The translations under genes were made by a program, and so were the position numbers. This document shows, piece by piece, positions 1 through 64,000 of a stretch of DNA of 64,000 nucleotides (position 1 is the stretch's first letter; every line of letters begins with the position of its first letter). Source of the DNA: Deltaproteobacteria bacterium HGW-Deltaproteobacteria-18 (GTDB taxonomy: Bacteria > Desulfobacterota > Desulfovibrionia > Desulfovibrionales > Desulfomicrobiaceae); contig PHBE01000004.1 of NCBI GenBank assembly GCA_002841885.1, forward strand, positions 124,001-188,000, in the 5' to 3' direction. The notes beneath the pieces were generated by a model. The model was not told the origin of the DNA, ran no database searches, and worked only from the letters and a program-made list of their open reading frames with translations.

Positions 1-1
1 G

Positions 2-451
2 CTCCCCTTCAGGCAGAGAGAGTATTCAATGCTCCCGGATCAGTCTGCCGCCGACTCCGTCTCGCCCTCGCTCCGAATTCTGCTTGTTGAAGACGACGAA
101 ACCAGCCGCGTGGCTGAAATGGAGATGCTCAAAAGGATGGGCCACTCCGTGCAGACGGCGAACAACGGGATCGAGGCACTCAGTTGCATGCGTCAGAACA
201 CCTTTGATTGCGTGCTGATGGATGTGCAGATGGAGGTCATGGATGGCCTTGAGGCCACCAGGAAAATCAGAACGGACGTCTCCAGTTTTTTTGACCCCAC
301 AATCCCCATTGTCGCCATGACGGCATCTGCCATGTCTGGCGATCGAGAGCGGTTCATGATGGCCGGCATGGATGACTACATCTCAAAACCATTCGAACTC
401 AACAATCTTACGGAAGTGCTGGGCGGCATTGACGTCAACGACAGCAAATGA
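2..451 (+). CDS. Hybrid histidine kinase, C-terminal receiver domain (5' partial)
   Basis: This is the end of a longer gene cut by the window edge. The frame is open from base 2, and the residues before the first ATG (base 29) read LPFRQREYS, like the last strand of a kinase ATPase domain before a linker. Counting from that ATG, the receiver domain has acidic residues in VEDDE, phosphoacceptor Asp65 in LMDVQ, Thr98 and Lys120 in YISKP, so it looks functional. It closely resembles the receiver of the hybrid kinase at 39114-41444 (same DVMDG-type and GIPIVAMTA-type blocks). A free-standing receiver starting at 29 is the alternative, but no convincing ribosome-binding site precedes it. Confidence 0.75.
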   Translation, partial: LPFRQREYSMLPDQSAADSVSPSLRILLVEDDETSRVAEMEMLKRMGHSVQTANNGIEALSCMRQNTFDCVLMDVQMEVMDGLEATRKIRTDVSSFFDPTIPIVAMTASAMSGDRERFMMAGMDDYISKPFELNNLTEVLGGIDVNDSK

Positions 452-494
452 CCGGGACCGCCCCGCCTGCACGTCAAACCATGCCTTCGCTACT

Positions 495-523
495 TTGCTG
501 AAGACAGCGTGCGGTCTTATAAA
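495..523 (+). promoter_or_regulatory. Candidate sigma-70 promoter of the glucan synthase gene
   Basis: TTGCTG at 495-500 and TATAAA at 518-523 are separated by 17 bases, about 65 bases before the start codon. The -10 matches well; the -35 matches only at its first three bases. Confidence 0.4.
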
Positions 524-587
524 TTTCAACCAGTCTGCAGCCAGGGCAAATCTCATGCTTTCGCTCTAACCCAAGGAGACCACGCGC

Positions 588-3500
588 ATGAAGATGAGCA
601 GCAACACAGGCAAGGGCGCCAGTCCACGATTCTGGACGCGTCTGACCGGACGTGGAGCATCCTTGAAAAGTCTCGAAGAGGAGCTTCCCCTCCGGGCGGA
701 ACTCTTCAGCGCGGCCCAGATGGAGCTGCACGGCAAGATTCTGGCCAATATGCACCAACTCAGAGGCAAACGCACGCAGGACCGCCTCCTGTCGCGACTG
801 GCCGAAAACGAAAAGGTGTTGCGGGATGTACACCGCCTGCTGACGGAAGACGTCAAGGAAGACCGGCGCATGACTCCGGCCGGGGAATGGCTGCTCGACA
901 ACTTCTATGTGATCGAAGAGCAGATCCGCATCGCCGCCAAGCACCTGCCCAAGGGCTACAGCCGTGAACTGCCGCAATTGCGTGGCGGGCAGTCGGCCGG
1001 CCTTCCGCGCGTGTACGACCTCGCCCTGGAGGCGATCTCGCACGGCGATGGCCGCGTGGACCCGGAGTATCTGAGTCGCTTCGTGGCCGCCTACCAGAGC
1101 GTGACGTCCCTGAAACTCGGCGAACTGTGGGCCATTCCCATCATGCTGCGCCTGGCCCTGATCGAAAACCTGCGCCGTGTTGCGGCCCGCCTCGCCGCAC
1201 GAAGGACAGACCGCAGCAACGCCGATTATTGGGCCGATCTGATGACCGAGGTGGCCACCACCGATCCCAAGAGCCTGATCCTGACCATCGCCGACATGGC
1301 CAGATCCGATCCGCCCATGGACAGTTCCTTTGTCGCGGAGCTGACCCGTCGTCTGCAGGGCCAGGGACCGGCGCAATCCCTGCCGCTATCGTGGATTGAA
1401 CGCCGTCTGTCCGAATCCGGCCAGACCATCGATCAGCTGGTGCGCCTGGAAAACCAGCAGCAGGCCTCCGACCAGATCTCCATCAGCAACAGCATCGGCA
1501 GTCTGCGCTCCCTGAACGCCACGAACTGGAACGACTTTGTCGAATCCTTGAGCACGGTCGAGGGCATTCTTGGGGAAGATCCCGTTTCCATCTACGGCAA
1601 GATGAATTTCTTCACCCGGGACCGATATCGCCATATTATTGAAAAAATAGCAAAAAAATGCCCTCATGCCGAACCTGAAGTGGCACGCAGAGCGCTCGAA
1701 CTGGCGCGGGAAGGCGCAGCTTCACAGAATGAAGAGCGCAAGTGCCACGTAGGATACTATCTGGTCGGAGACGGACTGGCTCAGCTTGAGCGACTGGTTC
1801 AGATGCGCCGGTCGCCCATTGCGATGTTGCGCGATCCCGGTCGGCGATTATTCGTCCACGGCGGCGGCATCGTGCTCCTGACGATCATGCTGACCGCATT
1901 CCTTGGGCTCAAAGCCCATGGTGACGGACTTGGCGGCTGGCAACTCGGTCTTTTCTGCCTACTCCTTGTGCTCTGCTGCAGCCATCTGGCGGTATCGCTT
2001 GCCAATTGGCTGGCCACGCTCCTTGGCAATCCGCACCTGTTGCCGCGCATGGACTTTTCCAAGGGGATTCCGCCCGAGGCACGGACCCTGGTCGTGGTTC
2101 CGACGATGCTCACCAACACACGCGGCACCGAGGAACTGATCAACGATCTCGAAGTCCGATTTCTGGGGAACCGTGACCGGCACCTCCATTTTGCTCTGCT
2201 CACGGACTTGGCCGACGCAGCCCTGGAAACTCTGCCTGAAGACAAGGAACTGGTCAGGCAGGCCCATGACATGATCGAGGCGCTGAACGCCAAGTACCCG
2301 AACGATGCGGGCGGCACCTTCTTCCTGCTGCATCGTCCGCGCAACTTCAACCCCGCCGAGCGGACATGGATGGGTTTTGAGCGCAAGCGCGGTAAACTCG
2401 GGGACCTGAATGCCCTGCTCAGCGGGGGAACAAAAAATGCGACGGACCGCTTCGCGCTCATCGTTGGCGACACTTCCATTTTGCCGGACATCAGATTCGT
2501 CATCACCCTGGACACGGACACGCAACTGGCCCGCGACTCGGCGCGCAAGTTCGTTGGCGCCATGACCCATCCGCTCAATCGAGCCCGCTACGACCCGGCG
2601 CGCAGCCGCGTCGTGGCCGGCTACGGCATCCTGCAGCCACGGGTTGCGGTCAGCCTGCCCGACGCGAACCGTTCGAGATATGCACGGATGTGCGCCAGCG
2701 AGGTCGGCATCGACCCCTACACCAGCGCCGTCTCCGACGTATATCAGGACATGTTCGGCGAAGGTTCGTTCATCGGCAAAGGCATCTACGACGTGGACGT
2801 CTTCAGGCAGGCCCTAGCGGGCCGCTTTCCAGACAACAGGATTCTGAGCCACGATCTCCTGGAAGGCTGCTATGCGCGGGCCGGGCTTTTGAGCGATGTG
2901 GAACTGTATGAGCAGTATCCGTCCCGCTACAGCGAGGACGTGGCCCGCAGGCATCGCTGGATCCGGGGCGATTGGCAGATCGCCCGTTGGCTGATGCCCA
3001 GGGTTCCCGGCGTGGACGGGCGTCTGTACAAAAATCCCATCTCCATGCTGTCACAATGGAAGATTCTCGACAACCTGCGGCGGAGCCTGAGCGCAGCGTC
3101 CCTTGTCCTGCTTCTGATCCTGGGCTGGACGGTCCTGCCCGCCGCACTTTTCTGGACCACGGTGGTGCTCGGCATCATTCTGGTTCCGAGCCTGGTAGAC
3201 TCGCTCTCAAACGCATTCAAGAAACCCGATGACGTATCCCCGTGGCAGCACCTCGCCGCATCGGCTGGTCTGGCCCGCCAGCATCTTGGGCGCGCAATCT
3301 TCACCCTTGTCTGCCTGCCCTACGAGGCCTTCTTCAGCCTGGACGCGATCCTGCGCACCATCTGGAGGATGCTGGTCACGCATCGGCGCCTGCTGGAATG
3401 GAACCCTTCAGGCAACGCCCCAAGAGGCCCCGTCGGTTTCGTCAGCTCCTTGCGGGCCATGTGGATCGGGCCGCTTCTGGCCATCGGCATGGCAGTCACG

Positions 3501-6500
3501 CTTGCCGGGTCGGCGCCACAGGTGCTGCCGGTGGCCGGGACACTGCTCGCGCTCTGGCTGTTCTCCCCGGCCGTGGTCTGGTGGATCAGCCGCCCCATCC
3601 CTCGCCGCCGGGACACCCTGACCAGGGAACAGACCCTCTTTCTGCGCAGGACGGCCCGCAAGACCTGGGCCTTCTTCGAAACATTCGTGGGCCCCGAGGA
3701 CCAGTGGCTCCCTCCCGACAATTTTCAGGAGCACCCCGCACCCGTGGTGGCGCACCGCACCTCTCCCACCAACATGGGCCTTGCGCTGCTGGCCAACCTG
3801 TCTGCGCTCGACTTCGGGATCATCTCGACCGGAAAATTCCTGGACCGGACCATGAAAACGCTGCGCACCATGAGCACGCTTGAGCGGTATCGCGGTCATT
3901 TCTACAACTGGTACGACACACTGACCCTGGCCCCGCTGCCTCCGCGCTACATCTCCTCCGTGGATAGCGGCAACCTGGCCGGGCACCTGTTGACCTTGAA
4001 ACCGGGCCTGCTCGAACTCCAGAACCGCAAGATCCTGGAACCGCGCACGTTCGAGAGCCTGCGCGACACCCTGGGCATCCTGGAAGACACCCTGAAGCCT
4101 CTTCCGAAAGCGGCCGTGGACCCGCTCGCCAGCCTCAAACTCGAACTGAGCGCAGCACTGCGCCCCGAACCGGCGACCCTGGTCGCTTCAAGGCAGCGCC
4201 TCGAACGGCTGGCGGCATCGGCCGCGGTCCTGATCGAGAGCCTGGACGCCTCGGACACGGATCCAGACTCAAGCGAACGCTGGTGGGCGGAGACCTTTGC
4301 CCAGCAATGCGGCGATGCGCTGGCGGAACTGACCAATCTTGCTCCATGGACGGAGCTCGCCATTGTGCGCAGAAACCTGCCGGATCTTCCCGTTCTTGAC
4401 CGGATCCCGACCTTGAGCGAACTGACAGCCCTGGCCGCGGCAATACTGCCGGACCTGGTGCGACGGCAGGAAACGGCAAACACCTCAGACTACAACGACT
4501 GGAGTGAACTCCAAAGCCGCATCGTCAAGGCCGGCCAACACGCCGAGGCACGGATCAGGACCAGCGAGCGCCTTGCCCTGCAATGCAGCGGACTGGCCCA
4601 GATGGAATTCGGCTTCCTGTGCGACGCGGCGAGCCATCTGCTGGCTATCGGCTACAATGTCTCTGAATGTCGAAGGGACAACAGCTTCTACGATCTTCTG
4701 GCCTCGGAAGCGCGCCTGGCCACCTTCGTGGCCATTGCCCAGGGACAGATCCCGCAGGAGAGCTGGTTCGCGCTGGGACGCCTCCTGACCACCGCCGGGG
4801 GCGAGCCGGTCCTGTTGTCCTGGAGCGGCTCCATGTTTGAATATCTGATGCCGATGCTGGTCATGCCCACCTTCGACTCAACTCTTCTTGACCAGACCTG
4901 CAGCGCCTCGGTGGCCAGACAGATCGAATACGGCAGGAAGCGCTCCGTGCCCTGGGGCATTTCGGAATGCGGCTACAATGCCATCGACGTGCACCAGAAC
5001 TATCAATACCGGGCCTTCGGCGTGCCGGGACTTGGGCTCAAGCGCGGTCTCGCCGAGGATCTGGTCGTCGCGCCCTACGCCTCGGCCCTGGCGCTCATGG
5101 TCGCGCCGGGTGAAGCATGCCGGAACCTCATCCGGCTTGCGGGCGAAGGTTTTGACACCAGATACGGCTTCTACGAGGCCATCGACTACACCCCCTCGCG
5201 CCTGCCACGCGGCCAATCAAACGCCGTGGTCCGTTCCTTCATGGCCCATCATCAGGGCATGAGCCTGCTCTCCATGGCTCACCTGCTGCTTGATCGCCCC
5301 ATGCAGAAGCGATTTGCTTCCGACCCGCAGTTCCAGGCAACCATGCTGCTTCTGCAGGAGCGCATCCCCAAGACCACCGCCTTCTATGCGCACACTTCCG
5401 AGCTGTCCGAGCTCCAGATGGACTCGGACAACGGGGGCGCGCATATCCGCGTGTTCTCACGTCCGGACACGCCCGCCCCGGAAGTGCAGCTGCTCTCCAA
5501 CGGCCGCTATCACGTCATGGTCACCAATGCCGGCGGCGGCTACAGCCGCTGGAAGGATCTGGCCGTGACCAGATGGCGCGAAGACCGCACCTGCGACAAC
5601 TGGGGCACGTTCTGTTTTCTGCGTGATCTGGACAGCCGGGAATATTGGTCCACGGCATACCAGCCGACACGCAAACAGGCGCAGCGCTACGAGGCCATCT
5701 TCTCCGAAGGACGGGCCGAATTCCGCGTGCAGGACCACAATTACGACACCCGCACGGAAATCACGGTGTCACCCGAAGACGACATCGAGCTGCGCCGGGT
5801 GCGCATCACCAACCGCGCCCGGAACCGCCGGACCCTCGATCTGACCAGTTACGCCGAGGTGATCCTGGCCAGCTCCGCTTCCGACGACCTGCACCCCGCG
5901 TTCAGCAACCTTTTTGTCCAGACCGAGATCATCCCTGCCCAGCAGGCCATCCTCTGCACCAGACGGCCGCGCTCCCAGGGAGAAAAGCCGCCCTGGATGC
6001 TGCACATGATGATCATGCACGATATGCGTCCCGTCGACATCTCCTATGAAACGGACCGCATGCAGTTCATCGGACGCGAAAACACCGTGGCCGACCCGCT
6101 GGCCATGAGCTGCAAAGGCGAGTATTTCTCCGGCGCGCTCTCGGGCAGCGAGGGCTCCGTTCTGGACCCCATTGTCTCCATCCGCTGCCGCATCATTCTT
6201 GAGCCTGAAGAATCGGTGACGCTCAACATCATCTCCGGCATCGGCGAAACCCGGGAAGAAGTCGTGCAACTGGTTGAAAAATACCAGGACCGCCGCATCG
6301 CGGACAGGGTCTTCGACCTGGCCTGGACGCACGGCCAGGTGCTGTTGCGGCAGCTCAACGCTTCCGAGGCGGACGCCCAGCTCTATGGGCGGCTTGCGGG
6401 ATCGATCATTTACGCCAATGCGGCGCTGCGGGCCGAGCCGGGCATTCTCGCCAAGAACAGCCGGGGGCAGTCAGGACTCTGGAGCCACGCGATTTCCGGG

Positions 6501-9338
6501 GATTTGCCCATTGTTCTACTCCAGATTCAGGACACCGCCAATATTGAGCTGGTCCGCCAGCTGGTCCAGGCCCACGCCTACTGGCGCCTCAAAGGGCTGA
6601 AAGTCGACCTGGTCATCTGGAACGAGGATCAGACCGGATACAGGCAGGTCCTCAATGACCAGATCATGGGCCTCGTCGCGGCGGGGGTCGGATCCGGCGG
6701 AACCGATCAGCCCGGCGGAATATTCGTACGCTCGGCCAACCGCTTCGCGGAAGAGGACCGCATCCTGATCCAGTCGGTCGCGCGCGTAATCCTTTCCGAC
6801 ACCCTTGGAACCCTGGCGCAGCAGATTGACGGCCGCACGTTGCCCCGAACCAAAATTCCCCTGCTGGTGCCAAGCAGGACACATCGCTCCGAGCCCTTGC
6901 CGTCGGCACCGCAGCCCCGCCACGACCTGACCTTTTTCAACGGTTTGGGCGGATTCACCCCGGACGGGCGCGAGTATGTCATCACCACCGCCCAGGATCT
7001 GGCCACACCCGCACCCTGGGTCAACGTGCTGGCAAACCCCCTCTTCGGGAGCGTTGTCTCCGAGTGCGGCAGCTCCTGCACCTGGAACGAAAACGCCCAC
7101 GAATTCCGCCTCACGCCCTGGGACAACGATCCGGTCACGAACGAGGGAGGGGAAGCCTTCTACCTGCGTGATGAGGAACGCGGTCATTACTGGTCGCCCA
7201 CGCCACAGCCCTGTCGCGGGGCGGAGCCTTATGTCAGCAGGCACGGTTTCGGATACAGCGTCTTCGAGCATACCGAACGGGGAATCCGCTCGGAACTCAT
7301 GGTCTATGTCGCCCTCGACGCGCCGATCAAGTTCTCGGTCCTGAAAGTGTCCAACGTTTCCGAACGCTCGCGGCGCATCTCCGCCACCGGCTATGTGGAA
7401 TGGGTGCTCGGCGACCTGCGTCCCAAATCCGCTTTTCACGTGATCACACAAATCGACCAGCACAGCGGGGCCATTTTGGCACGCAATGCCTACAACCCCG
7501 AATTCGGAAGCCGGACGGCTTTTTTCGACGTGGACGACGTACTGCGCACGGTCACTGCCGACCGCACGGAATTTCTGGGCCGCAACGGCTCGCTCCGATC
7601 GCCCGCCGCCATGACCCGCACAAGGCTCTCCGGCAAGACGGGAACGGCCATGGACTCCTGCGCCGCGATCCAGGTCAGTTTCGAACTCGAAGTCGGAGAG
7701 GAGCGGGAGATCATTTTCAAGCTGGGCGTGGGAACTGACGCCGCAGACGCGCAAAAAATCATCCATCGTTTCAGGGGAGCACCCGCAGCGCGGCAAGCCC
7801 TCGACAATGTCTGGCAGCACTGGGCCCATACCCTTGGGGCCATCCATGTCGAGACTCCGGACCAATCGCTCAACGTGCTCGTCAACGGCTGGCTCGTCTA
7901 CCAGACCCTGGCCTGCCGCCTCTGGGCACGTAGCGCCACCTACCAGTCGGGAGGGGCGTTCGGTTTCCGCGACCAGCTCCAGGACGTCATGGCCCTCATC
8001 CATGCGAGGCCGGGCCTGGTCCGCGAGCACCTGCTGCTCTGCGCCTCCCGGCAGTTCGAGGAAGGCGACGTGCAGCACTGGTGGCATCCGCCCCTGGGCC
8101 GGGGCGTACGCACCAAATGTTCGGACGATTTCCTGTGGTTGCCGCTGGCGACGTGCCGCTATGTCGCCGCCATCGGAGACACCGGCGTCCTGGATGAAAA
8201 CGTCCCGTTCCTGCGCATGCGCGCGCTGGGTGCCGACGAGGAATCCTGCTATGACCTGCCCGAACGATCGGACCAGAGCGCGAGCCTCTACGACCACTGC
8301 GTGCGGGCCATCCACCACGGCTTGCGTTTTGGCGCGCACGGCCTGCCGCTCATCGGCTCCGGCGACTGGAACGACGGCATGAATCTGGTGGGAGAGCACG
8401 GAAAAGGCGAAAGCGTCTGGCTGGGCTTCTTCCTCCATCACGTGCTGGAAACTTTTGCCCCGCTGGCGCACACACGAGGGGACGTCACCTTTGCCGAGCA
8501 ATGCCGGCAGGAAGCCGCCACGTTAAGCCGCAACATCGAAGCGGGCGGCTGGGATGGACAGTGGTATCGACGAGCGTACTTCGACGACGGGACGCCGCTG
8601 GGTTCATCAAACAATGTAGAATGCCGCATCGACTCCATCGCCCAGAGCTGGTCCGTCCTCTCGGGAGCGGGAGATCCGAAACGTGCGCGCACGGCCATGC
8701 AGTCTCTGGACAGACATCTCGTTCGCCGCGAACATGGACTGGTCCAGTTGCTGGACCCGCCTTTCGACACCTCCGAACTCACCCCCGGCTACATCAAGGG
8801 CTATGTGCCTGGGGTGCGCGAAAACGGGGGGCAGTACACGCACGCCGCCATCTGGGCTGCCATGGCCTTTGCCCGACAAGGGGATACGACGCGCGCCTGG
8901 GAGATTTTCGACATGATCAACCCGATCAACCACGCCCGCACCCCCGAAGCGACGGCCCTGTACAAGGGCGAGCCCTACGTCGTCGCCGCCGATGTCTATG
9001 GCGCGCCGCCGCATACGGGCCGGGGAGGCTGGACATGGTACACGGGCTCGGCCGCCTGGATGTACCGACTCATCGTGGAATCGCTGCTGGGCCTGAGTCT
9101 CGAAGTGGACAGACTGCGCATTGCCCCCTGCCTCCACCCGCAATGGAAGGAATTCACAGTGCACTACCGTTTCCGAGACACGGTCTATCACATCAGCGTG
9201 TCGCGGCATCACGAGAAGAAAAACGGCACGCTCCTGATCCTGGATGGCGCTGAGCAGACAGGACAGACCATTTCCCTGGTGGACGACCATCTGGAACACT
9301 GGATCAAGGTGCGCATGGACGCGAAGTACGTTGAATAG
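588..9338 (+). CDS. ndvB: Cyclic beta-1,2-glucan synthase (GT84-GH94)
   Basis: A 2916-residue inner-membrane enzyme that in this family makes, cyclises and trims cyclic beta-1,2-glucan from UDP-glucose for the periplasm. AAGGAG lies about 10 bases before the ATG. Order of parts: cytoplasmic N-terminus; two membrane segments near residues 420-480; GT84 transferase with DTDTQ near 642 and RHRWIRGDWQ near 787; four or more membrane segments at about 830-1005; a glycoamylase-like cyclisation region near 1400-1575 (ISECGYNAID, MAHHQGMSLL); then two beta-sandwich segments and a GH94 phosphorylase-type barrel with GSGDWNDGMN near 2590. The length is usual for the NdvB/ChvB family. No dedicated exporter such as NdvA/ChvA is nearby. 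Product linkage is inferred from the family. Confidence 0.93.
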   Translation: MKMSSNTGKGASPRFWTRLTGRGASLKSLEEELPLRAELFSAAQMELHGKILANMHQLRGKRTQDRLLSRLAENEKVLRDVHRLLTEDVKEDRRMTPAGEWLLDNFYVIEEQIRIAAKHLPKGYSRELPQLRGGQSAGLPRVYDLALEAISHGDGRVDPEYLSRFVAAYQSVTSLKLGELWAIPIMLRLALIENLRRVAARLAARRTDRSNADYWADLMTEVATTDPKSLILTIADMARSDPPMDSSFVAELTRRLQGQGPAQSLPLSWIERRLSESGQTIDQLVRLENQQQASDQISISNSIGSLRSLNATNWNDFVESLSTVEGILGEDPVSIYGKMNFFTRDRYRHIIEKIAKKCPHAEPEVARRALELAREGAASQNEERKCHVGYYLVGDGLAQLERLVQMRRSPIAMLRDPGRRLFVHGGGIVLLTIMLTAFLGLKAHGDGLGGWQLGLFCLLLVLCCSHLAVSLANWLATLLGNPHLLPRMDFSKGIPPEARTLVVVPTMLTNTRGTEELINDLEVRFLGNRDRHLHFALLTDLADAALETLPEDKELVRQAHDMIEALNAKYPNDAGGTFFLLHRPRNFNPAERTWMGFERKRGKLGDLNALLSGGTKNATDRFALIVGDTSILPDIRFVITLDTDTQLARDSARKFVGAMTHPLNRARYDPARSRVVAGYGILQPRVAVSLPDANRSRYARMCASEVGIDPYTSAVSDVYQDMFGEGSFIGKGIYDVDVFRQALAGRFPDNRILSHDLLEGCYARAGLLSDVELYEQYPSRYSEDVARRHRWIRGDWQIARWLMPRVPGVDGRLYKNPISMLSQWKILDNLRRSLSAASLVLLLILGWTVLPAALFWTTVVLGIILVPSLVDSLSNAFKKPDDVSPWQHLAASAGLARQHLGRAIFTLVCLPYEAFFSLDAILRTIWRMLVTHRRLLEWNPSGNAPRGPVGFVSSLRAMWIGPLLAIGMAVTLAGSAPQVLPVAGTLLALWLFSPAVVWWISRPIPRRRDTLTREQTLFLRRTARKTWAFFETFVGPEDQWLPPDNFQEHPAPVVAHRTSPTNMGLALLANLSALDFGIISTGKFLDRTMKTLRTMSTLERYRGHFYNWYDTLTLAPLPPRYISSVDSGNLAGHLLTLKPGLLELQNRKILEPRTFESLRDTLGILEDTLKPLPKAAVDPLASLKLELSAALRPEPATLVASRQRLERLAASAAVLIESLDASDTDPDSSERWWAETFAQQCGDALAELTNLAPWTELAIVRRNLPDLPVLDRIPTLSELTALAAAILPDLVRRQETANTSDYNDWSELQSRIVKAGQHAEARIRTSERLALQCSGLAQMEFGFLCDAASHLLAIGYNVSECRRDNSFYDLLASEARLATFVAIAQGQIPQESWFALGRLLTTAGGEPVLLSWSGSMFEYLMPMLVMPTFDSTLLDQTCSASVARQIEYGRKRSVPWGISECGYNAIDVHQNYQYRAFGVPGLGLKRGLAEDLVVAPYASALALMVAPGEACRNLIRLAGEGFDTRYGFYEAIDYTPSRLPRGQSNAVVRSFMAHHQGMSLLSMAHLLLDRPMQKRFASDPQFQATMLLLQERIPKTTAFYAHTSELSELQMDSDNGGAHIRVFSRPDTPAPEVQLLSNGRYHVMVTNAGGGYSRWKDLAVTRWREDRTCDNWGTFCFLRDLDSREYWSTAYQPTRKQAQRYEAIFSEGRAEFRVQDHNYDTRTEITVSPEDDIELRRVRITNRARNRRTLDLTSYAEVILASSASDDLHPAFSNLFVQTEIIPAQQAILCTRRPRSQGEKPPWMLHMMIMHDMRPVDISYETDRMQFIGRENTVADPLAMSCKGEYFSGALSGSEGSVLDPIVSIRCRIILEPEESVTLNIISGIGETREEVVQLVEKYQDRRIADRVFDLAWTHGQVLLRQLNASEADAQLYGRLAGSIIYANAALRAEPGILAKNSRGQSGLWSHAISGDLPIVLLQIQDTANIELVRQLVQAHAYWRLKGLKVDLVIWNEDQTGYRQVLNDQIMGLVAAGVGSGGTDQPGGIFVRSANRFAEEDRILIQSVARVILSDTLGTLAQQIDGRTLPRTKIPLLVPSRTHRSEPLPSAPQPRHDLTFFNGLGGFTPDGREYVITTAQDLATPAPWVNVLANPLFGSVVSECGSSCTWNENAHEFRLTPWDNDPVTNEGGEAFYLRDEERGHYWSPTPQPCRGAEPYVSRHGFGYSVFEHTERGIRSELMVYVALDAPIKFSVLKVSNVSERSRRISATGYVEWVLGDLRPKSAFHVITQIDQHSGAILARNAYNPEFGSRTAFFDVDDVLRTVTADRTEFLGRNGSLRSPAAMTRTRLSGKTGTAMDSCAAIQVSFELEVGEEREIIFKLGVGTDAADAQKIIHRFRGAPAARQALDNVWQHWAHTLGAIHVETPDQSLNVLVNGWLVYQTLACRLWARSATYQSGGAFGFRDQLQDVMALIHARPGLVREHLLLCASRQFEEGDVQHWWHPPLGRGVRTKCSDDFLWLPLATCRYVAAIGDTGVLDENVPFLRMRALGADEESCYDLPERSDQSASLYDHCVRAIHHGLRFGAHGLPLIGSGDWNDGMNLVGEHGKGESVWLGFFLHHVLETFAPLAHTRGDVTFAEQCRQEAATLSRNIEAGGWDGQWYRRAYFDDGTPLGSSNNVECRIDSIAQSWSVLSGAGDPKRARTAMQSLDRHLVRREHGLVQLLDPPFDTSELTPGYIKGYVPGVRENGGQYTHAAIWAAMAFARQGDTTRAWEIFDMINPINHARTPEATALYKGEPYVVAADVYGAPPHTGRGGWTWYTGSAAWMYRLIVESLLGLSLEVDRLRIAPCLHPQWKEFTVHYRFRDTVYHISVSRHHEKKNGTLLILDGAEQTGQTISLVDDHLEHWIKVRMDAKYVE

Positions 9339-9400
9339 TCGGCTTCGCCAAGAGCATCATTGCAGAGAACGTGAACTCACAACCGCGAAAAGGATAAAAA

Positions 9401-9718
9401 ATGAGTGCTCCCCAACAACAAGCTTCGAACCTGGACCCGAACAGAAGAATGTGGAGCGGAGACCGCAGGCAACAGCCGGACAGACGGCACGAGGATTGTC
9501 GACGGGAAGCGGACCGGCAGCATCCTGAGCGACCATCCCTGGATGACGGCGGTGACGCGCAAGCGGAAGGACGATCCGGAGACAGCGCGCGCAGGCGCAG
9601 GGCAACTTCGAACAGCAGGCCTGTTGCCCATACCTTGAGCGAGGATGAAATCAGATTCCTCCTGGACGACGAAGGTGGCAATCGAGAATACGCGGATGCC
9701 GGAAAAAACCACAGATGA
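9401..9718 (+). CDS. Small charged hypothetical protein
   Basis: A 105-residue protein of unknown function. AAGGAT stands 6 bases before the ATG, and the gene begins 62 bases after the glucan synthase gene, so co-transcription is possible. It is very rich in Arg, Asp and Gln (GDRRQQPDRRHED) with no membrane segment or signal peptide. The only ordered-looking part is the C-terminal LSEDEIRFLLDD helix. Its low complexity leaves open that it is only a spurious frame; an overlapping frame at 9405-9638 is less convincing. Confidence 0.45.
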   Translation: MSAPQQQASNLDPNRRMWSGDRRQQPDRRHEDCRREADRQHPERPSLDDGGDAQAEGRSGDSARRRRATSNSRPVAHTLSEDEIRFLLDDEGGNREYADAGKNHR

Positions 9719-9829
9719 GACGAAGCAGCGCTCCGTCTCCTATCATGTTCTTCTTGGCGCGGCGGGCTCTCCGCGAAGAATGAGGGTCCCTCGGGAGCGG
9801 TCGACCGCCTGATTCAAGCGGAGGTATTC

Positions 9830-10450
9830 ATGTGTAAAATATGGATTGTCATCTGCATCGCAGCGATCCTTATCGCGCCGCGAATCTTCGCCGGAGACGA
9901 GGCGCAAAAGGCCCGCTCCGCCGAAGGCAAGGCGCAGGCGCTTGAGCAGAACGCGGCCTCCGAGGGCGACAAGTCCCGCCCAGCCGAGTCCGAAACCATC
10001 ACGAAGCCAGAAGCGCAGGCGGTTGACCCGACCGGGGAAAACCCCCTGGACGACGCCCTGACCTGCCTCGCGCGCAGCATCTACTGGGAGGCCCGGGGCG
10101 AAGAGGCGGCCGGCATCGAGGCCATAGCGCACGTCGTCATGAACCGGCTCGGACACGAGGGCTTTCCGGACACGATCTGCGAAGTCGTCCGGCAGGGCCG
10201 CGAAGAAGGCGCCTGCCAGTTCTCGTGGTGGTGCGATGGCCGCTCCGACGACGCGCAGGAGGATCAAGCCTATTCGGCCGCCAAGGAGATCGCCCGCAAG
10301 GTCCTGAACAAGCAGATCCCCGATCGAACCGGAGGGGCTCTGTATTTCCATCAAGAAGACATCTCGCCCGCTTGGACCACAAAATATGTGAAGACGGCCA
10401 AGGTCGGGAATCACGTATTCTACAAACCTCGTGACGGCGCGCCCAAATAG
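9830..10450 (+). CDS. Exported cell wall hydrolase, SleB family
   Basis: Residues 1-21 form a signal peptide. A low-complexity Ala/Glu linker runs to about residue 75, followed by the hydrolase_2 (SleB/CwlJ) domain. The family signature LARSIYWEARGE contains the expected catalytic Glu (Glu87), and HVVMNR and CQFSWWCDG follow as in other members. In this family the enzyme cleaves the glycan strands of peptidoglycan, here presumably in the periplasm for wall remodelling rather than spore germination. GGAGG precedes the ATG. After the stop codon the same frame stays open and encodes an NdvB-tail-like peptide (see 10451-10621). Confidence 0.85.
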   Translation: MCKIWIVICIAAILIAPRIFAGDEAQKARSAEGKAQALEQNAASEGDKSRPAESETITKPEAQAVDPTGENPLDDALTCLARSIYWEARGEEAAGIEAIAHVVMNRLGHEGFPDTICEVVRQGREEGACQFSWWCDGRSDDAQEDQAYSAAKEIARKVLNKQIPDRTGGALYFHQEDISPAWTTKYVKTAKVGNHVFYKPRDGAPK

Positions 10451-10621
10451 GGCTCCGAACCAGCACGGCGGCCATGGCCGGGGACCTGGGCCGAACGGAT
10501 CGGCAACACCGGCCAGGAAGGCCAGACCATTGCAAAGGTGGACGACCATAAGGAGTACTGCATCAATCTCTATGTCTGGCCAGCGTCCGACTCGAAAACA
10601 GAGATCCGGCGGGAAGCCTGA
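10451..10621 (+). pseudogene. Relic resembling the NdvB C-terminus
   Basis: Directly after the hydrolase stop codon, in the same frame and without a start codon, the DNA encodes GQEGQTIAKVDDHKEYCI and then a stop at 10619-10621. The last residues of the glucan synthase contain GQTISLVDDHLEHWI. By eye, about 39 of 51 bases match between 10511-10561 and 9259-9309. This suggests a leftover of a second NdvB-like gene or a local duplication. The match is short, so coincidence cannot be excluded. Confidence 0.4.
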
Positions 10622-10943
10622 ACGCCAAATATGACACTTGCACAACATCTGACGGGAACCACTGGCGCAATCATTCGCGTGTCATTCGGATCAATACACT
10701 TTTTGCCCGTATAATCAGCATGTTGATTTCTCCGGACGAGCATCTTGGTGCTGGCACGCCCATTGCGATGCTCCGCGTGTCGTTGCGCACAAGGAAAGTG
10801 CAGGCAGTAGTTCCGGCAAGACGAAATTCTGACTGACGGCGCCACGAAAAAAAAAGACAGCGATTCTGAAAGATTCGTCCCCGGAGCGCCAACCCTTGCA
10901 CTCCTCGGGATATCAAACTGCAGAGTATGTCCGGAGCCCTTTC
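10622..10943. other. Intergenic stretch without a recognised gene
   Basis: No supported reading frame and no clear hairpin terminator was seen. The start of the radical SAM gene could be placed at 10896, but CGGAG 9 bases before the ATG at 10944 supports the later start. Confidence 0.5.
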
Positions 10944-12443
10944 ATGAAAATACTTCTTCTCTACCCCCACTATCCAGACACATTCTGGAGTTTCCGGCAC
11001 GCCATGAAGTTTATCGGGAGAAAGGCGAGTTTCCCTCCCCTGGGCCTTTTGACCGTGGGCGCCATGCTCCCTGCCGCATGGGACAAAAAGCTCGTCGACA
11101 TGAACGTCAGCCCTCTGTCCGATGATGACCTGATGTGGGCGGATTACGTCTTCATAAGCGCCATGACCATCCAGCGGGCATCGGTCATGGAGGTACTCTC
11201 AAGGTGTCGCCGGATCGGAACCAAGACGGTCGCCGGAGGACCGCTGTTCACCAGCGCACCCGACGATTTCCCGCAAGTCGACCATCTGGTTTTAGGCGAG
11301 GCGGAACTCACGCTCCCCCCGTTTCTCCACGATCTGCAAACAGACACGGCTCGTCATCTCTACGTGAACGCACAACGCGCAGACCTGAGCACAACACCAT
11401 TGCCGCTCTGGGAGTTGATCGACGTCGAAAAGTATGCCGCCATGAATATCCAGTATTCGCGAGGGTGCCCCTTTGACTGTGAATTCTGCGACATAACGTC
11501 TCTGTTCGGCCGCAAATCCCGAGCCAAGGAAGTGCCGCAATTTCTCGCAGAACTGGAGCGCCTCCACACCCAGGGGTGGCGAGGATCTGTCTTCGTGGTC
11601 GACGACAATTTCATCGGGGATCGTGCCAGGCTGAAACAGACAATACTGCCGACATTGATCGAATGGATGGATGACCATGACTATCCGTTCTATTTCTATA
11701 CCGAGGCCTCCATCAATCTCGCCGATGACAGCCAACTGATGGAACTCATGGTCAAAGCAGGCTTCAAGGAGGTCTTCATCGGCATTGAAACCCCAAATGA
11801 GGAGAGCCTTACCGAGAGCGGCAAAGTGCAGAACAGGCACCGCGACCTTCTCGACTCGGTCCGCCGGATTCAACAGGCAGGGCTGCAGGTGCACGGCGGA
11901 TTCATCATCGGGTTCGACAGCGACCCTCCTGCAATTTTTGAAATGCAGATCAACTTCATTGAAGAAAGCGGCATCGTAACCGCGATGGTAGGCCTCCTGA
12001 CCGCCTTGCGGGGCACCCGGCTTTATCAGCGTCTGAACCGGGAAGGTCGCCTGCTCGGCGATCCGACCGGAAACAACACGGCCATTGCCCTCAATTTCAC
12101 GCCACATATGGATGCTGCGAAACTCATCAGTGGCTATCAAATGATTCTGAACACCATATATTCCCCAAAGAACTTCTATCGGCGCACACTCAGATTCTTT
12201 AAAATATACAGCCCGCTCTATTTTGGAAAATTTCACTATCAGCGTGGTTATATTGGAGCTTTATTCAAATCTATCCTATACATCGGCATAATTGGAAAAG
12301 AAAGATACCACTATTGGAAACTATTACTGTGGACTGCATTCAACAAGCCAAAACTTTTTCCACTTGCAATTACATACTCTATCTATGGATTTCACTTTAT
12401 GAAAATTGCAGAAGAAATAAATGAACAGATTGCAATCAAATAA
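10944..12443 (+). CDS. B12-binding domain radical SAM protein
   Basis: A 499-residue protein. The N-terminal ~140 residues look like a cobalamin-binding Rossmann domain (MKILLLYPHYPD, later VAGGPLFTS and LGEAE). The radical SAM core begins at SRGCPFDCEFCD, with iron-sulfur ligands Cys175, Cys179 and Cys182. A C-terminal DUF4070-like region is followed by an unusual aromatic, basic tail. In this family such enzymes do SAM-dependent methylations or rearrangements of lipids or secondary metabolites; the substrate here is unknown. The last ~300 bases are clearly AT-richer than the rest, unlike neighbouring genes, and lead into AT-rich intergenic DNA and a transposase relic. This suggests import or a recombination boundary. 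Confidence 0.8.
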   Translation: MKILLLYPHYPDTFWSFRHAMKFIGRKASFPPLGLLTVGAMLPAAWDKKLVDMNVSPLSDDDLMWADYVFISAMTIQRASVMEVLSRCRRIGTKTVAGGPLFTSAPDDFPQVDHLVLGEAELTLPPFLHDLQTDTARHLYVNAQRADLSTTPLPLWELIDVEKYAAMNIQYSRGCPFDCEFCDITSLFGRKSRAKEVPQFLAELERLHTQGWRGSVFVVDDNFIGDRARLKQTILPTLIEWMDDHDYPFYFYTEASINLADDSQLMELMVKAGFKEVFIGIETPNEESLTESGKVQNRHRDLLDSVRRIQQAGLQVHGGFIIGFDSDPPAIFEMQINFIEESGIVTAMVGLLTALRGTRLYQRLNREGRLLGDPTGNNTAIALNFTPHMDAAKLISGYQMILNTIYSPKNFYRRTLRFFKIYSPLYFGKFHYQRGYIGALFKSILYIGIIGKERYHYWKLLLWTAFNKPKLFPLAITYSIYGFHFMKIAEEINEQIAIK

Positions 12444-12671
12444 ATTTTGCAATCATTAATCCGAGAATCAGACAATCAAAATGTAATGGAACATGCTCCG
12501 GATTACTAATGACTCCGAAAAGACTGGCAGTGCTCATCAGAAAATTATGCGACCGGCATGCTCCGTGGTGATCTCCAGAATATCACAAGCGGATTCGGCA
12601 GCAGTGAACATCGCCGAATAGAGGCGCCCGAGCATTAATAATCGTTCCTGAAAAACTCTGAAAACGATCCG
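12444..12671. other. AT-rich intergenic stretch beside the transposase relic
   Basis: No gene seen. The ten-base word CATGCTCCGG near 12491 recurs with one change (CATGCTCCGT) near 12558. No clear terminal inverted repeats of an insertion sequence were identified. Confidence 0.45.
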
Positions 12672-13108
12672 TCAAGCACAAGCCTGTACCGACCGAACAT
12701 CCGGTCGAAAAACGTGCCCAAGTAAGTTGAAGCACAAAAAATACAGTGTCCATATGAACTTCCGGAATTTGAAGGCCACACAGGCCATGAACTGGTTCAC
12801 GAAATCGCCGATCCGACCTTTAAGGCAGTTTCGGAGCATCCTGTGATCGTTCTTGAGGTGACCTATGATTGGTCCGATGGCGCTCTGGGCGAAAACGTGC
12901 CCGTGCTTGGCGCTTCTCGTGTTCAGTCGTCGAGACCTTGCATGATTCTGGAATTTCGATGCGGGTTTCCCCTACCCAGCGCTTGACTCGGTAGCCACGG
13001 CCGCAGAGCCCCATGGTTGGGCTTTGCCCCTCGACACTCTCGACTTGGTTCAGCACTGCGGGTAAACCTCCAAGAATTGTGTGGCCCGAAGTTTCCCGGC
13101 AGGTCATT
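12672..13108 (-). pseudogene. Decayed transposase C-terminus (IS5/IS1182-type DDE)
   Basis: Read on the minus strand, pieces in different frames reconstruct the end of a DDE transposase. LPGN is followed after a shift by [16 protein letters not shown], then RGYRVK, VGETRIEIPE and EKRQARARF. After another shift comes GPIIGHLKNDHRMLRNCL and KGRIGDFVNQFMACVAF, ending in a stop at 12672. These blocks are typical of the last third of IS5/IS1182-group transposases. At least two frameshifts and the missing N-terminal two thirds make it inactive. It lies just downstream of the tRNA-Pro terminator. Confidence 0.8.
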
Positions 13109-13120
13109 GGGCAAAAATCC

Positions 13121-13158
13121 AAAAAAAAGGCCTACAGGTGATTTACCTGTAAGCCTTT
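13121..13158 (-). terminator. Rho-independent terminator of tRNA-Pro
   Basis: On the minus strand, AAAGGCTTACAGGT pairs with ACCTGTAGGCCTT around a short loop, followed by a run of eight T. Confidence 0.85.
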
Positions 13159-13166
13159 GCTTTTCC

Positions 13167-13243
13167 TGGTCGGGGCGAGAGGATTCGAACCTCCGGCCCT
13201 CGGTTCCCAAAACCGATGCGCTACCAAACTGCGCTACGCCCCG
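13167..13243 (-). tRNA. tRNA-Pro (anticodon UGG)
   Basis: Read on the minus strand: acceptor stem CGGGGCG pairs with CGCCCCG; D-arm GCGC...GCGC; anticodon stem TCGGT/ACCGA with loop TTTGGGA giving anticodon TGG; T-arm GGAGG-TTCGAAT-CCTCT; discriminator A with an encoded CCA end at 13167-13169. A terminator follows at 13121-13158 and a promoter precedes at 13254-13283. Confidence 0.95.
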
Positions 13244-13253
13244 AAGAGCGCCG

Positions 13254-13283
13254 TATCTACACAGGCGCGCTTCACACTGTCAA
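13254..13283 (-). promoter_or_regulatory. Sigma-70 promoter of tRNA-Pro
   Basis: On the minus strand a perfect TTGACA (13278-13283) is followed after 18 bases by TAGATA (13254-13259), about 10 bases upstream of the mature tRNA 5' end. Confidence 0.6.
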
Positions 13284-13338
13284 CAGGTTTCTCGACGGGG
13301 CTCTGGACAGGGGTTGAGGTTGGCCTTAAATACCGGCC

Positions 13339-14121
13339 ATGCGTGCCGTCATCGTTTTGCTCACAGATTTTGGCCTCCTTGACCCCTATGTCGGACAGAT
13401 GAAGGGTGTTGTCTTGCGTGAGGCGCCGGACGCGTGCATTGTGGATCTCTGCCATGAAGTGGACGCCCACAACATCATTCAGGCCGGTTTTTTGCTGCAG
13501 GCCAGTTATCGCCATTTCCCGCCTCAAAGCATTTTTTTGAACGTTGTCGATCCTGGCGTCGGCTCCACCAGGCCCATTGTGCTGGCCGAGCGGGAGAATC
13601 AGTTCTTCCTGGCCCCGGACAATGGACTGCTTTCGTTTCTGATCGATTCGCCTGCTTCGTGGTGGAGGATTGACGCGCAGGCCTTCGCCGCCGGCAACAC
13701 TTTTCACGGACGGGACATTTTCGCGCCCATCGCCGCCAGGCTGGCCCTTGGCGCTACCCCGCAAACCATGGGTTCGCGCGTCGCGCCGGACACCATCATG
13801 CGCCGCGACCTCGTCTGGGCCAGGACCGGGGACCTTGCCGTCGACTGCGTGATCCTGCATGTGGACCGCTTCGGCAACTGCCTTTTGAACCTGCGCGCCG
13901 AATATTATGACGAATCGCCAAAGGCATGGCTCCTCGATGACGGCAGGACCATCGTCAAGGCCGCCACCTACGCAGACCTCGCTCCCGGACAAATCGGGAT
14001 TCTGGCGGGCAGTCAGGGCGTGCTGGAACTGGCGTTAAACCAGGGCGACTGCGCCCGAACCCTTGGCCTTTGCCCCGGCCGGAACATCCGCCTGACCCAA
14101 AAGGACACCCTTCATCCGTGA
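13339..14121 (+). CDS. SAM hydrolase / SAM hydroxide adenosyltransferase (DUF62)
   Basis: A 260-residue cytosolic protein of the SAM hydroxide adenosyltransferase/fluorinase superfamily, whose ordinary members split S-adenosylmethionine into adenosine and methionine. Signatures are LTDFG at the N-terminus, VDPGVGS in the middle, and FHGRDIFAP with the family His/Arg/Asp. The C-terminal domain contains VDRFGN, also typical. Nothing points to halogenation. Its stop codon overlaps the GTG of cobS (GTGA at 14118-14121), so the two are translationally coupled. No strong ribosome-binding site is visible before the ATG. Confidence 0.88.
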
Positions 14122-14843
14122 ATCCGCTAAAAGACTTTCTCGTGGCCCTGACTTTTCTGACCCGCCTGGGCCGTGCCCATATCACCACCAACGAAGCCAT
14201 CAGCCGGTCCATGCCCATGTATCCGATGGTGGGCCTGCTCATCGGACTGATCCTGGCTCTTTGCACCCTGCTCCCGCTCTCGTCATGGGTCTTGGCCTGG
14301 ATGCTGACCGGTCTCAACATCTACCTGACCCGGGGCCTGCACTGGGACGGATGGGCCGACCTGTGGGACGGATGGGGCAGCGGCGCGACGGGAGAACGCT
14401 TTTGGGCCATCGTCAAGGACAGCCACATCGGGGCCTTCGGGACCATGGGCCTGATCCTGGGCCTTGGCCTGCAGACCGCGCTCTTCGAGTCGGCCGTTTC
14501 CCGGGATGCATGGACGGCGCTCATCTTCGCCCCTGTTTTCGGCCGCTTCTGCTGCCTTGTCCTGGCCCGCATGGGCCAAAACCTGTCCCGCCCCGGACTG
14601 GGTCAAAACGCCGTGCAGGGCGCAACGCGGTCCGCGCTGATCCTGGGCGGATGCACCACCCTGCTCCCGGCTCTGGCACTTCCCGGGAACCATCTGGTCG
14701 CCACCCTCGCGCTGTCCATCGCCGCCCTGGCTGCGCTGCAGACCCTGGGCCGCAAACAGGGCGGAGTGAACGGCGATTTCCTGGGCGCCGCAATCATTGC
14801 CGGGGAGGTCTGCGCCCTTCTTCCACTTGCCTTGCCGACCTGA
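14118..14843 (+). CDS. cobS: Adenosylcobinamide-GDP ribazoletransferase
   Basis: CobS catalyses the last joining step of cobalamin synthesis, linking adenosylcobinamide-GDP with alpha-ribazole at the inner membrane. The 241-residue hydrophobic product has the family blocks LHWDGWADLWDGWGSG (acidic metal-binding segment) and the C-terminal GGVNGDFLGA, with five to six membrane segments. GTG at 14118 is chosen as start because it overlaps the upstream stop as GTGA; an in-frame upstream ATG would overlap the DUF62 gene by 50 bases. No other cobalamin gene and no cobalamin riboswitch was seen here. The B12-binding radical SAM gene is a few kilobases away. Confidence 0.9.
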   Translation: MNPLKDFLVALTFLTRLGRAHITTNEAISRSMPMYPMVGLLIGLILALCTLLPLSSWVLAWMLTGLNIYLTRGLHWDGWADLWDGWGSGATGERFWAIVKDSHIGAFGTMGLILGLGLQTALFESAVSRDAWTALIFAPVFGRFCCLVLARMGQNLSRPGLGQNAVQGATRSALILGGCTTLLPALALPGNHLVATLALSIAALAALQTLGRKQGGVNGDFLGAAIIAGEVCALLPLALPT

Positions 14844-15061
14844 TACGTATTGGCTCGTATTCTGTGTCCCTGAACGCCTGTTCAATACCTAATCAATCGT
14901 GCGCCAACTCTAGATGCAGATCCTTATGCCGGCAGTCCGAAGGGCCTTCATTGACCCCCCTTTTTTTTTGAGTTAGCAGCGCCACAAACGCCCTTATTAA
15001 GTGGTCACTCAAGCTCTCACTTCTCACCGACCACACGGCGCAATCCATACAGGAGAACACA

Positions 15062-16144
15062 ATGGACTTCCCACAACTCAAGATCGGTGATCTTGTTGCA
15101 AAAATCCCCATCATCCAGGGCGGCATGGGTGTTGGCATTTCCCTTTCCGGTCTGGCTTCGGCCGTGGCCAAGGAAGGCGGCATCGGCGTCATCGCCGCCG
15201 CCATGATCGGCATGGGCGAGCCCGATATCGGAAGCAATTACCGCGAAGCGAACACCCGCGCGCTGGCCCACGAGCTGCGCAAGGCCCGCGAAGTGACCGA
15301 CGGCATCCTGGGCGTGAACATCATGGTCGCCCTGACCAATTTCAGCGACCTGGTCAAAACATCCATCAAGGAAGGCGCGGACGTCATCTTCGCCGGTGCC
15401 GGCCTTCCTCTGGACCTGCCCTCCTACATCAAGGACGGAGCCAAGACCAAGCTCGTACCCATCATCTCCTCGGCCCGGGCCGCCAGCATCATCTGCAAGA
15501 AATGGCTGTCCAAGTTCGATTACCTGCCCGACGCCTTCGTGGTCGAAGGCCCCAAGGCCGGTGGGCATCTCGGCTTCAAGCCCGAACAGCTCGACGACCC
15601 CGAGTTCTCGCTTGAAAAGACCGTGCCCGAAGTCATCGAAGCCGTGCGCGAATTCGAGATCAAAGCCGGCCGGCCGATTCCGGTCATCGCCGCTGGCGGT
15701 GTCTGGGACGGCGCGGACATTCACAAGTACCTCAAGATGGGCGCGGCGGGCGTGCAGATGGGCACACGCTTCGTGGCCACTCACGAATGCGATGCGGACA
15801 TCAAATTCAAGGAAAGCTACGTAAACGCCACGGAAGAAGACATCCAGATCATCAAGAGCCCCGTGGGCCTGCCCGGACGGGCAGTCGATGGGCCTTTCCT
15901 GCAGGATGTGAAGGCTGGCCTCAAGAAGCCCTTCAAATGCCCATTCCACTGCATCAGCTCCTGCGACTACACCAAGAGCCCCTATTGCATCGCGCTCGCG
16001 CTGGTGAACGCCAAGAAGGGACTGCTCAAGCACGGCTTCGCCTTTGCGGGCGCCAACGCCTACAGGGTCAACGCCATCATCTCCGTAAAGGAACTGATCG
16101 AATCCCTGCGTCAGGGATATATCGAGGCAGCCAGCGCCGCCTAG
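15062..16144 (+). CDS. Nitronate monooxygenase-like flavin oxidoreductase
   Basis: A 360-residue TIM-barrel FMN protein of the nitronate monooxygenase / FabK-like family. Family blocks are IIQGGMGVGIS at the N-terminus, VVEGPKAGGHLGF (the His-containing segment) near residue 165, IAAGGVWDG near 215 and AGVQMGTRFVATHEC near 240. The C-terminal part contains several cysteines (CPFHCISSCDYTKSPYC), typical of the anaerobe subgroup whose substrate is unsettled. GGAG stands about 8 bases before the ATG. The gene stands alone, with a terminator directly after it, so context adds little about its role. Confidence 0.85.
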   Translation: MDFPQLKIGDLVAKIPIIQGGMGVGISLSGLASAVAKEGGIGVIAAAMIGMGEPDIGSNYREANTRALAHELRKAREVTDGILGVNIMVALTNFSDLVKTSIKEGADVIFAGAGLPLDLPSYIKDGAKTKLVPIISSARAASIICKKWLSKFDYLPDAFVVEGPKAGGHLGFKPEQLDDPEFSLEKTVPEVIEAVREFEIKAGRPIPVIAAGGVWDGADIHKYLKMGAAGVQMGTRFVATHECDADIKFKESYVNATEEDIQIIKSPVGLPGRAVDGPFLQDVKAGLKKPFKCPFHCISSCDYTKSPYCIALALVNAKKGLLKHGFAFAGANAYRVNAIISVKELIESLRQGYIEAASAA

Positions 16145-16168
16145 CACAAGCGGTCATTGGTTTACGCA

Positions 16169-16197
16169 AGCCCGGCCCCAATGGCCGGGCTTTTTTT
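16169..16197 (+). terminator. Rho-independent terminator after the flavin oxidoreductase
   Basis: AGCCCGGCC pairs with GGCCGGGCT around CCAAT, followed by seven T. Confidence 0.9.
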
Positions 16198-16224
16198 GTG
16201 CACGCTTTTTGCTAAGATGCACCC

Positions 16225-16668
16225 ATGGCACGTCCCTTTCTGTTCAAACTCGAAAAGATTCTGGAATACCGCAGGCAGCTCGAAGACCAGGCAAAACTGG
16301 CCTTGAGCCTGACCAGGCAACAGATCGCGGAACAGAGCCTGCGAGTCGAGGCCCTGCACAAAGACCTTGAGGCCTGCCTTCGGGAGCTCAGCGCGATCAA
16401 ACAAATGACCCAGCCGGAGCTGTGGCTCTGGTCAGGCTGGCGAAAACGTCTGGAACTTGACAAAACACAGGCACAGGCGAAACTTGTCGAACTGCAGACA
16501 CTGGCCGAAACCCGTCGGCTCGAGCTGGTGACAAAAGCCAAGGACCGCAAACTCCTGGAGAAACTCCGGGCCAAACAGGCAGAAAAACATGTTCAGGAAG
16601 AACAGCGAAAAGAGCAAAAGGAATTCGACGAGACAGGCACCCTCCGCCACGGGCGTACGCCTTACTAG
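16225..16668 (+). CDS. fliJ: Flagellar export protein FliJ
   Basis: A 147-residue, almost fully helical coiled-coil protein beginning MARPFLFKLEKILEYR, the usual FliJ opening. FliJ works with the FliI ATPase in flagellar type III export. The C-terminal half is rich in Lys, Glu and Gln. The next gene starts inside its 3' end (80-base overlap), and that partner is a MotE-like protein, matching the common fliJ-motE arrangement. The rest of the flagellar export operon is not in the window. Confidence 0.85.
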   Translation: MARPFLFKLEKILEYRRQLEDQAKLALSLTRQQIAEQSLRVEALHKDLEACLRELSAIKQMTQPELWLWSGWRKRLELDKTQAQAKLVELQTLAETRRLELVTKAKDRKLLEKLRAKQAEKHVQEEQRKEQKEFDETGTLRHGRTPY

Positions 16669-17242
16669 GCTGGTCCAGGCCATCATCGCCCTCGCGGCCG
16701 TCAAGCTGGCCGCCATCTGCCTGCTCTGGATTCCGCCCACCCTTCACGAGAGTCCCTTGCTGCAGCCCGTGACCATCCGTCCGGCCATTGCCGCAAGCCA
16801 GGCCCTGGCGCAGGAACCTGCCACGCCCTCCTCCCAGGATAACACCACCGAGACCGCAGCGCAGACAGACCAGCCCCTGGACATCAATGCGCGGGAACAG
16901 GCCTTGGCCAAAAAAGAGGCGGAACTGAAGGTGCTGGAAGCGCAGGTCGACGAGAAGCTCACCAAATTGCGGGAGCTTGAAATCAGGATGCAAAACCTGA
17001 TCGACTCCGCCGCAAGCATCCAGGACGAGAAGATGGCGCACCTGATCGACGTCTATTCGAACATGAAGCCCAAGCAGGCCGCAGTGGTTCTGCAAACCTT
17101 GGAAGAACCCATTGCCGTCAGAATCCTGGCGGGGATGAGCGGCCGCAAGGCCGGCGAAATCCTGTCCTCGGTGCGGGCCGACCGCGCGGCCGTGCTCTCA
17201 GCGGCCCTGACCCGGCTGCAGACCGGCGAGAACGGGAACTGA
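16589..17242 (+). CDS. MotE-family flagellar protein (MgtE N-domain like)
   Basis: A 217-residue membrane-anchored protein: short basic N-terminus, one membrane segment at about residues 28-48, a coiled coil near 95-135 (REQALAKKEAELKVLEAQ), then an MgtE-N-like bundle near 145-210 (YSNMKPKQAAVVLQTLEEP, ILAGMSGRKAGEIL). Such proteins are coded next to fliJ and are thought to be periplasmic chaperones or stabilisers of the stator or motor. It overlaps fliJ by 80 bases in another frame. The exact function in this organism is inferred from family and neighbourhood. Confidence 0.75.
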   Translation: MFRKNSEKSKRNSTRQAPSATGVRLTRLVQAIIALAAVKLAAICLLWIPPTLHESPLLQPVTIRPAIAASQALAQEPATPSSQDNTTETAAQTDQPLDINAREQALAKKEAELKVLEAQVDEKLTKLRELEIRMQNLIDSAASIQDEKMAHLIDVYSNMKPKQAAVVLQTLEEPIAVRILAGMSGRKAGEILSSVRADRAAVLSAALTRLQTGENGN

Positions 17243-17245
17243 GAA

Positions 17246-17986
17246 ATGCCGCGCATCAGGCTGACCGTGGCCTATGTCGGCACCCGCTACCAGGGCTGGC
17301 AGATCCAGGCTCAAGGTGCCACCATCCAGGGCGCCATCGAGGACAAACTGGCCCGCATCTGCGGCGAACTGGTGCGGGTTCACGGCTCCGGGCGCACGGA
17401 CTCGGGCGTGCATGCCCTGGCTCAGGTGGCCCATTTCGACGTCCCCGAGTCCAAGGCGCACATCCCCTGGCAACAGGCCCTGAACTCCATGCTGCCGGAC
17501 GACATCGCCATCCTCGATGCAGCAGAAGTTCAGGAAGATTTTCATGCGCGCTTTTCGGTCCGCTCCAAGCGTTACGCCTACACCCTCTGGACCGAGCCGC
17601 ACTTCATCCTGCCGCAACGGGCGCCCTTTGTCTGGGCCGTGCGCGGGCTTGATTTCGAGGCCATGGGCCAGGCTGCGCAAGAGCTTGCCGGGACCCACGA
17701 TTTCGCGGCGTTCCAGAACGCCGGCACGGAGATCAAAGGCACCGTGCGCACCCTCGAACCCATTCTCCGCACCCAGGGGCAGCACCCGGCGGAATGGGTC
17801 TTCAGCTTTCAGGCCGACGGCTTTTTGAAACAGATGGTCCGCAACCTCATGGGACTGCTGGTCGAAGCGGGACGAGGCGTACTGCCCCCCGGAGACGTCC
17901 GCGCCATCCTCGAAGGATGTGATCGCCGCAAGGCCCCGGCCACCGCTCCGGCCCGGGGACTCACACTGGAGGAAGTCATCTATTAA
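17246..17986 (+). CDS. truA: tRNA pseudouridine synthase A
   Basis: TruA converts uridines 38-40 of tRNA anticodon stems to pseudouridine. The 246-residue product carries the catalytic block GSGRTDSGVHA, whose Asp is the nucleophile, near residue 52. Other family segments are YQGWQ near the N-terminus, RYAYTL and FLKQMVRNLMG near the C-terminus. Its ATG lies 3 bases after the stop of the MotE-like gene, so it is probably the last gene of that transcript. Confidence 0.95.
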   Translation: MPRIRLTVAYVGTRYQGWQIQAQGATIQGAIEDKLARICGELVRVHGSGRTDSGVHALAQVAHFDVPESKAHIPWQQALNSMLPDDIAILDAAEVQEDFHARFSVRSKRYAYTLWTEPHFILPQRAPFVWAVRGLDFEAMGQAAQELAGTHDFAAFQNAGTEIKGTVRTLEPILRTQGQHPAEWVFSFQADGFLKQMVRNLMGLLVEAGRGVLPPGDVRAILEGCDRRKAPATAPARGLTLEEVIY

Positions 17987-18070
17987 TGACTTTTGAAAAC
18001 CATCCGATTGGTTGATAATGTCTGTCGGAATCCGGCTGTTTCGATGACGAGCACCTGTAAAGAGGTTTCC

Positions 18071-18910
18071 ATGGCCTTAAGCGATCTGCAGAAACTCTTC
18101 GTTGTCTCCACCGCCACCCAGATGTGGCAGCAGGACCTGCTGATGAACGCCTACTTCCAGGGTTCCTCCGTAGGCGCCAACCTGCGCGAGATGATACTCG
18201 GGCAGCAACCGGTCAAGCCCCTGACCAACCCCTTCGACGAGGCCATCACCGGCAGGCTGCGCTCGGACAGCGCCGCCATCCGCCAGGCCGGCCGCAATGT
18301 GCAGGAGGCTGGCTCCATGGTCGGCATCGCGGCCAGCGCGGTGGGCACGATCAAAAGCACCCTTGAGGAAATGCAGAGCCTCGCCCAGCAGGTGAAAGAC
18401 GGCGATCTGACATACTCCGCGGATGTCGCCACGCAGTACAACGCCCTGCGCGACAAGATCACGGGCATCATCGAATCGACCGAGTACAACGGAATCTCAC
18501 TGCTCGACGATACGCGATGGGGCACCGACCAGATCGACTCGGACGGCAATGTCTTCATCCAATCGTTCGCCCTGGGTGCGAACGGCGGCTTTAACGTGAC
18601 CTTCCAGAAACTCGACGCCACCGGTCTTGCCGCCCTTCAGGGCACGGCCCTGGAAGACAACCCTGCCGGCAGCCTGCAAACCGAACTGGACACGCTCTCC
18701 ACCCATATAGGGGACATGACCACCCTGGAAGAAATCTACGCCCAGCGCGAAGACGGGCTGACCTATCAGGCAACGGCCATCGACTCGCAAGCCGACCTGC
18801 TGGACCAGGCCGTGGCGGCTAGGAGGCAGACACCGACCCTGTCCCTGGAGGAAATCCTGATCCGTCTCCTCATGCGCGATACAGGCACCCTGCTCGACGA
18901 AACGAGCTGA
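18071..18910 (+). CDS. Short flagellin-like protein
   Basis: A 279-residue protein. The ATG at 18071 is preceded by AGAGG and is preferred to an in-frame ATG at 17993. The middle resembles the D0/D1 core of flagellins (GTIKSTLEEMQSLAQQ, then YNALRDKITGIIESTEYNGI and SLLDD, matching the usual NGxxLL block). The normal flagellin N-terminus and C-terminal LG... helix are not recognisable; the C-terminus instead ends in LLMRDTGTLLDETS. It might be a secreted filament-related or hook-associated protein rather than the main flagellin. It stands after the fliJ-motE-truA group. Confidence 0.6.
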   Translation: MALSDLQKLFVVSTATQMWQQDLLMNAYFQGSSVGANLREMILGQQPVKPLTNPFDEAITGRLRSDSAAIRQAGRNVQEAGSMVGIAASAVGTIKSTLEEMQSLAQQVKDGDLTYSADVATQYNALRDKITGIIESTEYNGISLLDDTRWGTDQIDSDGNVFIQSFALGANGGFNVTFQKLDATGLAALQGTALEDNPAGSLQTELDTLSTHIGDMTTLEEIYAQREDGLTYQATAIDSQADLLDQAVAARRQTPTLSLEEILIRLLMRDTGTLLDETS

Positions 18911-19011
18911 CGCATTGCGCCTCAGGCATCGCGCGCCGTCCATTTTTCCCTTGCCCGCAAGCCCCGATCGGACCTAAAGTGTTTCATCCAATAATCAACA
19001 CTGGAGGCCCC

Positions 19012-19764
19012 ATGTCCATACGTGTCCAACTGCCGAACCTGAAAACCGCCTGCGTCTTTGCCCTGATGCTGCTTCTTGCCAGCACTTCCGGGTGGGCCCA
19101 GAGCAATCTCCTGCAACAGGGGCTGGGGCTCATCTCCTCGGGCGGGGCCAAGACAGGCTCCCTGTCCCAGGGTGAAATGGGTGACGGCCTGAAGGAAGCC
19201 CTGCGCGTGGGCACCGAGAATGTGGTCGCCCAGCTTGGCCAGGCGGGCGGCTTCTATTCGGACAAGGCCATCCGCATCCCGCTGCCGGGCCAGCTTGCCA
19301 CGGTGCAAAAAGCCCTCAAGGCCGCTGGGTATTCGAGCCTGGTCGATGACCTGGAGCTCAAGCTGAACCAGGCGGCCGAGCAGGCCACGCCCAAGGCCAA
19401 GGCCCTCTTCGTGGATGCCATTTCGGCCATGACCATTCAGGACGCCCAGAAAATCCTGAGCGGTCCCGACGACTCGGCCACCCAATATTTCCGCAAGTCC
19501 ATGGGCCCGGGCCTTGCCACGGAAATGAAACCCATCGTCGATGCCACACTGGCCGATGCGGGTGCGGTGCAGGCCTACGACGCCATGATGGGTCAATACA
19601 AGGCGCTGCCCTTCATGCCCGACGCCAAGGCCAACCTCTCGGATTACGTCGTGGAAAAGGGGATGGACGGCATCTTCCACTACGTGGCCGAAGAAGAGGC
19701 TGCCATCCGCACCAACCCGGCCGCCAGAACCACGGACCTGCTCAAGAAGGTCTTCGCACAGTAG
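19012..19764 (+). CDS. Exported DUF4197 protein
   Basis: A 250-residue protein with GGAGG directly before the ATG at 19012 and a signal peptide ending near residue 26 (STSGWA-QS). The mature part is a DUF4197 domain: alternating short helices with GLKEALRVGTENVV and PLPGQLATVQKAL near its start and AEEEAAIRTNPAARTTDLLK at the end. The family is periplasmic or outer-membrane associated with no settled function. It is monocistronic: the next gene is convergent, with a shared hairpin between. Confidence 0.8.
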   Translation: MSIRVQLPNLKTACVFALMLLLASTSGWAQSNLLQQGLGLISSGGAKTGSLSQGEMGDGLKEALRVGTENVVAQLGQAGGFYSDKAIRIPLPGQLATVQKALKAAGYSSLVDDLELKLNQAAEQATPKAKALFVDAISAMTIQDAQKILSGPDDSATQYFRKSMGPGLATEMKPIVDATLADAGAVQAYDAMMGQYKALPFMPDAKANLSDYVVEKGMDGIFHYVAEEEAAIRTNPAARTTDLLKKVFAQ

Positions 19765-19773
19765 CGCCAGCAA

Positions 19774-19803
19774 AGAGGGCGAAGCCCCACGGCCTCGCCC
19801 TCT
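19774..19803. terminator. Hairpin between convergent genes
   Basis: AGAGGGCGA pairs with TCGCCCTCT, followed by a few T on the plus strand and TTT on the minus strand. It can serve both the DUF4197 gene and the phosphomutase gene. Confidence 0.65.
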
Positions 19804-19823
19804 TCCGCCCCAGGTCCCCCGGG

Positions 19824-19859
19824 TCCATCCAGTCCATCCAGTCCACTCAGTCCATAGCG
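19824..19859. repeat. Nine-base tandem repeat at the phosphomutase stop codon
   Basis: Four units in a row: TCCATCCAG, TCCATCCAG, TCCACTCAG, TCCATAGCG. The minus-strand stop codon (19847-19849) lies inside the array. Confidence 0.8.
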
Positions 19860-21199
19860 TCCACAATCCCCAGAATCTCCTTCGTCCTCTCCTCCATGAG
19901 CGCCCTGTCTCCGCGAGACTCCACGTTGAGGCGCAGCACCGGCTCGGTGTTGGAAGAGCGCAGGTTGAAGCGCCACTGCTCGAACTCAAGACTCAATCCG
20001 TCGGTATCGTCACGACGCCCCCCCTGCCCTGCAAACCGTTCCTCCACGGCCGCGATGGCAGCGCCTGCGTCCTTTACCCGGCGATTTATCTCGCCGCTGG
20101 CCGGGTATGCGGCCATGGCCTGATCCACCAGTTCGGCCAGGGACTTCCCCGTTCGCGAAATCTGCTCCGCCACCAGCAGCCACGGGATCATGCCCGAGTC
20201 GCAGTAGGCGAAATCGCGAAAGTAATGATGCGCGCTCATCTCCCCGCCGTAGACGGCATCCTCCAGACGCATGCGCTCCTTGATGAAGGCGTGTCCGGTC
20301 TTGGACATGATGGGCCTGCCCCCGGCTGCCTTGACGGCGGCGATGGTGTTCCAGGTCAGACGCGGATCGTGGATTATGCCTGCCCCGGGAAACTTGCGGG
20401 CGAACGCTTCGCCCAGCAGGCCCACCAGATAGTAGCCTTCGATGAAGCGTCCGCTGCCGTCAAAGAAAAAGCAGCGGTCGAAATCCCCGTCCCAGGCCAG
20501 CCCCAGGTCCGCCTTGTGGTCGATCACCGCCTGGGCGGTGAGGGCCCTGTTCTCGGGCAGCAGGGGGTTGGGCACTCCGGCCGGAAAATTGCCGTCGGGC
20601 TTGTGCAAGAGCTTGTGAAACTTGAAGGGCAGCCTGCGCTCAAGCAGGTCCACTATGCTTCCGGCGCCGCCATTTCCGGCATTGACCACGATGGAAAGGG
20701 GGCGGAGCGCCTCACGGTCCACATAGGACAGAAGGTGGTCGATGTAGCGGGGACGCATTTTCAGTTCATGCAGCTGCCCGCTTCGCTGCGCGACCTTGAA
20801 TTCCCCGGCCGCCGCCAAGTCGCGGATGGCGAAAAGGCCCGTGTCGCCGCTGATGGGACGAGACTCTTCCCGTACAAACTTCATCCCGGTGAAATCCTTG
20901 GGATTGTGACTGGCGGTGACCATGATGCCGCCGTCCAGGCCCTGATCGAAAACCGCGAAATACACTTCCTCGGTTCCGCTCTCGCCCAGGGAGAAAACAT
21001 CCACCCCCGAATCGCGCAGACCCTGTGTCACGGCTGCGGCCATGGACGGACTCGACAGGCGGATATCATGCCCGACAACCACCCGATCGGGATTCAGGAA
21101 CGCCGCATAGGCCCGGCCAATGCGATACGCCAGGGCCTCATCCAGCTCGTCCGGAACCCGTCCGCGAATATCGTAGGCTTTGAAGCAGGAAAGATTCAT
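19847..21199 (-). CDS. Phosphoglucomutase/phosphomannomutase
   Basis: A 450-residue alpha-D-phosphohexomutase interconverting hexose 1- and 6-phosphates (AlgC/ManB type), feeding nucleotide sugars for polysaccharide. It shows the four domain signatures: AYDIRGRVP at the start, the catalytic serine loop [11 protein letters not shown] near residue 100, the metal loop [11 protein letters not shown] near 240, and the sugar/phosphate loops [12 protein letters not shown] and [13 protein letters not shown]. The start at 21199 is chosen because AGGAG precedes this ATG by 8 bases; an upstream in-frame ATG lacks this. The stop lies in a nine-base tandem repeat. Confidence 0.92.
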
Positions 21200-21554
21200 G
21201 GGTAAAACTCCTGAAATGATGACATGCAATGAAACATCCCGGCCAAAGGACCGGCCAGACGGCTACCAAGGCCGGACCGCCCGAGGCAAGCAAAAAGACG
21301 GATTCCGCCGTCGCGCCGAACACCAGATGCTGTTATGCCCTCCGGCCAGGCATGTCGACATGGACTTGCACCCCGGAGCACGCAAGGTGTGTGCCCCTTT
21401 TACGCAAAACATCTCCGCTGCCTCGATAAATCGAATCAAAACGGTTTGTTGAATACCAGGGCCATGCTGGTGCCCAAAAAACAGATTAATGTTGTAAGAA
21501 TTCCTGCTTTCGAATACATTAACAGTATTCTTTATCAAAAACAGGGAGACGCTC
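21200..21554. other. Intergenic region between divergent genes
   Basis: No supported gene. It should hold the promoters of the minus-strand phosphomutase and the plus-strand dehydrogenase. The only clear element is a palindrome at 21512-21530. Confidence 0.6.
21512..21530. promoter_or_regulatory. Candidate operator palindrome before the dehydrogenase gene
   Basis: GAATACATTAACAGTATTC is symmetric in its six outer bases on each side and lies 25-43 bases before the start codon, where a repressor could act. The binding protein is unknown. Confidence 0.4.
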
Positions 21555-24368
<2,814 letters not shown>

Positions 24369-24416
24369 GACAATCCAGGGGCATTGCTTAATAATCGCAA
24401 GAACTATAAAAAAACT

Positions 24417-24447
24417 ATCTTGGCCCGGCTAATGTCCGGGCCAAGAT
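24417..24447. other. Perfect 12-base-pair hairpin between dehydrogenase and tatA
   Basis: ATCTTGGCCCGG pairs perfectly with CCGGGCCAAGAT around a seven-base loop. The T-run lies on its left side, so it would terminate minus-strand transcription. On the plus strand it has no T-run and may act as a weak terminator or mRNA processing site. Confidence 0.6.
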
Positions 24448-24489
24448 GTGTCAGCGACCATTTTTCCAGCACCTCTCGCGGAGGCTCTC

Positions 24490-24687
24490 ATGTTCGGAAT
24501 AGGCGTTCAGGAACTGCTTGTCATTCTAGTCATCGCCCTTTTTGTCTTTGGGGCGAAAAATCTCCCGCTTCTCGGCACCAACATGGGGCGGGCCATCTCC
24601 AATTTCAAAAGAGGACTCAGCGAACCGGAAGTGATCGACATCACCGCCGAATCAAAATCCGGGGACGCATCCGGAACGAACCCGTAA
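24490..24687 (+). CDS. tatA: Twin-arginine translocase subunit TatA/E
   Basis: A 65-residue protein. GGAGG precedes the ATG at 24490, which is preferred to an in-frame ATG at 24448. It starts [20 protein letters not shown] (one membrane segment), then a hinge and an amphipathic helix ISNFKRGL, then a short acidic tail, the standard TatA layout. The hinge reads [10 protein letters not shown] rather than the usual RLPELGRSLG. TatA forms the pore for folded proteins in the twin-arginine pathway. No tatB or tatC is next to it, so it must work with subunits coded elsewhere. Confidence 0.85.
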
Positions 24688-24994
24688 AATTCAGGACGGC
24701 ACCCCGCTTGCCACAGTGCTTCTTGAGGCCCCTCTTCCTGGCACGCAGCACACAAAAGCGGGCCTCTTTGACCAAACAAGACCACTGTCCATCCCGAATG
24801 ACATGATCCCCGCAGAGCTCCGTTTTGCGGGGATCATCACTTTTCCCCCAGTGCAAAAACCTGAGTATTGGAAAGTCATTTGCAGCGCACGCAGCATCTT
24901 GCTATTCTTAATACAAATTTCCATGAACTGACCGACAATCCACAGTCCCAGAGCAGCCACTTTCATTTATAGAGACCTGACTCAAGGAGTCTTC
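24688..24994. other. Intergenic region with terminator
   Basis: No supported gene. It holds the tatA terminator (24803-24845) and the leader of the next gene, whose ATG is preceded by AAGGAG. Confidence 0.6.
24803..24845 (+). terminator. Rho-independent terminator after tatA
   Basis: ATGATCCCCGCA pairs with TGCGGGGATCAT, followed by CACTTTT. Confidence 0.8.
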
Positions 24995-25576
24995 ATGACC
25001 ATCAGAATCGTATTCACTTTCCTTCTATTTTCGTTGCTTGCCGGCAACGCCCTGGCCATAGAGGCCTCGGACAGCGCGACCTCACACCCCCTGCCCGTGG
25101 GCAGCTCCATGCCGGACCTGCTCCTGCGCGGAGAACTGAGCCAGGAGCACCTGACCCATCTGGGGCTCGAAAGCCCCGCGCCGCGGCATCTTTCCGAACT
25201 AAGCGCCAAGACAGTCATTCTTGTCGCTTTCAGCATGTACTGTCCCCACTGCCAGCGCGAAGCCCCGGCCCTCAACGAGTTGAACGCCCTGATCGCAAGC
25301 CGGGGCCTGAGCGAAAATGTCAAGCTCATCGGAGTTGGCATCGGCAACTCCGACTTCGAGGTGCAGGTTTTCCGCGACAAGTACGCCATCACCTTCCCTC
25401 TCTTTTCCGACCCGGACTTCACGGTCAACAAGGAGATCGGCGAAGTCGGAACCCCGTTCTTCTACGTGCTGTCCATGAACCCGGACAAAAAGGAAATCCG
25501 TGTCGTAAAGACGCTGCTTGGGCGCATGGAATCAGCGGAGAGTTTTTTTGACCAAGCCATGAAGGCTTGCGAATAG
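24995..25576 (+). CDS. Exported TlpA-like thioredoxin-fold protein
   Basis: A 193-residue protein with a signal peptide (cleavage near residue 22, NALA-IE). The thioredoxin-like domain contains YCPHCQREAP near residue 85, a CxxC redox site of the DsbA-like CPHC type, and the cis-proline segment EVGTPFFYV near 150. It is likely a periplasmic disulfide or peroxide-related redox protein. It is followed 12 bases later by an exported peroxiredoxin, so it may be that enzyme's partner reductant; this is inferred from operon context only. AAGGAG precedes the ATG. Confidence 0.8.
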   Translation: MTIRIVFTFLLFSLLAGNALAIEASDSATSHPLPVGSSMPDLLLRGELSQEHLTHLGLESPAPRHLSELSAKTVILVAFSMYCPHCQREAPALNELNALIASRGLSENVKLIGVGIGNSDFEVQVFRDKYAITFPLFSDPDFTVNKEIGEVGTPFFYVLSMNPDKKEIRVVKTLLGRMESAESFFDQAMKACE

Positions 25577-25588
25577 AGGAAACAAAAA

Positions 25589-26188
25589 ATGACACGTCCC
25601 CTGCCCTCCAGCCTGCTCTTCGTTGCCCTGCTGCTTTTCCTGCCAACCCAACTCCCGGCCCAGGAGGCGTCGATCCCGACAGAGCGGATCTACGACAAAG
25701 GTCCGCTCAAGCCTGTGGACAGCACGCTCAAAGTCAAGGTCGGGGACCCGATGCCCGCCTTCTCTCTGCCGACCATTGACGGGCGCAACATCACTCTTGC
25801 CGAGTTCCGTGACAAAAAAAACGTCGTCCTGTCCTTTGTCCCGGCGGCCTGGACTCCGGTCTGCTCCGGACAATGGCCCGGCTACAACATCGTGCAGGAC
25901 ATGTTCGACCAGGCCGAAACCCAGCTCATCGGCGTAAGCGTGGACAACGTGCCCACCCTCCACGCCTGGGTGCAGGAAATGGGCGGGGTGTGGTTCCCCG
26001 TAGCCTCGGATTTCTACCCGCACGGCAGCTTGGCCGAGGCGCTGGGCATTCTGCGTTCAACGGGCGAGGCCGAGCGTTCCCTGTTCCTGATCGATAAGCA
26101 GGGCATCATCCGCTACATCGACGTGCACGACATCAACTCGCGCCCGGACCTGGGCCCGCTGATCAAGGCTATGCAGGAACTGAAGTAG
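25589..26188 (+). CDS. Exported peroxiredoxin (AhpC/TSA family)
   Basis: A 199-residue protein with a signal peptide cleaved near residue 25 (LPAQ-EA). The redoxin domain has VGDPMPAFSLPTIDG, then the peroxidatic site AAWTPVCSGQ, with the Pro-x3-Thr/Ser-x2-Cys geometry nearly intact (P, then T, then Cys). No clear resolving Cys is visible downstream, so it may be a one-Cys type using an external thiol partner, perhaps the CPHC protein coded just upstream. The presumed role is peroxide removal in the periplasm of an anaerobe. Confidence 0.82.
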   Translation: MTRPLPSSLLFVALLLFLPTQLPAQEASIPTERIYDKGPLKPVDSTLKVKVGDPMPAFSLPTIDGRNITLAEFRDKKNVVLSFVPAAWTPVCSGQWPGYNIVQDMFDQAETQLIGVSVDNVPTLHAWVQEMGGVWFPVASDFYPHGSLAEALGILRSTGEAERSLFLIDKQGIIRYIDVHDINSRPDLGPLIKAMQELK

Positions 26189-26323
26189 TGAAGGATCCGT
26201 TCAAGAATACCGCGCCTCGTTCCCGTTACGCCGATGCTGACCGACGAACGGAATTAATGATGTAACAAAACCAGAAGGGAAGCACGAAGGCCCCGGAATT
26301 TCGCCCACGGCAAAGAACCAGCT

Positions 26324-26393
26324 TCCCGGTTCGTTCCGGGCAAGGGCCGGCGACTGTCTGACTGAGCCAGGCCCTGCCCGGACCGAACCGGAA
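26324..26393. repeat. Long imperfect inverted repeat between convergent genes
   Basis: The arm at 26324-26348 and the arm at 26370-26393 pair over about 23 bases with two small bulges or mismatches, around a 21-base loop. The core of arm one is CCGGTTCGTTCCGGGCAAGG. It can fold from either strand and may end both transcripts. Confidence 0.65.
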
Positions 26394-26463
26394 CGCGGCC
26401 GCGCTGCCACGTAAGGCGTAGTGCGGCACCCCATGTCTTCATCCTGCATTCACAAATCACTAT

Positions 26464-27300
26464 TCACTTTCCTTCCTCCCCCCAGGCCTTGCGGCTGCGG
26501 ACGATCTTTTTCCGCGTCGTCTCCCAGGTATGCATCTTCAGAAAAGAATCCGGATATCTTTCGAGCATATCGCAGAACATCCCCCATGGCACGGTGAAGG
26601 ACAACTCGTCGGTCTTCAGAAATTTCCTGGCCGAAGGGTCCCAACCGCCAATCACGGCCCTGTTTAGGCCATGTTCAAGATACGTGCGGGGCCAGGTGAC
26701 GATGCCGCCGCAGGCTGCGGCCCAGGGTGAAGCAACCACCTCGGGATCGTTGGTCACGAAGCAGGCCAGCTGGTGCAGGCCGCACAGGGATTCGGGGCGG
26801 GCAAAGAACATGACGACCTCCGGCTCGTCCCCGGCCTCCAGCATGGTCACCGGCTTGACCACGCAGTATTTCGCCTTCGCCGGCACGGGATCGATGATGT
26901 CAAAAATCCTCTCAAGGGCCTCAGGAGACTCACAATAACGTTCCCCCTCGCTCCACCCAGGGATGCCCGAGGACACGTAGCCGATGATGGCGCGCGACTG
27001 GGGCTTGTGGAAGCCCAGAAAGAAGCTCCCGCCGGGGCAGCCGTAGCGTTCGGCCGAGAAATACGATGCCTTCTGCTTGCGCCGCGCACGCCAGATATGC
27101 CCCATGACACAGGAGAAATTGCCGAAGACCTCCTGCCAGTTGACCTCCCCGCGCTCCTCGCGCTCCCGCGTGGGCGGCTGTCCCGGATCGGGGGCGGAGC
27201 CTTCGGGTTCGTCGTCGGTCCAGCACAGGACCATGGGCACCTCCGTCAGTCCCAGCACTTCCAAAAATTCAGGCAACTTCTCCTTGCGCAAACTCTGCAT
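26464..27300 (-). CDS. DUF169 protein
   Basis: A 278-residue soluble protein of the DUF169 family, common in anaerobes and archaea and without a settled function. GAAGGAGG precedes the ATG at 27300 and decides the start over an ATG 33 bases upstream. Visible features: PMVLCWTDDEPEG near residue 22; a CPGG segment near 87; CVVKPVTML and VVMFFARPE blocks; a conserved-looking AACGGIV segment and a basic C-terminus. Cysteines at several of these places hint at cofactor or metal binding. Transcribed alone, convergent with the peroxiredoxin gene. Confidence 0.75.
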   Translation of the reverse strand: MQSLRKEKLPEFLEVLGLTEVPMVLCWTDDEPEGSAPDPGQPPTREREERGEVNWQEVFGNFSCVMGHIWRARRKQKASYFSAERYGCPGGSFFLGFHKPQSRAIIGYVSSGIPGWSEGERYCESPEALERIFDIIDPVPAKAKYCVVKPVTMLEAGDEPEVVMFFARPESLCGLHQLACFVTNDPEVVASPWAAACGGIVTWPRTYLEHGLNRAVIGGWDPSARKFLKTDELSFTVPWGMFCDMLERYPDSFLKMHTWETTRKKIVRSRKAWGEEGK

Positions 27301-27415
27301 GTCGTCCTCCTTCGCGTTTTCGGCCATTTCCACTTGGCATCATGGGATTCGGGATTTACAGTGAGAACTGTAGCCTTGATTGGGAATACCCTGCAACATG
27401 AGAGCAAGGAGAAAC

Positions 27416-27937
27416 ATGATGGAACTCCTGGACGCCATCCACACCCGCCGCAGCATTCGCAAATACCTCGACAAGCCCGTCTCGGACGAGATGCTCAACG
27501 TCGTCATCAAGGCCGCCATGAGCGCGCCTTCGGCCGGAAACCAGCAGCCCTGGCACTTCATCGTCATAAGGGACAGGGCCAAACTCGACACCATCCCAAG
27601 CTTCCATCCCTATAGCAAGATGGTCCTGCAGGCCCCCGCCGCCATTGTGGTCTGCGGAGATCCGGACGGCAAGAAATGGCCAACCTTCTGGGATCAGGAC
27701 GCAAGCGCGGCCACCCAGAACATCCTCCTGGCCGCCCGGGACCTCGGACTCGGCACGGTCTGGGTCGGAATCTTCCCGGAAAAGGACCGCATGGACGGCT
27801 TTCGAAAACTCCTCGGCATCCCCGAAAACATCATCCCCTTCTCGCTGATCCCGGTGGGCTGGCCGGACGGAATCTTCGAGGCCGTAAACCGTTTCCGGCC
27901 GGAATTGATCCATCACGAGATCTGGGGCTCCAAGTAG
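27416..27937 (+). CDS. Nitroreductase-family flavoprotein
   Basis: A 173-residue FMN protein. AAGGAG before the ATG at 27416 decides the start. It has the family opening ELLDAIHTRRSIRKYLDKPV (phosphate-binding Arg/Ser), then MSAPSAGNQQPWHF near residue 40, NILLAARDLGLGTVW near 105 and IPVGWPD near 145. Such proteins reduce nitro compounds, quinones or other substrates with NAD(P)H; the natural substrate here is unknown. Monocistronic, with its own terminator. Confidence 0.88.
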   Translation: MMELLDAIHTRRSIRKYLDKPVSDEMLNVVIKAAMSAPSAGNQQPWHFIVIRDRAKLDTIPSFHPYSKMVLQAPAAIVVCGDPDGKKWPTFWDQDASAATQNILLAARDLGLGTVWVGIFPEKDRMDGFRKLLGIPENIIPFSLIPVGWPDGIFEAVNRFRPELIHHEIWGSK

Positions 27938-27954
27938 ACAAGGCGCTCCATGTA

Positions 27955-27995
27955 AAAAGCCCCGGCTCCTCGCAATGCAGGAACCGGGGCTTTTT
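27955..27995 (+). terminator. Rho-independent terminator after nitroreductase
   Basis: AAAAGCCCCGG...CCGGGGCTTTTT forms a strong stem with a T-run on the plus strand. Confidence 0.9.
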
Positions 27996-28039
27996 CATGA
28001 TCGGCGAGTCGGTCTGGAGCTCCAGACCAACACTCGGCA

Positions 28040-28249
28040 CAGCCGCGAACGGCGCGGCCACATAATACTGCGATGCACCATGTCTACCCGGCAAAACGGC
28101 GTGTACGCGAGTCCATGATCTTCTCGCCGCAGCGCCCGCAAGGCAGGCTTTCCAGGATCTTGGGAGGCCGAGGGGCCCTGCTCCACCTGCGTGACGCAGA
28201 ACATCTCATCAAGGGATGGAGACATGAAGCGCTGCTGCAGACTGCCCAT
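28040..28249 (-). pseudogene. Decayed FmdE-like zinc-ribbon protein fragment
   Basis: On the minus strand an ATG at 28249 preceded by AAAGGA opens SPSLDEMFCVTQVEQG. After a one-base shift within GGGCCC the reading continues as PRPPKILESL, CGRCGEKIMDSRTRRFAG and then a TAG. Beyond the stop, TWCIA resembles the second half of the ribbon. The order (MFxVxxV, PP, CxxCGE, RTRRFAG, C) is that of the C-terminal zinc ribbon of FmdE-like proteins of sulfate reducers. The N-terminal FmdE domain is missing. A palindrome matching those before the TauE operon lies just upstream (28281-28298). Confidence 0.55.
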
Positions 28250-28280
28250 TCAGTTCCTTTAAAAGATCACTTCGCGCCAT

Positions 28281-28298
28281 GCGGCAAAATTTTGCCGC
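28281..28298. promoter_or_regulatory. Perfect 18-base palindrome, candidate activator site
   Basis: GCGGCAAAATTTTGCCGC is perfectly symmetric and contains CGGCAA-N4-TTGCCG, the same element found upstream of the TauE operon at 29594-29609. It lies upstream of the decayed FmdE-like fragment and downstream of the sigma-54 regulator gene. Confidence 0.6.
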
Positions 28299-28407
28299 AA
28301 AGAAATCATGCCGAGTCCATGAAGTCCGCGGCATCGGCATGGAAAATCTTCAAACAGCTGGAAAATAATGTATTTCTGAATCGAGAAAAAAGGCGTGGAA
28401 AAAGGAA

Positions 28408-29487
<1,080 letters not shown>

Positions 29488-29583
29488 CGATTTCATCCTT
29501 TATTTCACACACCGGAAAATCGGAATGCCTGCTTAACAATTATCTACCGAACCGAGAAATTATTTGAGAAAAAAGGCACAAAC

Positions 29584-29609
29584 TTGCCGATTGCGGCAAT
29601 ATTTTGCCG
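29584..29609. promoter_or_regulatory. Candidate upstream activator sites of the TauE operon
   Basis: Three half-sites at ten-base intervals: TTGCCG (29584), CGGCAA (29594), TTGCCG (29604). They form two overlapping palindromes with four-base spacers. The right one matches the perfect palindrome at 28281-28298. They sit about 85-100 bases upstream of the predicted start of transcription, a usual enhancer distance for sigma-54 activators. Confidence 0.65.
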
Positions 29610-29662
29610 TTTACTCCCTGCGCTCACACACGTCAACATACGGCTGGCCTGCATTTCCGCAC

Positions 29663-29677
29663 TGGCATGCTCCTTGC
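29663..29677 (+). promoter_or_regulatory. Sigma-54 promoter of the TauE operon
   Basis: TGGCATGCTCCTTGC matches the TGGCAyG-N4-TTGC consensus with exact spacing. Transcription would start near 29689, about 75 bases before the first gene. Confidence 0.8.
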
Positions 29678-29762
29678 CTAGATAGGGGGTCGGATGCGTT
29701 GTGCATCGTGGTGCTAAATCAATCAATGCTTGAGGAAACGTGTAAACGGGAGCGAAACAGGA

Positions 29763-30752
29763 ATGAAACTGAACACGAAGTGGATGCGAATTCTGGGAGG
29801 GGCCGCAATGGGCGCACTCCTGTTGGTCACTTTGGCTTGGGCGAGCAATAACCCCGAACTCGCGGATGAAGCAGCCAAACAGCTGGCGGAAGCCACGGGC
29901 ACATCTTCAACCCTGCCCTGGTGGGCCTGGCCTACCATCTTGCTGTTTTTCTGTTTTGTGCTTGGCATCATCGCGGTTCTTGCCGGTGTTGGCGGCGGTG
30001 TACTTTACGTACCGCTGGTCAGCGGATTTTTCCCCTTTCACCTTGACTTTGTGCGCGGCGCGGGTCTGCTCGTAGCCCTGGCAGGAGCCCTGGCCGCCGG
30101 TCCCGGTCTGCTCAAACGCAACCTGGCCAGCCTGCGCCTGGCTCTTCCGGTGGCGCTCATAGCCTCCAGTTGCGCCATCGTCGGCGCCTTCCTCGGCCTT
30201 GCCCTGCCGAACCACATCGTCCAGATGTGCCTGGGCGGCACCATTATGGGTATCGCCATCCTGCTCCTGCTCTCCAAGAACACGGCGCGTCCCGTCGTCG
30301 AAAAGCAGGACGCCCTGAGTTTGGCCTTTGGGATGAGAGGCGCCTACATGGAACCCGCCACTGGCGAAATCGTTGAGTGGAAAACCCACCGCACCGTCAT
30401 GGGCCTTCTGCTCTTCATCGTCATCGGCATCATGGCCGGCATGTTCGGACTTGGCGCCGGCTGGGCAAACGTTCCCGTGCTGAACCTGCTCATGGGCGCC
30501 CCGCTCAAGGTCGCCGTCGGCACCAGTAAATTTCTCCTCTCCATCACCGACACCTCCGCCGCCTGGGTTTATCTGAACCAGGGTTGCGTCATTCCGCTCA
30601 TGGCCATTCCCTCCATCGTGGGGTTGATGATGGGTTCTTTCGTCGGCGTGCGCCTGCTTGCCATCGCCAAGCCCACCTTCATCCGCTACATGGTCATCGG
30701 CGTGCTGCTCTTCGCGGGTGGAAAGGCATTGGCCAAGGGCCTGGGCTTCTAA
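29763..30752 (+). CDS. TauE/SafE family anion exporter (first copy)
   Basis: A 329-residue inner-membrane protein with about eight membrane segments in two homologous halves. The half signatures are LAGVGGGVLYVPLVSGF near residue 72 and GMFGLGAGWANVPVLNLL near 228. A signal-like first segment (ending ALLLVTLAWA) precedes. Family members export sulfite, sulfoacetate or related organosulfur anions. The start at 29763 is chosen for GGGAG upstream; an ATG at 29730 is also in frame. It is the first gene of a long operon of sensors and receivers driven by a sigma-54 promoter, suggesting that its substrate or flux is monitored. Confidence 0.82.
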   Translation: MKLNTKWMRILGGAAMGALLLVTLAWASNNPELADEAAKQLAEATGTSSTLPWWAWPTILLFFCFVLGIIAVLAGVGGGVLYVPLVSGFFPFHLDFVRGAGLLVALAGALAAGPGLLKRNLASLRLALPVALIASSCAIVGAFLGLALPNHIVQMCLGGTIMGIAILLLLSKNTARPVVEKQDALSLAFGMRGAYMEPATGEIVEWKTHRTVMGLLLFIVIGIMAGMFGLGAGWANVPVLNLLMGAPLKVAVGTSKFLLSITDTSAAWVYLNQGCVIPLMAIPSIVGLMMGSFVGVRLLAIAKPTFIRYMVIGVLLFAGGKALAKGLGF

Positions 30753-30779
30753 CATATTCCAGAATCAAGGAGAAAAGAC

Positions 30780-31199
30780 ATGAATAAACCCGATACCAAC
30801 GCGCCTGCCGAACAGATAGCATACGCAAACATCCTCTTCTACGGATGCTGGGGCGGCCTCGCGCTCATGCTTGTAACATACGTGCTCTACGTCTCCGGCA
30901 TCATGGACCCCTACGTGTCCATGGATAACGTTATCAAGTACTGGGGATTGCCCGTTGGCCAGTATCTCGCAGACAACAACGTCCCCACCGGCTGGGGCTG
31001 GACAACGCTTCTGTCCAATGGCGATTTCCTGAACTTCCTTGGAATCGCGCTCCTGGGGGGCCTGACCATCGTGGCCTACATCCCGGTCACCCTCACCTAC
31101 TTCAAGAAAAAGGACTTCGTGTTCGCCATTATCGCGCTTCTTGAAGTTCTGGTCCTTTGCTTCGCAGCATCCGGAATCGTCGGAGGCGGCGCGCACTAA
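30780..31199 (+). CDS. Small membrane protein of the TauE operon
   Basis: A 139-residue protein with three membrane segments (about 22-45, 82-102, 112-135) and a short loop rich in Trp/Gly (YWGLPVGQYL, TGWGWTTLL). AAGGAG precedes the ATG, 28 bases after the exporter gene. It resembles the small DUF1634-like membrane proteins that accompany TauE-type permeases, but assignment to that family is from memory of general layout. It may be an accessory subunit of the exporter. Confidence 0.65.
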   Translation: MNKPDTNAPAEQIAYANILFYGCWGGLALMLVTYVLYVSGIMDPYVSMDNVIKYWGLPVGQYLADNNVPTGWGWTTLLSNGDFLNFLGIALLGGLTIVAYIPVTLTYFKKKDFVFAIIALLEVLVLCFAASGIVGGGAH

Positions 31200-31210
31200 A
31201 GGAGAGGCTC

Positions 31211-32443
31211 GTGCTCAAACGGATTGAAGACCTGATCGGCACCGATTGCCCGGACCTGCCATCCCTGCTGGATGGGCTGCCCGTTGGGGTGGTCCTTCTG
31301 GACAACAAGGGGCATGTCCTCATGCTCAACAAGGCCCTCGAAGCCCTGACCGGTTACAGCCGGGAAGAAGTGCGCGGACTGCCTTGCCGGCACGTCCTGC
31401 GCAGCCGGGCCTGCCTGCAGGACTGTCCACACGGGAGCGAAGCGGTTCCGGGTGTCGGGATCGAGACCGATTGCATCAACCGGCACCATCGCAAGATTCC
31501 CGTCCGCATCACTCCGGTACGCGTTCTGGATGGAAACAACCGTCCGATCTGCGTGCTGGATGTGGTGGAAGAGCTGACGGCCTTGCGGGAAATCGAAGCA
31601 CGCCTGTCCCAGGTGGCGGACCATGGCCAGATTGTGGGGCGCAGTCCGGCCATGAAAAAGATTCTCGGCCTCGTGCCTGTCATCGCCCAGCACGACACTG
31701 CCGTGCTGATCACGGGCGAGACCGGCACAGGCAAGGATCTTCTGGCCGAATCGGTCCACAAGGCTTCGCCCAGATCTCGCGAACCCTTCGTGCGATTCAG
31801 TTGCGGCCCCATGCCCTCAGAACTGCTCGATGCCGAATTGTTCGGACGCATGCAGGGACCAGACGGAAAGCTCAAGCCTGGCCGGTTCCAGCAGGCTCAG
31901 GGAGGAACCCTCTACCTGTCGGAGATAGCGGATCTGCCACTTGCGCAGCAAAGCAGCCTGGTCAGATTTCTGGACGAAGGCACCATCGTGCCTGTCGGCG
32001 CGGAAAAACCCATGCGGGCCAACGCCCGGCTCATGGCTTCCACAGCCGAGACACCGGAGAAACTGGTGCAGGAAGGACGTCTGCGGGAGGATCTTTTCCA
32101 TCGCATTGCAGCCATCCGCCTGCACCTGCCGAGGCTCAAGGATCGCGGAGAGGACCTGAGTTTTCTGCTGCATCATTTCATGGGCCATTATGCGACGCGT
32201 TTCAAAAAGGACATCACCGCCATAAGCCCAAGAGCCCAGCGCCATGTATATGCCCACGATTTCCCGGGCAACGTTCGTGAACTGAAGAACATCATGGAAT
32301 TTGCCGCCATGGTCTGCAATGGCGACACCATCCTGACCGAGCATCTTCCCATGCATTTGACGGACGGCGCCGAAACCGAAGCGCCTGTCCGGCCGGTGGA
32401 GAAAAGCCGCAAGGCCGGTCGCAAGAACACGGAGGAGCGATAG
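31211..32443 (+). CDS. PAS-AAA+ protein related to sigma-54 activators, lacking GAFTGA and HTH
   Basis: 410 residues from a GTG preceded by AAGGAGAGG. Residues ~15-120 form a PAS domain with four cysteines (CRHVLRSRACLQDC), a possible metal or redox site. Residues ~140-365 form the AAA+ domain with Walker A GETGTGKD. The sigma-54-contacting loop is replaced: LFGRMQGPDGKLKPGRF stands where LFGHE-GAFTGA-GRF is normal. Walker B reads TLYLSEI instead of TLFLDEI. The usual C-terminal Fis HTH is absent; the protein ends in a basic tail. It probably cannot open sigma-54 promoters alone and may be a sensor or antagonist within this system. Confidence 0.8.
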   Translation: MLKRIEDLIGTDCPDLPSLLDGLPVGVVLLDNKGHVLMLNKALEALTGYSREEVRGLPCRHVLRSRACLQDCPHGSEAVPGVGIETDCINRHHRKIPVRITPVRVLDGNNRPICVLDVVEELTALREIEARLSQVADHGQIVGRSPAMKKILGLVPVIAQHDTAVLITGETGTGKDLLAESVHKASPRSREPFVRFSCGPMPSELLDAELFGRMQGPDGKLKPGRFQQAQGGTLYLSEIADLPLAQQSSLVRFLDEGTIVPVGAEKPMRANARLMASTAETPEKLVQEGRLREDLFHRIAAIRLHLPRLKDRGEDLSFLLHHFMGHYATRFKKDITAISPRAQRHVYAHDFPGNVRELKNIMEFAAMVCNGDTILTEHLPMHLTDGAETEAPVRPVEKSRKAGRKNTEER

Positions 32444-32445
32444 CA

Positions 32446-32799
32446 ATGGAACGTCGCGTGCTGATCACCGTCGCCAAGGACGAAATCGCCCCCCGCTTCG
32501 ATCTGACCACCGAAGCGCTGCTGCTGACCATTTCCGAAGGCGGAGAAATCGTCTTGCGCAAGTCCTTTCTTCTGGCTTACGCTTCCGGAGACGAACTTTG
32601 CGATCTGGCCCTTTCGCGGGACATCGGCACCATCGTCTGCGGAGGCATTGAGGACGAGTATTACCACTATCTGCGCTGGAAGCGCATCGACGTCATCGAC
32701 TCGGTCATGGGTCCGGTGGAACGCGTTGCCTCCCGCCTGACGGAAGGAACACTCAAAGCCGGAGACATCCTCTATGACCGGGCAACGGAAACGACATGA
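32446..32799 (+). CDS. NifX/NifB-like dinitrogenase cofactor-domain protein
   Basis: A 117-residue protein of the dinitrogenase iron-molybdenum cofactor family, starting RRVLITVAKDEIAPRFDLTTEAL, where APRFD is the usual opening. A later block, DIGTIVCGGI, also fits. These small domains bind or carry metal-sulfur clusters in NifX, NafY and the orange protein. No nitrogenase genes are near. It sits between the PAS-AAA+ protein and a histidine kinase (2 bases after one, 4-base overlap with the other), so it probably acts in the signalling unit. Confidence 0.7.
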   Translation: MERRVLITVAKDEIAPRFDLTTEALLLTISEGGEIVLRKSFLLAYASGDELCDLALSRDIGTIVCGGIEDEYYHYLRWKRIDVIDSVMGPVERVASRLTEGTLKAGDILYDRATETT

Positions 32800-34511
32800 A
32801 AAAAATCCTGTCCGGCCCCATGGAAGCCATCAAGGCCGATCTGGCCACGGAGATCAATTCTCCCGACCGCTACAAGCTGTTGCGGCGCAAGATAGTCTCG
32901 CTCATGGCCCTGGTCACCCTGTTGCCGCTGCTTTCGCTGGCTGCAATCAATTATTACGAGCACCAGAGCTCCATGTCGGCCGAAATCCAGGCCCCGCTGC
33001 GAGCGCTGGTGGGCAAGGCCAAGCACTCGTTTGAACTCTTCCTGGCCGAAAGGACCTCGGCGGTAAGTTTCATCGCATCGGCCTACTCCTTCGACGAGCT
33101 TTCCAACGATGCCAATCTGCAGCGCATCTTCCAGGTCATGCGCCGGGAATTCACCGGTTTTGTCGATCTCGGACTCATCGATGCCGCCGGCAACCAGCTC
33201 AGCTACGCCGGCCCCTACGATCTCAAGGACCGCAACTACACTTCCCAGGACTGGTTCCATCAGGTCCAGTTCAAGGGCACCTACATAAGTGACGTGTTCC
33301 TGGGTTTTCGCAAGTTCCCGCATGTCGTCATCGCCGTTCGGCACACCACCGAGAGCGGTCAGTCATGGATTCTGCGGGCCACCCTCGACACCATGCATTT
33401 CGACCGCATCATTTCGGCCATGGGTCTGGAACCGGGTAGCGACGCCTTCCTGGTCAACCGCAGAGGCGTCCTGCAAACCGAGTCCAGGCGCTACGGAAAG
33501 GTGCTGGACATGTTGCCCTTCAGCCTGCCGCCCACGAATTTCGAATCCAACGTGCAGGGCATCCGCGATCCCGATCAAAACGACATCTACATCGCATCGG
33601 CCTTCATCGCCGACTCGGACTTCGTGCTCGTGGCCGTCAAGCTCAAGCCGACGTTCTTCAGCACCTGGTACACGGTACGCCTCGACCTGCTTGTCATCTT
33701 TGTATTCGGGGTCATCTCCATCTTCATGGCCGTATACCGCCTGACCAGCGTGCTCATCAACCGGCTGCAGGAAAGCGATGAGCAGCGATTGGGCGCCATT
33801 CACCAGATGGAGCATTCGCAGAAGCTGTCCTCCATCGGCCGTCTGGCCGCCGGAGTCGCCCATGAAATCAACAATCCCCTGGCCATCATCAACGAAAAGG
33901 CCGGACTCATGCGCGACATCATGGATCTGCGGCCCGACTTTCCGGACAAGGAAAAATTTTCCAGACAAATCGAGTCCATCCTCAGATCCGTGGATCGCTG
34001 TCGGGGCATTACCCACCGCATGCTCAGCTTTGCCAAGCGCATGGACGTCAAGATCGAGATTCTGGACCTGAACGCCGTGCTTGAAGAGACCTTGGGTTTT
34101 CTTGAACGCGAGGCCCAATACCGCAATATCGAACTCAAGCGCGAACTCTCAAAGAACTTGCCGAACATCGCCACCGACCACGGCCAGATTCAGCAGGTCT
34201 TTCTGAACATTCTGAACAACGCCCTGGCGGCCGTGCCCGACGGCGGAAGGATTCTGCTGTCCAGCTGGAACGTGGATGATCACTATGTCGCCATTTCCAT
34301 CGAGGACAACGGCTGCGGCATGTCCGACGAGACGGCCAAAAACATGTTCGAACCGTTTTTCACTACCAAGAAAGAAAAAGGCACCGGGCTTGGCATGTCC
34401 ATCACCTACGGTATCGTCAAACGCCTGGGCGGAGAGATCAAGGTCCAGAGCAAGCTGAACGAGGGCACCACCATGACCATCCTGCTGCCCAAACACCCTG
34501 TGGAAGGTTAA
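32796..34511 (+). CDS. Membrane sensor histidine kinase with periplasmic Cache-type domain
   Basis: 571 residues: membrane segment at ~33-52, a periplasmic region ~55-290 with the fold pattern of a double Cache sensor (DLGLIDAAGNQLSYAGPY, DRNYTSQDWF, KFPHVVIAV), and a second membrane segment ~295-320. No clear HAMP is seen. The DHp helix carries His356 in VAHEINNPLAI, and the ATPase domain has N, G1 and G2 boxes (NNALAAV, EDNGCGMS, GTGLGMSI). Cache sensors of this type bind small organic acids or similar ligands. It overlaps the NifX-like gene by 4 bases and is followed after 2 bases by a receiver, its probable partner. Confidence 0.9.
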   Translation: MKKILSGPMEAIKADLATEINSPDRYKLLRRKIVSLMALVTLLPLLSLAAINYYEHQSSMSAEIQAPLRALVGKAKHSFELFLAERTSAVSFIASAYSFDELSNDANLQRIFQVMRREFTGFVDLGLIDAAGNQLSYAGPYDLKDRNYTSQDWFHQVQFKGTYISDVFLGFRKFPHVVIAVRHTTESGQSWILRATLDTMHFDRIISAMGLEPGSDAFLVNRRGVLQTESRRYGKVLDMLPFSLPPTNFESNVQGIRDPDQNDIYIASAFIADSDFVLVAVKLKPTFFSTWYTVRLDLLVIFVFGVISIFMAVYRLTSVLINRLQESDEQRLGAIHQMEHSQKLSSIGRLAAGVAHEINNPLAIINEKAGLMRDIMDLRPDFPDKEKFSRQIESILRSVDRCRGITHRMLSFAKRMDVKIEILDLNAVLEETLGFLEREAQYRNIELKRELSKNLPNIATDHGQIQQVFLNILNNALAAVPDGGRILLSSWNVDDHYVAISIEDNGCGMSDETAKNMFEPFFTTKKEKGTGLGMSITYGIVKRLGGEIKVQSKLNEGTTMTILLPKHPVEG

Positions 34512-34513
34512 TC

Positions 34514-34906
34514 ATGGATATGAAAACATGGAACATCCTTTTGGTAGACGATGAAGTCGATTTCATCATCACCCTGGCCGAACGACTGGAACTCAGGGGC
34601 GTCAACCCCCGCGTTGTCCATGACGGAGAATCGGCCCTCAAAGCCGTGGCCGACAATGTGCCGCAGGTGATCGTGCTGGACGTCATGATGCCGGGAATGA
34701 AAGGCATCGAGGTACTGCAGAAGGTCAAGGGTGAACATCCGAAGGTCAAGGTCATCCTGCTCACCGGGCAGGGCAAGACGCGCGACGGCATCGAGGGCAT
34801 GCGCCACGGCGCCTTCGCCTATCTGACCAAACCCCTCGATCTTGAAGAATTGATCCGAACCATCGACGAGGCCATAAATTTACCCGAAGGATCTCCAAAT
34901 GCTTGA
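34514..34906 (+). CDS. Single-domain response regulator (receiver 1)
   Basis: 130 residues consisting only of a receiver domain: acidic DDE at 12-14, phosphoacceptor Asp56 in VLDVMMPGM, Thr84 and Lys106 in YLTKPLD. There is no output domain, so it must act by protein contact or as a phosphorelay intermediate. It starts 2 bases after the kinase gene, and the next gene begins inside its last codons (8-base overlap). Confidence 0.9.
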   Translation: MDMKTWNILLVDDEVDFIITLAERLELRGVNPRVVHDGESALKAVADNVPQVIVLDVMMPGMKGIEVLQKVKGEHPKVKVILLTGQGKTRDGIEGMRHGAFAYLTKPLDLEELIRTIDEAINLPEGSPNA

Positions 34907-35525
34907 AATCCCAAAAGAAGCACGCTTCATGGGTGCTGTCACGGCGCAGAACATGCACGAAATGCAAAATATTCTGGCCATCATCCGCGAGTCGGCGGGA
35001 CTCATGGGCGATATTCTCAAGGTCAACTCCAGGGTCGACTTCAAGCACAAACCCAACATGGAGCGCACCCTTGAGAACATCACCTTCCAGGTCGACCGGG
35101 GCAAGGGGCTGCTGGACGCCACCAGCCGGCTCGCCCATACGCCGGATGCGGATCTACTCGAATGCTGCGATTTGACCGCCTTCGCGAAAATTCTGGCCCA
35201 GCTCGCCGATCGTTACGTACGCTTGAAAGGCGTGGCCCTGAACCTGTCAGTCCCGTCCAACGCCCTGCCTGTTTCCATGGGCGCACTGCAGGTACTCATG
35301 AGCGGCTACAAAGCGCTGCAATGGGCGGTGGGCACGGGCACGAAGGAAGGGATCTTGCGTGTCGACCTTGAAGGCGGAACAGACTTTCATGTTCTGACCA
35401 TTTGCCCTCCCGAAAGTGTGACTCCCGACCGGGACGGAGTCGCCGCGCTGGGAGCGATGCTTGAGCCGGGACGCGCGGAGTGGGACGGCAGTCGGCTACG
35501 GCTCTTTTTTCCCGTTCAGCCTTGA
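34899..35525 (+). CDS. Histidine kinase-like protein with degenerate ATPase domain; possible phosphotransferase
   Basis: 208 residues. The first ~75 resemble a DHp helix pair: MHEMQNILAIIRESAGLMGD with His20 aligns well with AHEINNPLAIINEKAGLMRD of the kinase at 32796. The C-terminal half looks like a shrunken ATPase fold, but no N box, DxGxG or GxGL motif is present. This is the architecture of ChpT-type histidine phosphotransferases, which receive phosphate from one receiver and hand it to another. It lies between two receiver genes. Function is inferred from architecture; it could also be a simple scaffold. Confidence 0.6.
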   Translation: MLEIPKEARFMGAVTAQNMHEMQNILAIIRESAGLMGDILKVNSRVDFKHKPNMERTLENITFQVDRGKGLLDATSRLAHTPDADLLECCDLTAFAKILAQLADRYVRLKGVALNLSVPSNALPVSMGALQVLMSGYKALQWAVGTGTKEGILRVDLEGGTDFHVLTICPPESVTPDRDGVAALGAMLEPGRAEWDGSRLRLFFPVQP

Positions 35526-35548
35526 GACCACAATTGCGGTAGGAATAC

Positions 35549-35932
35549 ATGGACGAACCCAGCATTTTGCTTATCGATGACGAAGAGGCTTTCGTGACCA
35601 CGCTGCAAGAGCGGCTTGAGATGCGCGGATTCACGGCCAGAGCGGCGCTTGACGGCCAAAGCGGACTGGACATGATCGCCGAGGAGCCACCCGATGTAGT
35701 CGTGCTCGACCTGCGCATGCCAGGGATTAGCGGCGTGGAGGTATTACGACGCATTCGCAAGCAGTGGCCAGGCCTCCCCGTGATCATGCTCAGCGGACAT
35801 GGATCGGACCTGGACTTTGAAACATGCTCGCATCTCGGAGCGGCGATGTACCACAAAAAACCCCTGGATATCAATACCTTAATAGACAGTGTTCACACCG
35901 TCACCCTAGGCAAGCAACATCTTCTGCGGTGA
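35549..35932 (+). CDS. Single-domain response regulator (receiver 2)
   Basis: 127 residues, receiver only: DDEE near 10-13, phosphoacceptor Asp54 in VLDLRMPGI, Ser82 in MLSGHG and Lys in YHKKPLD. It has no output domain. It is coded 23 bases after the phosphotransferase-like protein and 6 bases before a receiver-kinase fusion. Confidence 0.9.
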   Translation: MDEPSILLIDDEEAFVTTLQERLEMRGFTARAALDGQSGLDMIAEEPPDVVVLDLRMPGISGVEVLRRIRKQWPGLPVIMLSGHGSDLDFETCSHLGAAMYHKKPLDINTLIDSVHTVTLGKQHLLR

Positions 35933-35938
35933 GGCGAT

Positions 35939-37087
35939 ATGGTACGAGTCCTGGTCGTTGACGACGAACGCGATTTCACGGACCTGCTCTCCGAGCGGCT
36001 GCGCACGCGCGGCATGGAGGTCCGGACAGCGTACGACGGCCAGGAGGCACTGGAGGTCGCGCGGACCTTTGCGCCGGAGGTCGTGATCCTTGACATCACC
36101 ATGCCGGGCATGAGCGGGCTGGAAACCATGGACATCCTGCGGGCCGAAAAGCCGGCGCCGGAAGTGATTCTGCTCACGGCGGACACCACGCTGGGCACGG
36201 CTGTCGCCGGCATGAAGGGCGGCGCCAGGGATTACCTGACCAAACCGACGGACATAAACACCCTTGTCGCAGCCATCGGCGAGGCCGAAGGGCGTCGGAT
36301 GGAGACCATGTCCAGACAGCGCATGGCCGAGACGGCCAAGCTTGCCGCCATGGGAGAACTGGCCACGGGCGTGGCCCACGAGATCAACAACCCGTTGCAG
36401 GTCGTGCTCAATGAGGTTGGCTGGATCGAAGAAATCCTGGACGAGTCGACCCTTGAGAACAACAGCCGGGAGCAGATTCTCGAATCCATCGACCTGATCC
36501 GGCGCCAGGGCCTGCGCTGCAAGGCCATCACCTCCAAGCTGCTGACATTGCGCTGCGCCTTGGACGAAAAGGGGGCGACCACGAATCTCCCCGAACTGGT
36601 GCAGGAAGTCCTGGGCGCTCGCAGGAACAGGGTCCAGCAGATAGGCGCAAAGGTCGAACAGCTCTGGCCTGCACAGTTGCACAAAATTCAGCTGCCGAAT
36701 TCGGAATGGGGCCAGGTCCTGGGCAACCTCGTCGACAATGCCCTGGACGCGCTCGAATCGACGCCCGCCGAAGAACGCCTGTTGCGCCTGCAGGGCACAC
36801 TCGAAGACGCCTGGTTGAGTATTTCGGTCCAGGATTCAGGCTGCGGCATCGAAGAGCATCTGCTGACACGAATTTTCGAACCCTTTTTCTCCACCAAGGA
36901 TGTGGGCAAGGGGATTGGACTGGGGCTGGCTATTTGTCACGGCATCATCGAGGCCATGGGAGGGAGCATATCCGTGCGCAGCACGCCTGGGCATGGCTCG
37001 ACCTTCACCATAACGGTGCCCATGGCCGTGCATGAACACAACGAACATAACGGGCCGGAAGAACCGGCATCTGCCAAGGAGGAATGA
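35939..37087 (+). CDS. Receiver-histidine kinase fusion (soluble)
   Basis: 382 residues without membrane segments. N-terminal receiver with DDE at 8-10, Asp52 in ILDITMPGM and Lys in YLTKPTD. Then a DHp helix with His147 in VAHEINNPLQV, and an ATPase domain with NLVDNALDALE, DSGCGIEE and GIGLGLAI. Such proteins accept phosphate at the N-terminal receiver and control or feed the attached kinase, allowing cross-talk between pathways. The last 4 bases overlap the next receiver gene region (ATGA). Confidence 0.9.
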   Translation: MVRVLVVDDERDFTDLLSERLRTRGMEVRTAYDGQEALEVARTFAPEVVILDITMPGMSGLETMDILRAEKPAPEVILLTADTTLGTAVAGMKGGARDYLTKPTDINTLVAAIGEAEGRRMETMSRQRMAETAKLAAMGELATGVAHEINNPLQVVLNEVGWIEEILDESTLENNSREQILESIDLIRRQGLRCKAITSKLLTLRCALDEKGATTNLPELVQEVLGARRNRVQQIGAKVEQLWPAQLHKIQLPNSEWGQVLGNLVDNALDALESTPAEERLLRLQGTLEDAWLSISVQDSGCGIEEHLLTRIFEPFFSTKDVGKGIGLGLAICHGIIEAMGGSISVRSTPGHGSTFTITVPMAVHEHNEHNGPEEPASAKEE

Positions 37088-37089
37088 AC

Positions 37090-37509
37090 ATGAACAAGAT
37101 GAAGCTTCTGATCGTTGACGACGAGAAGGATCTCTGCCGCATTCTCGCCGACCGCCTGAATATCCTGTACGGCGTGTCCCCGGACGTGGCCCACACAGGT
37201 GACGACGCCCTCGAGATGGTCAAGAAGAAAAGCTACGATGTCGTGGTTCTCGACATCGAGATGCCCGGCATTGACGGCATCGAGACCCTCAAACAGATAA
37301 AGGCCATCAACTCCAAGATCCAGGTCGTTCTCTTCACCGGACACGGCAGCGAAGAGACCCGCCGTCTGGCCGAAGTCATGGGCGCTTTCAGCTATGTCGA
37401 CAAGATCGACGGCCTGCCCAAGCTCGCCCCAATGATCGAAGGCGCCTTCCGTCTGCGCAAGGTGCTCGAAGACACCTACGCCGACGCGGCCATGAACGAG
37501 TACAACTAG
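37090..37509 (+). CDS. Single-domain response regulator (receiver 3)
   Basis: 139 residues, receiver only: DDEK near 10-13, phosphoacceptor Asp55 in VLDIEMPGI, Thr in LFTGHG, and Lys in SYVDKID where the usual following Pro is missing. A C-terminal helix of ~25 residues follows. AAGGAGG stands 7 bases before the ATG at 37090; the ATG at 37084 is too close to it. It is the last gene of the TauE signalling unit. Confidence 0.88.
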   Translation: MNKMKLLIVDDEKDLCRILADRLNILYGVSPDVAHTGDDALEMVKKKSYDVVVLDIEMPGIDGIETLKQIKAINSKIQVVLFTGHGSEETRRLAEVMGAFSYVDKIDGLPKLAPMIEGAFRLRKVLEDTYADAAMNEYN

Positions 37510-37873
37510 TCACGTCGCGATTCAGGGGGGCGGCCCGTCCGTCCCCCCTGCCCCATCAGCTCGTTCCGTCCGTGCACGCCCGGCGGGATCCGCCCCGGTT
37601 CACCGACCTGCCGCACGGAACCCGTGCTTGCCGGTCGGCACTCACCCGGACGCTGCCCCCGCACCATCGGCCGGACCATTTTCCTGCCGCCCTGCCTCTG
37701 AGCTCGGGCCCATGCCCTGACCATGGACCCGCCCCTGTCTTTCCAGCCATTGCGGCGACCACTCTTTCATGTCATCATGCACAATATCAGCATCATGAAA
37801 TCGCCGCCTTTCGCAACGCGAAAGGAGCGTCCCGCCGACCGGCTCCAAATCCTGCAACGACGGGGGCATCACG
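37510..37873. other. Intergenic region ending the TauE signalling unit
   Basis: No supported gene. It holds the hairpin at 37523-37550; nothing else was recognised. Confidence 0.55.
37523..37550 (+). terminator. Hairpin after receiver 3
   Basis: CAGGGGGG pairs with CCCCCCTG around a 12-base loop. There is no T-run, so termination may need Rho. Confidence 0.45.
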
Positions 37874-39145
37874 ATGAGAGGACTCATTCTCACGCTCGCG
37901 ACCCTTGGGATCCTTCTCGGGGCGTGCGGCGAGGAGGCCCAGGTTCCAAACCCGAAGCAACGGGTCTACTATTCCCATTACTGGTCTTTCGAAGGCACGG
38001 CCGGGTCGGGCATGGAGGAGGCCGTGGCCAGCTACAACGCCGCGTCCAAAACCTATGAACTCATCGGCAACGCCCTGGACCACGAGGCGTTCAAGACCGC
38101 CATCACGGCCGACCTGGACGCCGGCCGCCCCGCCGACATCTACAGCTACTGGGCCGGCATGCGCACCTCGACCTTGGTCGACAAGCTGCAACCCATCGAC
38201 GAACTCTGGGAAAGAGAGCGGCTCGGCGAACACTTCAGCCCCTCGCTGGTCGAATCCGCCGTGTCCTACGACGGCCACAAGTACCTCCTGCCCATCACCC
38301 AGCATCTGGTGGCCATGATCTACGACAGGAAGCTGTTCCAGCGCCTGGGCCTGAACCCACCCGCAACCTGGGACGAGTTCCTGCGCGTGTGCGAGACCAT
38401 CAGGTCGAACGGCGTAACGCCGCTGGCCCTTGGCGCCCGGCACAAATGGCCCTCCCAGTTCTGGTTCGACTACCTGCTGCTGCGCACGGCAGGCCCCGAG
38501 TACCGCCAGCACCTCATGCTGGGCAAGGCGGCCTACACGGACCCGCAGGTCATGCGGGCCTTCGCCCTGTGGAAGGAACTCGTCGACAGAGGCTTCTTCA
38601 ACCCAGACCCCATCGGGACGGACTGGGACACGGGCGCAGGCCGGCTGCTCGTCGAGGGACGGGCCGCCATGACCCTCATGGGCAGCTGGCTGTTCGGCTA
38701 CCTGTCCTCAGAGCAAATGGGCTGGGTCCCGGGCAGGGACTTCGGCATGTTCCCCTTCCCGGCCATCGAACCCGGCCTGCCCATGGTGTCCGTGGGCCCC
38801 GTAGACGGGCTCATCGTCCCCAGGGATGCCAGGAACCCCGAGGGGGCCATGGACGTCCTGCGCCACTTCACCCGAGAGGACGTACAGCTCATGATCAGCA
38901 GGACCGGCGGCAACATCGTGCCCCGCCTGGGTGTCGATCCCGGCAAGTACCCGGAGGCGCAGAAGATCATCCTGCCGCTCATCGGTAAGGCCCCGTCCTG
39001 GGCCTTCAACTTCGATCTCGCCGCACGTCCGGACGTGGCCGAACTCGGGCTGAACGCCTTCACGGAATTTCTGGCCTTCCCGGATCTGGCGCCCCAGATC
39101 CTGCAGAGGCTCGATGCCAAGGTCCGCAACCTCCCTCATGAATAG
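37874..39145 (+). CDS. Solute-binding lipoprotein (ABC sugar-binding family 1)
   Basis: 423 residues with a lipobox LLGAC (Cys18), so probably anchored in the outer leaflet of the inner membrane. The body matches family 1 extracellular binding proteins for sugars: [11 protein letters not shown] near 90, [20 protein letters not shown] near 155, [19 protein letters not shown] near 258 and [14 protein letters not shown] near 350. No permease or ATPase gene is near. Instead the next gene, overlapping its end, is a membrane hybrid kinase, so this protein is likely the ligand-binding half of a sensor. The ligand is unknown, plausibly a sugar. Confidence 0.85.
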
Positions 39146-41444
39146 CAAGACGCCCGACTCCCTCCCCGCCGGCGCGGACGGCCTGTGCCGACGGTTCGCC
39201 TCGATGCCCATCTCCACCAAGCTGCTGCTCGGCTTCGGTCTGCTCGTGGCCCTGACGGTCCTGATTTGCCTTGTCAATGTGCTCGCCTACCGCCAAACAC
39301 AGCACCTCGGAGACACGGTCATCCTGACGTCGAGGACCGCGGACATCGTCGACGAGATGGAGCCTCTCATTACCTGGTACGCCCGGACCGCGGACATCGG
39401 CGTGGCCGAGAAGGCCGCCGCGCTCATCGAGGAGGCCCAGGCCCTGCTGTCCGTCGCCGCCCCGGAAACCATGTCCGGGCAGAGCCCCCGTCCTGGGGAT
39501 CTCACCGGACTCCTGCGCGCCCTGCGCCTGACACTGAGACAATCCGTGCTCCTGAGCGACCAGCGCAGCGCCCTGGAGTCGGCTGTGGCCAAAAGGCAAC
39601 GGGATCTCGTCGAGGCCATCGCGGAGGTGCCGGGCTCCGAGATCCGGGCATCTCTTGCGGCCATTCTCGGCAGGAAAACGGATGGAGTCGAAAGTTCAGT
39701 GGGAAACATCGGCGCGCTTCCGGAACGGCTGGAAGCCATCCAGAAGGCGGCATCACGCCGCGAGGGTCCGGAGGACGACACGGCCATGCGCATTGCTCTG
39801 TTCGGGGTGTACAGCGCCGCAGCCGACTGTCTGGCCAATGTCCGCAAGCTCGAAAATGTGCACGGGCAGGCTGCCACTGTCGCAGCTTCCCTGACCGAGT
39901 CCCATGCAGTCCTTCGCGAACGTGCCCGGAAAAGCCTGCATGACCTGCAGGACGCCCAGGAAGCCGACTACAGGATCAAGAGCCTGCTCTATACGACCAC
40001 GGCGCTGCTGTTGGTCGTCCTCCCCCTGTTCTTCACCTGGTACCTGTCGAAAATCATCGCCGACCCGCTGAAGCGGCTGGTCCAGGTGACCCGCATCATG
40101 GCCGCCGGCCAGCGCACGGAACCCATACCCGTCGCGTCGGCGGACGAATTCGGCGATCTGGGTGCGAGCTTCAACGCCATGATCGAACGGGTGGTCGAGG
40201 ATCAGACAAAGCTGGAGAACATGGTCGCGGCGCGAACCGGTGAACTGCGGGCCGCCAAGGACGCAGCCGAAGAGGCCAACAGGGCCAAGAGCGTGTTCCT
40301 GGCCAACATGAGCCACGAGATCAGAACGCCCCTGAACGGCCTCCTGGGCATGCTCGACATCCTCAAGGCCACGAACCTGGACCAGGAGCAGGCGCGATCT
40401 GCGGACATGGCCATCAGATCGGGCCGCAGGCTGTCCCGGCTGCTGAACGACATTCTGGACCTGTCCCGCATCGAGGCCGGCCGCATGCAGCTGGCCGAGA
40501 AGCCCTTCGACCTCGACGACGTGCTGACGGCCCTGACCGAGACCTTCGGCCCCTTGAGCCGAAACAAGGGCATCCCGCTGGTGCTCGAGGTGGACGCGGG
40601 CGTGCCCAAGTTCCTGATCGGGGACGAAATGAGGGTCCGACAGATTCTCTTCAATCTGGTGGGGAATTCCATGAAATTTTCCGACCACGGGGAAATCCGG
40701 GTCGGGGTGAGCGCCCTCAGGCCCCTGAACGAAAACACGGCCCGCCTGCTCTTCGTGGTCTCGGACAACGGCATCGGCATCCCGGACAACCGCCTGAGCC
40801 ACCTGGGGAAACCCTTCGTGCAGGTCGCCGGCAGTTTCACGCGCAGGGAACAGGGAGCCGGCCTGGGGCTGTCCATCTGCAGGCACCTGGTCGACGTCAT
40901 GGGCGGGACGCTGGCCCTGGACAGCGAGGAGGGACAGGGGACATCCGCGTACGTCATGCTCCCCCTGGCCGTGAACACGGCCGAAGAGTCCGGGACGAAG
41001 CCTCCCTCGGAGACAAGCGGCGAAGCCGTAGACAGCCTCGATATCCTTCTGGTGGAGGACGACGAAATAAACCGAATGGCGGCCTCGGCCATGCTGCAAC
41101 GACTCGGACACAGGGTCCGGACCGCCACCAACGGTGCCGCGGCCATGGACATGCTCCGCGAAGCCCGCTTCGACTGCGTCTTCATGGACATCCAGATGGA
41201 CGTCATGGACGGCGTCGAGGCCACGCGGCGCATTCGCGCGGACGCGTCCGGAGACTTCGACCCGGGCATCCCCATCGTGGCCATGACCGCCTATGCCATG
41301 CCCGGCGAACGCCAGCTTTTTCAGGAAGCGGGCATGGACTTGTACCTCTCCAAACCCGTGGAGAGGAAAATGCTGCAAGATACGCTGCGCAGGCTTCAGG
41401 AAGCCGTGCGCCGCAGGCACTCGTCAGAGCGCCCTTCTGCGTGA
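39114..41444 (+). CDS. Membrane hybrid histidine kinase paired with the binding lipoprotein
   Basis: 776 residues: membrane segment ~37-60, a helical periplasmic region ~60-290, second membrane segment ~295-315, HAMP ~315-370 ([16 protein letters not shown]), DHp with His401 in [11 protein letters not shown], ATPase domain ([26 protein letters not shown]), then a receiver with Asp692 in [11 protein letters not shown] and Lys in YLSKPVE. It resembles TorS-like kinases that read periplasmic binding proteins. GAGG before the ATG at 39114 supports this start; the in-frame ATG at 39138, overlapping the lipoprotein stop, is the alternative. No DNA-binding output partner is adjacent. Confidence 0.88.
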
Positions 41445-41476
41445 CGTGACGGCCGGTCCGCCACCGGATCAGCCGA

Positions 41477-41836
41477 TCAGACCAGTCCGGATATCCGCCT
41501 GAGCCTCGTAACGACCTGCTCGCCGTGTTCGCTTGTCGGCATGGCGGGCACCGCGCACAGCACTCCAAGGCCTTCGCTGTCCTCATGAAACGCGTCCTCG
41601 CCCATGTCCGTGATCACCACGGTGTTGAGCATGGCGTTGACGCGCAGCAGATCCATCAGAAACGCCTTGTAGTCCATGCCCGGTGTCATGGCGTCGACGA
41701 CGACGCCTCCCCAGTTCCCGGCTCCGGCCCGGTTCAGGACATCTGTGGCTTCTTCCGCCCAATCGATGTCCACACCGAGGCCGCGGACGAAATCCTCCAG
41801 GGATTCCCGGCGCCCGGTCAGAATGACCACCTTCAT
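41477..41836 (-). CDS. Degenerate receiver-like protein
   Basis: 119 residues with a receiver-like strand-helix pattern: MKVVILTGRRES, then GVVVDAMTPGMDYKAF, where Asp48 could be the phosphoacceptor, then NTVVITDMGED and VLCAVPAMPTS. The N-terminal acidic pair of true receivers is replaced by TGRRE, and no Lys is seen at the usual place, so normal phosphorylation is doubtful. GGAGG precedes the ATG. It lies downstream of the ORP-type cluster on the same strand, but a terminator (41857-41892) separates it. Confidence 0.65.
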   Translation of the reverse strand: MKVVILTGRRESLEDFVRGLGVDIDWAEEATDVLNRAGAGNWGGVVVDAMTPGMDYKAFLMDLLRVNAMLNTVVITDMGEDAFHEDSEGLGVLCAVPAMPTSEHGEQVVTRLRRISGLV

Positions 41837-41856
41837 GGCTCCCTCCTTGATTCGGG

Positions 41857-41892
41857 AAAAAAGGCCGGGCCTCCGCAGGCAAGGACCCGGCC
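41857..41892 (-). terminator. Rho-independent terminator after the ORP-type cluster
   Basis: On the minus strand GGCCGGG pairs with CCCGGCC and is followed by six T. Confidence 0.75.
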
Positions 41893-41903
41893 AGGGAGGA
41901 TGG

Positions 41904-42281
41904 CTAGTGTCCGCCGCCGCAGGTGTATTCCTGGGTGAAGGGAACCAGCGCGCCCTTCAGGAGCGCGTCCACGGCCGTTCCGACACTCGGCGCGCCGGCA
42001 CCGTAATAAACCTGGATGCCGACCTGATTGAAACCCATGAGCGGGCGCATGCCCATGCCGCCGGCGATGAGCAGGTTCACGCCGTTGCCGGCCAGATGCT
42101 GGACCGGGGCCATGCAGCCGCCCTGCTGGTGCGGCACGTTGGGTAGAGTGCTGACCGCAGTGACGGCACCGTTTTCCACGTCGATGATGGTGTAGAGGTC
42201 ACAATGCCCGAAATGAGCGCCGACCTCCGCTTCCAGCCCCCCGGGAACAGTAGAAGGGACCGCGATTCTCGCCTTTTCCAT
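41904..42281 (-). CDS. NifX/NifB-like protein (orange-protein type)
   Basis: 125 residues of the dinitrogenase cofactor family: RIAVPSTVPGGLEAEVGAHF near the start, GCMAPVQHLAGNGVNLLIAG in the middle, and a CGGGH C-terminus. Small proteins of this kind bind metal-sulfur clusters; the orange protein of Desulfovibrio carries a Mo-Cu-S cluster. It is the last gene of a minus-strand unit with two MinD-type ATPases and DUF134 proteins, the known company of orange-protein genes. Cluster binding is inferred; the sequence alone does not show the metal. Confidence 0.78.
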   Translation of the reverse strand: MEKARIAVPSTVPGGLEAEVGAHFGHCDLYTIIDVENGAVTAVSTLPNVPHQQGGCMAPVQHLAGNGVNLLIAGGMGMRPLMGFNQVGIQVYYGAGAPSVGTAVDALLKGALVPFTQEYTCGGGH

Positions 42282-42301
42282 ACTCTCTCCTTATTTGTGA
42301 A

Positions 42302-43174
42302 TTATCTATTCAAAAGCCCTTGGATGGTCGTCCAGGCATGTCGCACATGGAGACCGAAATCTGTATCGCCGCCTTCCGTAGCAGCCTGACGGCGGACCAT
42401 GGCCCTGGTCACCTCGTTGTCGTGGGGCAGGCGTCCGGCCAGCGTGTAGCCCATTTCCCGGCACAAAGTCTCGATGCGCGCGGTTTGTTCAGCGTTGAGG
42501 TCAAACTTGTTGACGATCACCGCGACCTTGATGCGGAAATGATCGCACAGGGCCGCCACGCGCTCCAGATCGTGCACACCCGACGGCGTAGGTTCGGTGA
42601 CGATCACGGCCAGGGTGGCTTGGGACAGGGAGCTGATGACCGGGCAGCCGATGCCCGGTGAGCCGTCACACAAAATCAGGTCATGGCCGTACGCCTCGGC
42701 CAATCGCCGCGCCTCCTTCTTGAGTTCGTTGACCAGCCGCCCGGAATTTTCCTGGCCCGGAAAAAGCTGGGCGTGGACCATGGGCCCGAAACGCGTGTCG
42801 CTCACATACCATGCGCCGCAATGGCGGGACGGAAAATCGATGGCCGTTTCCGGGCAGAAGGCCACACAGACCTTGCACCCCTCGCAGCGTGCAGGATCGA
42901 TCCGGTATGCATCGCCGTCGGCCGCCACCGCGCCAAAACGGCACATGGACAGACAAGTTCCGCATCCGGAGCAGCGATCCTCAGCAATGACGGCCTCGTG
43001 CCCGGAATAAAACGCCTCCTCGCGCACAACCTTGGGAGCAAGGAGCAGGTGCATGTCAGGGGCGTCCACATCCAGGTCGCAGATGACCTTGTTCTCGGCC
43101 AGATGGGCGAAGGCCGCCGTGAGGGAAGTCTTGCCCGTTCCTCCCTTGCCGCTGATCACGACAATCTCATGCAT
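42302..43174 (-). CDS. MinD/Mrp-type ATPase with ferredoxin insert (second)
   Basis: 290 residues. Deviant Walker A SGKGGTGKTS at the N-terminus, then two 4Fe-4S motifs inserted near residues 65-110 (CSGCGTCLSMC, CEGCKVCVAFCPE), then CDGSPGIGCPVISS and VTEPTPSGVHDLERV. Proteins of this layout are coded with orange protein in Desulfovibrio and form a complex with it. Possible roles are metal-cluster assembly or link to cell division. Its start overlaps the end of the upstream ATPase gene by 8 bases. Confidence 0.88.
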   Translation of the reverse strand: MHEIVVISGKGGTGKTSLTAAFAHLAENKVICDLDVDAPDMHLLLAPKVVREEAFYSGHEAVIAEDRCSGCGTCLSMCRFGAVAADGDAYRIDPARCEGCKVCVAFCPETAIDFPSRHCGAWYVSDTRFGPMVHAQLFPGQENSGRLVNELKKEARRLAEAYGHDLILCDGSPGIGCPVISSLSQATLAVIVTEPTPSGVHDLERVAALCDHFRIKVAVIVNKFDLNAEQTARIETLCREMGYTLAGRLPHDNEVTRAMVRRQAATEGGDTDFGLHVRHAWTTIQGLLNR

Positions 43175-44036
43175 GATCCCCCTCCTTGGTCAGGCTCGCC
43201 AGGATGCTGCACAGTCCAGCGAACTGCTCCTTCAACCCCTCGTCAAGCTCGGCCAGAACGTGGCCCCTGGAATAGTGTTCCGCGATGTCGCGGCGGTAGG
43301 GAATCTCGGCCACGATCGGCAGACCGTGCTCCCGGCAGAAGTCGTAGACCCGCCCGTCGCCCAGACCGGCGCGGTTGACGACCACGGCCATGGGCTTGCC
43401 GAGCGGCGAGAACGCCTCCCAGGCCAAGGTGAAATCATAGAAGCCGAAAGGTGTGGGTTCGGTGACCAGCACGATGACATCACTGTCGGCCACGGCGCAC
43501 ATGGCCGGGCAGCTCACGCCCGGAGGCGCGTCGATGAGGATGTCCGCACCTTGAAGCTCCGCCTCGGCCGTCACGCGCACCCGCACATGGCGCATGAGCG
43601 GCGGACTCATGGCCTCGCCGACGCGCAGCCGCCCGGTCAGGCAGGAGATCCGGCCCCTGGCCGATCCCCGCTCCATGACGCCCAGTTCACGGGTGGTCAC
43701 CCCGATGGCCCCTTCTGGGCAGATCGCCATGCACCCGCCGCAGCCGTGGCACATCTCGGGAAAGGTCAGGATGGCTTTGCCCATGACCGCGATGGCCTTG
43801 AACTGGCACAGCTCGGCGCACGCACGGCAGAATGTGCACCTGGTCTCGTCCACTTCCGGAACTTCCAGAGTCACAGTTTCGATTTCCGTGATCTGCGGTT
43901 TCAAAAACAGATGCAGATTGGGCTCGTCCACATCAAGATCCACGGCCATCACGACTTTCGGCCACGACACGGCCAGGGAGGCCGTGACTGTTGTCTTGCC
44001 TGTGCCGCCCTTGCCGCTCGCGACTGCTACAATCAT
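43167..44036 (-). CDS. MinD/Mrp-type ATPase with ferredoxin insert (first)
   Basis: 289 residues, paralogue of the next gene. Walker A ASGKGGTGKTT, 4Fe-4S motifs CTFCRACAELC and CHGCGGCMAICPE near residues 62-105, then IDAPPGVSCPAM and VTEPTPFGFYDF. AGGA precedes the ATG. The pair probably works as a heterodimer in the orange-protein-like complex. It lies 9 bases after the DUF134-NifX gene. Confidence 0.88.
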   Translation of the reverse strand: MIVAVASGKGGTGKTTVTASLAVSWPKVVMAVDLDVDEPNLHLFLKPQITEIETVTLEVPEVDETRCTFCRACAELCQFKAIAVMGKAILTFPEMCHGCGGCMAICPEGAIGVTTRELGVMERGSARGRISCLTGRLRVGEAMSPPLMRHVRVRVTAEAELQGADILIDAPPGVSCPAMCAVADSDVIVLVTEPTPFGFYDFTLAWEAFSPLGKPMAVVVNRAGLGDGRVYDFCREHGLPIVAEIPYRRDIAEHYSRGHVLAELDEGLKEQFAGLCSILASLTKEGDHA

Positions 44037-44045
44037 GAGCGCATC

Positions 44046-44738
44046 CTATTTGTTAGGGGCATCAGCGAAGTCGACCTTGCCGTCCCTGTAGAGGGCCACG
44101 GCCTCGGCCACGGTCATGTTGTCCAGATTCTGGCCGATCTTGACCCCGCCTGCCTTGAGTGCGGCGAAAGCCTTGGGGCCGACATATCCGGTCAGCAGCA
44201 CTCCGGCCCCGGCATTGACAATGTTCTCGGCGGCCTGGATGCCCGCCCCATGACTCATGGTCTGGGAGGCGCCGTTGTCCACATAGGTCGAAGCCATGGT
44301 TTCAACGTCGACAACGACAAAACCCCCGGCCCGTCCAAAACGGGGATCAACGCGATCGGTCATGTTCGGGCCTTCGCTGGTTACTGCGATTCTGGTCATA
44401 TAAAGCTCCTTGTCGCGGGCCGCGATACGGTCCGGGTATAGTTGCGCGCATGACACGCCGGCATCGTTGGCGATGTACAAAGCCAGGCCCTCGACCAGGG
44501 CCCTGGCTACGGTGCGCCGGGCATCGCCGAGAATCCGCCCGAACGTGTGACGGGACACATGCATGCGCTCCGCGCCATCCTCCATGCCCAGGCCCTCGTA
44601 ATCGGAAAGACGCAGGGCCTCGAACCCGTCCATGGGCATATACACTTCCGTCAGTTCGCGCAGGGGAATTCCCTGCGGTTTGAAAAACGACGCCTTGGGG
44701 CATCCTTCAATGCGGCGACATTTTCTTGGTCGTGGCAT
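44046..44738 (-). CDS. DUF134-NifX fusion protein
   Basis: 230 residues. Residues 1-~100 form a DUF134 domain (MPRPRKCRRIEGCP, DGFEALRLSDYEGLGMEDGA, RMHVSRHTFGRILGDAR), which contains a predicted HTH. Residues ~113-230 form a NifX-like domain (TRIAVTSEGPNM, DPRFGRAGGFVVVD, GVLLTGYVGPKAF). Inside the frame, AAGGAG stands 6 bases before ATG 44399, exactly at the domain border. The NifX part could therefore also be made alone (44046-44399, 117 residues). GGAGG precedes the outer ATG. The DUF134 part may regulate the cluster. Confidence 0.85.
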   Translation of the reverse strand: MPRPRKCRRIEGCPKASFFKPQGIPLRELTEVYMPMDGFEALRLSDYEGLGMEDGAERMHVSRHTFGRILGDARRTVARALVEGLALYIANDAGVSCAQLYPDRIAARDKELYMTRIAVTSEGPNMTDRVDPRFGRAGGFVVVDVETMASTYVDNGASQTMSHGAGIQAAENIVNAGAGVLLTGYVGPKAFAALKAGGVKIGQNLDNMTVAEAVALYRDGKVDFADAPNK

Positions 44739-44751
44739 GGCACCTCCGTTT

Positions 44752-44765
44752 TGCTCAAACGAGCA
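44752..44765. promoter_or_regulatory. Candidate operator before the DUF134-NifX gene
   Basis: TGCTC-AAAC-GAGCA is a perfect inverted repeat 14-27 bases upstream of the ATG. It is a possible binding site for one of the DUF134 proteins. Confidence 0.3.
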
Positions 44766-44766
44766 T

Positions 44767-45006
44767 TTATTCCTCGGACTTCACTGTGTCAATCCCCGGA
44801 GAAGCCGAAGCCTTGTCATCCGTCAGACAGGATCCGTCACGACGCCCGCGCCCCTGTCCGGCTCCACCCTGGGCGCCGGCTCCGGCGCCGCACCCGGGAC
44901 GCTTTCCGCGACATCCACCACCCTGTCCGCCCTGGCCTCGACCGCCCTGGCCTCGTCCACCGCCGCCTTGTCCTCGTCCACCACCCTGTCCTGTTCGTCC
45001 TGGCAT
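44767..45006 (-). CDS. Small Gly/Arg-rich protein overlapping the DUF134 gene
   Basis: 79 residues from an ATG preceded by GGGAG at 7 bases, in a different frame from the DUF134 gene it overlaps. The sequence begins MPGRTGQGGGRGQGGGGRGQ and continues Gly-rich, with two Cys, then a plain C-terminus (DGSCLTDDKASASPGID). It resembles the small Gly-rich proteins that often accompany DUF134/NifX/MinD clusters. Alternatively it is the true tail of the DUF134 protein after a frameshift. See 44823-45386. Confidence 0.45.
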   Translation of the reverse strand: MPGRTGQGGGRGQGGGGRGQGGRGQGGQGGGCRGKRPGCGAGAGAQGGAGQGRGRRDGSCLTDDKASASPGIDTVKSEE

Positions 45007-45386
45007 GATCGCGCTCCCTGAATTTGCCCCATACCCTTGGCGCAGCTCTTGCCACGCGTGCAACATGGGGTCGTTTTTTCAAAATCCACACCCGTGACGG
45101 TGTGCTCTCCGTCAATATCTATGCGTATGGCCCAGCCACGCGAGAGGGCCCGCGCCGTCTGGGTCCGGGCCTCTCCTAGAATGCGGCACAGGGTTGGCCG
45201 GGAGACCTGCATCCGCGCCGCGGCATCCGCCTGGCTCATCCCTTCGCCGTCCACCAAGCGCATGGCTTCGAAACCATCGAGACCCAGCACCACCCCGTGA
45301 AGTTGCCCCATGGGAACACCCACGGGCTTGAAAATCGTCACGGCAGGCACATCGGCCACAAACCTGCATTTTCTCCTGCGTCCCAC
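44823..45386 (-). CDS. DUF134 protein
   Basis: 187 residues. Residues 1-~105 form a DUF134 domain (MGRRRKCRFVADVP, LDGFEAMRLVDGEGMSQADA, RMQVSRPTLCRILGEAR) with a predicted HTH, followed by a Cys cluster (CCTRGKSCAKGMG). The last ~60 residues in this frame are an unusual Asp/Glu/Ala/Val tail (RVVDEDKAAVDEARAVEARA), while another frame of the same DNA gives a typical Gly-rich tail. Either the tail is genuine, or a frameshift near 45000 hides the normal C-terminus. It is the first gene of the minus-strand cluster and probably a regulator. Confidence 0.8.
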   Translation of the reverse strand: MGRRRKCRFVADVPAVTIFKPVGVPMGQLHGVVLGLDGFEAMRLVDGEGMSQADAAARMQVSRPTLCRILGEARTQTARALSRGWAIRIDIDGEHTVTGVDFEKTTPCCTRGKSCAKGMGQIQGARSCQDEQDRVVDEDKAAVDEARAVEARADRVVDVAESVPGAAPEPAPRVEPDRGAGVVTDPV

Positions 45387-45589
45387 GCGCCCCCCCTTGT
45401 TTTATAATGAAACCATGTTCAAAATGCCCCCGCCAACCCGGTATGTCAACAGGCACGTCAACAAAACCGGACTCACTTTGCAAAAAATGACTCTCCGACC
45501 GGAATTCAATTGAGGAAGGCTGGGCGGTAGTAAACGGCAAGATATCGACGAAGGGGAACTGAAAAGATCAAAAAGAAAACAATGCGAGG

Positions 45590-46570
45590 TCAGTCAAAAA
45601 AATGGGCGTCGCCCCGAATTGTTTCGGGAAGAAGAATGTCAAACCGCTCCAGTTGCTTCCGGCTGAAGTAAAATTGTCCCACTCTGTCCGTCAAGAATGG
45701 AGCGCTCTGAGGCAAAAACGTTCCTTCCAGAATTCCACGGGCTATCTCCCCGGCGAGGCGCCCATGCTCCGTGCCCAACAGCACCAGTGCGCCGGTGAAA
45801 CCATCTTCACCGACAGTGTAATCCTGATTAGAGAAGACCGGGACCGGACTGTTGGCGGATGTCCACGAAACCACGACCGGGATGTCGATATAGCCTTCAG
45901 GTCCCCGCAAAGCGTGAAAAGTGGGCGTGAGCAAAAAATCATAATCCGAAGCCTTGCGAACCCGATCTTGCCAGTCGGCCCAGTCCGAGGCCACGTGAAA
46001 TTCCACGTACAGCTTTCCGACGTGGATAGACGCGCGGCCCTGAAAAACCAGATCTATAATGGAATCCGAAGTCAGGCTACTGTCCAGCAACACGAGGACG
46101 CGACGGGCCAGGGGCATGATTTCGGTCAGATGCCGCAGCCAGGGGGTCACCGGGGTGCGTTCCAACACCCCTGCCATATTGCGGGGCAGTTTCGAAAAGT
46201 AGTTGCGCGGATTGTTGTTGATGCCGAAATAGACAATCGGAGTGTCTGTTTCCGCCACTCGCGGACCGAGCATACTCAATGCGTCGTCGTCTCCGAGCAT
46301 GACCAGATCGGGTTCGATGCTTTCAAAAGCTTCCCAGGCCCTGCTCGCGCTCAATGCAAAATCCGATTCGGGAATTCGCTTGGTATCCATGAAGAAGGAG
46401 CGGACATCAAATCCTCCGCCCAGGGCCTTGCGAATGCCTTCCTCACATTGGGCGGTCCAGGTCAGCACAGGGTGATAACTTTCGATGATCAGGACCACTG
46501 GCGTCCGGGCCAGGGCGACCGTTCCAAAAAAAACGAACACAAGGCAACACGCCACTCGGACACCCAGCAT
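45590..46570 (-). CDS. Periplasmic ABC-type substrate-binding protein
   Basis: 326 residues with a signal peptide (cleavage near residue 21, VALA-RT). GGAGG before the ATG at 46570 decides the start. The body is a two-lobed type I binding fold of the uncharacterised ABC substrate-binding group: PVVLIIESYHP near the start, LVMLGDDDALSM near 85, IVYFGINNNPRNYF near 112, RVLVLLDSSLTSD near 160 and PVVVSWTSANSPVPVFSN near 240. No transporter or kinase gene is adjacent, so it could serve a transporter elsewhere or a sensor. The ligand is unknown. Confidence 0.75.
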   Translation of the reverse strand: MLGVRVACCLVFVFFGTVALARTPVVLIIESYHPVLTWTAQCEEGIRKALGGGFDVRSFFMDTKRIPESDFALSASRAWEAFESIEPDLVMLGDDDALSMLGPRVAETDTPIVYFGINNNPRNYFSKLPRNMAGVLERTPVTPWLRHLTEIMPLARRVLVLLDSSLTSDSIIDLVFQGRASIHVGKLYVEFHVASDWADWQDRVRKASDYDFLLTPTFHALRGPEGYIDIPVVVSWTSANSPVPVFSNQDYTVGEDGFTGALVLLGTEHGRLAGEIARGILEGTFLPQSAPFLTDRVGQFYFSRKQLERFDILLPETIRGDAHFFD

Positions 46571-47029
46571 GGACGCCTCCATTTTTACTCCGGGCACGAC
46601 CAGCTTGAGGAGGTGCCCGAGGAAAATCTACGCATATTCAATTTTTACAGATTTAAAAAAAATTTAACCTTTCTGTATGGACAACGCAAGAAGAGGTCTT
46701 CTTTTTTCACCGCACTTCGCAACTTTTAATGCCGAAGCAACGAAAGTTGCGAGGAGCTCACTGCGTCGTTTCCAGGGACCCTGCTGTATGAAGCCGCGAT
46801 TTATCAACAAAAGTTGCTTTATCGCTTCCCGATTCTACCAGAACCACGCATTGACCATAAAATCAGCCTGCCGCAAAAAAACTGCCGACAAGCACTTAAT
46901 TTTCTGAAATTATTCAATATTAATTTACGTTCGCACACTATCCGAAGCCTTTTTTGCACGACTGCCTCCTTTTGGCACGAACCTTTCTAAGAGGAGAACA
47001 TTCCCGCACACGACGAAAAAGGAGCAATC
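46571..47029. other. AT-rich intergenic region between divergent genes
   Basis: No supported gene. It should hold promoters for the minus-strand binding protein and the plus-strand Liv unit; only the sigma-54-like element at 46973-46988 stands out. Confidence 0.5.
46973..46988 (+). promoter_or_regulatory. Candidate sigma-54 promoter of the Liv/acyl-CoA unit
   Basis: TGGCACGAACCTTTCT has a perfect -24 element and correct spacing, but the -12 reads TTTC instead of TTGC. It lies about 40 bases before the first gene of a unit that codes its own sigma-54 activator. Confidence 0.4.
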
Positions 47030-47683
47030 ATGTTTGTCGGGCTCAAAATGCTTAATAATTTCATAGCGATGCCACCTGAAGCACTCGTCGAGGACGCACA
47101 GCGGCTCATGGATGAGCAGCAACTCTGGATGCTGTTCGTGGTCAAGGACGGAAAACTGATCGGGTACGTCCGCACCGAAGACATCAGCGCCGCCATGCCC
47201 TCCCTGGTCACGGGCCTGGACAAACACGAGATCAACTATCTCCTGTCCAAGCTCACGGTCGGGCGGATCATGCGCAAGGACATCACGCCCGTCACCCCCG
47301 AGACGGAGATCGAGGCCGCGGCCATGCTCATGCACGCCAAGAACCTGGCAGGTCTGGCCGTGGTAAACGCCGACGGCGACCTCATCGGCTACATCAACCG
47401 TACCATCATGCTCGAAGTGCTGGCCGAAGAGATGGGTTACGGCAAGGGCGGTTCGCGCATCGTTTTCGAAGTCGTGGACCGTCCCGGCGTGCTGCGTGAA
47501 GTCTCGGGCATCATCGACTCCATGGGTTATTCCATCATCTCCACCGGCACCTTCACGCACCGGGAGCGGCGCATGGTCGTCATCCGCGTGGACACGCCCA
47601 ACCCTTCGTCCATCGCGGCCGCACTGCAGAAAGCCGGATACGACGTGGTCGGACCCGAGGATTTCAAGCATGAATGGCAGTAG
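47030..47683 (+). CDS. CBS-ACT domain protein
   Basis: 217 residues. Two CBS motifs (about 7-62 and 78-135, with LFVVKDGKLIGYV and LAVVNADGDLIGYI) are followed by an ACT domain (about 142-210, IVFEVVDRPGVLREVSGII). CBS pairs sense adenine nucleotides and ACT domains sense amino acids or other small ligands, so it is probably a cytosolic allosteric sensor. AAGGAG precedes the ATG. It heads the Liv/acyl-CoA unit, and the next gene starts inside its last codons. Confidence 0.88.
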   Translation: MFVGLKMLNNFIAMPPEALVEDAQRLMDEQQLWMLFVVKDGKLIGYVRTEDISAAMPSLVTGLDKHEINYLLSKLTVGRIMRKDITPVTPETEIEAAAMLMHAKNLAGLAVVNADGDLIGYINRTIMLEVLAEEMGYGKGGSRIVFEVVDRPGVLREVSGIIDSMGYSIISTGTFTHRERRMVVIRVDTPNPSSIAAALQKAGYDVVGPEDFKHEWQ

Positions 47684-48464
47684 CGCCCTGCTCGAAATCA
47701 AGGAGGTCAGCCTGGCCTTCAAGAACGTGGCGGCCCTGTCCCGGGTCTCGTGCTCCGTTCAGAAGGGCAGCATCACCTCTCTCATCGGGCCTAACGGCGC
47801 CGGCAAGACCAGCATGCTCAACTGCATCTCCGGCCGCTACACCCCGACCAAGGGCAATATCAGCATGGACGGCCGGGAGCTCACCGGCGTGCCCGCACAC
47901 AAACGCACCGGATTCGGTCTGGCCCGGACCTTCCAGAACATCGCCCTATTCAGGGGACTCTCGGTCCTGGACAACCTCATGGTCGGCCGACATTCGCGAC
48001 TGGGCTACGGCCTGCTGGCCTCCATCTTCTATCTGGGCAAGGCCCGCGCCGAAGAGACCCGTCATCGTGAACGCGTGGAGGACATCATCGATTTCCTGAG
48101 CCTCTCCCCGTACCGACACCAGATTGCCGGGCACCTGCCATACGGCGTGCAGAAAAAGGTCGAACTCGGCCGCGCGCTTGCCGCCGAGCCCGAACTGCTG
48201 CTGCTCGACGAACCCATGGCGGGCATGAACCTGGAAGAAACCGAGGACATGGCCCGCTCCATTCTCGACATCAACGAGGAGTGGGGCGTGACCGTTTTCC
48301 TGGTGGAGCATGACATGGGCGTGGTCATGGACATCTCGGACCATGTCGTTGTGCTCGATTTCGGCCGCGTCCTGGCCACTGGCACGCCAGAGGCAATCCA
48401 GAACAATTCCAAAGTCATCAGCGCCTATCTTGGCGACGATGACGGCCTGTATAAGGGACGCTGA
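47670..48464 (+). CDS. livG: Branched-chain amino acid-type ABC transporter ATPase LivG
   Basis: 264 residues. Walker A GPNGAGKTS near 40, Walker B LLLLDEPMAGMN near 170, and a LivG-type signature region LPYGVQKKVELGRAL in place of LSGGQ, as usual for this branch. The start at 47670 overlaps the CBS-ACT stop by 14 bases. It belongs to a hydrophobic amino acid/short acid uptake system with livH, livM, livK and livF in the same unit. The substrate may be a carboxylic acid, given the acyl-CoA synthetase genes. Confidence 0.9.
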   Translation: MNGSSALLEIKEVSLAFKNVAALSRVSCSVQKGSITSLIGPNGAGKTSMLNCISGRYTPTKGNISMDGRELTGVPAHKRTGFGLARTFQNIALFRGLSVLDNLMVGRHSRLGYGLLASIFYLGKARAEETRHRERVEDIIDFLSLSPYRHQIAGHLPYGVQKKVELGRALAAEPELLLLDEPMAGMNLEETEDMARSILDINEEWGVTVFLVEHDMGVVMDISDHVVVLDFGRVLATGTPEAIQNNSKVISAYLGDDDGLYKGR

Positions 48465-50360
48465 ATGACCGCTCCGTACGATACCACCCTGCCAAGGCTG
48501 CTCCTTGAAAACAGCCGCAAGCGTCCCGGCCGCACGGCCCTGCGCGAAAAGACCCTGGGCATCTGGAAACCCGTGACCTATGCCGAATACTGGGCCATCA
48601 CCTCCGAATTCGCCGCCGGTCTCAAGACCCTGGGCCTTGGCCGGGGAGACATCATCGTCATCATTGGCGACAACCGCCCGGAATGGCTCTGGGCCCAGCT
48701 GGCCATCCAGGGCCTGGGAGGAGTGTCCCTCGGCCTGTATCAGGACTCGCCCGGAGAAGAGATCGGCTATGTCTTCGAGCTCTCCAGGGCGCGGCTGGTT
48801 GTGGCCGAGGACCAGGAGCAGGTCGACAAGGTCCTGTCCATCCGGGGCGATCTGCCACTGCTGGAATACATCATTTATCACGATTCCAAAGGACTGATCG
48901 GCTACGACGCGCCGGGGCTCAAATCCTTCGATGAGATCCGCGCCCTCGGCAAGGACCGCGCGCAAGAATTCGAGCAGTGGATAGAGAACGTCTCCCCCGA
49001 CGACACGGCGCTCATCGCCACCACCTCTGGATCCACCGGACGTCCCAAGCTGGCCATGCTCTCGCACAGGAACCTGTTGTCCATGGCCTGGAACCTGGGA
49101 CTGTCCGATCCCAAGCGCGCCAGCGACGAATTCGTGTCCTTCCTGCCCCTGGCCTGGATGGGCGAGCAGATGATGGCCGTGTCCTCGGCCCTTTTGTTCG
49201 GATTCTGCGTCAATTTTCCCGAAGAGCCGGACACGGTGCAGGAAAACATCCGCGAGATCGGGCCGCACCTCATTTTCTCGCCGCCGAGGGTCTGGGAGAA
49301 CATGGCCGCCAAGGTCCGCGTGCGCATCATGGAGACAACCCGCTTCAAGCGCTTTCTCTTCAACATCTTCATGCCCGTGGGGCTGAAGTACGCGGGCGCC
49401 GTGCTGCGCGGCGAAACGCCGTCGGCGGGCCTGCGCATGGCCAACAGTCTGGCCGACTGGGGACTTTTCCGGGCCCTGCGCGACCGGCTCGGCTTCTCGC
49501 GCGTGCGTTCGGCGTCCACGGGCGGCGCGCCGCTTGGCCCCGACACCTTCACCTTTTTCCACGCCCTGGGCGTGAACCTGAAACAGATATACGGCCAGAC
49601 CGAGATCGCGGGCATCTCCTGCATCCACCGCGACGGCGCGGTCAGCTTCGAGTCCGTGGGCGAACCCATCGCCGAGACCGAGATCCGCATCTCCGAAGAA
49701 GGCGAGATCCTGTCCAGAAGCGCGGCCGTGTTCAAGGGCTACCTCGGCAACGAATCCGCCACCGCCGAGACCATCACCGACGGCTGGCTGCATTCCGGCG
49801 ACGCCGGATTCTTCAAGGACAACGGCCAGCTGGTCATCATCGACCGCCTCTCCGACGTCATGACCACGGGCAAGGGCGTGCGCTTCTCGCCCCAGTTCAT
49901 CGAAAACAAGCTCAAGTTCTCGACCTACGTGCAGGAAGCCGTGGTTCTCGGCCACAAGCGCGATTTCATTACCGCCATCATCTGTCTCGACGGCGACATC
50001 GCGGGACGCTGGGCCGAGTCCAGGGGCCTGACCTACACCACCTACCAGGACCTGGCGGCCAAACCCGAACTCTACGACCTGATCGAGTCCGAAATCCGGA
50101 CCATCAATCCGTCCCTGCAGCCCGGCACCGAGGTCACGCGCTTCGCCCTGCTCTTCAAGGAACTGGACGCCGACGACGGCGAACTGACCCGCACGCGAAA
50201 GATCCGGCGCAAGGTCATAAACGAGCGCTACGCCGAGCTGATCAATGCGCTTTACGACGGCACGGACAACACGGACCTGTGCATCGCCATCACCTACCAG
50301 GACGGCTCGCACCGCGAGATGACAGGGGCCATCTGCATCCGCGACATCCGGCAACAGTAA
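48465..50360 (+). CDS. Long-chain-type acyl-CoA synthetase (AMP-forming)
   Basis: 631 residues of the ANL superfamily, FadD15/long-chain type. ATP-binding P-loop TTSGSTGRPK near residue 190, the YGQTE motif (KQIYGQTEIAG) near 375, and LHSGDAGFFKDNGQLVIIDR near 443. It activates a carboxylic acid to its CoA ester with ATP in the cytosol. The ATG follows the livG stop directly. Its place inside an ABC importer operon (between livG and livH) suggests that imported substrate is at once CoA-activated. Chain length cannot be read from the sequence. Confidence 0.9.
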   Translation: MTAPYDTTLPRLLLENSRKRPGRTALREKTLGIWKPVTYAEYWAITSEFAAGLKTLGLGRGDIIVIIGDNRPEWLWAQLAIQGLGGVSLGLYQDSPGEEIGYVFELSRARLVVAEDQEQVDKVLSIRGDLPLLEYIIYHDSKGLIGYDAPGLKSFDEIRALGKDRAQEFEQWIENVSPDDTALIATTSGSTGRPKLAMLSHRNLLSMAWNLGLSDPKRASDEFVSFLPLAWMGEQMMAVSSALLFGFCVNFPEEPDTVQENIREIGPHLIFSPPRVWENMAAKVRVRIMETTRFKRFLFNIFMPVGLKYAGAVLRGETPSAGLRMANSLADWGLFRALRDRLGFSRVRSASTGGAPLGPDTFTFFHALGVNLKQIYGQTEIAGISCIHRDGAVSFESVGEPIAETEIRISEEGEILSRSAAVFKGYLGNESATAETITDGWLHSGDAGFFKDNGQLVIIDRLSDVMTTGKGVRFSPQFIENKLKFSTYVQEAVVLGHKRDFITAIICLDGDIAGRWAESRGLTYTTYQDLAAKPELYDLIESEIRTINPSLQPGTEVTRFALLFKELDADDGELTRTRKIRRKVINERYAELINALYDGTDNTDLCIAITYQDGSHREMTGAICIRDIRQQ

Positions 50361-50370
50361 GGAGCACCAC

Positions 50371-51258
50371 GTGGAATACTATCTCCAACTCATCATCAAC
50401 GGCCTGGTGGTCGGGTCCATCTACAGCTTGGTGGCGCTGGGTTTTGTCATCATTTTCAAGGCCACCAAGGTCGTCAACTTCGCCCAGGGCGAACTGGTCA
50501 TGGTCGGGGCCTACGTCTGCTTCGCCCTGACGGTGCAGTTCCAGCTGCCGTTTCTGGTCTCCTTCCTGCTGACGCTGATCTTTTCCATCATCCTGGCCGT
50601 TCTCGTGGAGAGACTTATCCTGCGGCCGCTCATCGGCGAGCCCATCATCTCCGTCATCATGGTCACCATCGGTCTCTCGTCCATGCTCAAGTCCTTCGTG
50701 CAGATGGTCTGGGGCACCCAGATCCAGGTCTTCCCGGCCATCCTGCCCCAGGAGCCCTACATGCTCCTGGGTTTGCCCATCGCGCCGGTGTATGTCGCGG
50801 CCTTCGGGCTTTCGGTGCTGCTCTTCGGGGTCTTCAGCCTGTTCTTCAAGTACTCGTCCCTGGGCATCGCCATGCGCGCCACGGCCTTCGACCAGCAGGC
50901 CGCCCAGTCCATGGGCATCGGCATCAAGTCCATATTTGCCCTGTCCTGGTGCATCGCGGCCGTGGTTTCGAGCATCGGCGGCATCATCCTCGGCAACATC
51001 AACGGCATAAACGCCCAGCTCGGCCAGCTCGGCCTCAAGGTTTTCCCCGCCGTGATCCTGGGCGGGCTGGACAGCCTGCTCGGAGCGGCCCTCGGCGGGC
51101 TGATCATAGGGGTGCTGGAAAACATATGCGAGGGTGCGGCCAAGGATCTCTTCGGACTTGGCGGATTCAAGGAGGTAGCCTCCTTTGTGATCCTGGTCAT
51201 CATTCTCATGATCAAGCCTTACGGACTTTTCGGAACCAAGGAGATTGAACGGGTATGA
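50371..51258 (+). CDS. livH: Branched-chain amino acid-type ABC permease LivH
   Basis: 295 residues with about eight membrane segments. Family blocks are NGLVVGSIYSLVALGFVIIF at the start, NFAQGELVMVGAY near 36, and the C-terminal VILGGLDSLLGAALGGLIIG. AAGGAG precedes the GTG start at 50371. It overlaps livM by 4 bases (ATGA). Confidence 0.92.
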   Translation: MEYYLQLIINGLVVGSIYSLVALGFVIIFKATKVVNFAQGELVMVGAYVCFALTVQFQLPFLVSFLLTLIFSIILAVLVERLILRPLIGEPIISVIMVTIGLSSMLKSFVQMVWGTQIQVFPAILPQEPYMLLGLPIAPVYVAAFGLSVLLFGVFSLFFKYSSLGIAMRATAFDQQAAQSMGIGIKSIFALSWCIAAVVSSIGGIILGNINGINAQLGQLGLKVFPAVILGGLDSLLGAALGGLIIGVLENICEGAAKDLFGLGGFKEVASFVILVIILMIKPYGLFGTKEIERV

Positions 51259-52304
51259 GCATGCACAAATGCGGACTTTTCTACACGACCTACGCCCGCG
51301 AGGACGGCCTCTTCCCCTCCAGGTTCCAGAAGATCTGCCTGGCCCTTTTCTTCGTGGCCCTGCTGGTGTGCCCGCAGTTTCTGGACTCTTACGTCATGTC
51401 CATTCTGAACCTGATCCTCATCGCGGTCATTGGGGCGGTGTCCCTGAACCTCTTGACCGGAGTCTGCGGCCAGATGTCGCTGGGGCACGGGGCTTTCGTC
51501 GGGGTGGGGGCCTACGGCGCGGCCGTGCTGTCCAACATGGGGGTTCCCTTTTTCCTCGCCCTGCTCGGCGGAGGCGCAGTCGCCGCCTTGGTAGGCATGG
51601 TCTTCGGCATCCCGTCGCTGCGTCTCAAGGGGATCTACCTGGCCATCTCCACCCTGGCAGCCCAACTCATCCTTGAATACGTCTTCCTGCATGCCGGAAG
51701 CATCACCGGCGGAGCCAACGGCCTGCCCGTCGATGCACCCGAAATCATGGGCTATTCCTTCGACACCGACTCCAAGATATTCTACCTCATCCTGCTGGTT
51801 ACCGTGCTGTGCGTCCTGGTCGTTACCAACGTGATTCGCACCCGCCCGGGGCGGGCCTTCGTGGCCATCCGCGACTACCATCAGTCCGCCGAGAATGTTG
51901 GCGTGAACCTTTTCGCCTTCAAGCTGCAGGCCTTTGGCCTGAGCTCCTTTCTGGCCGGCATCGCGGGAGGGCTCTGGGCTCACTACACCATGTACATCAC
52001 CCCCGAACAGTTCTCCATGGGACTGTCCATCAGCTACCTGGCCATGATCATCGTCGGCGGAATGGGCTCTGTCCTGGGCTCCATCTTCGGCGCCATATTC
52101 ATCACCCTGCTGCCTGAAATGCTCAATCTGCTGACCACGTCCCTCGGGGGCATCGCCCCGGACCTGAGCGCCATCATCGTGCCCATGAAGGAAGGGGTCT
52201 TCGGGCTGACGCTGGTCCTCTTCCTCATCTTCGAACCCGAAGGACTGGTTCGCAAATGGAGGCTGACCAAGGCCTACTGGAAACTCTACCCCTTTGCATA
52301 TTAA
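51255..52304 (+). CDS. livM: Branched-chain amino acid-type ABC permease LivM
   Basis: 349 residues, about nine membrane segments, with the family blocks NLLTGVCGQMSLGHGAFVGV near 72, GRAFVAIRDYHQSAENVGVN near 198, and GGMGSVLGSIFGAIFITLLPE near 270. The start overlaps the livH stop. It pairs with LivH to form the membrane channel. Confidence 0.92.
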   Translation: MSMHKCGLFYTTYAREDGLFPSRFQKICLALFFVALLVCPQFLDSYVMSILNLILIAVIGAVSLNLLTGVCGQMSLGHGAFVGVGAYGAAVLSNMGVPFFLALLGGGAVAALVGMVFGIPSLRLKGIYLAISTLAAQLILEYVFLHAGSITGGANGLPVDAPEIMGYSFDTDSKIFYLILLVTVLCVLVVTNVIRTRPGRAFVAIRDYHQSAENVGVNLFAFKLQAFGLSSFLAGIAGGLWAHYTMYITPEQFSMGLSISYLAMIIVGGMGSVLGSIFGAIFITLLPEMLNLLTTSLGGIAPDLSAIIVPMKEGVFGLTLVLFLIFEPEGLVRKWRLTKAYWKLYPFAY

Positions 52305-52354
52305 CGGCCCGGCCTCTTGCACCGGGAAAACCTTTTGCCGCATCCGGAGACACC

Positions 52355-53512
52355 ATGAAAAAACTTCTCGCCCTGACCATCCTGGCCCTTATGGCCAGCA
52401 TCAGCACGGCCTCGGCCGCCTACAAGGTTGGCCTCCTGTCCGATCTGACCGGCCCCACGTCCAGCGTGGGTGCGCCCTATGCCGACGGCATCAAGGCCTA
52501 CGTCGGTTGGCTGAACGACAACGGCGGCATAGACGGCGAGTCTGTGGAACTCATCCAGGTCGACTACGCCTACAACGTGCAGCAGGCCCTGGCCGCCTAC
52601 AAGCGCTTCACCTCCAGCGGCATCGTGGCCATGCAGGGATGGGGCACGGGCGACACCGAAGCCCTGATCAAGTTCGTGGCCAAGGACAAGATCCCGGTCT
52701 TCTCGGCCTCCTATTCCGCGCATCTGATGGACCCGGCCAAGGCTCCCTACAATTTCACCGCCGCGCCGGATTACTCCACCCAAGGCCGGGCCGGGCTCAA
52801 GTATCTGCGTGAAACCTGGAAGGAAGAACGCGCCCCCAAACTGGCCTTCGTCTTCCCGGACAACCCCTACGGCTCGGTGCCCATTCCGGCCATGAAGGAA
52901 TATGCGGTCGAACTGGGCTTTGAAATTGTGGGGCAGGAAAATGTGGACCTCAAAGCCATCGACGCAACCCCGCAGCTTTTGAGCCTCAAGAAGGTCGGAC
53001 CCGACTTCGTCTGGACCGGCGGAACTACTCCGTCCACGGCAGTCATCATGAAGGATGCGCAAAAGCTCGGCATGACCTGCACCTTCCTGACCAACATCTG
53101 GAGCAGCGACGAGAACATCTTCAAGCTCGGCGGTGAAGCGGCCAATGGCCACTACGGGCTGCAGGGCGGCGTCATTTATGGGCAGGACGTGCCGGGCATG
53201 GCCCTCATCCGCGAACTGACAAAAGGCGAGCCGCAGATGACCCACTACGTGCGCGGCTTTGTTTCCGCGATGGTCATGTGCGAGGGCATGAAAATGGCCA
53301 AGGCCAAAGGCGAAGTGACGGGCGAAAGCATCAAGGATGCGCTGGAAACCATGCGCGATTTCGATCCCCAGGGCTTGGCCCCGGCCATCAGCTACTTCGC
53401 CGATGACCACCGCCCGAATCTCTCGGTGAACATCGCCGCCTTCAAGGACGGCAAGCTCGAATTCGTCAAGACCGAAACCCTGGAACGCAAGAAGGAATGG
53501 CTCGGCCATTAG
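52355..53512 (+). CDS. livK: Branched-chain amino acid-type substrate-binding protein
   Basis: 385 residues with a signal peptide ending near residue 22 (STASA-AY). CGGAG precedes the ATG at 52355. The type I binding fold shows VGLLSDLTGPTSSVGAPYAD, then WLNDNGGIDG, then VQQALAAYKRF, typical of LivK/AmiC-like proteins. The ligand is unknown; family members bind branched-chain amino acids, amides or short and aromatic carboxylates. A strong hairpin follows at 53527-53555. Confidence 0.88.
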   Translation: MKKLLALTILALMASISTASAAYKVGLLSDLTGPTSSVGAPYADGIKAYVGWLNDNGGIDGESVELIQVDYAYNVQQALAAYKRFTSSGIVAMQGWGTGDTEALIKFVAKDKIPVFSASYSAHLMDPAKAPYNFTAAPDYSTQGRAGLKYLRETWKEERAPKLAFVFPDNPYGSVPIPAMKEYAVELGFEIVGQENVDLKAIDATPQLLSLKKVGPDFVWTGGTTPSTAVIMKDAQKLGMTCTFLTNIWSSDENIFKLGGEAANGHYGLQGGVIYGQDVPGMALIRELTKGEPQMTHYVRGFVSAMVMCEGMKMAKAKGEVTGESIKDALETMRDFDPQGLAPAISYFADDHRPNLSVNIAAFKDGKLEFVKTETLERKKEWLGH

Positions 53513-53526
53513 AAACTGCCACCAGA

Positions 53527-53555
53527 GAGGCGGGGCCCAAGTCCGGTCCCGCCTC
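53527..53555 (+). other. Hairpin between livK and livF
   Basis: GAGGCGGG pairs with CCCGCCTC without a T-run. Hairpins after binding protein genes often stabilise that part of the mRNA or lower expression of the genes behind. Confidence 0.6.
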
Positions 53556-53609
53556 GCCCATGACGCGAACGGTTCTTTTCAATCAACAGCAACTTCTTGA
53601 GAACAAAGC

Positions 53610-54407
53610 ATGAACATCCTCCAAGTGATGAACCTGGAAGTGGTCTACAACGATGTGGTCCTGGTTTTGAAAGGCCTGTCCCTGGACGTGCCCACGGGCA
53701 AAATTACCACCCTGCTGGGCGCCAACGGGGCGGGCAAGTCCACGACGCTCAAGGCCATTTCCGGCCTGCTGGCCGGGGAAAACGGCAAGGTCACCTCCGG
53801 GTCCATCATGTACGACGGCACGGAGACTGTCCGTCTCGTGCCCGAAAAACTGGTCCGAGCCGGGATTTTTCAGGTCATGGAAGGACGACGCATCTTCGAG
53901 GATCTGACCGTGGAGGAGAATTTGCGCTGCGGAGGATACACGCAGCCAGCGCGCCTTTTTGCGCACAACTCCGAAAAGGTATATGCGTATTTCCCAAGAC
54001 TCAAAGAGCGCCGCCATCAACTGGCAGGCTACATGTCCGGCGGCGAGCAGCAGATGCTGGCCATCGGGAGGGCAGTCATGGCCAACCCCAAGCTGCTGCT
54101 TCTCGACGAACCGTCCCTGGGACTGGCGCCGCTCCTGGTGGAGGAAATTTTCGAGATCGTGGGCAAGATCAACAAGACCGAAGGCGTGAGCGTGCTGCTG
54201 GTGGAGCAGAACGCGCGCATGGCCCTGTCCCTGGCCGATTACGGCTACATCATGGAGAACGGGCGTATCGTCATGGACGGCAATGGCGAGGAACTGCTGC
54301 GCAACCCCGATGTGCAGGAGTTCTATCTGGGCCTCGGGCATGGCGGGGAAAAACGCAGCTATCGCGACATAAAACATTACAGACGCAGAAAACGCTGGCT
54401 CGGATGA
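53610..54407 (+). CDS. livF: Branched-chain amino acid-type ABC transporter ATPase LivF
   Basis: 265 residues. Walker A GANGAGKST near 36, signature MSGGEQQMLAIGRA near 147, Walker B LLLLDEPSLGLAP near 168, and the LivF-type end with EFYLGLGHGGEKRSY. It forms the ATPase pair with LivG. It stands about 100 bases after livK, behind the hairpin. Confidence 0.92.
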   Translation: MNILQVMNLEVVYNDVVLVLKGLSLDVPTGKITTLLGANGAGKSTTLKAISGLLAGENGKVTSGSIMYDGTETVRLVPEKLVRAGIFQVMEGRRIFEDLTVEENLRCGGYTQPARLFAHNSEKVYAYFPRLKERRHQLAGYMSGGEQQMLAIGRAVMANPKLLLLDEPSLGLAPLLVEEIFEIVGKINKTEGVSVLLVEQNARMALSLADYGYIMENGRIVMDGNGEELLRNPDVQEFYLGLGHGGEKRSYRDIKHYRRRKRWLG

Positions 54408-54433
54408 AGGCGCAGTTCTTGCGGCCTTTTTTT
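54407..54433 (+). terminator. Candidate terminator after livF
   Basis: AAGGCGC and GCGGCCTT can pair with one bulge, followed by seven T. It may be only partial, since paaK follows on the same strand. Confidence 0.45.
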
Positions 54434-54514
54434 GCGCAGCGGCTTCTTCCAGAAAACACGACGCGTCTCCAAGCACACCCAAACTTCTCCTAACATCTAT
54501 TGATCGGAGCGTTC

Positions 54515-55771
54515 ATGGACAGGACAAAAGGCTACTACCACGATCTTGAAACCGAATCCCGGTCCGTAAGGACAAGCAGGCAGTGTACCACCATTCTGGC
54601 CATGGTAAAAAAGGCGTTGTCCTTTGACGGAGAGTTTCGTGAACGCCTCGCGGCGGCGGGCATCGTAGCGGACGAAATCCGTTCCCTGGACGATTTCACC
54701 TCCATTCCCGTGCTGCGCAAGAAGCACCTGTCCCGCTTGCAGCGCGAAAAAGGGCTGTCCTGGTTTCTGTCCGGCGCGCCGGGCACGCTGTCCCGCATCT
54801 ATCAGTCTCCCGGTCCCATCTACGACCCCGAAGGCCGCAGACCTGACTACTGGGGCTGGACCGAGGCCTTCCATGCCGCCGGTTTCCGATCGGGCGATCT
54901 GGCGCAGATGACCTTCAGCTACCATTTGACCCCGGCAGGCCTGATGCTCGAAGAGCCCCTGCGTGCCCTGGGCTGCGCCGTGATTCCGGCCGGGCCCGGA
55001 AATTCATCAGCGCAGCTTCAGCTCATGCAGGAACTGCCTGTTACAGCCTTTGTTGGCATGACCAGCTTTCTCAAAATCCTAGGCGAAAAAGCCAGGGACA
55101 AGGGGCTGGACCCGAAAAAGGATTTCGGACTGCGGGTCGGCTTCGTGGCCGCAGAACGCCTGCCCGAGAGCCTGCGCACGGAAGTGCAGGACATGTTCGG
55201 CATGATCATTCGCCAGGGCTACGGAACGGCCGACGTAGGCTGCATCGCCTACGAATGCCCGGAGCTTGGAGGCATGCATCTCTCAAACCGCTGTTTTGTC
55301 GAGATCTGCGATCCGGCCACGGGTCGGCCAGTGTCCCCAGGAGAGATGGGAGAGGTGGTGGTCACGCCATTCGCACCGGAGTACCCCCTGATCCGCCTGG
55401 CCACCGGAGACCTGTCGCGCCTTGATGACGCCGACTGCCCCTGCGGCCGCACAACGCCAAGGCTGCAAGGAATTCTCGGACGAGTGGACGACACGGCCAA
55501 GGTCCGCGGACAGTTCATCTATACCGCGCAGGTCGCGCAGGCCATGAGCCGCTTCCCGCAGATCCTGCGCCATCAGGTGGTGGTGAGCAACGAAGACGGC
55601 AAGGAAACCCTGACCCTGCGCATCGAAACCAACGGTCCGGCGGACCATGGAGCCATCGGCGGAGCCTTTCAGGAAGTGATCAAGCTGCGGCCGGCCGTTG
55701 TCACCCTCGGACTGGGGGAAACCATCCCCGAAGGGGCTCCGGCTCTTGTTGACGAACGCACATACGACTAG
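54515..55771 (+). CDS. paaK: Phenylacetate-CoA ligase-type enzyme
   Basis: 418 residues of the PaaK branch of AMP-forming ligases. Family places seen: IPVLRKKHLSRLQ near 70, the region around FSYHLTPAGLMLEEPLRALG near 137, RQGYGTADVGCIAYEC near 232, and the C-terminal DLSRLDDADCPCGRTTPRL with the PaaK-type CPCGR. The typical SSGTTGxP loop is replaced by LSGAPGTLSRIYQSPGP, so the ATP loop is not canonical. It probably activates an aromatic or other carboxylate to CoA. CGGAG before the ATG at 54515 decides the start. Confidence 0.82.
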   Translation: MDRTKGYYHDLETESRSVRTSRQCTTILAMVKKALSFDGEFRERLAAAGIVADEIRSLDDFTSIPVLRKKHLSRLQREKGLSWFLSGAPGTLSRIYQSPGPIYDPEGRRPDYWGWTEAFHAAGFRSGDLAQMTFSYHLTPAGLMLEEPLRALGCAVIPAGPGNSSAQLQLMQELPVTAFVGMTSFLKILGEKARDKGLDPKKDFGLRVGFVAAERLPESLRTEVQDMFGMIIRQGYGTADVGCIAYECPELGGMHLSNRCFVEICDPATGRPVSPGEMGEVVVTPFAPEYPLIRLATGDLSRLDDADCPCGRTTPRLQGILGRVDDTAKVRGQFIYTAQVAQAMSRFPQILRHQVVVSNEDGKETLTLRIETNGPADHGAIGGAFQEVIKLRPAVVTLGLGETIPEGAPALVDERTYD

Positions 55772-55780
55772 GGAACAGAC

Positions 55781-57193
55781 ATGACAAAATTTCCCTCCTA
55801 TCCTGTCCTGCTCGTCGATGATGAGGACACGTGGTTGCGGTCCTTTTCCCTGGCGCTCAAATCCCACGGAATCGACAACATCATCTGTTGCAACGACAGC
55901 ACCAAGGTTCCCGAAATCCTGTCCAAGACCGAGATCGAGGTCATGGCCGTGGATCTGGCCATGCCCGGAATGTCCGGGCAGGACCTCATTGGCACCGTGT
56001 CCGCGACCAATCCGGACATTCCCATCCTGGTCATCACCGGCATGAGCCAAGTGGAGACGGCGGTGCAATGCATCAAGCGCGGCGCCTTCGACTTCTTCGT
56101 CAAGACCAACGACAAGAGCAGCCTTGTCTCCGGCATCAGGCACGCCATCGAAATCCGCGAACTCAAGCGCGAAAACAGCAGCCTGCGCACCCGCTTCCTG
56201 CAGGACACCCTGGAGCATCCGGAGACCTTTGCGCCCATCGTGACCTGCTCCAAGGCCATGCGCTCCATCTTCCAGTACATCGAGGCCATCGCCCGCAGCA
56301 CCCAGCCAGTGCTCATCACCGGCGAGTCCGGGGTCGGCAAGGAGCTGGTGGCCAAGGTCATTCACGATTTGAGCGGACGGCAGGGCGATTTCGTGCCCGT
56401 CAACGTGGCCGGTCTCGATGACAACATCTTTGCCGACACCCTGTTCGGACACAAGAAGGGAGCCTTCACCGGGGCCGACAGGGCGCGTCCCGGCCTGGTT
56501 GAAAACGCCAAGGCCGGAACCCTTTTCCTGGACGAGATCGGCGACCTTCCGCAGGCCTCGCAGGTCAAGCTGCTGCGGCTGGTACAGGAACGCGAATACC
56601 TGCCCATCGGCTCCGACGTGACCCGCAAGACAGACGCCCGCATCATCGCGGCCACCAACGTGGACCCGGACGTCATGGGCGAGGCGGAACGCTTCCGGTC
56701 CGACCTGTACTACCGCCTGCGCGCCCACCACGTGCATCTGCCCCCCTTGCGCGAGCGCCGCGAGGACCTGCCCCTCCTGATTGACCATTTCATGCGTCAG
56801 GGCTGCCAGCAGCGCAAGCGCCCTGCGGTTCCGGTGGAACTCCTGAACCTGCTCTCAAGCTACGCCTTTCCGGGCAATATCCGCGAACTGCGGTTTCTGA
56901 TTCTGGATGCCCTGAGCTGCTCGGGAGACGAGGAACTGAACATGGACCGCATCAAGGCGCATGTGAGCAAGCACCCCGCCGCATCGCGCAGGATTCAGCC
57001 CGGTGAAGGCACGCGCCTGCAATTCGGCCCGGAACTGCCGACCCTGAAGCATGTCTGTGCCGAACTCGTGCGCGAGGCCATGCGCCGCACCGGAAACAAT
57101 CAGGCCCTGGCCGCAAGCATGCTGGGCGTGTCCAGGCAGGCGCTCAACAAGCGCCTCAACAAGCTCCGCCAGATGGAGGACTGCAAAGAGTGA
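55781..57193 (+). CDS. NtrC-family sigma-54-dependent response regulator
   Basis: 470 residues: receiver (DDED near 13-16, Asp58 in AVDLAMPGM), AAA+ domain with Walker A GESGVGKE near 188, GAFTGA at 227, Walker [11 protein letters not shown] near 246, and a C-terminal Fis HTH ([20 protein letters not shown]). All parts needed to activate sigma-54 promoters are intact. It is followed directly by a histidine kinase gene (GTGA overlap), the evident partner. Probable target: the unit that contains it, which has a sigma-54-like element at 46973. Confidence 0.92.
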
Positions 57194-58800
57194 GCGCCGG
57201 ACGGGAAGATCTGCTGCAGAGGCTGCGTGAACTGGAACGCTCCAACCGCCAACTCTCCCGCGAGGTGCAGGACCTGCGCGCCCTGATCGACACGCCGCTC
57301 AATGTCATGCTCTTTTCCCTTGACCTCAACTACAATTACATCGCCTTCAACCAGGCCCACCGGGAATTCGTCAAACACAACTGGAACCTCGACATCCATC
57401 CCGGCATGCACGTTTTCGACATCCTGAACGAACCCGATGAACGCGCCACCTCCCGTCGCAATTTCGACCGTGTGCTGGCCGGGGAATCGTACATCCTGCG
57501 GCGCAAGTACCGTAAACCCAAGGGGGAGATCGGCTTCTACCAGAACACCTACGTGCCCTTGCAGCGTGGCGGGGAGATTCTCGGGGCCGTGGTCTTTGCC
57601 CACGACATCACCGAGTGGAGCGAACGCGAAGAGGAAGGCAAGAAATACCGCGCCATTTTTGAAAAAGCCCTGGAAGGCATCTACCGCTCCACGGCCGGAG
57701 GACGGTTCATCGAGGCCAACCGCGAGATGGCCCGCATCCTGGGTTACGACTCACCCCAGGACCTCATGTCCACGATCACCGACATCAGCCGTCAGCTATA
57801 CTGCGATCCCGACGACAGGGAACTGGTCTTTTCCATTCTGCGCCAGGACGGAGTGGTCAAGGATTTCGAAACCCGCATGCGACGCAAGGACGGCAGCGAG
57901 ATCTGGGTGGAGTTCAACGCCAGGATCGAGAAAGACGAAGAGGGACGCACGATCTTCATCGAGGGCAAGCTGACGGACATCACGACCCGCAAGGAGGCGG
58001 AACACAAGGCCCAGCTGCGTGGCCAGAAAATGATCCAGGCGGACAAGATGGCATCCCTTGGGGTGCTGGTGGCGGGCGTGGCCCACGAAATCAACAATCC
58101 CAACAGCTTTCTGACGCTGAATCTGCCTCTGCTACGCGACGTCTGGGCCGACGCCCTGCACGTGCTGGACGAATATCAGGAAGAACATGGGGATTTCGTG
58201 CTCGGCGGACTCGAATATTCGGAACTCAGGCAGCAGATGCCACTCCTGCTGCAGGGCATGGTGGACGGATCGGAGCGGATCAAGGACATCGTCTCAAGGC
58301 TCAAGGACTATTCACGCCAGCGTCCCGAAGGGGAACGCGAAACGACCGACGTGAACAGTGTCGTGGCCGGGGCCCTGGCCTTCGTGCGGCAGAAGCTGAA
58401 AAACGCGGCCCCGGGCTATCTGGTCAGGCTGGCTGCGGAGCCTGTGCTGGTGGAAGCCGACCTGCAGCGCCTCATCCAGGTGCTCATCAACCTGCTGGTC
58501 AACGCCTGCGAAGCCGTGCCCGCCACGGGCGGCGAGATCACGTTGCAGGTCCTGTCACGATTCGGTGAAGACAAGGCCTGGGCCGGGGTGGAAGTTCGCG
58601 ACAACGGCTGCGGCATCCTCCCCCACGACCTCAAATACATCCAGGACCCGTTCTTCACCACCAAGAGGGAGCTGGGCGGAACGGGCCTTGGCCTGTCCAT
58701 CTCTTCGGCCATCATGCACGACCACGGCGGCCGCCTGGAGTTCTCGTCACAGCCAGGTCAAGGCACCTGCGTCCGCATGCTCCTGCCCATGACACGTTGA
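57190..58800 (+). CDS. PAS-domain histidine kinase (soluble)
   Basis: 536 residues, starting with GTG that overlaps the regulator stop. A coiled-coil start (LLQRLRELERSNRQLSREVQ) is followed by a PAS domain (~35-145) and a second PAS/PAC domain (~155-270, FEKALEGIYRSTAGGRFIEA, then PAC near 225). The DHp helix has His299 in VAHEINNPNSF and the ATPase domain has NLLVNACEAV, DNGCGILP and GTGLGLSI. There are no membrane segments, so it senses a cytosolic signal, perhaps a CoA ester or redox state. It is the partner of the NtrC-type regulator. Confidence 0.92.
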   Translation: MSAGREDLLQRLRELERSNRQLSREVQDLRALIDTPLNVMLFSLDLNYNYIAFNQAHREFVKHNWNLDIHPGMHVFDILNEPDERATSRRNFDRVLAGESYILRRKYRKPKGEIGFYQNTYVPLQRGGEILGAVVFAHDITEWSEREEEGKKYRAIFEKALEGIYRSTAGGRFIEANREMARILGYDSPQDLMSTITDISRQLYCDPDDRELVFSILRQDGVVKDFETRMRRKDGSEIWVEFNARIEKDEEGRTIFIEGKLTDITTRKEAEHKAQLRGQKMIQADKMASLGVLVAGVAHEINNPNSFLTLNLPLLRDVWADALHVLDEYQEEHGDFVLGGLEYSELRQQMPLLLQGMVDGSERIKDIVSRLKDYSRQRPEGERETTDVNSVVAGALAFVRQKLKNAAPGYLVRLAAEPVLVEADLQRLIQVLINLLVNACEAVPATGGEITLQVLSRFGEDKAWAGVEVRDNGCGILPHDLKYIQDPFFTTKRELGGTGLGLSISSAIMHDHGGRLEFSSQPGQGTCVRMLLPMTR

Positions 58801-58891
58801 TTGGTGAATAGTGAATGGAAAAACATGCAAAAGCATGGGCCTGAACTTTTCTCCGTCCAGTCATCGTCCAACAATCACTCTTCACCACCTG

Positions 58892-59122
58892 CTAGGGTGT
58901 CTTCTCCATCGCCCGCTCCTTGACCATGGCGCTGTTCATGGCGAAGTCGACGATCCCCTCAACAAGATAGCCCAAGGCCACCAGCACAAGCAACGCAATC
59001 AGAAGCTTCATGGTCTGCCGGGGCTGCTTCCAGAACAGAAATACAACGACCGCTCCAATGCCGAGTCCGATCATCTGATTTGACATGATCCAGGCCCAGA
59101 TCCCCATCATGAATGCGTGCAT
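58892..59122 (-). CDS. Small membrane protein of unknown function
   Basis: 76 residues with two membrane segments (about 17-30 and 38-58) joined by a basic turn (WKQPRQTMK). GGAGG lies 5 bases before the ATG at 59122. It is coded 12 bases downstream of yajQ on the same strand, so probably in the same transcript. No family recognised. Confidence 0.6.
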   Translation of the reverse strand: MHAFMMGIWAWIMSNQMIGLGIGAVVVFLFWKQPRQTMKLLIALLVLVALGYLVEGIVDFAMNSAMVKERAMEKTP

Positions 59123-59134
59123 GCGCACCTCCGG

Positions 59135-59626
59135 CTATTTTTTCATGTTCACGAATTGCAGCGGCAACTCGAATCCAGACCCTCTCAGGAGCGCCATGAC
59201 CTCCTGCAGATCGTCGATCTTCTTGCCGGAGACCCGCACCTGTTCGTCCTGAATGGCGGCCTGAACTTTCAGCTTGCTGTCTTTGATCATCTTGACCAGT
59301 TTGCGGGCGGCATCCTTGTCGATGCCATCGTGCAGTTTGATCTCCTGCTTGAGCTGACCACGGGAGGTATTCTCGGGCTCACCGAACTCCATGGCCTTGG
59401 GATCGACCTTGCGGCGCACGAAATGCGAAATGAGCAACTCCCGAATGGCCCGTATCTTCATCTCGTCTCCGGTTACCAGAGAGAGGATTTTCGTCTTGCG
59501 GTTGAACTCCATTTCAGTGATTACGCCCTTGAAATCGTAACGGGTCTCGATTTCCTTGCGCACATTGTTCACCGCATTATCAACTTCCTGCAGATCGATT
59601 TCATTCACAATATCAAAAGATGGCAT
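59135..59626 (-). CDS. yajQ: YajQ family nucleotide-binding protein
   Basis: 163 residues of the YajQ/UPF0234 family: [20 protein letters not shown], then RYDFKG and the central [14 protein letters not shown] block, ending PLQFVNMKK. Members bind RNA or nucleotides, and some bind cyclic di-GMP. AGGAGG precedes the ATG. Confidence 0.92.
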
Positions 59627-59928
59627 TGGTCCTCCTTTTGGTCTCGCCTTCTCTCACAACGTGCACGCATGCTGACCTCAAAACCCCACCGGCGTCAAGC
59701 TTCCCACACAATTGTATCCTCCGGGCGAGATAATCGACGTCTAAAAAAACGACATATTTCCTCAAAGGATTCAGACACGTTCACAACAACCCTACCGGCA
59801 AACAGCAGCAGACGTAACAGTTTTTCAACAAAGCATTTGACATTCCATCATTCTCTACTATGTAGTAAGCTACTTTGCCTGACGAATTACAGCGTCATCA
59901 ATGACCCTATTATAGCTATGGAGTAAAA
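59627..59928. other. Intergenic region between divergent yajQ and mucR
   Basis: No gene seen. TATTAT at 59908-59913 could be a -10 element for mucR; no good -35 at the right spacing was found. Confidence 0.45.
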
Positions 59929-60333
59929 ATGGAAGATTATCTGAAGCAAGCAATCGAAATCGTGAAGGCCCAGGCCTCTGTCCGCAACATGAACGAAGAC
60001 GAAATCACCTCGATGATCCGCGCCCTGACGCAGAGCATCCGTGGCGTCGCCGAAGGTGTTGCCCCCGTTGTCGACACGGAACCCGCTGTCGACCCCAAAA
60101 ACGCCATCCGTGAGAAGAGCGTCATCTGCTGCGAATGCGGCAAGTCCTTCAAGGTCCTGACCAAACGCCACCTGGCCACCCATGGCCTGACCCCTGAAGA
60201 GTACCGTGAAAAGTACGGCTACAAGAAGGGCACCTCGCTGGTCGCCAAGTCCCTGGCGCGCGACCGCCGCAAGACCATGCAGGGCATGAAGCTCTGGGAA
60301 AAGCGCAAAAAGGCCGTCAAGACAGCCGAATAA
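59929..60333 (+). CDS. MucR/Ros-family zinc-finger regulator
   Basis: 134 residues. The central zinc finger is CCECGKSFKVLTKRHLATHG (Cys and His ligands of the Ros/MucR type), followed by LTPEEYREKYG and a basic tail (SLARDRRKTMQGMKLW). Members bind AT-rich DNA and regulate polysaccharide, motility or virulence genes; here it could regulate exopolysaccharide or glucan genes, which is speculative. GGAG stands 7 bases before the ATG. It is monocistronic with a shared terminator. Confidence 0.9.
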   Translation: MEDYLKQAIEIVKAQASVRNMNEDEITSMIRALTQSIRGVAEGVAPVVDTEPAVDPKNAIREKSVICCECGKSFKVLTKRHLATHGLTPEEYREKYGYKKGTSLVAKSLARDRRKTMQGMKLWEKRKKAVKTAE

Positions 60334-60336
60334 ATG

Positions 60337-60363
60337 AAAAAACCCTCGCAAGAGGGTTTTTTT
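60337..60363. terminator. Bidirectional terminator between mucR-type gene and the receiver gene
   Basis: AAAAAACCCTCGCAAGAGGG is followed by seven T: a stem of ten pairs with T-runs on both strands. Confidence 0.9.
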
Positions 60364-60781
60364 AGGCTCGCTGGCCGGGATCGCAGGCACATCGGTGTTC
60401 CGATATGCGATCATTGAGCAGGTCGATACGTTCCAAAAGTTCTTCCACGGCGCACGGCTTGAGCAAAAAATCATTGGCCCCGGCCCGCATCGCTTCCAGG
60501 GCGATATCCGTGTGGGCATGGCCGGAAAGGATGATCACCCCGAAATCATCGCCCTTGAGTTCGCGCATTCTGCGCAACACCTCCACGCCATTCAAGTCAG
60601 GCATCTTGACGTCAAGAACGACTATATCCACGCAATTGTTGACGAACCAGTCCAAGGCGGCCTGACCGGAATTTGCCGTGACCACGCTCAGTTTCTTGCG
60701 CCGCATGTATTTGGTCAACGTGGCCAAAAAATCCTCTTCGTCATCCACAAACAAAAACCTGCAGTTTTCCAGAGAACTCAT
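60362..60781 (-). CDS. Single-domain response regulator of the second TauE operon
   Basis: 139 residues, receiver only: DDEED at 13-17, phosphoacceptor Asp57 in VLDVKMPDL, Ser in ILSGHAH and Lys in FLLKPCA. No output domain. The start overlaps the stop of the upstream membrane protein gene by 4 bases, so it is the last gene of the minus-strand TauE operon. Its kinase is not in that operon. Confidence 0.88.
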   Translation of the reverse strand: MSSLENCRFLFVDDEEDFLATLTKYMRRKKLSVVTANSGQAALDWFVNNCVDIVVLDVKMPDLNGVEVLRRMRELKGDDFGVIILSGHAHTDIALEAMRAGANDFLLKPCAVEELLERIDLLNDRISEHRCACDPGQRA

Positions 60782-61596
60782 GGTCCCTCCATTGATTCAA
60801 ACAGTACCGGACAGGCAATATCACCCAGCTTCACCGGAACATCAGCCGCTATCTGAATCGTGATCTCGCCCTTATCACAAGCGATGACCAGACCCCGGCC
60901 AACGTTTCCGCGTCGGGGATGTGTCAACCTATATGCGGCGCCGACCACGACGGGCGAACAACGTCTCAGGTCAACACCCGCTTCATAATGGCCATTGACC
61001 TGTTTCAGGCGAAATATTTCTCCGCACTGAAGATCCGCGAGCATGGCGTGCCATTTTATTCCCAGCAAAAAATTTATCCCGGCCATCACAAGACCTGCAA
61101 GGCCGAAGCAAGCAGCCAGCAGATAGGGTTCGATTCCTGTCCAACGCATGACGGCTGAAGGAGAATGAGCCCGGCGATCCTCGGAATTGGCAAACACGCG
61201 CAAGGTGAAAACCAGCGCCGGATTCTGCTTCTCGCCAAATTTGTCCCTGATCTTGAACACATACTCGCCGGGCCTGGGATAGGAATTTACCAGAATGTGC
61301 CCTCGCCACATCCCGCCTCCGAACATGTAACCCGTGAACACACCTTCAGGCACGATCCGAACGGAGCCGTCAGCCACAGCGCCCTCGATGACAAAATCCT
61401 CGATACGGTCGGTCTTCGGCGGCATGGGGCCGCTTATCTCATAACGATCTCCGGGAATCAGGCGCACATGCCCGGAACCGCCGAAAATCCCGCCACGCAG
61501 GCCATCGAAAAGAATCAGCAGAGCCAAAGCCAGCAGAATCATCGCAGCAGTGCCGCTAGCCCGCTGAAAGCGCCAGATGCGTTCGGCTCTGATCAC
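60778..61596 (-). CDS. Membrane protein with a large periplasmic domain, unknown
   Basis: 272 residues. Two main membrane segments (about 14-35 and 154-180) enclose a periplasmic domain of ~120 residues rich in beta pattern (RYEISGPMPPKTDRIEDF, RGHILVNSYPRPGEYVFKI). A cytosolic C-terminal domain of ~90 residues follows. The GTG at 61596 overlaps the previous stop (GTGA) and has GGAG upstream; a GTG at 61611 is less likely. No family recognised. Conserved position between TauE accessory proteins and a receiver suggests a sensor or accessory role. Confidence 0.65.
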   Translation of the reverse strand: MIRAERIWRFQRASGTAAMILLALALLILFDGLRGGIFGGSGHVRLIPGDRYEISGPMPPKTDRIEDFVIEGAVADGSVRIVPEGVFTGYMFGGGMWRGHILVNSYPRPGEYVFKIRDKFGEKQNPALVFTLRVFANSEDRRAHSPSAVMRWTGIEPYLLAACFGLAGLVMAGINFLLGIKWHAMLADLQCGEIFRLKQVNGHYEAGVDLRRCSPVVVGAAYRLTHPRRGNVGRGLVIACDKGEITIQIAADVPVKLGDIACPVLFESMEGP

Positions 61597-61826
61597 GCCG
61601 CGTCTCCGCACATGGAATCAACGTTGCGGCGCAACCTGCGCTTGGCCACGAATCCCAGGACAATGATGGGTAAAAGCATCCCGCCAAATAACTTGAGGAA
61701 CACCAGTGTAAACTCGTCAGGGTGTCCGGAGGCCACATACATGGCAACGGTCAGCGCCCCGAGAACGAGGGCGTTGATGGACAGGACAAGAATCTTGTGC
61801 AGCAGGAAGAATCTGTATTCGCTCAT
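61593..61826 (-). CDS. Small membrane protein of the second TauE operon
   Basis: 77 residues with two membrane segments (about 10-30 and 42-60) and a basic end (KRRLRRNVDSM). AAGGAG precedes the ATG. It is translationally coupled with the next membrane protein. Unknown family. Confidence 0.65.
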   Translation of the reverse strand: MSEYRFFLLHKILVLSINALVLGALTVAMYVASGHPDEFTLVFLKLFGGMLLPIIVLGFVAKRRLRRNVDSMCGDAA

Positions 61827-61843
61827 CTGTGTACTCCTTGAAT

Positions 61844-61889
61844 GAGGCCGGGGCGGTCAGGAGGGGGATTGACCGCCCCGGATGGCCTC
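61844..61889. other. Strong hairpin inside the second TauE operon
   Basis: CCGGGGCGGTCA pairs perfectly with TGACCGCCCCGG, and GAGGCC with GGCCTC extends the stem. No T-run follows on either strand. It lies between the lipoprotein gene and the small membrane protein gene, so it may be a processing or attenuation site. Confidence 0.65.
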
Positions 61890-61895
61890 GAGGTA

Positions 61896-62507
61896 TTACT
61901 TCTTGAAGATGTCGGTCTTTGAGATGTTCATGAAACGGATGGCCGTGCCTTTTTCTTTCCAGTATATGCGCACTTCGTCACCGGCATCCCACGTGTATTC
62001 CGGAAAGTTGAAATACTCCTCTGGTACGCTGAACGTGACCAGCAACTTCTGTCGGCCGGAATAGATCGTGATGGTCTTCTTGTCCTTGTCGACCACGGGA
62101 AACTTCTTGGCCGCCTTTGCGTCCTTGTCGAATACCAGCGGGTGGTCCTTGGCAATGTCTTTTTGCGCATCAACGATGGCGATGGACAACTCTTCAATCA
62201 CCTGAGTGTTCGGATTGAAGATCTTGATGATCTTGGCTTCAGCATCGATCTTCATGCGCAGTCCCACCTTGGGGTCGGCTCCTCGCTCTGCGGGGTCACT
62301 GGGCATTGTATATGTATGCGGAGGCAGAATCGCGTAGTCGGGATTCTGGGAATCCATGTTCTTGTCTTCAATGACGGTCACGGTCTGCTTGTCCTTGTCG
62401 AACGCGATGACCCGCCCCTGATCGACCTTGCCATATTCATCGCAACCCAGAACCCCGAAGGTCAGTATTGCGACCATGAGCATGAAGAGAGTGCGTTTGA
62501 TATTCAT
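61896..62507 (-). CDS. DUF4881 lipoprotein
   Basis: 203 residues with a lipobox FGVLGC (Cys22). The mature part is beta-rich with repeated motifs about handling of DKDKQTVTVIEDKNM and DKDKKTITIYSGRQ. It fits DUF4881, a family seen in sulfate-reducing bacteria with unknown function. Likely a periplasmic accessory to the exporter, as it lies 26 bases after the TauE gene. Confidence 0.75.
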   Translation of the reverse strand: MNIKRTLFMLMVAILTFGVLGCDEYGKVDQGRVIAFDKDKQTVTVIEDKNMDSQNPDYAILPPHTYTMPSDPAERGADPKVGLRMKIDAEAKIIKIFNPNTQVIEELSIAIVDAQKDIAKDHPLVFDKDAKAAKKFPVVDKDKKTITIYSGRQKLLVTFSVPEEYFNFPEYTWDAGDEVRIYWKEKGTAIRFMNISKTDIFKK

Positions 62508-62533
62508 GAGTCTTGCTCCTTGTGCTTTGCGCT

Positions 62534-63589
62534 CTAGCTCTTACGGTTCTTCGAAGCCAATTCCATCTTTACTCCCTGGACCATGCGCACAAATATGTAC
62601 GTGGACATGGCGCATACCAACCCGAGAACCAGGACCGTTGACGCGGTGTCAAGCAACACCTTGTATGCGGGCAGCCAGGGCTGGACCAGCTTCAGCAGAA
62701 TGGACAACATGCAACCGATGACGGCCAGGCCAAAAGCGATACGGATGCCGTAGCCCTTGATGTACTTGGTCGCGACTGCGCCGACCTGAGCGCCCATGGC
62801 CGCGCCGACGAGCATGATCATGGCCGCGACCAGCTCGGTCCGACCCTTCCAGGTATAGGTGGCCGCGCCGTACAGACCGGAGATGGCCACTTCAAAAAGG
62901 TCAGTACCCACCGCGACGTGAGTCGGGCAACCGATCATGTAGATCAGGGCGGGCATACGGATCAGACCGCCGCCAATACCGAGGATACCAGCGAGCCAAC
63001 CGGTAAAGAAGCTGACGAAAATGGGCAACCAGGCGGAGCAGTATATGCCGGCTTCCTTCAGGTGGACCATTGGGGGAATCTTGATCTTGTGCAGGGTCTT
63101 GTGCCACTCGACGCCGGTCTCAAGTCCGGTCAGCTTTTCACCACGGGCGAGAGCGGCCTTTTCCTTGGCCCTGCGCTTGGCGACGTCATGAAAAACCATC
63201 CAGGCAATGAAGGCCAGAAGCCCAATGTAGATCCAGCGTACGACCTTCTCCACACTGCCGATGCGCTCCAGCCACATGACCATCTGGGCCCCGGCCTCGA
63301 AGCCGACCACCGTGCCGACCAGCATGATCAAACCAAGTTTATAGTCCACGTTTCCAAACTTGCCGTGGCGCATGGTTGAAATAAGCGATTTACCCGCCAT
63401 GTGCGCGATGTCTGTGCCAATGGCGAAGGCCATGGGAAAACCGAGGATGTTGAGACCGGGGGTGACCATCCATGCACCACCCATACCAAAAAAGCCACCG
63501 ATGATGCCGACGCCGACGCCAAGAATGATCAGGCCGGGCCAGAAAATTTTAACGCCTGCAATGGGCATGAGGACATAGAGCCATTCCAT
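62534..63589 (-). CDS. TauE/SafE family anion exporter (second copy)
   Basis: 351 residues, about eight membrane segments in two halves with GFFGMGGAWMVTPGLNILGF near 34 and GWLAGILGIGGGLIRMPALI near 197. A ~40-residue cytosolic loop (DVAKRRAKEKAALARGEKLT) separates the halves. AAGGAG precedes the ATG. This copy resembles the first TauE (29763) only generally, so they are not a recent duplication. It presumably exports sulfite, sulfur oxyanions or a related substrate. Confidence 0.88.
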   Translation of the reverse strand: MEWLYVLMPIAGVKIFWPGLIILGVGVGIIGGFFGMGGAWMVTPGLNILGFPMAFAIGTDIAHMAGKSLISTMRHGKFGNVDYKLGLIMLVGTVVGFEAGAQMVMWLERIGSVEKVVRWIYIGLLAFIAWMVFHDVAKRRAKEKAALARGEKLTGLETGVEWHKTLHKIKIPPMVHLKEAGIYCSAWLPIFVSFFTGWLAGILGIGGGLIRMPALIYMIGCPTHVAVGTDLFEVAISGLYGAATYTWKGRTELVAAMIMLVGAAMGAQVGAVATKYIKGYGIRIAFGLAVIGCMLSILLKLVQPWLPAYKVLLDTASTVLVLGLVCAMSTYIFVRMVQGVKMELASKNRKS

Positions 63590-63619
63590 GGGTTATCTCC
63601 TTAATCTAGTGTGTACGAT

Positions 63620-63919
63620 TTAGTGTTCAGCCAGATCACGGGACTTCAGATCGATTCCGATCCAGCTCATGATGATGTCGGCCAGGACGCCGAAAATCAC
63701 GCCGGTTACGGGAATCAAAATTACCGTCAGGATCATAAACTGGAAATGGCTCTCATTGTACAAATTTGCCCACCAAGCCAATATTCCGCTCAGTTTGCGG
63801 GTGTCCGCCACCAGCACTATGGGGGCCGCTCCTCCACCGCCGGCGGCGAGGGCGAAGCTTGGACACAGCACGATCATTGCCATCAATGACCACCACAGCT
63901 TGCTTAACCTTGATTTCAT
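63620..63919 (-). CDS. Small exported or membrane protein at the head of the second TauE operon
   Basis: 99 residues. GGAGG lies 5 bases before the ATG at 63919. A first hydrophobic segment ends SFALAAGG (possible signal peptide), and a second membrane segment lies at ~60-82 (FQFMILTVILIPVTGVIFGV). No family recognised. It is 30 bases upstream of the TauE gene and probably cotranscribed. Its upstream promoter region is mostly outside the window. Confidence 0.65.
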   Translation of the reverse strand: MKSRLSKLWWSLMAMIVLCPSFALAAGGGGAAPIVLVADTRKLSGILAWWANLYNESHFQFMILTVILIPVTGVIFGVLADIIMSWIGIDLKSRDLAEH

Positions 63920-64000
63920 CATAACCTCCAGATTTGTTAGCATTCCTTTTCCGGCCTTCTGAGCAGCCGGACTTGCCTCTTTCATACCTCGCCCCGGCTA

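Follow-up and report, generated by a model that had tools for sequence, protein, structure and literature searches.

A PAS-AAA+ homolog of sigma-54 activators without GAFTGA loop or DNA-binding domain, encoded beside an intact divergent activator in Desulfovibrionales

What can a homolog of sigma-54 activators (EBPs) do once it has neither the loop that contacts sigma-54 nor a DNA-binding domain? The question is raised by a gene at 31211-32443 of the window, by which we mean the whole 64,000-nucleotide stretch of DNA analysed here. An earlier reading made from the letters alone (the sequence-only reading) had described the product as an EBP-like ATPase with a replaced and shortened GAFTGA loop, an altered Walker B motif, no DNA-binding domain and four cysteines in a PAS domain, and had proposed a role other than sigma-54 activation, such as redox sensing or restraint of an intact divergent activator.

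The PAS-AAA+ protein and its predicted fold

The gene is the third of its operon, after those for a TauE/SafE permease and a membrane protein, M139. Its GTG start at 31211 is preceded by AAGGAGAGGCTC, with the Shine-Dalgarno AAGGAGAGG immediately 5′ of the GTG, and its stop codon lies at 32441-32443. A Pfam scan of the protein identified PAS, Sigma54_activat (163 bits) and AAA_lid_14 and detected no HTH; the next gene begins 2 bases past the stop. The features are as follows.

31211-32443, + strand: gene for the PAS-AAA+ protein, a disarmed EBP homolog of 410 aa (open reading frame, Pfam and alignment)
31256-31558, + strand: PAS domain, residues 16-116 (PF00989, E 5.9e-11; numbering shifted from an 18-aa longer open reading frame)
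31385-31474, + strand: PAS cysteines Cys59, Cys68 and Cys72 (the C-x8-C-x3-C family signature) and Cys88
31631-32122, + strand: AAA+ (Sigma54_activat) core, residues 141-304 (PF00158, 163 bits; model match to NtrC1)
31715-31738, + strand: Walker A, GETGTGKD (Lys conserved in 61/61 copies)
31847-31879, + strand: shortened stand-in for the GAFTGA L1 loop, RMQGPDGKLKP (alignment and structure model)
31907-31927, + strand: Walker B, TLYLSEI, with Asp changed to Ser and Glu retained (alignment)
32084-32104, + strand: R-finger region, R292/R298 (Arg in 50/61 and 54/61 copies)
32138-32383, + strand: AAA lid including sensor II GNVREL (32267-32284), followed by a basic tail and no HTH

In the alignment the segment from ELFG to GGTL spans 18 residues. 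It is 21 residues long in NtrC1, and equally so in all intact relatives (18/18) and all readable divergent activators (60/60); a search of the rest of the PAS-AAA protein found no GAFTGA anywhere. Walker A, the Walker B Glu, both R-finger Arg and the GNVREL sensor II are retained, and the Walker B Asp is lost. As a description of the protein the sequence-only reading is thus borne out for the loop, the TLYLSEI Walker B, the missing DNA-binding domain and the four PAS cysteines (59, 68, 72 and 88). The basic tail occupies 32384-32440; among HTH-less copies the last 20 residues carry a mean net charge of +3.5, and 45/55 of them have +3 or higher.

An AlphaFold2 model built from a 53-row alignment has a mean pLDDT of 85.7, with most of the AAA part above 90. 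Fold comparison, which effectively covers residues 136-388, matched the model to NtrC1 (1ny5_A; Z 30.3, rmsd 2.1, 246 aligned residues) and to PspF (2c9c; Z 28.9, rmsd 2.4, 240 residues), the two structures that had been suggested for comparison. At the position of the loop the model places two short strands, 213-215 and 220-222, with pLDDT of about 90. The modeled fold is therefore that of an EBP-type AAA+ domain, a likeness that by itself shows no function. Judged from its motifs, the protein keeps a PAS input domain, a predicted ATP-binding site and the elements of EBP-ring assembly; having no L1/GAFTGA loop it would no longer drive sigma-54 RNA polymerase, and having no HTH, which most but not all functional activators carry, it would no longer bind DNA.

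Conservation and stepwise disarming across the order

Searching 297 Desulfovibrionales genomes with M139 gave 118 positives, and the loci of all 117 other positive genomes were fetched: 61 carry the PAS-AAA gene directly after M139 and 56 do not, so that orthologs occupy the same operon position in 61 other genomes among the 297 searched. The alignment holds 61 copies, being 60 of those fetched plus that of the window; L092, which has an in-frame TGA, was excluded. The Thr of GAFTGA is present in 0/61 aligned copies, compared with 18/18 sister paralogs and 60/60 readable divergent activators (one further activator row of the 61 is gapped across the loop and so unread there). Every copy (61/61) has the Walker A Lys and the sensor II Arg. 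The R-finger Arg are kept in 50/61 (Rf1) and 54/61 (Rf2) copies, the switch Asn in 32/61, the sensor I Asn in 15/61 and the Walker B Asp in 0/61. An HTH was recognized by sequence motif in 6/61 copies, and by Pfam the sole HTH_8 match among 10 selected copies was one of GAFPGA type. Within the window's own genome, the two weakest of 45 Sigma54_activat matches were omitted and 41 of the remaining 43 domains were readable (L334 and L341 were unread); among these 41, the PAS-AAA protein alone has no recognizable loop motif. Since it is the single such case there and every one of the 61 aligned copies shares the loss, the missing loop is not a chance event.

The gene is nonetheless maintained. In pairwise comparisons with five relatives its dN/dS is 0.065, 0.066, 0.087, 0.089 and 0.144, and the corresponding values for the divergent activator gene are 0.062, 0.061, 0.063, 0.060 and 0.100. 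Purifying selection acts on the PAS-AAA gene, and the range of 0.065-0.144 led us to reject its reading as a pseudogene. The frame is open across the domains in 60/61 fetched copies, including L091, L097 and L094 with open frames of 404-406 aa; in the L092 ortholog (genome G008) the TGA falls within the PAS domain and may reflect an assembly error, decay or recoding. The family's most degenerate AAA+ site is that of seven copies from genus g21 (L101, L108, L114, L115, L117, L120 and L122), which have lost the R-fingers, reading D and H/E there, and whose Walker B (FFPEL) contains a Pro.

The origin of the disarmed proteins was examined with a tree built twice, on all columns and with the loop and Walker B columns removed. 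With all columns, the PAS-AAA clade (support 99/92) has as its sister group a family of Cys-PAS EBPs that carry GAFTGA and a C-terminal Fis-type HTH, represented by 18 paralogs from the order (L202-L219; clade support 89/88). The first branch within the PAS-AAA clade consists of six copies from genus g24 with GAFPGA and HTH, the rest being supported at 100/98; six copies with a full-length loop of P-W type and no HTH come next, and the remaining 49, mostly with a shorter loop, follow. This order suggests stepwise disarming, from a GAFPGA form that kept its HTH, through loss of the HTH, to shortening of the loop. In the second tree the HTH-less copies stay grouped (98), but copies with a shortened loop and those with a P-W loop do not fall into clearly distinct groups, which makes the last step less sure than the first.

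The same comparison changes how two of the earlier cues are to be read. The intact Cys-PAS EBPs share with the PAS-AAA protein the PAS cysteine signature, a replaced Walker B Asp and the AAA+ core, and differ from it in that all have GAFTGA and a C-terminal Fis-type HTH. Walker B Asp is Thr in 18/18 intact paralogs of the order, and of 13 fetched family members from outside it (L221-L233; L224 unread), 12/12 readable proteins have GAFTGA and LTEI or LTEV at Walker B. Thus, the sequence-only reading had taken as special a change that is ancestral: since intact GAFTGA and HTH relatives already carry Thr, loss of the Asp is not part of the disarming, and for the same reason we rejected it as proof of a dead ATPase. 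Across the phylum the intact family (L202-L219, L221-L233) pairs this Thr (LTEI) with a PAS motif C-x7-9-C-x3-C. The proposal of a special four-cysteine redox site is weakened likewise, because Cys59, Cys68 and Cys72 occur in 57, 56 and 54 of the 61 copies and in 18/18 paralogs, leaving only Cys88 (16/61) as special. Redox or metal sensing by the PAS domain is possible on these residues, and does not follow from them, since the three cysteines are ordinary in the Cys-PAS EBP family.

The operon, its divergent activator and a described counterpart

The surrounding features of the window are as follows.

28408-29496, − strand: divergent intact sigma-54 activator with GAFTGA and HTH_8 and no N-terminal sensor domain (Pfam and alignment)
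29584-29609, no strand assigned: enhancer-like site TTGCCG-N4-CGGCAA-N4-TTGCCG, three half-sites (motif scoring)
29663-29678, + strand: sigma-54 promoter-like TGGCATG-N4-TTGCC ahead of TauE (promoter scan)
29763-30752, + strand: TauE/SafE permease, operon gene 1 (PF01925, 119 bits)
30780-31199, + strand: M139, 139-aa membrane protein, operon gene 2 (weak DUF1634 match, E 0.2)
32446-32799, + strand: NifX-like protein, starting 2 bases past the PAS-AAA stop (weak PF02579 match, E 0.004, below cut-off)
32796-37087, + strand: remainder of the operon, namely a dCache histidine kinase, a receiver, a 208-aa protein, a receiver and a receiver-kinase

For TauE, ATG at 29763 is a likelier start than TTG at 29730, from conservation and the spacing of GGGAG. 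A DUF169 protein is encoded at 26464-27333, some 2.4 kb away from TauE, and the D. alaskensis nitrate cluster likewise pairs DUF169 and TauE.

The divergent activator is intact, as the sequence-only reading had held, and its sequence indicates the absence of a sensor domain in every locus, the stretch before its AAA domain being 23-74 residues in 60 rows, with one partial row counted as 0. It lies upstream in 60/61 fetched PAS-AAA loci, the exception (L135) being a contig end, and in 0/56 TauE/M139 loci lacking the PAS-AAA gene. Genome-wide it occurs in 61/297 genomes, and the sole one without the PAS-AAA gene is G266, where only 0.6 kb of contig remains beyond the activator. The enhancer, TTGCCG-N3-5-CGGCAA-N3-5-TTGCCG at a score of at least 15 of 18, was found in 52/61 PAS-AAA loci (L135 scored on a shortened upstream stretch), 0/55 others and 1/305 shuffles. 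A promoter-like TGGCA...TTGC site follows the enhancer in the window and 15 close loci; a sigma-54 promoter score of at least 10 was reached in 18/60 PAS-AAA loci, 0/56 loci without the gene and 0/60 shuffles, the scan being mostly unclear beyond Desulfomicrobium and genus g23. The NifX-like gene is present in 61/61 PAS-AAA loci and 0/56 of those without. In sum, the activator, the three-half-site enhancer, the NifX-like gene and the PAS-AAA protein co-occur or are all absent. Because the NifX-like gene is as perfectly coupled, this does not single out the activator, and a mirror-tree test over a common set of 58 loci detected no specific co-evolution of PAS-AAA protein and activator (distance-matrix partial correlation 0.03).

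A described system closely resembles this arrangement. The divergent D. vulgaris EBP DVU2956 controls DVU2957-2964 and binds a site with 'three conserved half-sites'; inside that operon sits DVU2960, which is, like the window protein, an EBP with an altered GAFTGA (in its case GAFPGA) encoded within an operon that has an intact divergent EBP (PMC4641369). Purified DVU2956 bound DNA upstream of DVU2957 in a gel shift and DVU2960 did not, and the function of DVU2960 is termed unclear there (PMC4641369). The window locus has the same operon place, a divergent DVU2956-type EBP and a three-half-site enhancer, as described there; it is a probable counterpart of DVU2956/DVU2957-2964 given the layout, the GAFPGA of related copies and the three half-sites, and by these resemblances the D. 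vulgaris counterpart of the window protein is very probably DVU2960. The six GAFPGA and HTH copies of genus g24, inside the PAS-AAA clade, fit DVU2960 by locus and motif; they keep the HTH and a full-length loop, and the window protein keeps neither. Among the eight papers listed in a literature search on six locus names of the cluster, PMC4641369 alone names DVU2960, and the literature searched, with subscription papers outside its reach, held no report of loop and HTH loss across the order. DVU2956 is reported in a review to reduce the biofilm formed by D. vulgaris and D. alaskensis (PMC8586430). A Desulfovibrio 'nitrate cluster' resembles the TauE/M139 pair, and a role in thiosulfate uptake has been guessed for that cluster (PMC4001038); this likeness makes a sulfur-oxyanion signal a reasonable guess, though nothing more than that.

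A proposed regulatory subunit acting back on the activator

There is good support for a role of the protein outside sigma-54 activation, from the loss of loop and HTH across the order under purifying selection and from the gel shift of its probable counterpart DVU2960 (PMC4641369). The earlier suggestion that this role concerns the divergent activator stands in part: the link is supported by shared presence (60/60 assessable fetched loci, with neither gene in the other 56), the conserved enhancer and operon position, and it gains nothing from the distance-matrix test (partial r 0.03). Being kept by selection beside one particular working activator, the protein is probably a sensor for it or a brake on it. 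The reading we favor, while giving it somewhat less than an even chance, is that an EBP paralog has turned from activator into a PAS-carrying, nucleotide-binding regulatory subunit that is made under the divergent activator and acts back on it, a brake being more likely than a co-activator. The activator would switch on the operon, and the PAS-AAA protein would then accumulate and join or cap the AAA+ ring of the activator in response to whatever its PAS domain senses. The likely outcome would be restraint, a sensor-gated brake exerting negative feedback, since the PAS-AAA subunits would bring no sigma-54 loop and probably hydrolyze ATP poorly. The NifX-like protein, translated right after the PAS-AAA protein, may belong to the same sensor unit. 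Two observations speak against this reading: R-fingers are lost in some clades (Arg in 50/61 and 54/61), so that a shared working ring is not general, and a clear sigma-54 promoter consensus was recovered in only 18/60 loci.

Several known systems share parts of this picture. FleT of Rhodobacter (Cereibacter) sphaeroides is, like the window protein, an EBP without a DNA-binding domain, and differs in having no regulatory domain, where the window protein has PAS, and in directing promoter choice in flagellar genes (PMC7175178, PMC11999139, PMC9542535). Its expression depends on FleQ, with which it then forms hetero-oligomers (PMC11999139); for the window protein a like circuit, made under its partner's control, would be inferred. 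FleT is by analogy a precedent for the proposed circuit. Interactions between paralogous EBPs are also known in Azotobacter. The NifL-NifA structure 9qq6 matched the window protein in sequence and fold; NifL is a PAS redox sensor that restrains an EBP by contact and is not known to be an EBP paralog. TyrR, DhaR, HupR, VpsR and YplP are DNA-binding regulators that act without sigma-54, unlike the window protein, which has no HTH. As in the window protein, their GAFTGA is changed or deleted (PMC3162934).

Among other explanations, the protein could be a cytosolic PAS and ATP-binding sensor whose targets are its operon neighbors, the NifX-like protein, histidine kinase and receivers, which it would tune without touching the activator. 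The operon is the same in 61/61 loci, and the partial correlations with the PAS-AAA protein are higher for the NifX-like protein (0.33), kinase (0.31) and receiver (0.30) than for the activator (0.03); however, kinase homologs lie downstream of TauE/M139 in 27/56 loci without the gene, which shows that the kinase can do without it, and the keeping of an entire EBP AAA+ domain would be less obvious. We consider this explanation doubtful, while giving it real weight. A positive co-activator of the FleT kind, joining the activator's ring and needed for or redirecting activation, has the FleQ/FleT circuit as precedent and would account for the conserved assembly residues, but it is unlikely for a protein that brings no sigma-54 loop and whose hydrolysis residues drift (switch Asn 32/61, sensor I Asn 15/61).

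Work outside transcription, as an AAA+ protein acting independently on a new client such as the TauE transporter, would suit the absence of both DNA-binding and sigma-54 features, the invariant Walker A Lys and sensor II Arg (61/61) and the place of the gene after two membrane-protein genes. It becomes quite improbable because the PAS-AAA gene tracks the activator and enhancer and not TauE/M139, which stand without it in 56/117 fetched loci. Hardly credible is a relic in decay: the key EBP features are gone and the L092 copy has its in-frame TGA, but dN/dS is 0.065-0.144, 60/61 fetched copies are open over the domains, and Walker A and sensor II are invariant.

Returning to a regulatory subunit that acts on the activator, it is possible, and we propose it tentatively at about one chance in three, that the functions of a single activator are now divided between two AAA+ paralogs. 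The activator would keep DNA binding and the sigma-54 loop with no sensor, the PAS-AAA protein would keep PAS and ATP binding with no loop or HTH, and the composition of a mixed ring would set the output, making this an order-wide family of pseudo-EBPs in which extant lineages preserve the disarming steps (GAFPGA with HTH, P-W loop without HTH, shortened loop). With these results the odd D. vulgaris protein DVU2960 very probably becomes part of a conserved family with graded losses, tied to DVU2956. If the ring is shared, the loop-less subunits found in nature could be used to ask directly how many loops must contact sigma-54 for an EBP ring to work, and the family would also bear on how a sensorless activator receives its signal.
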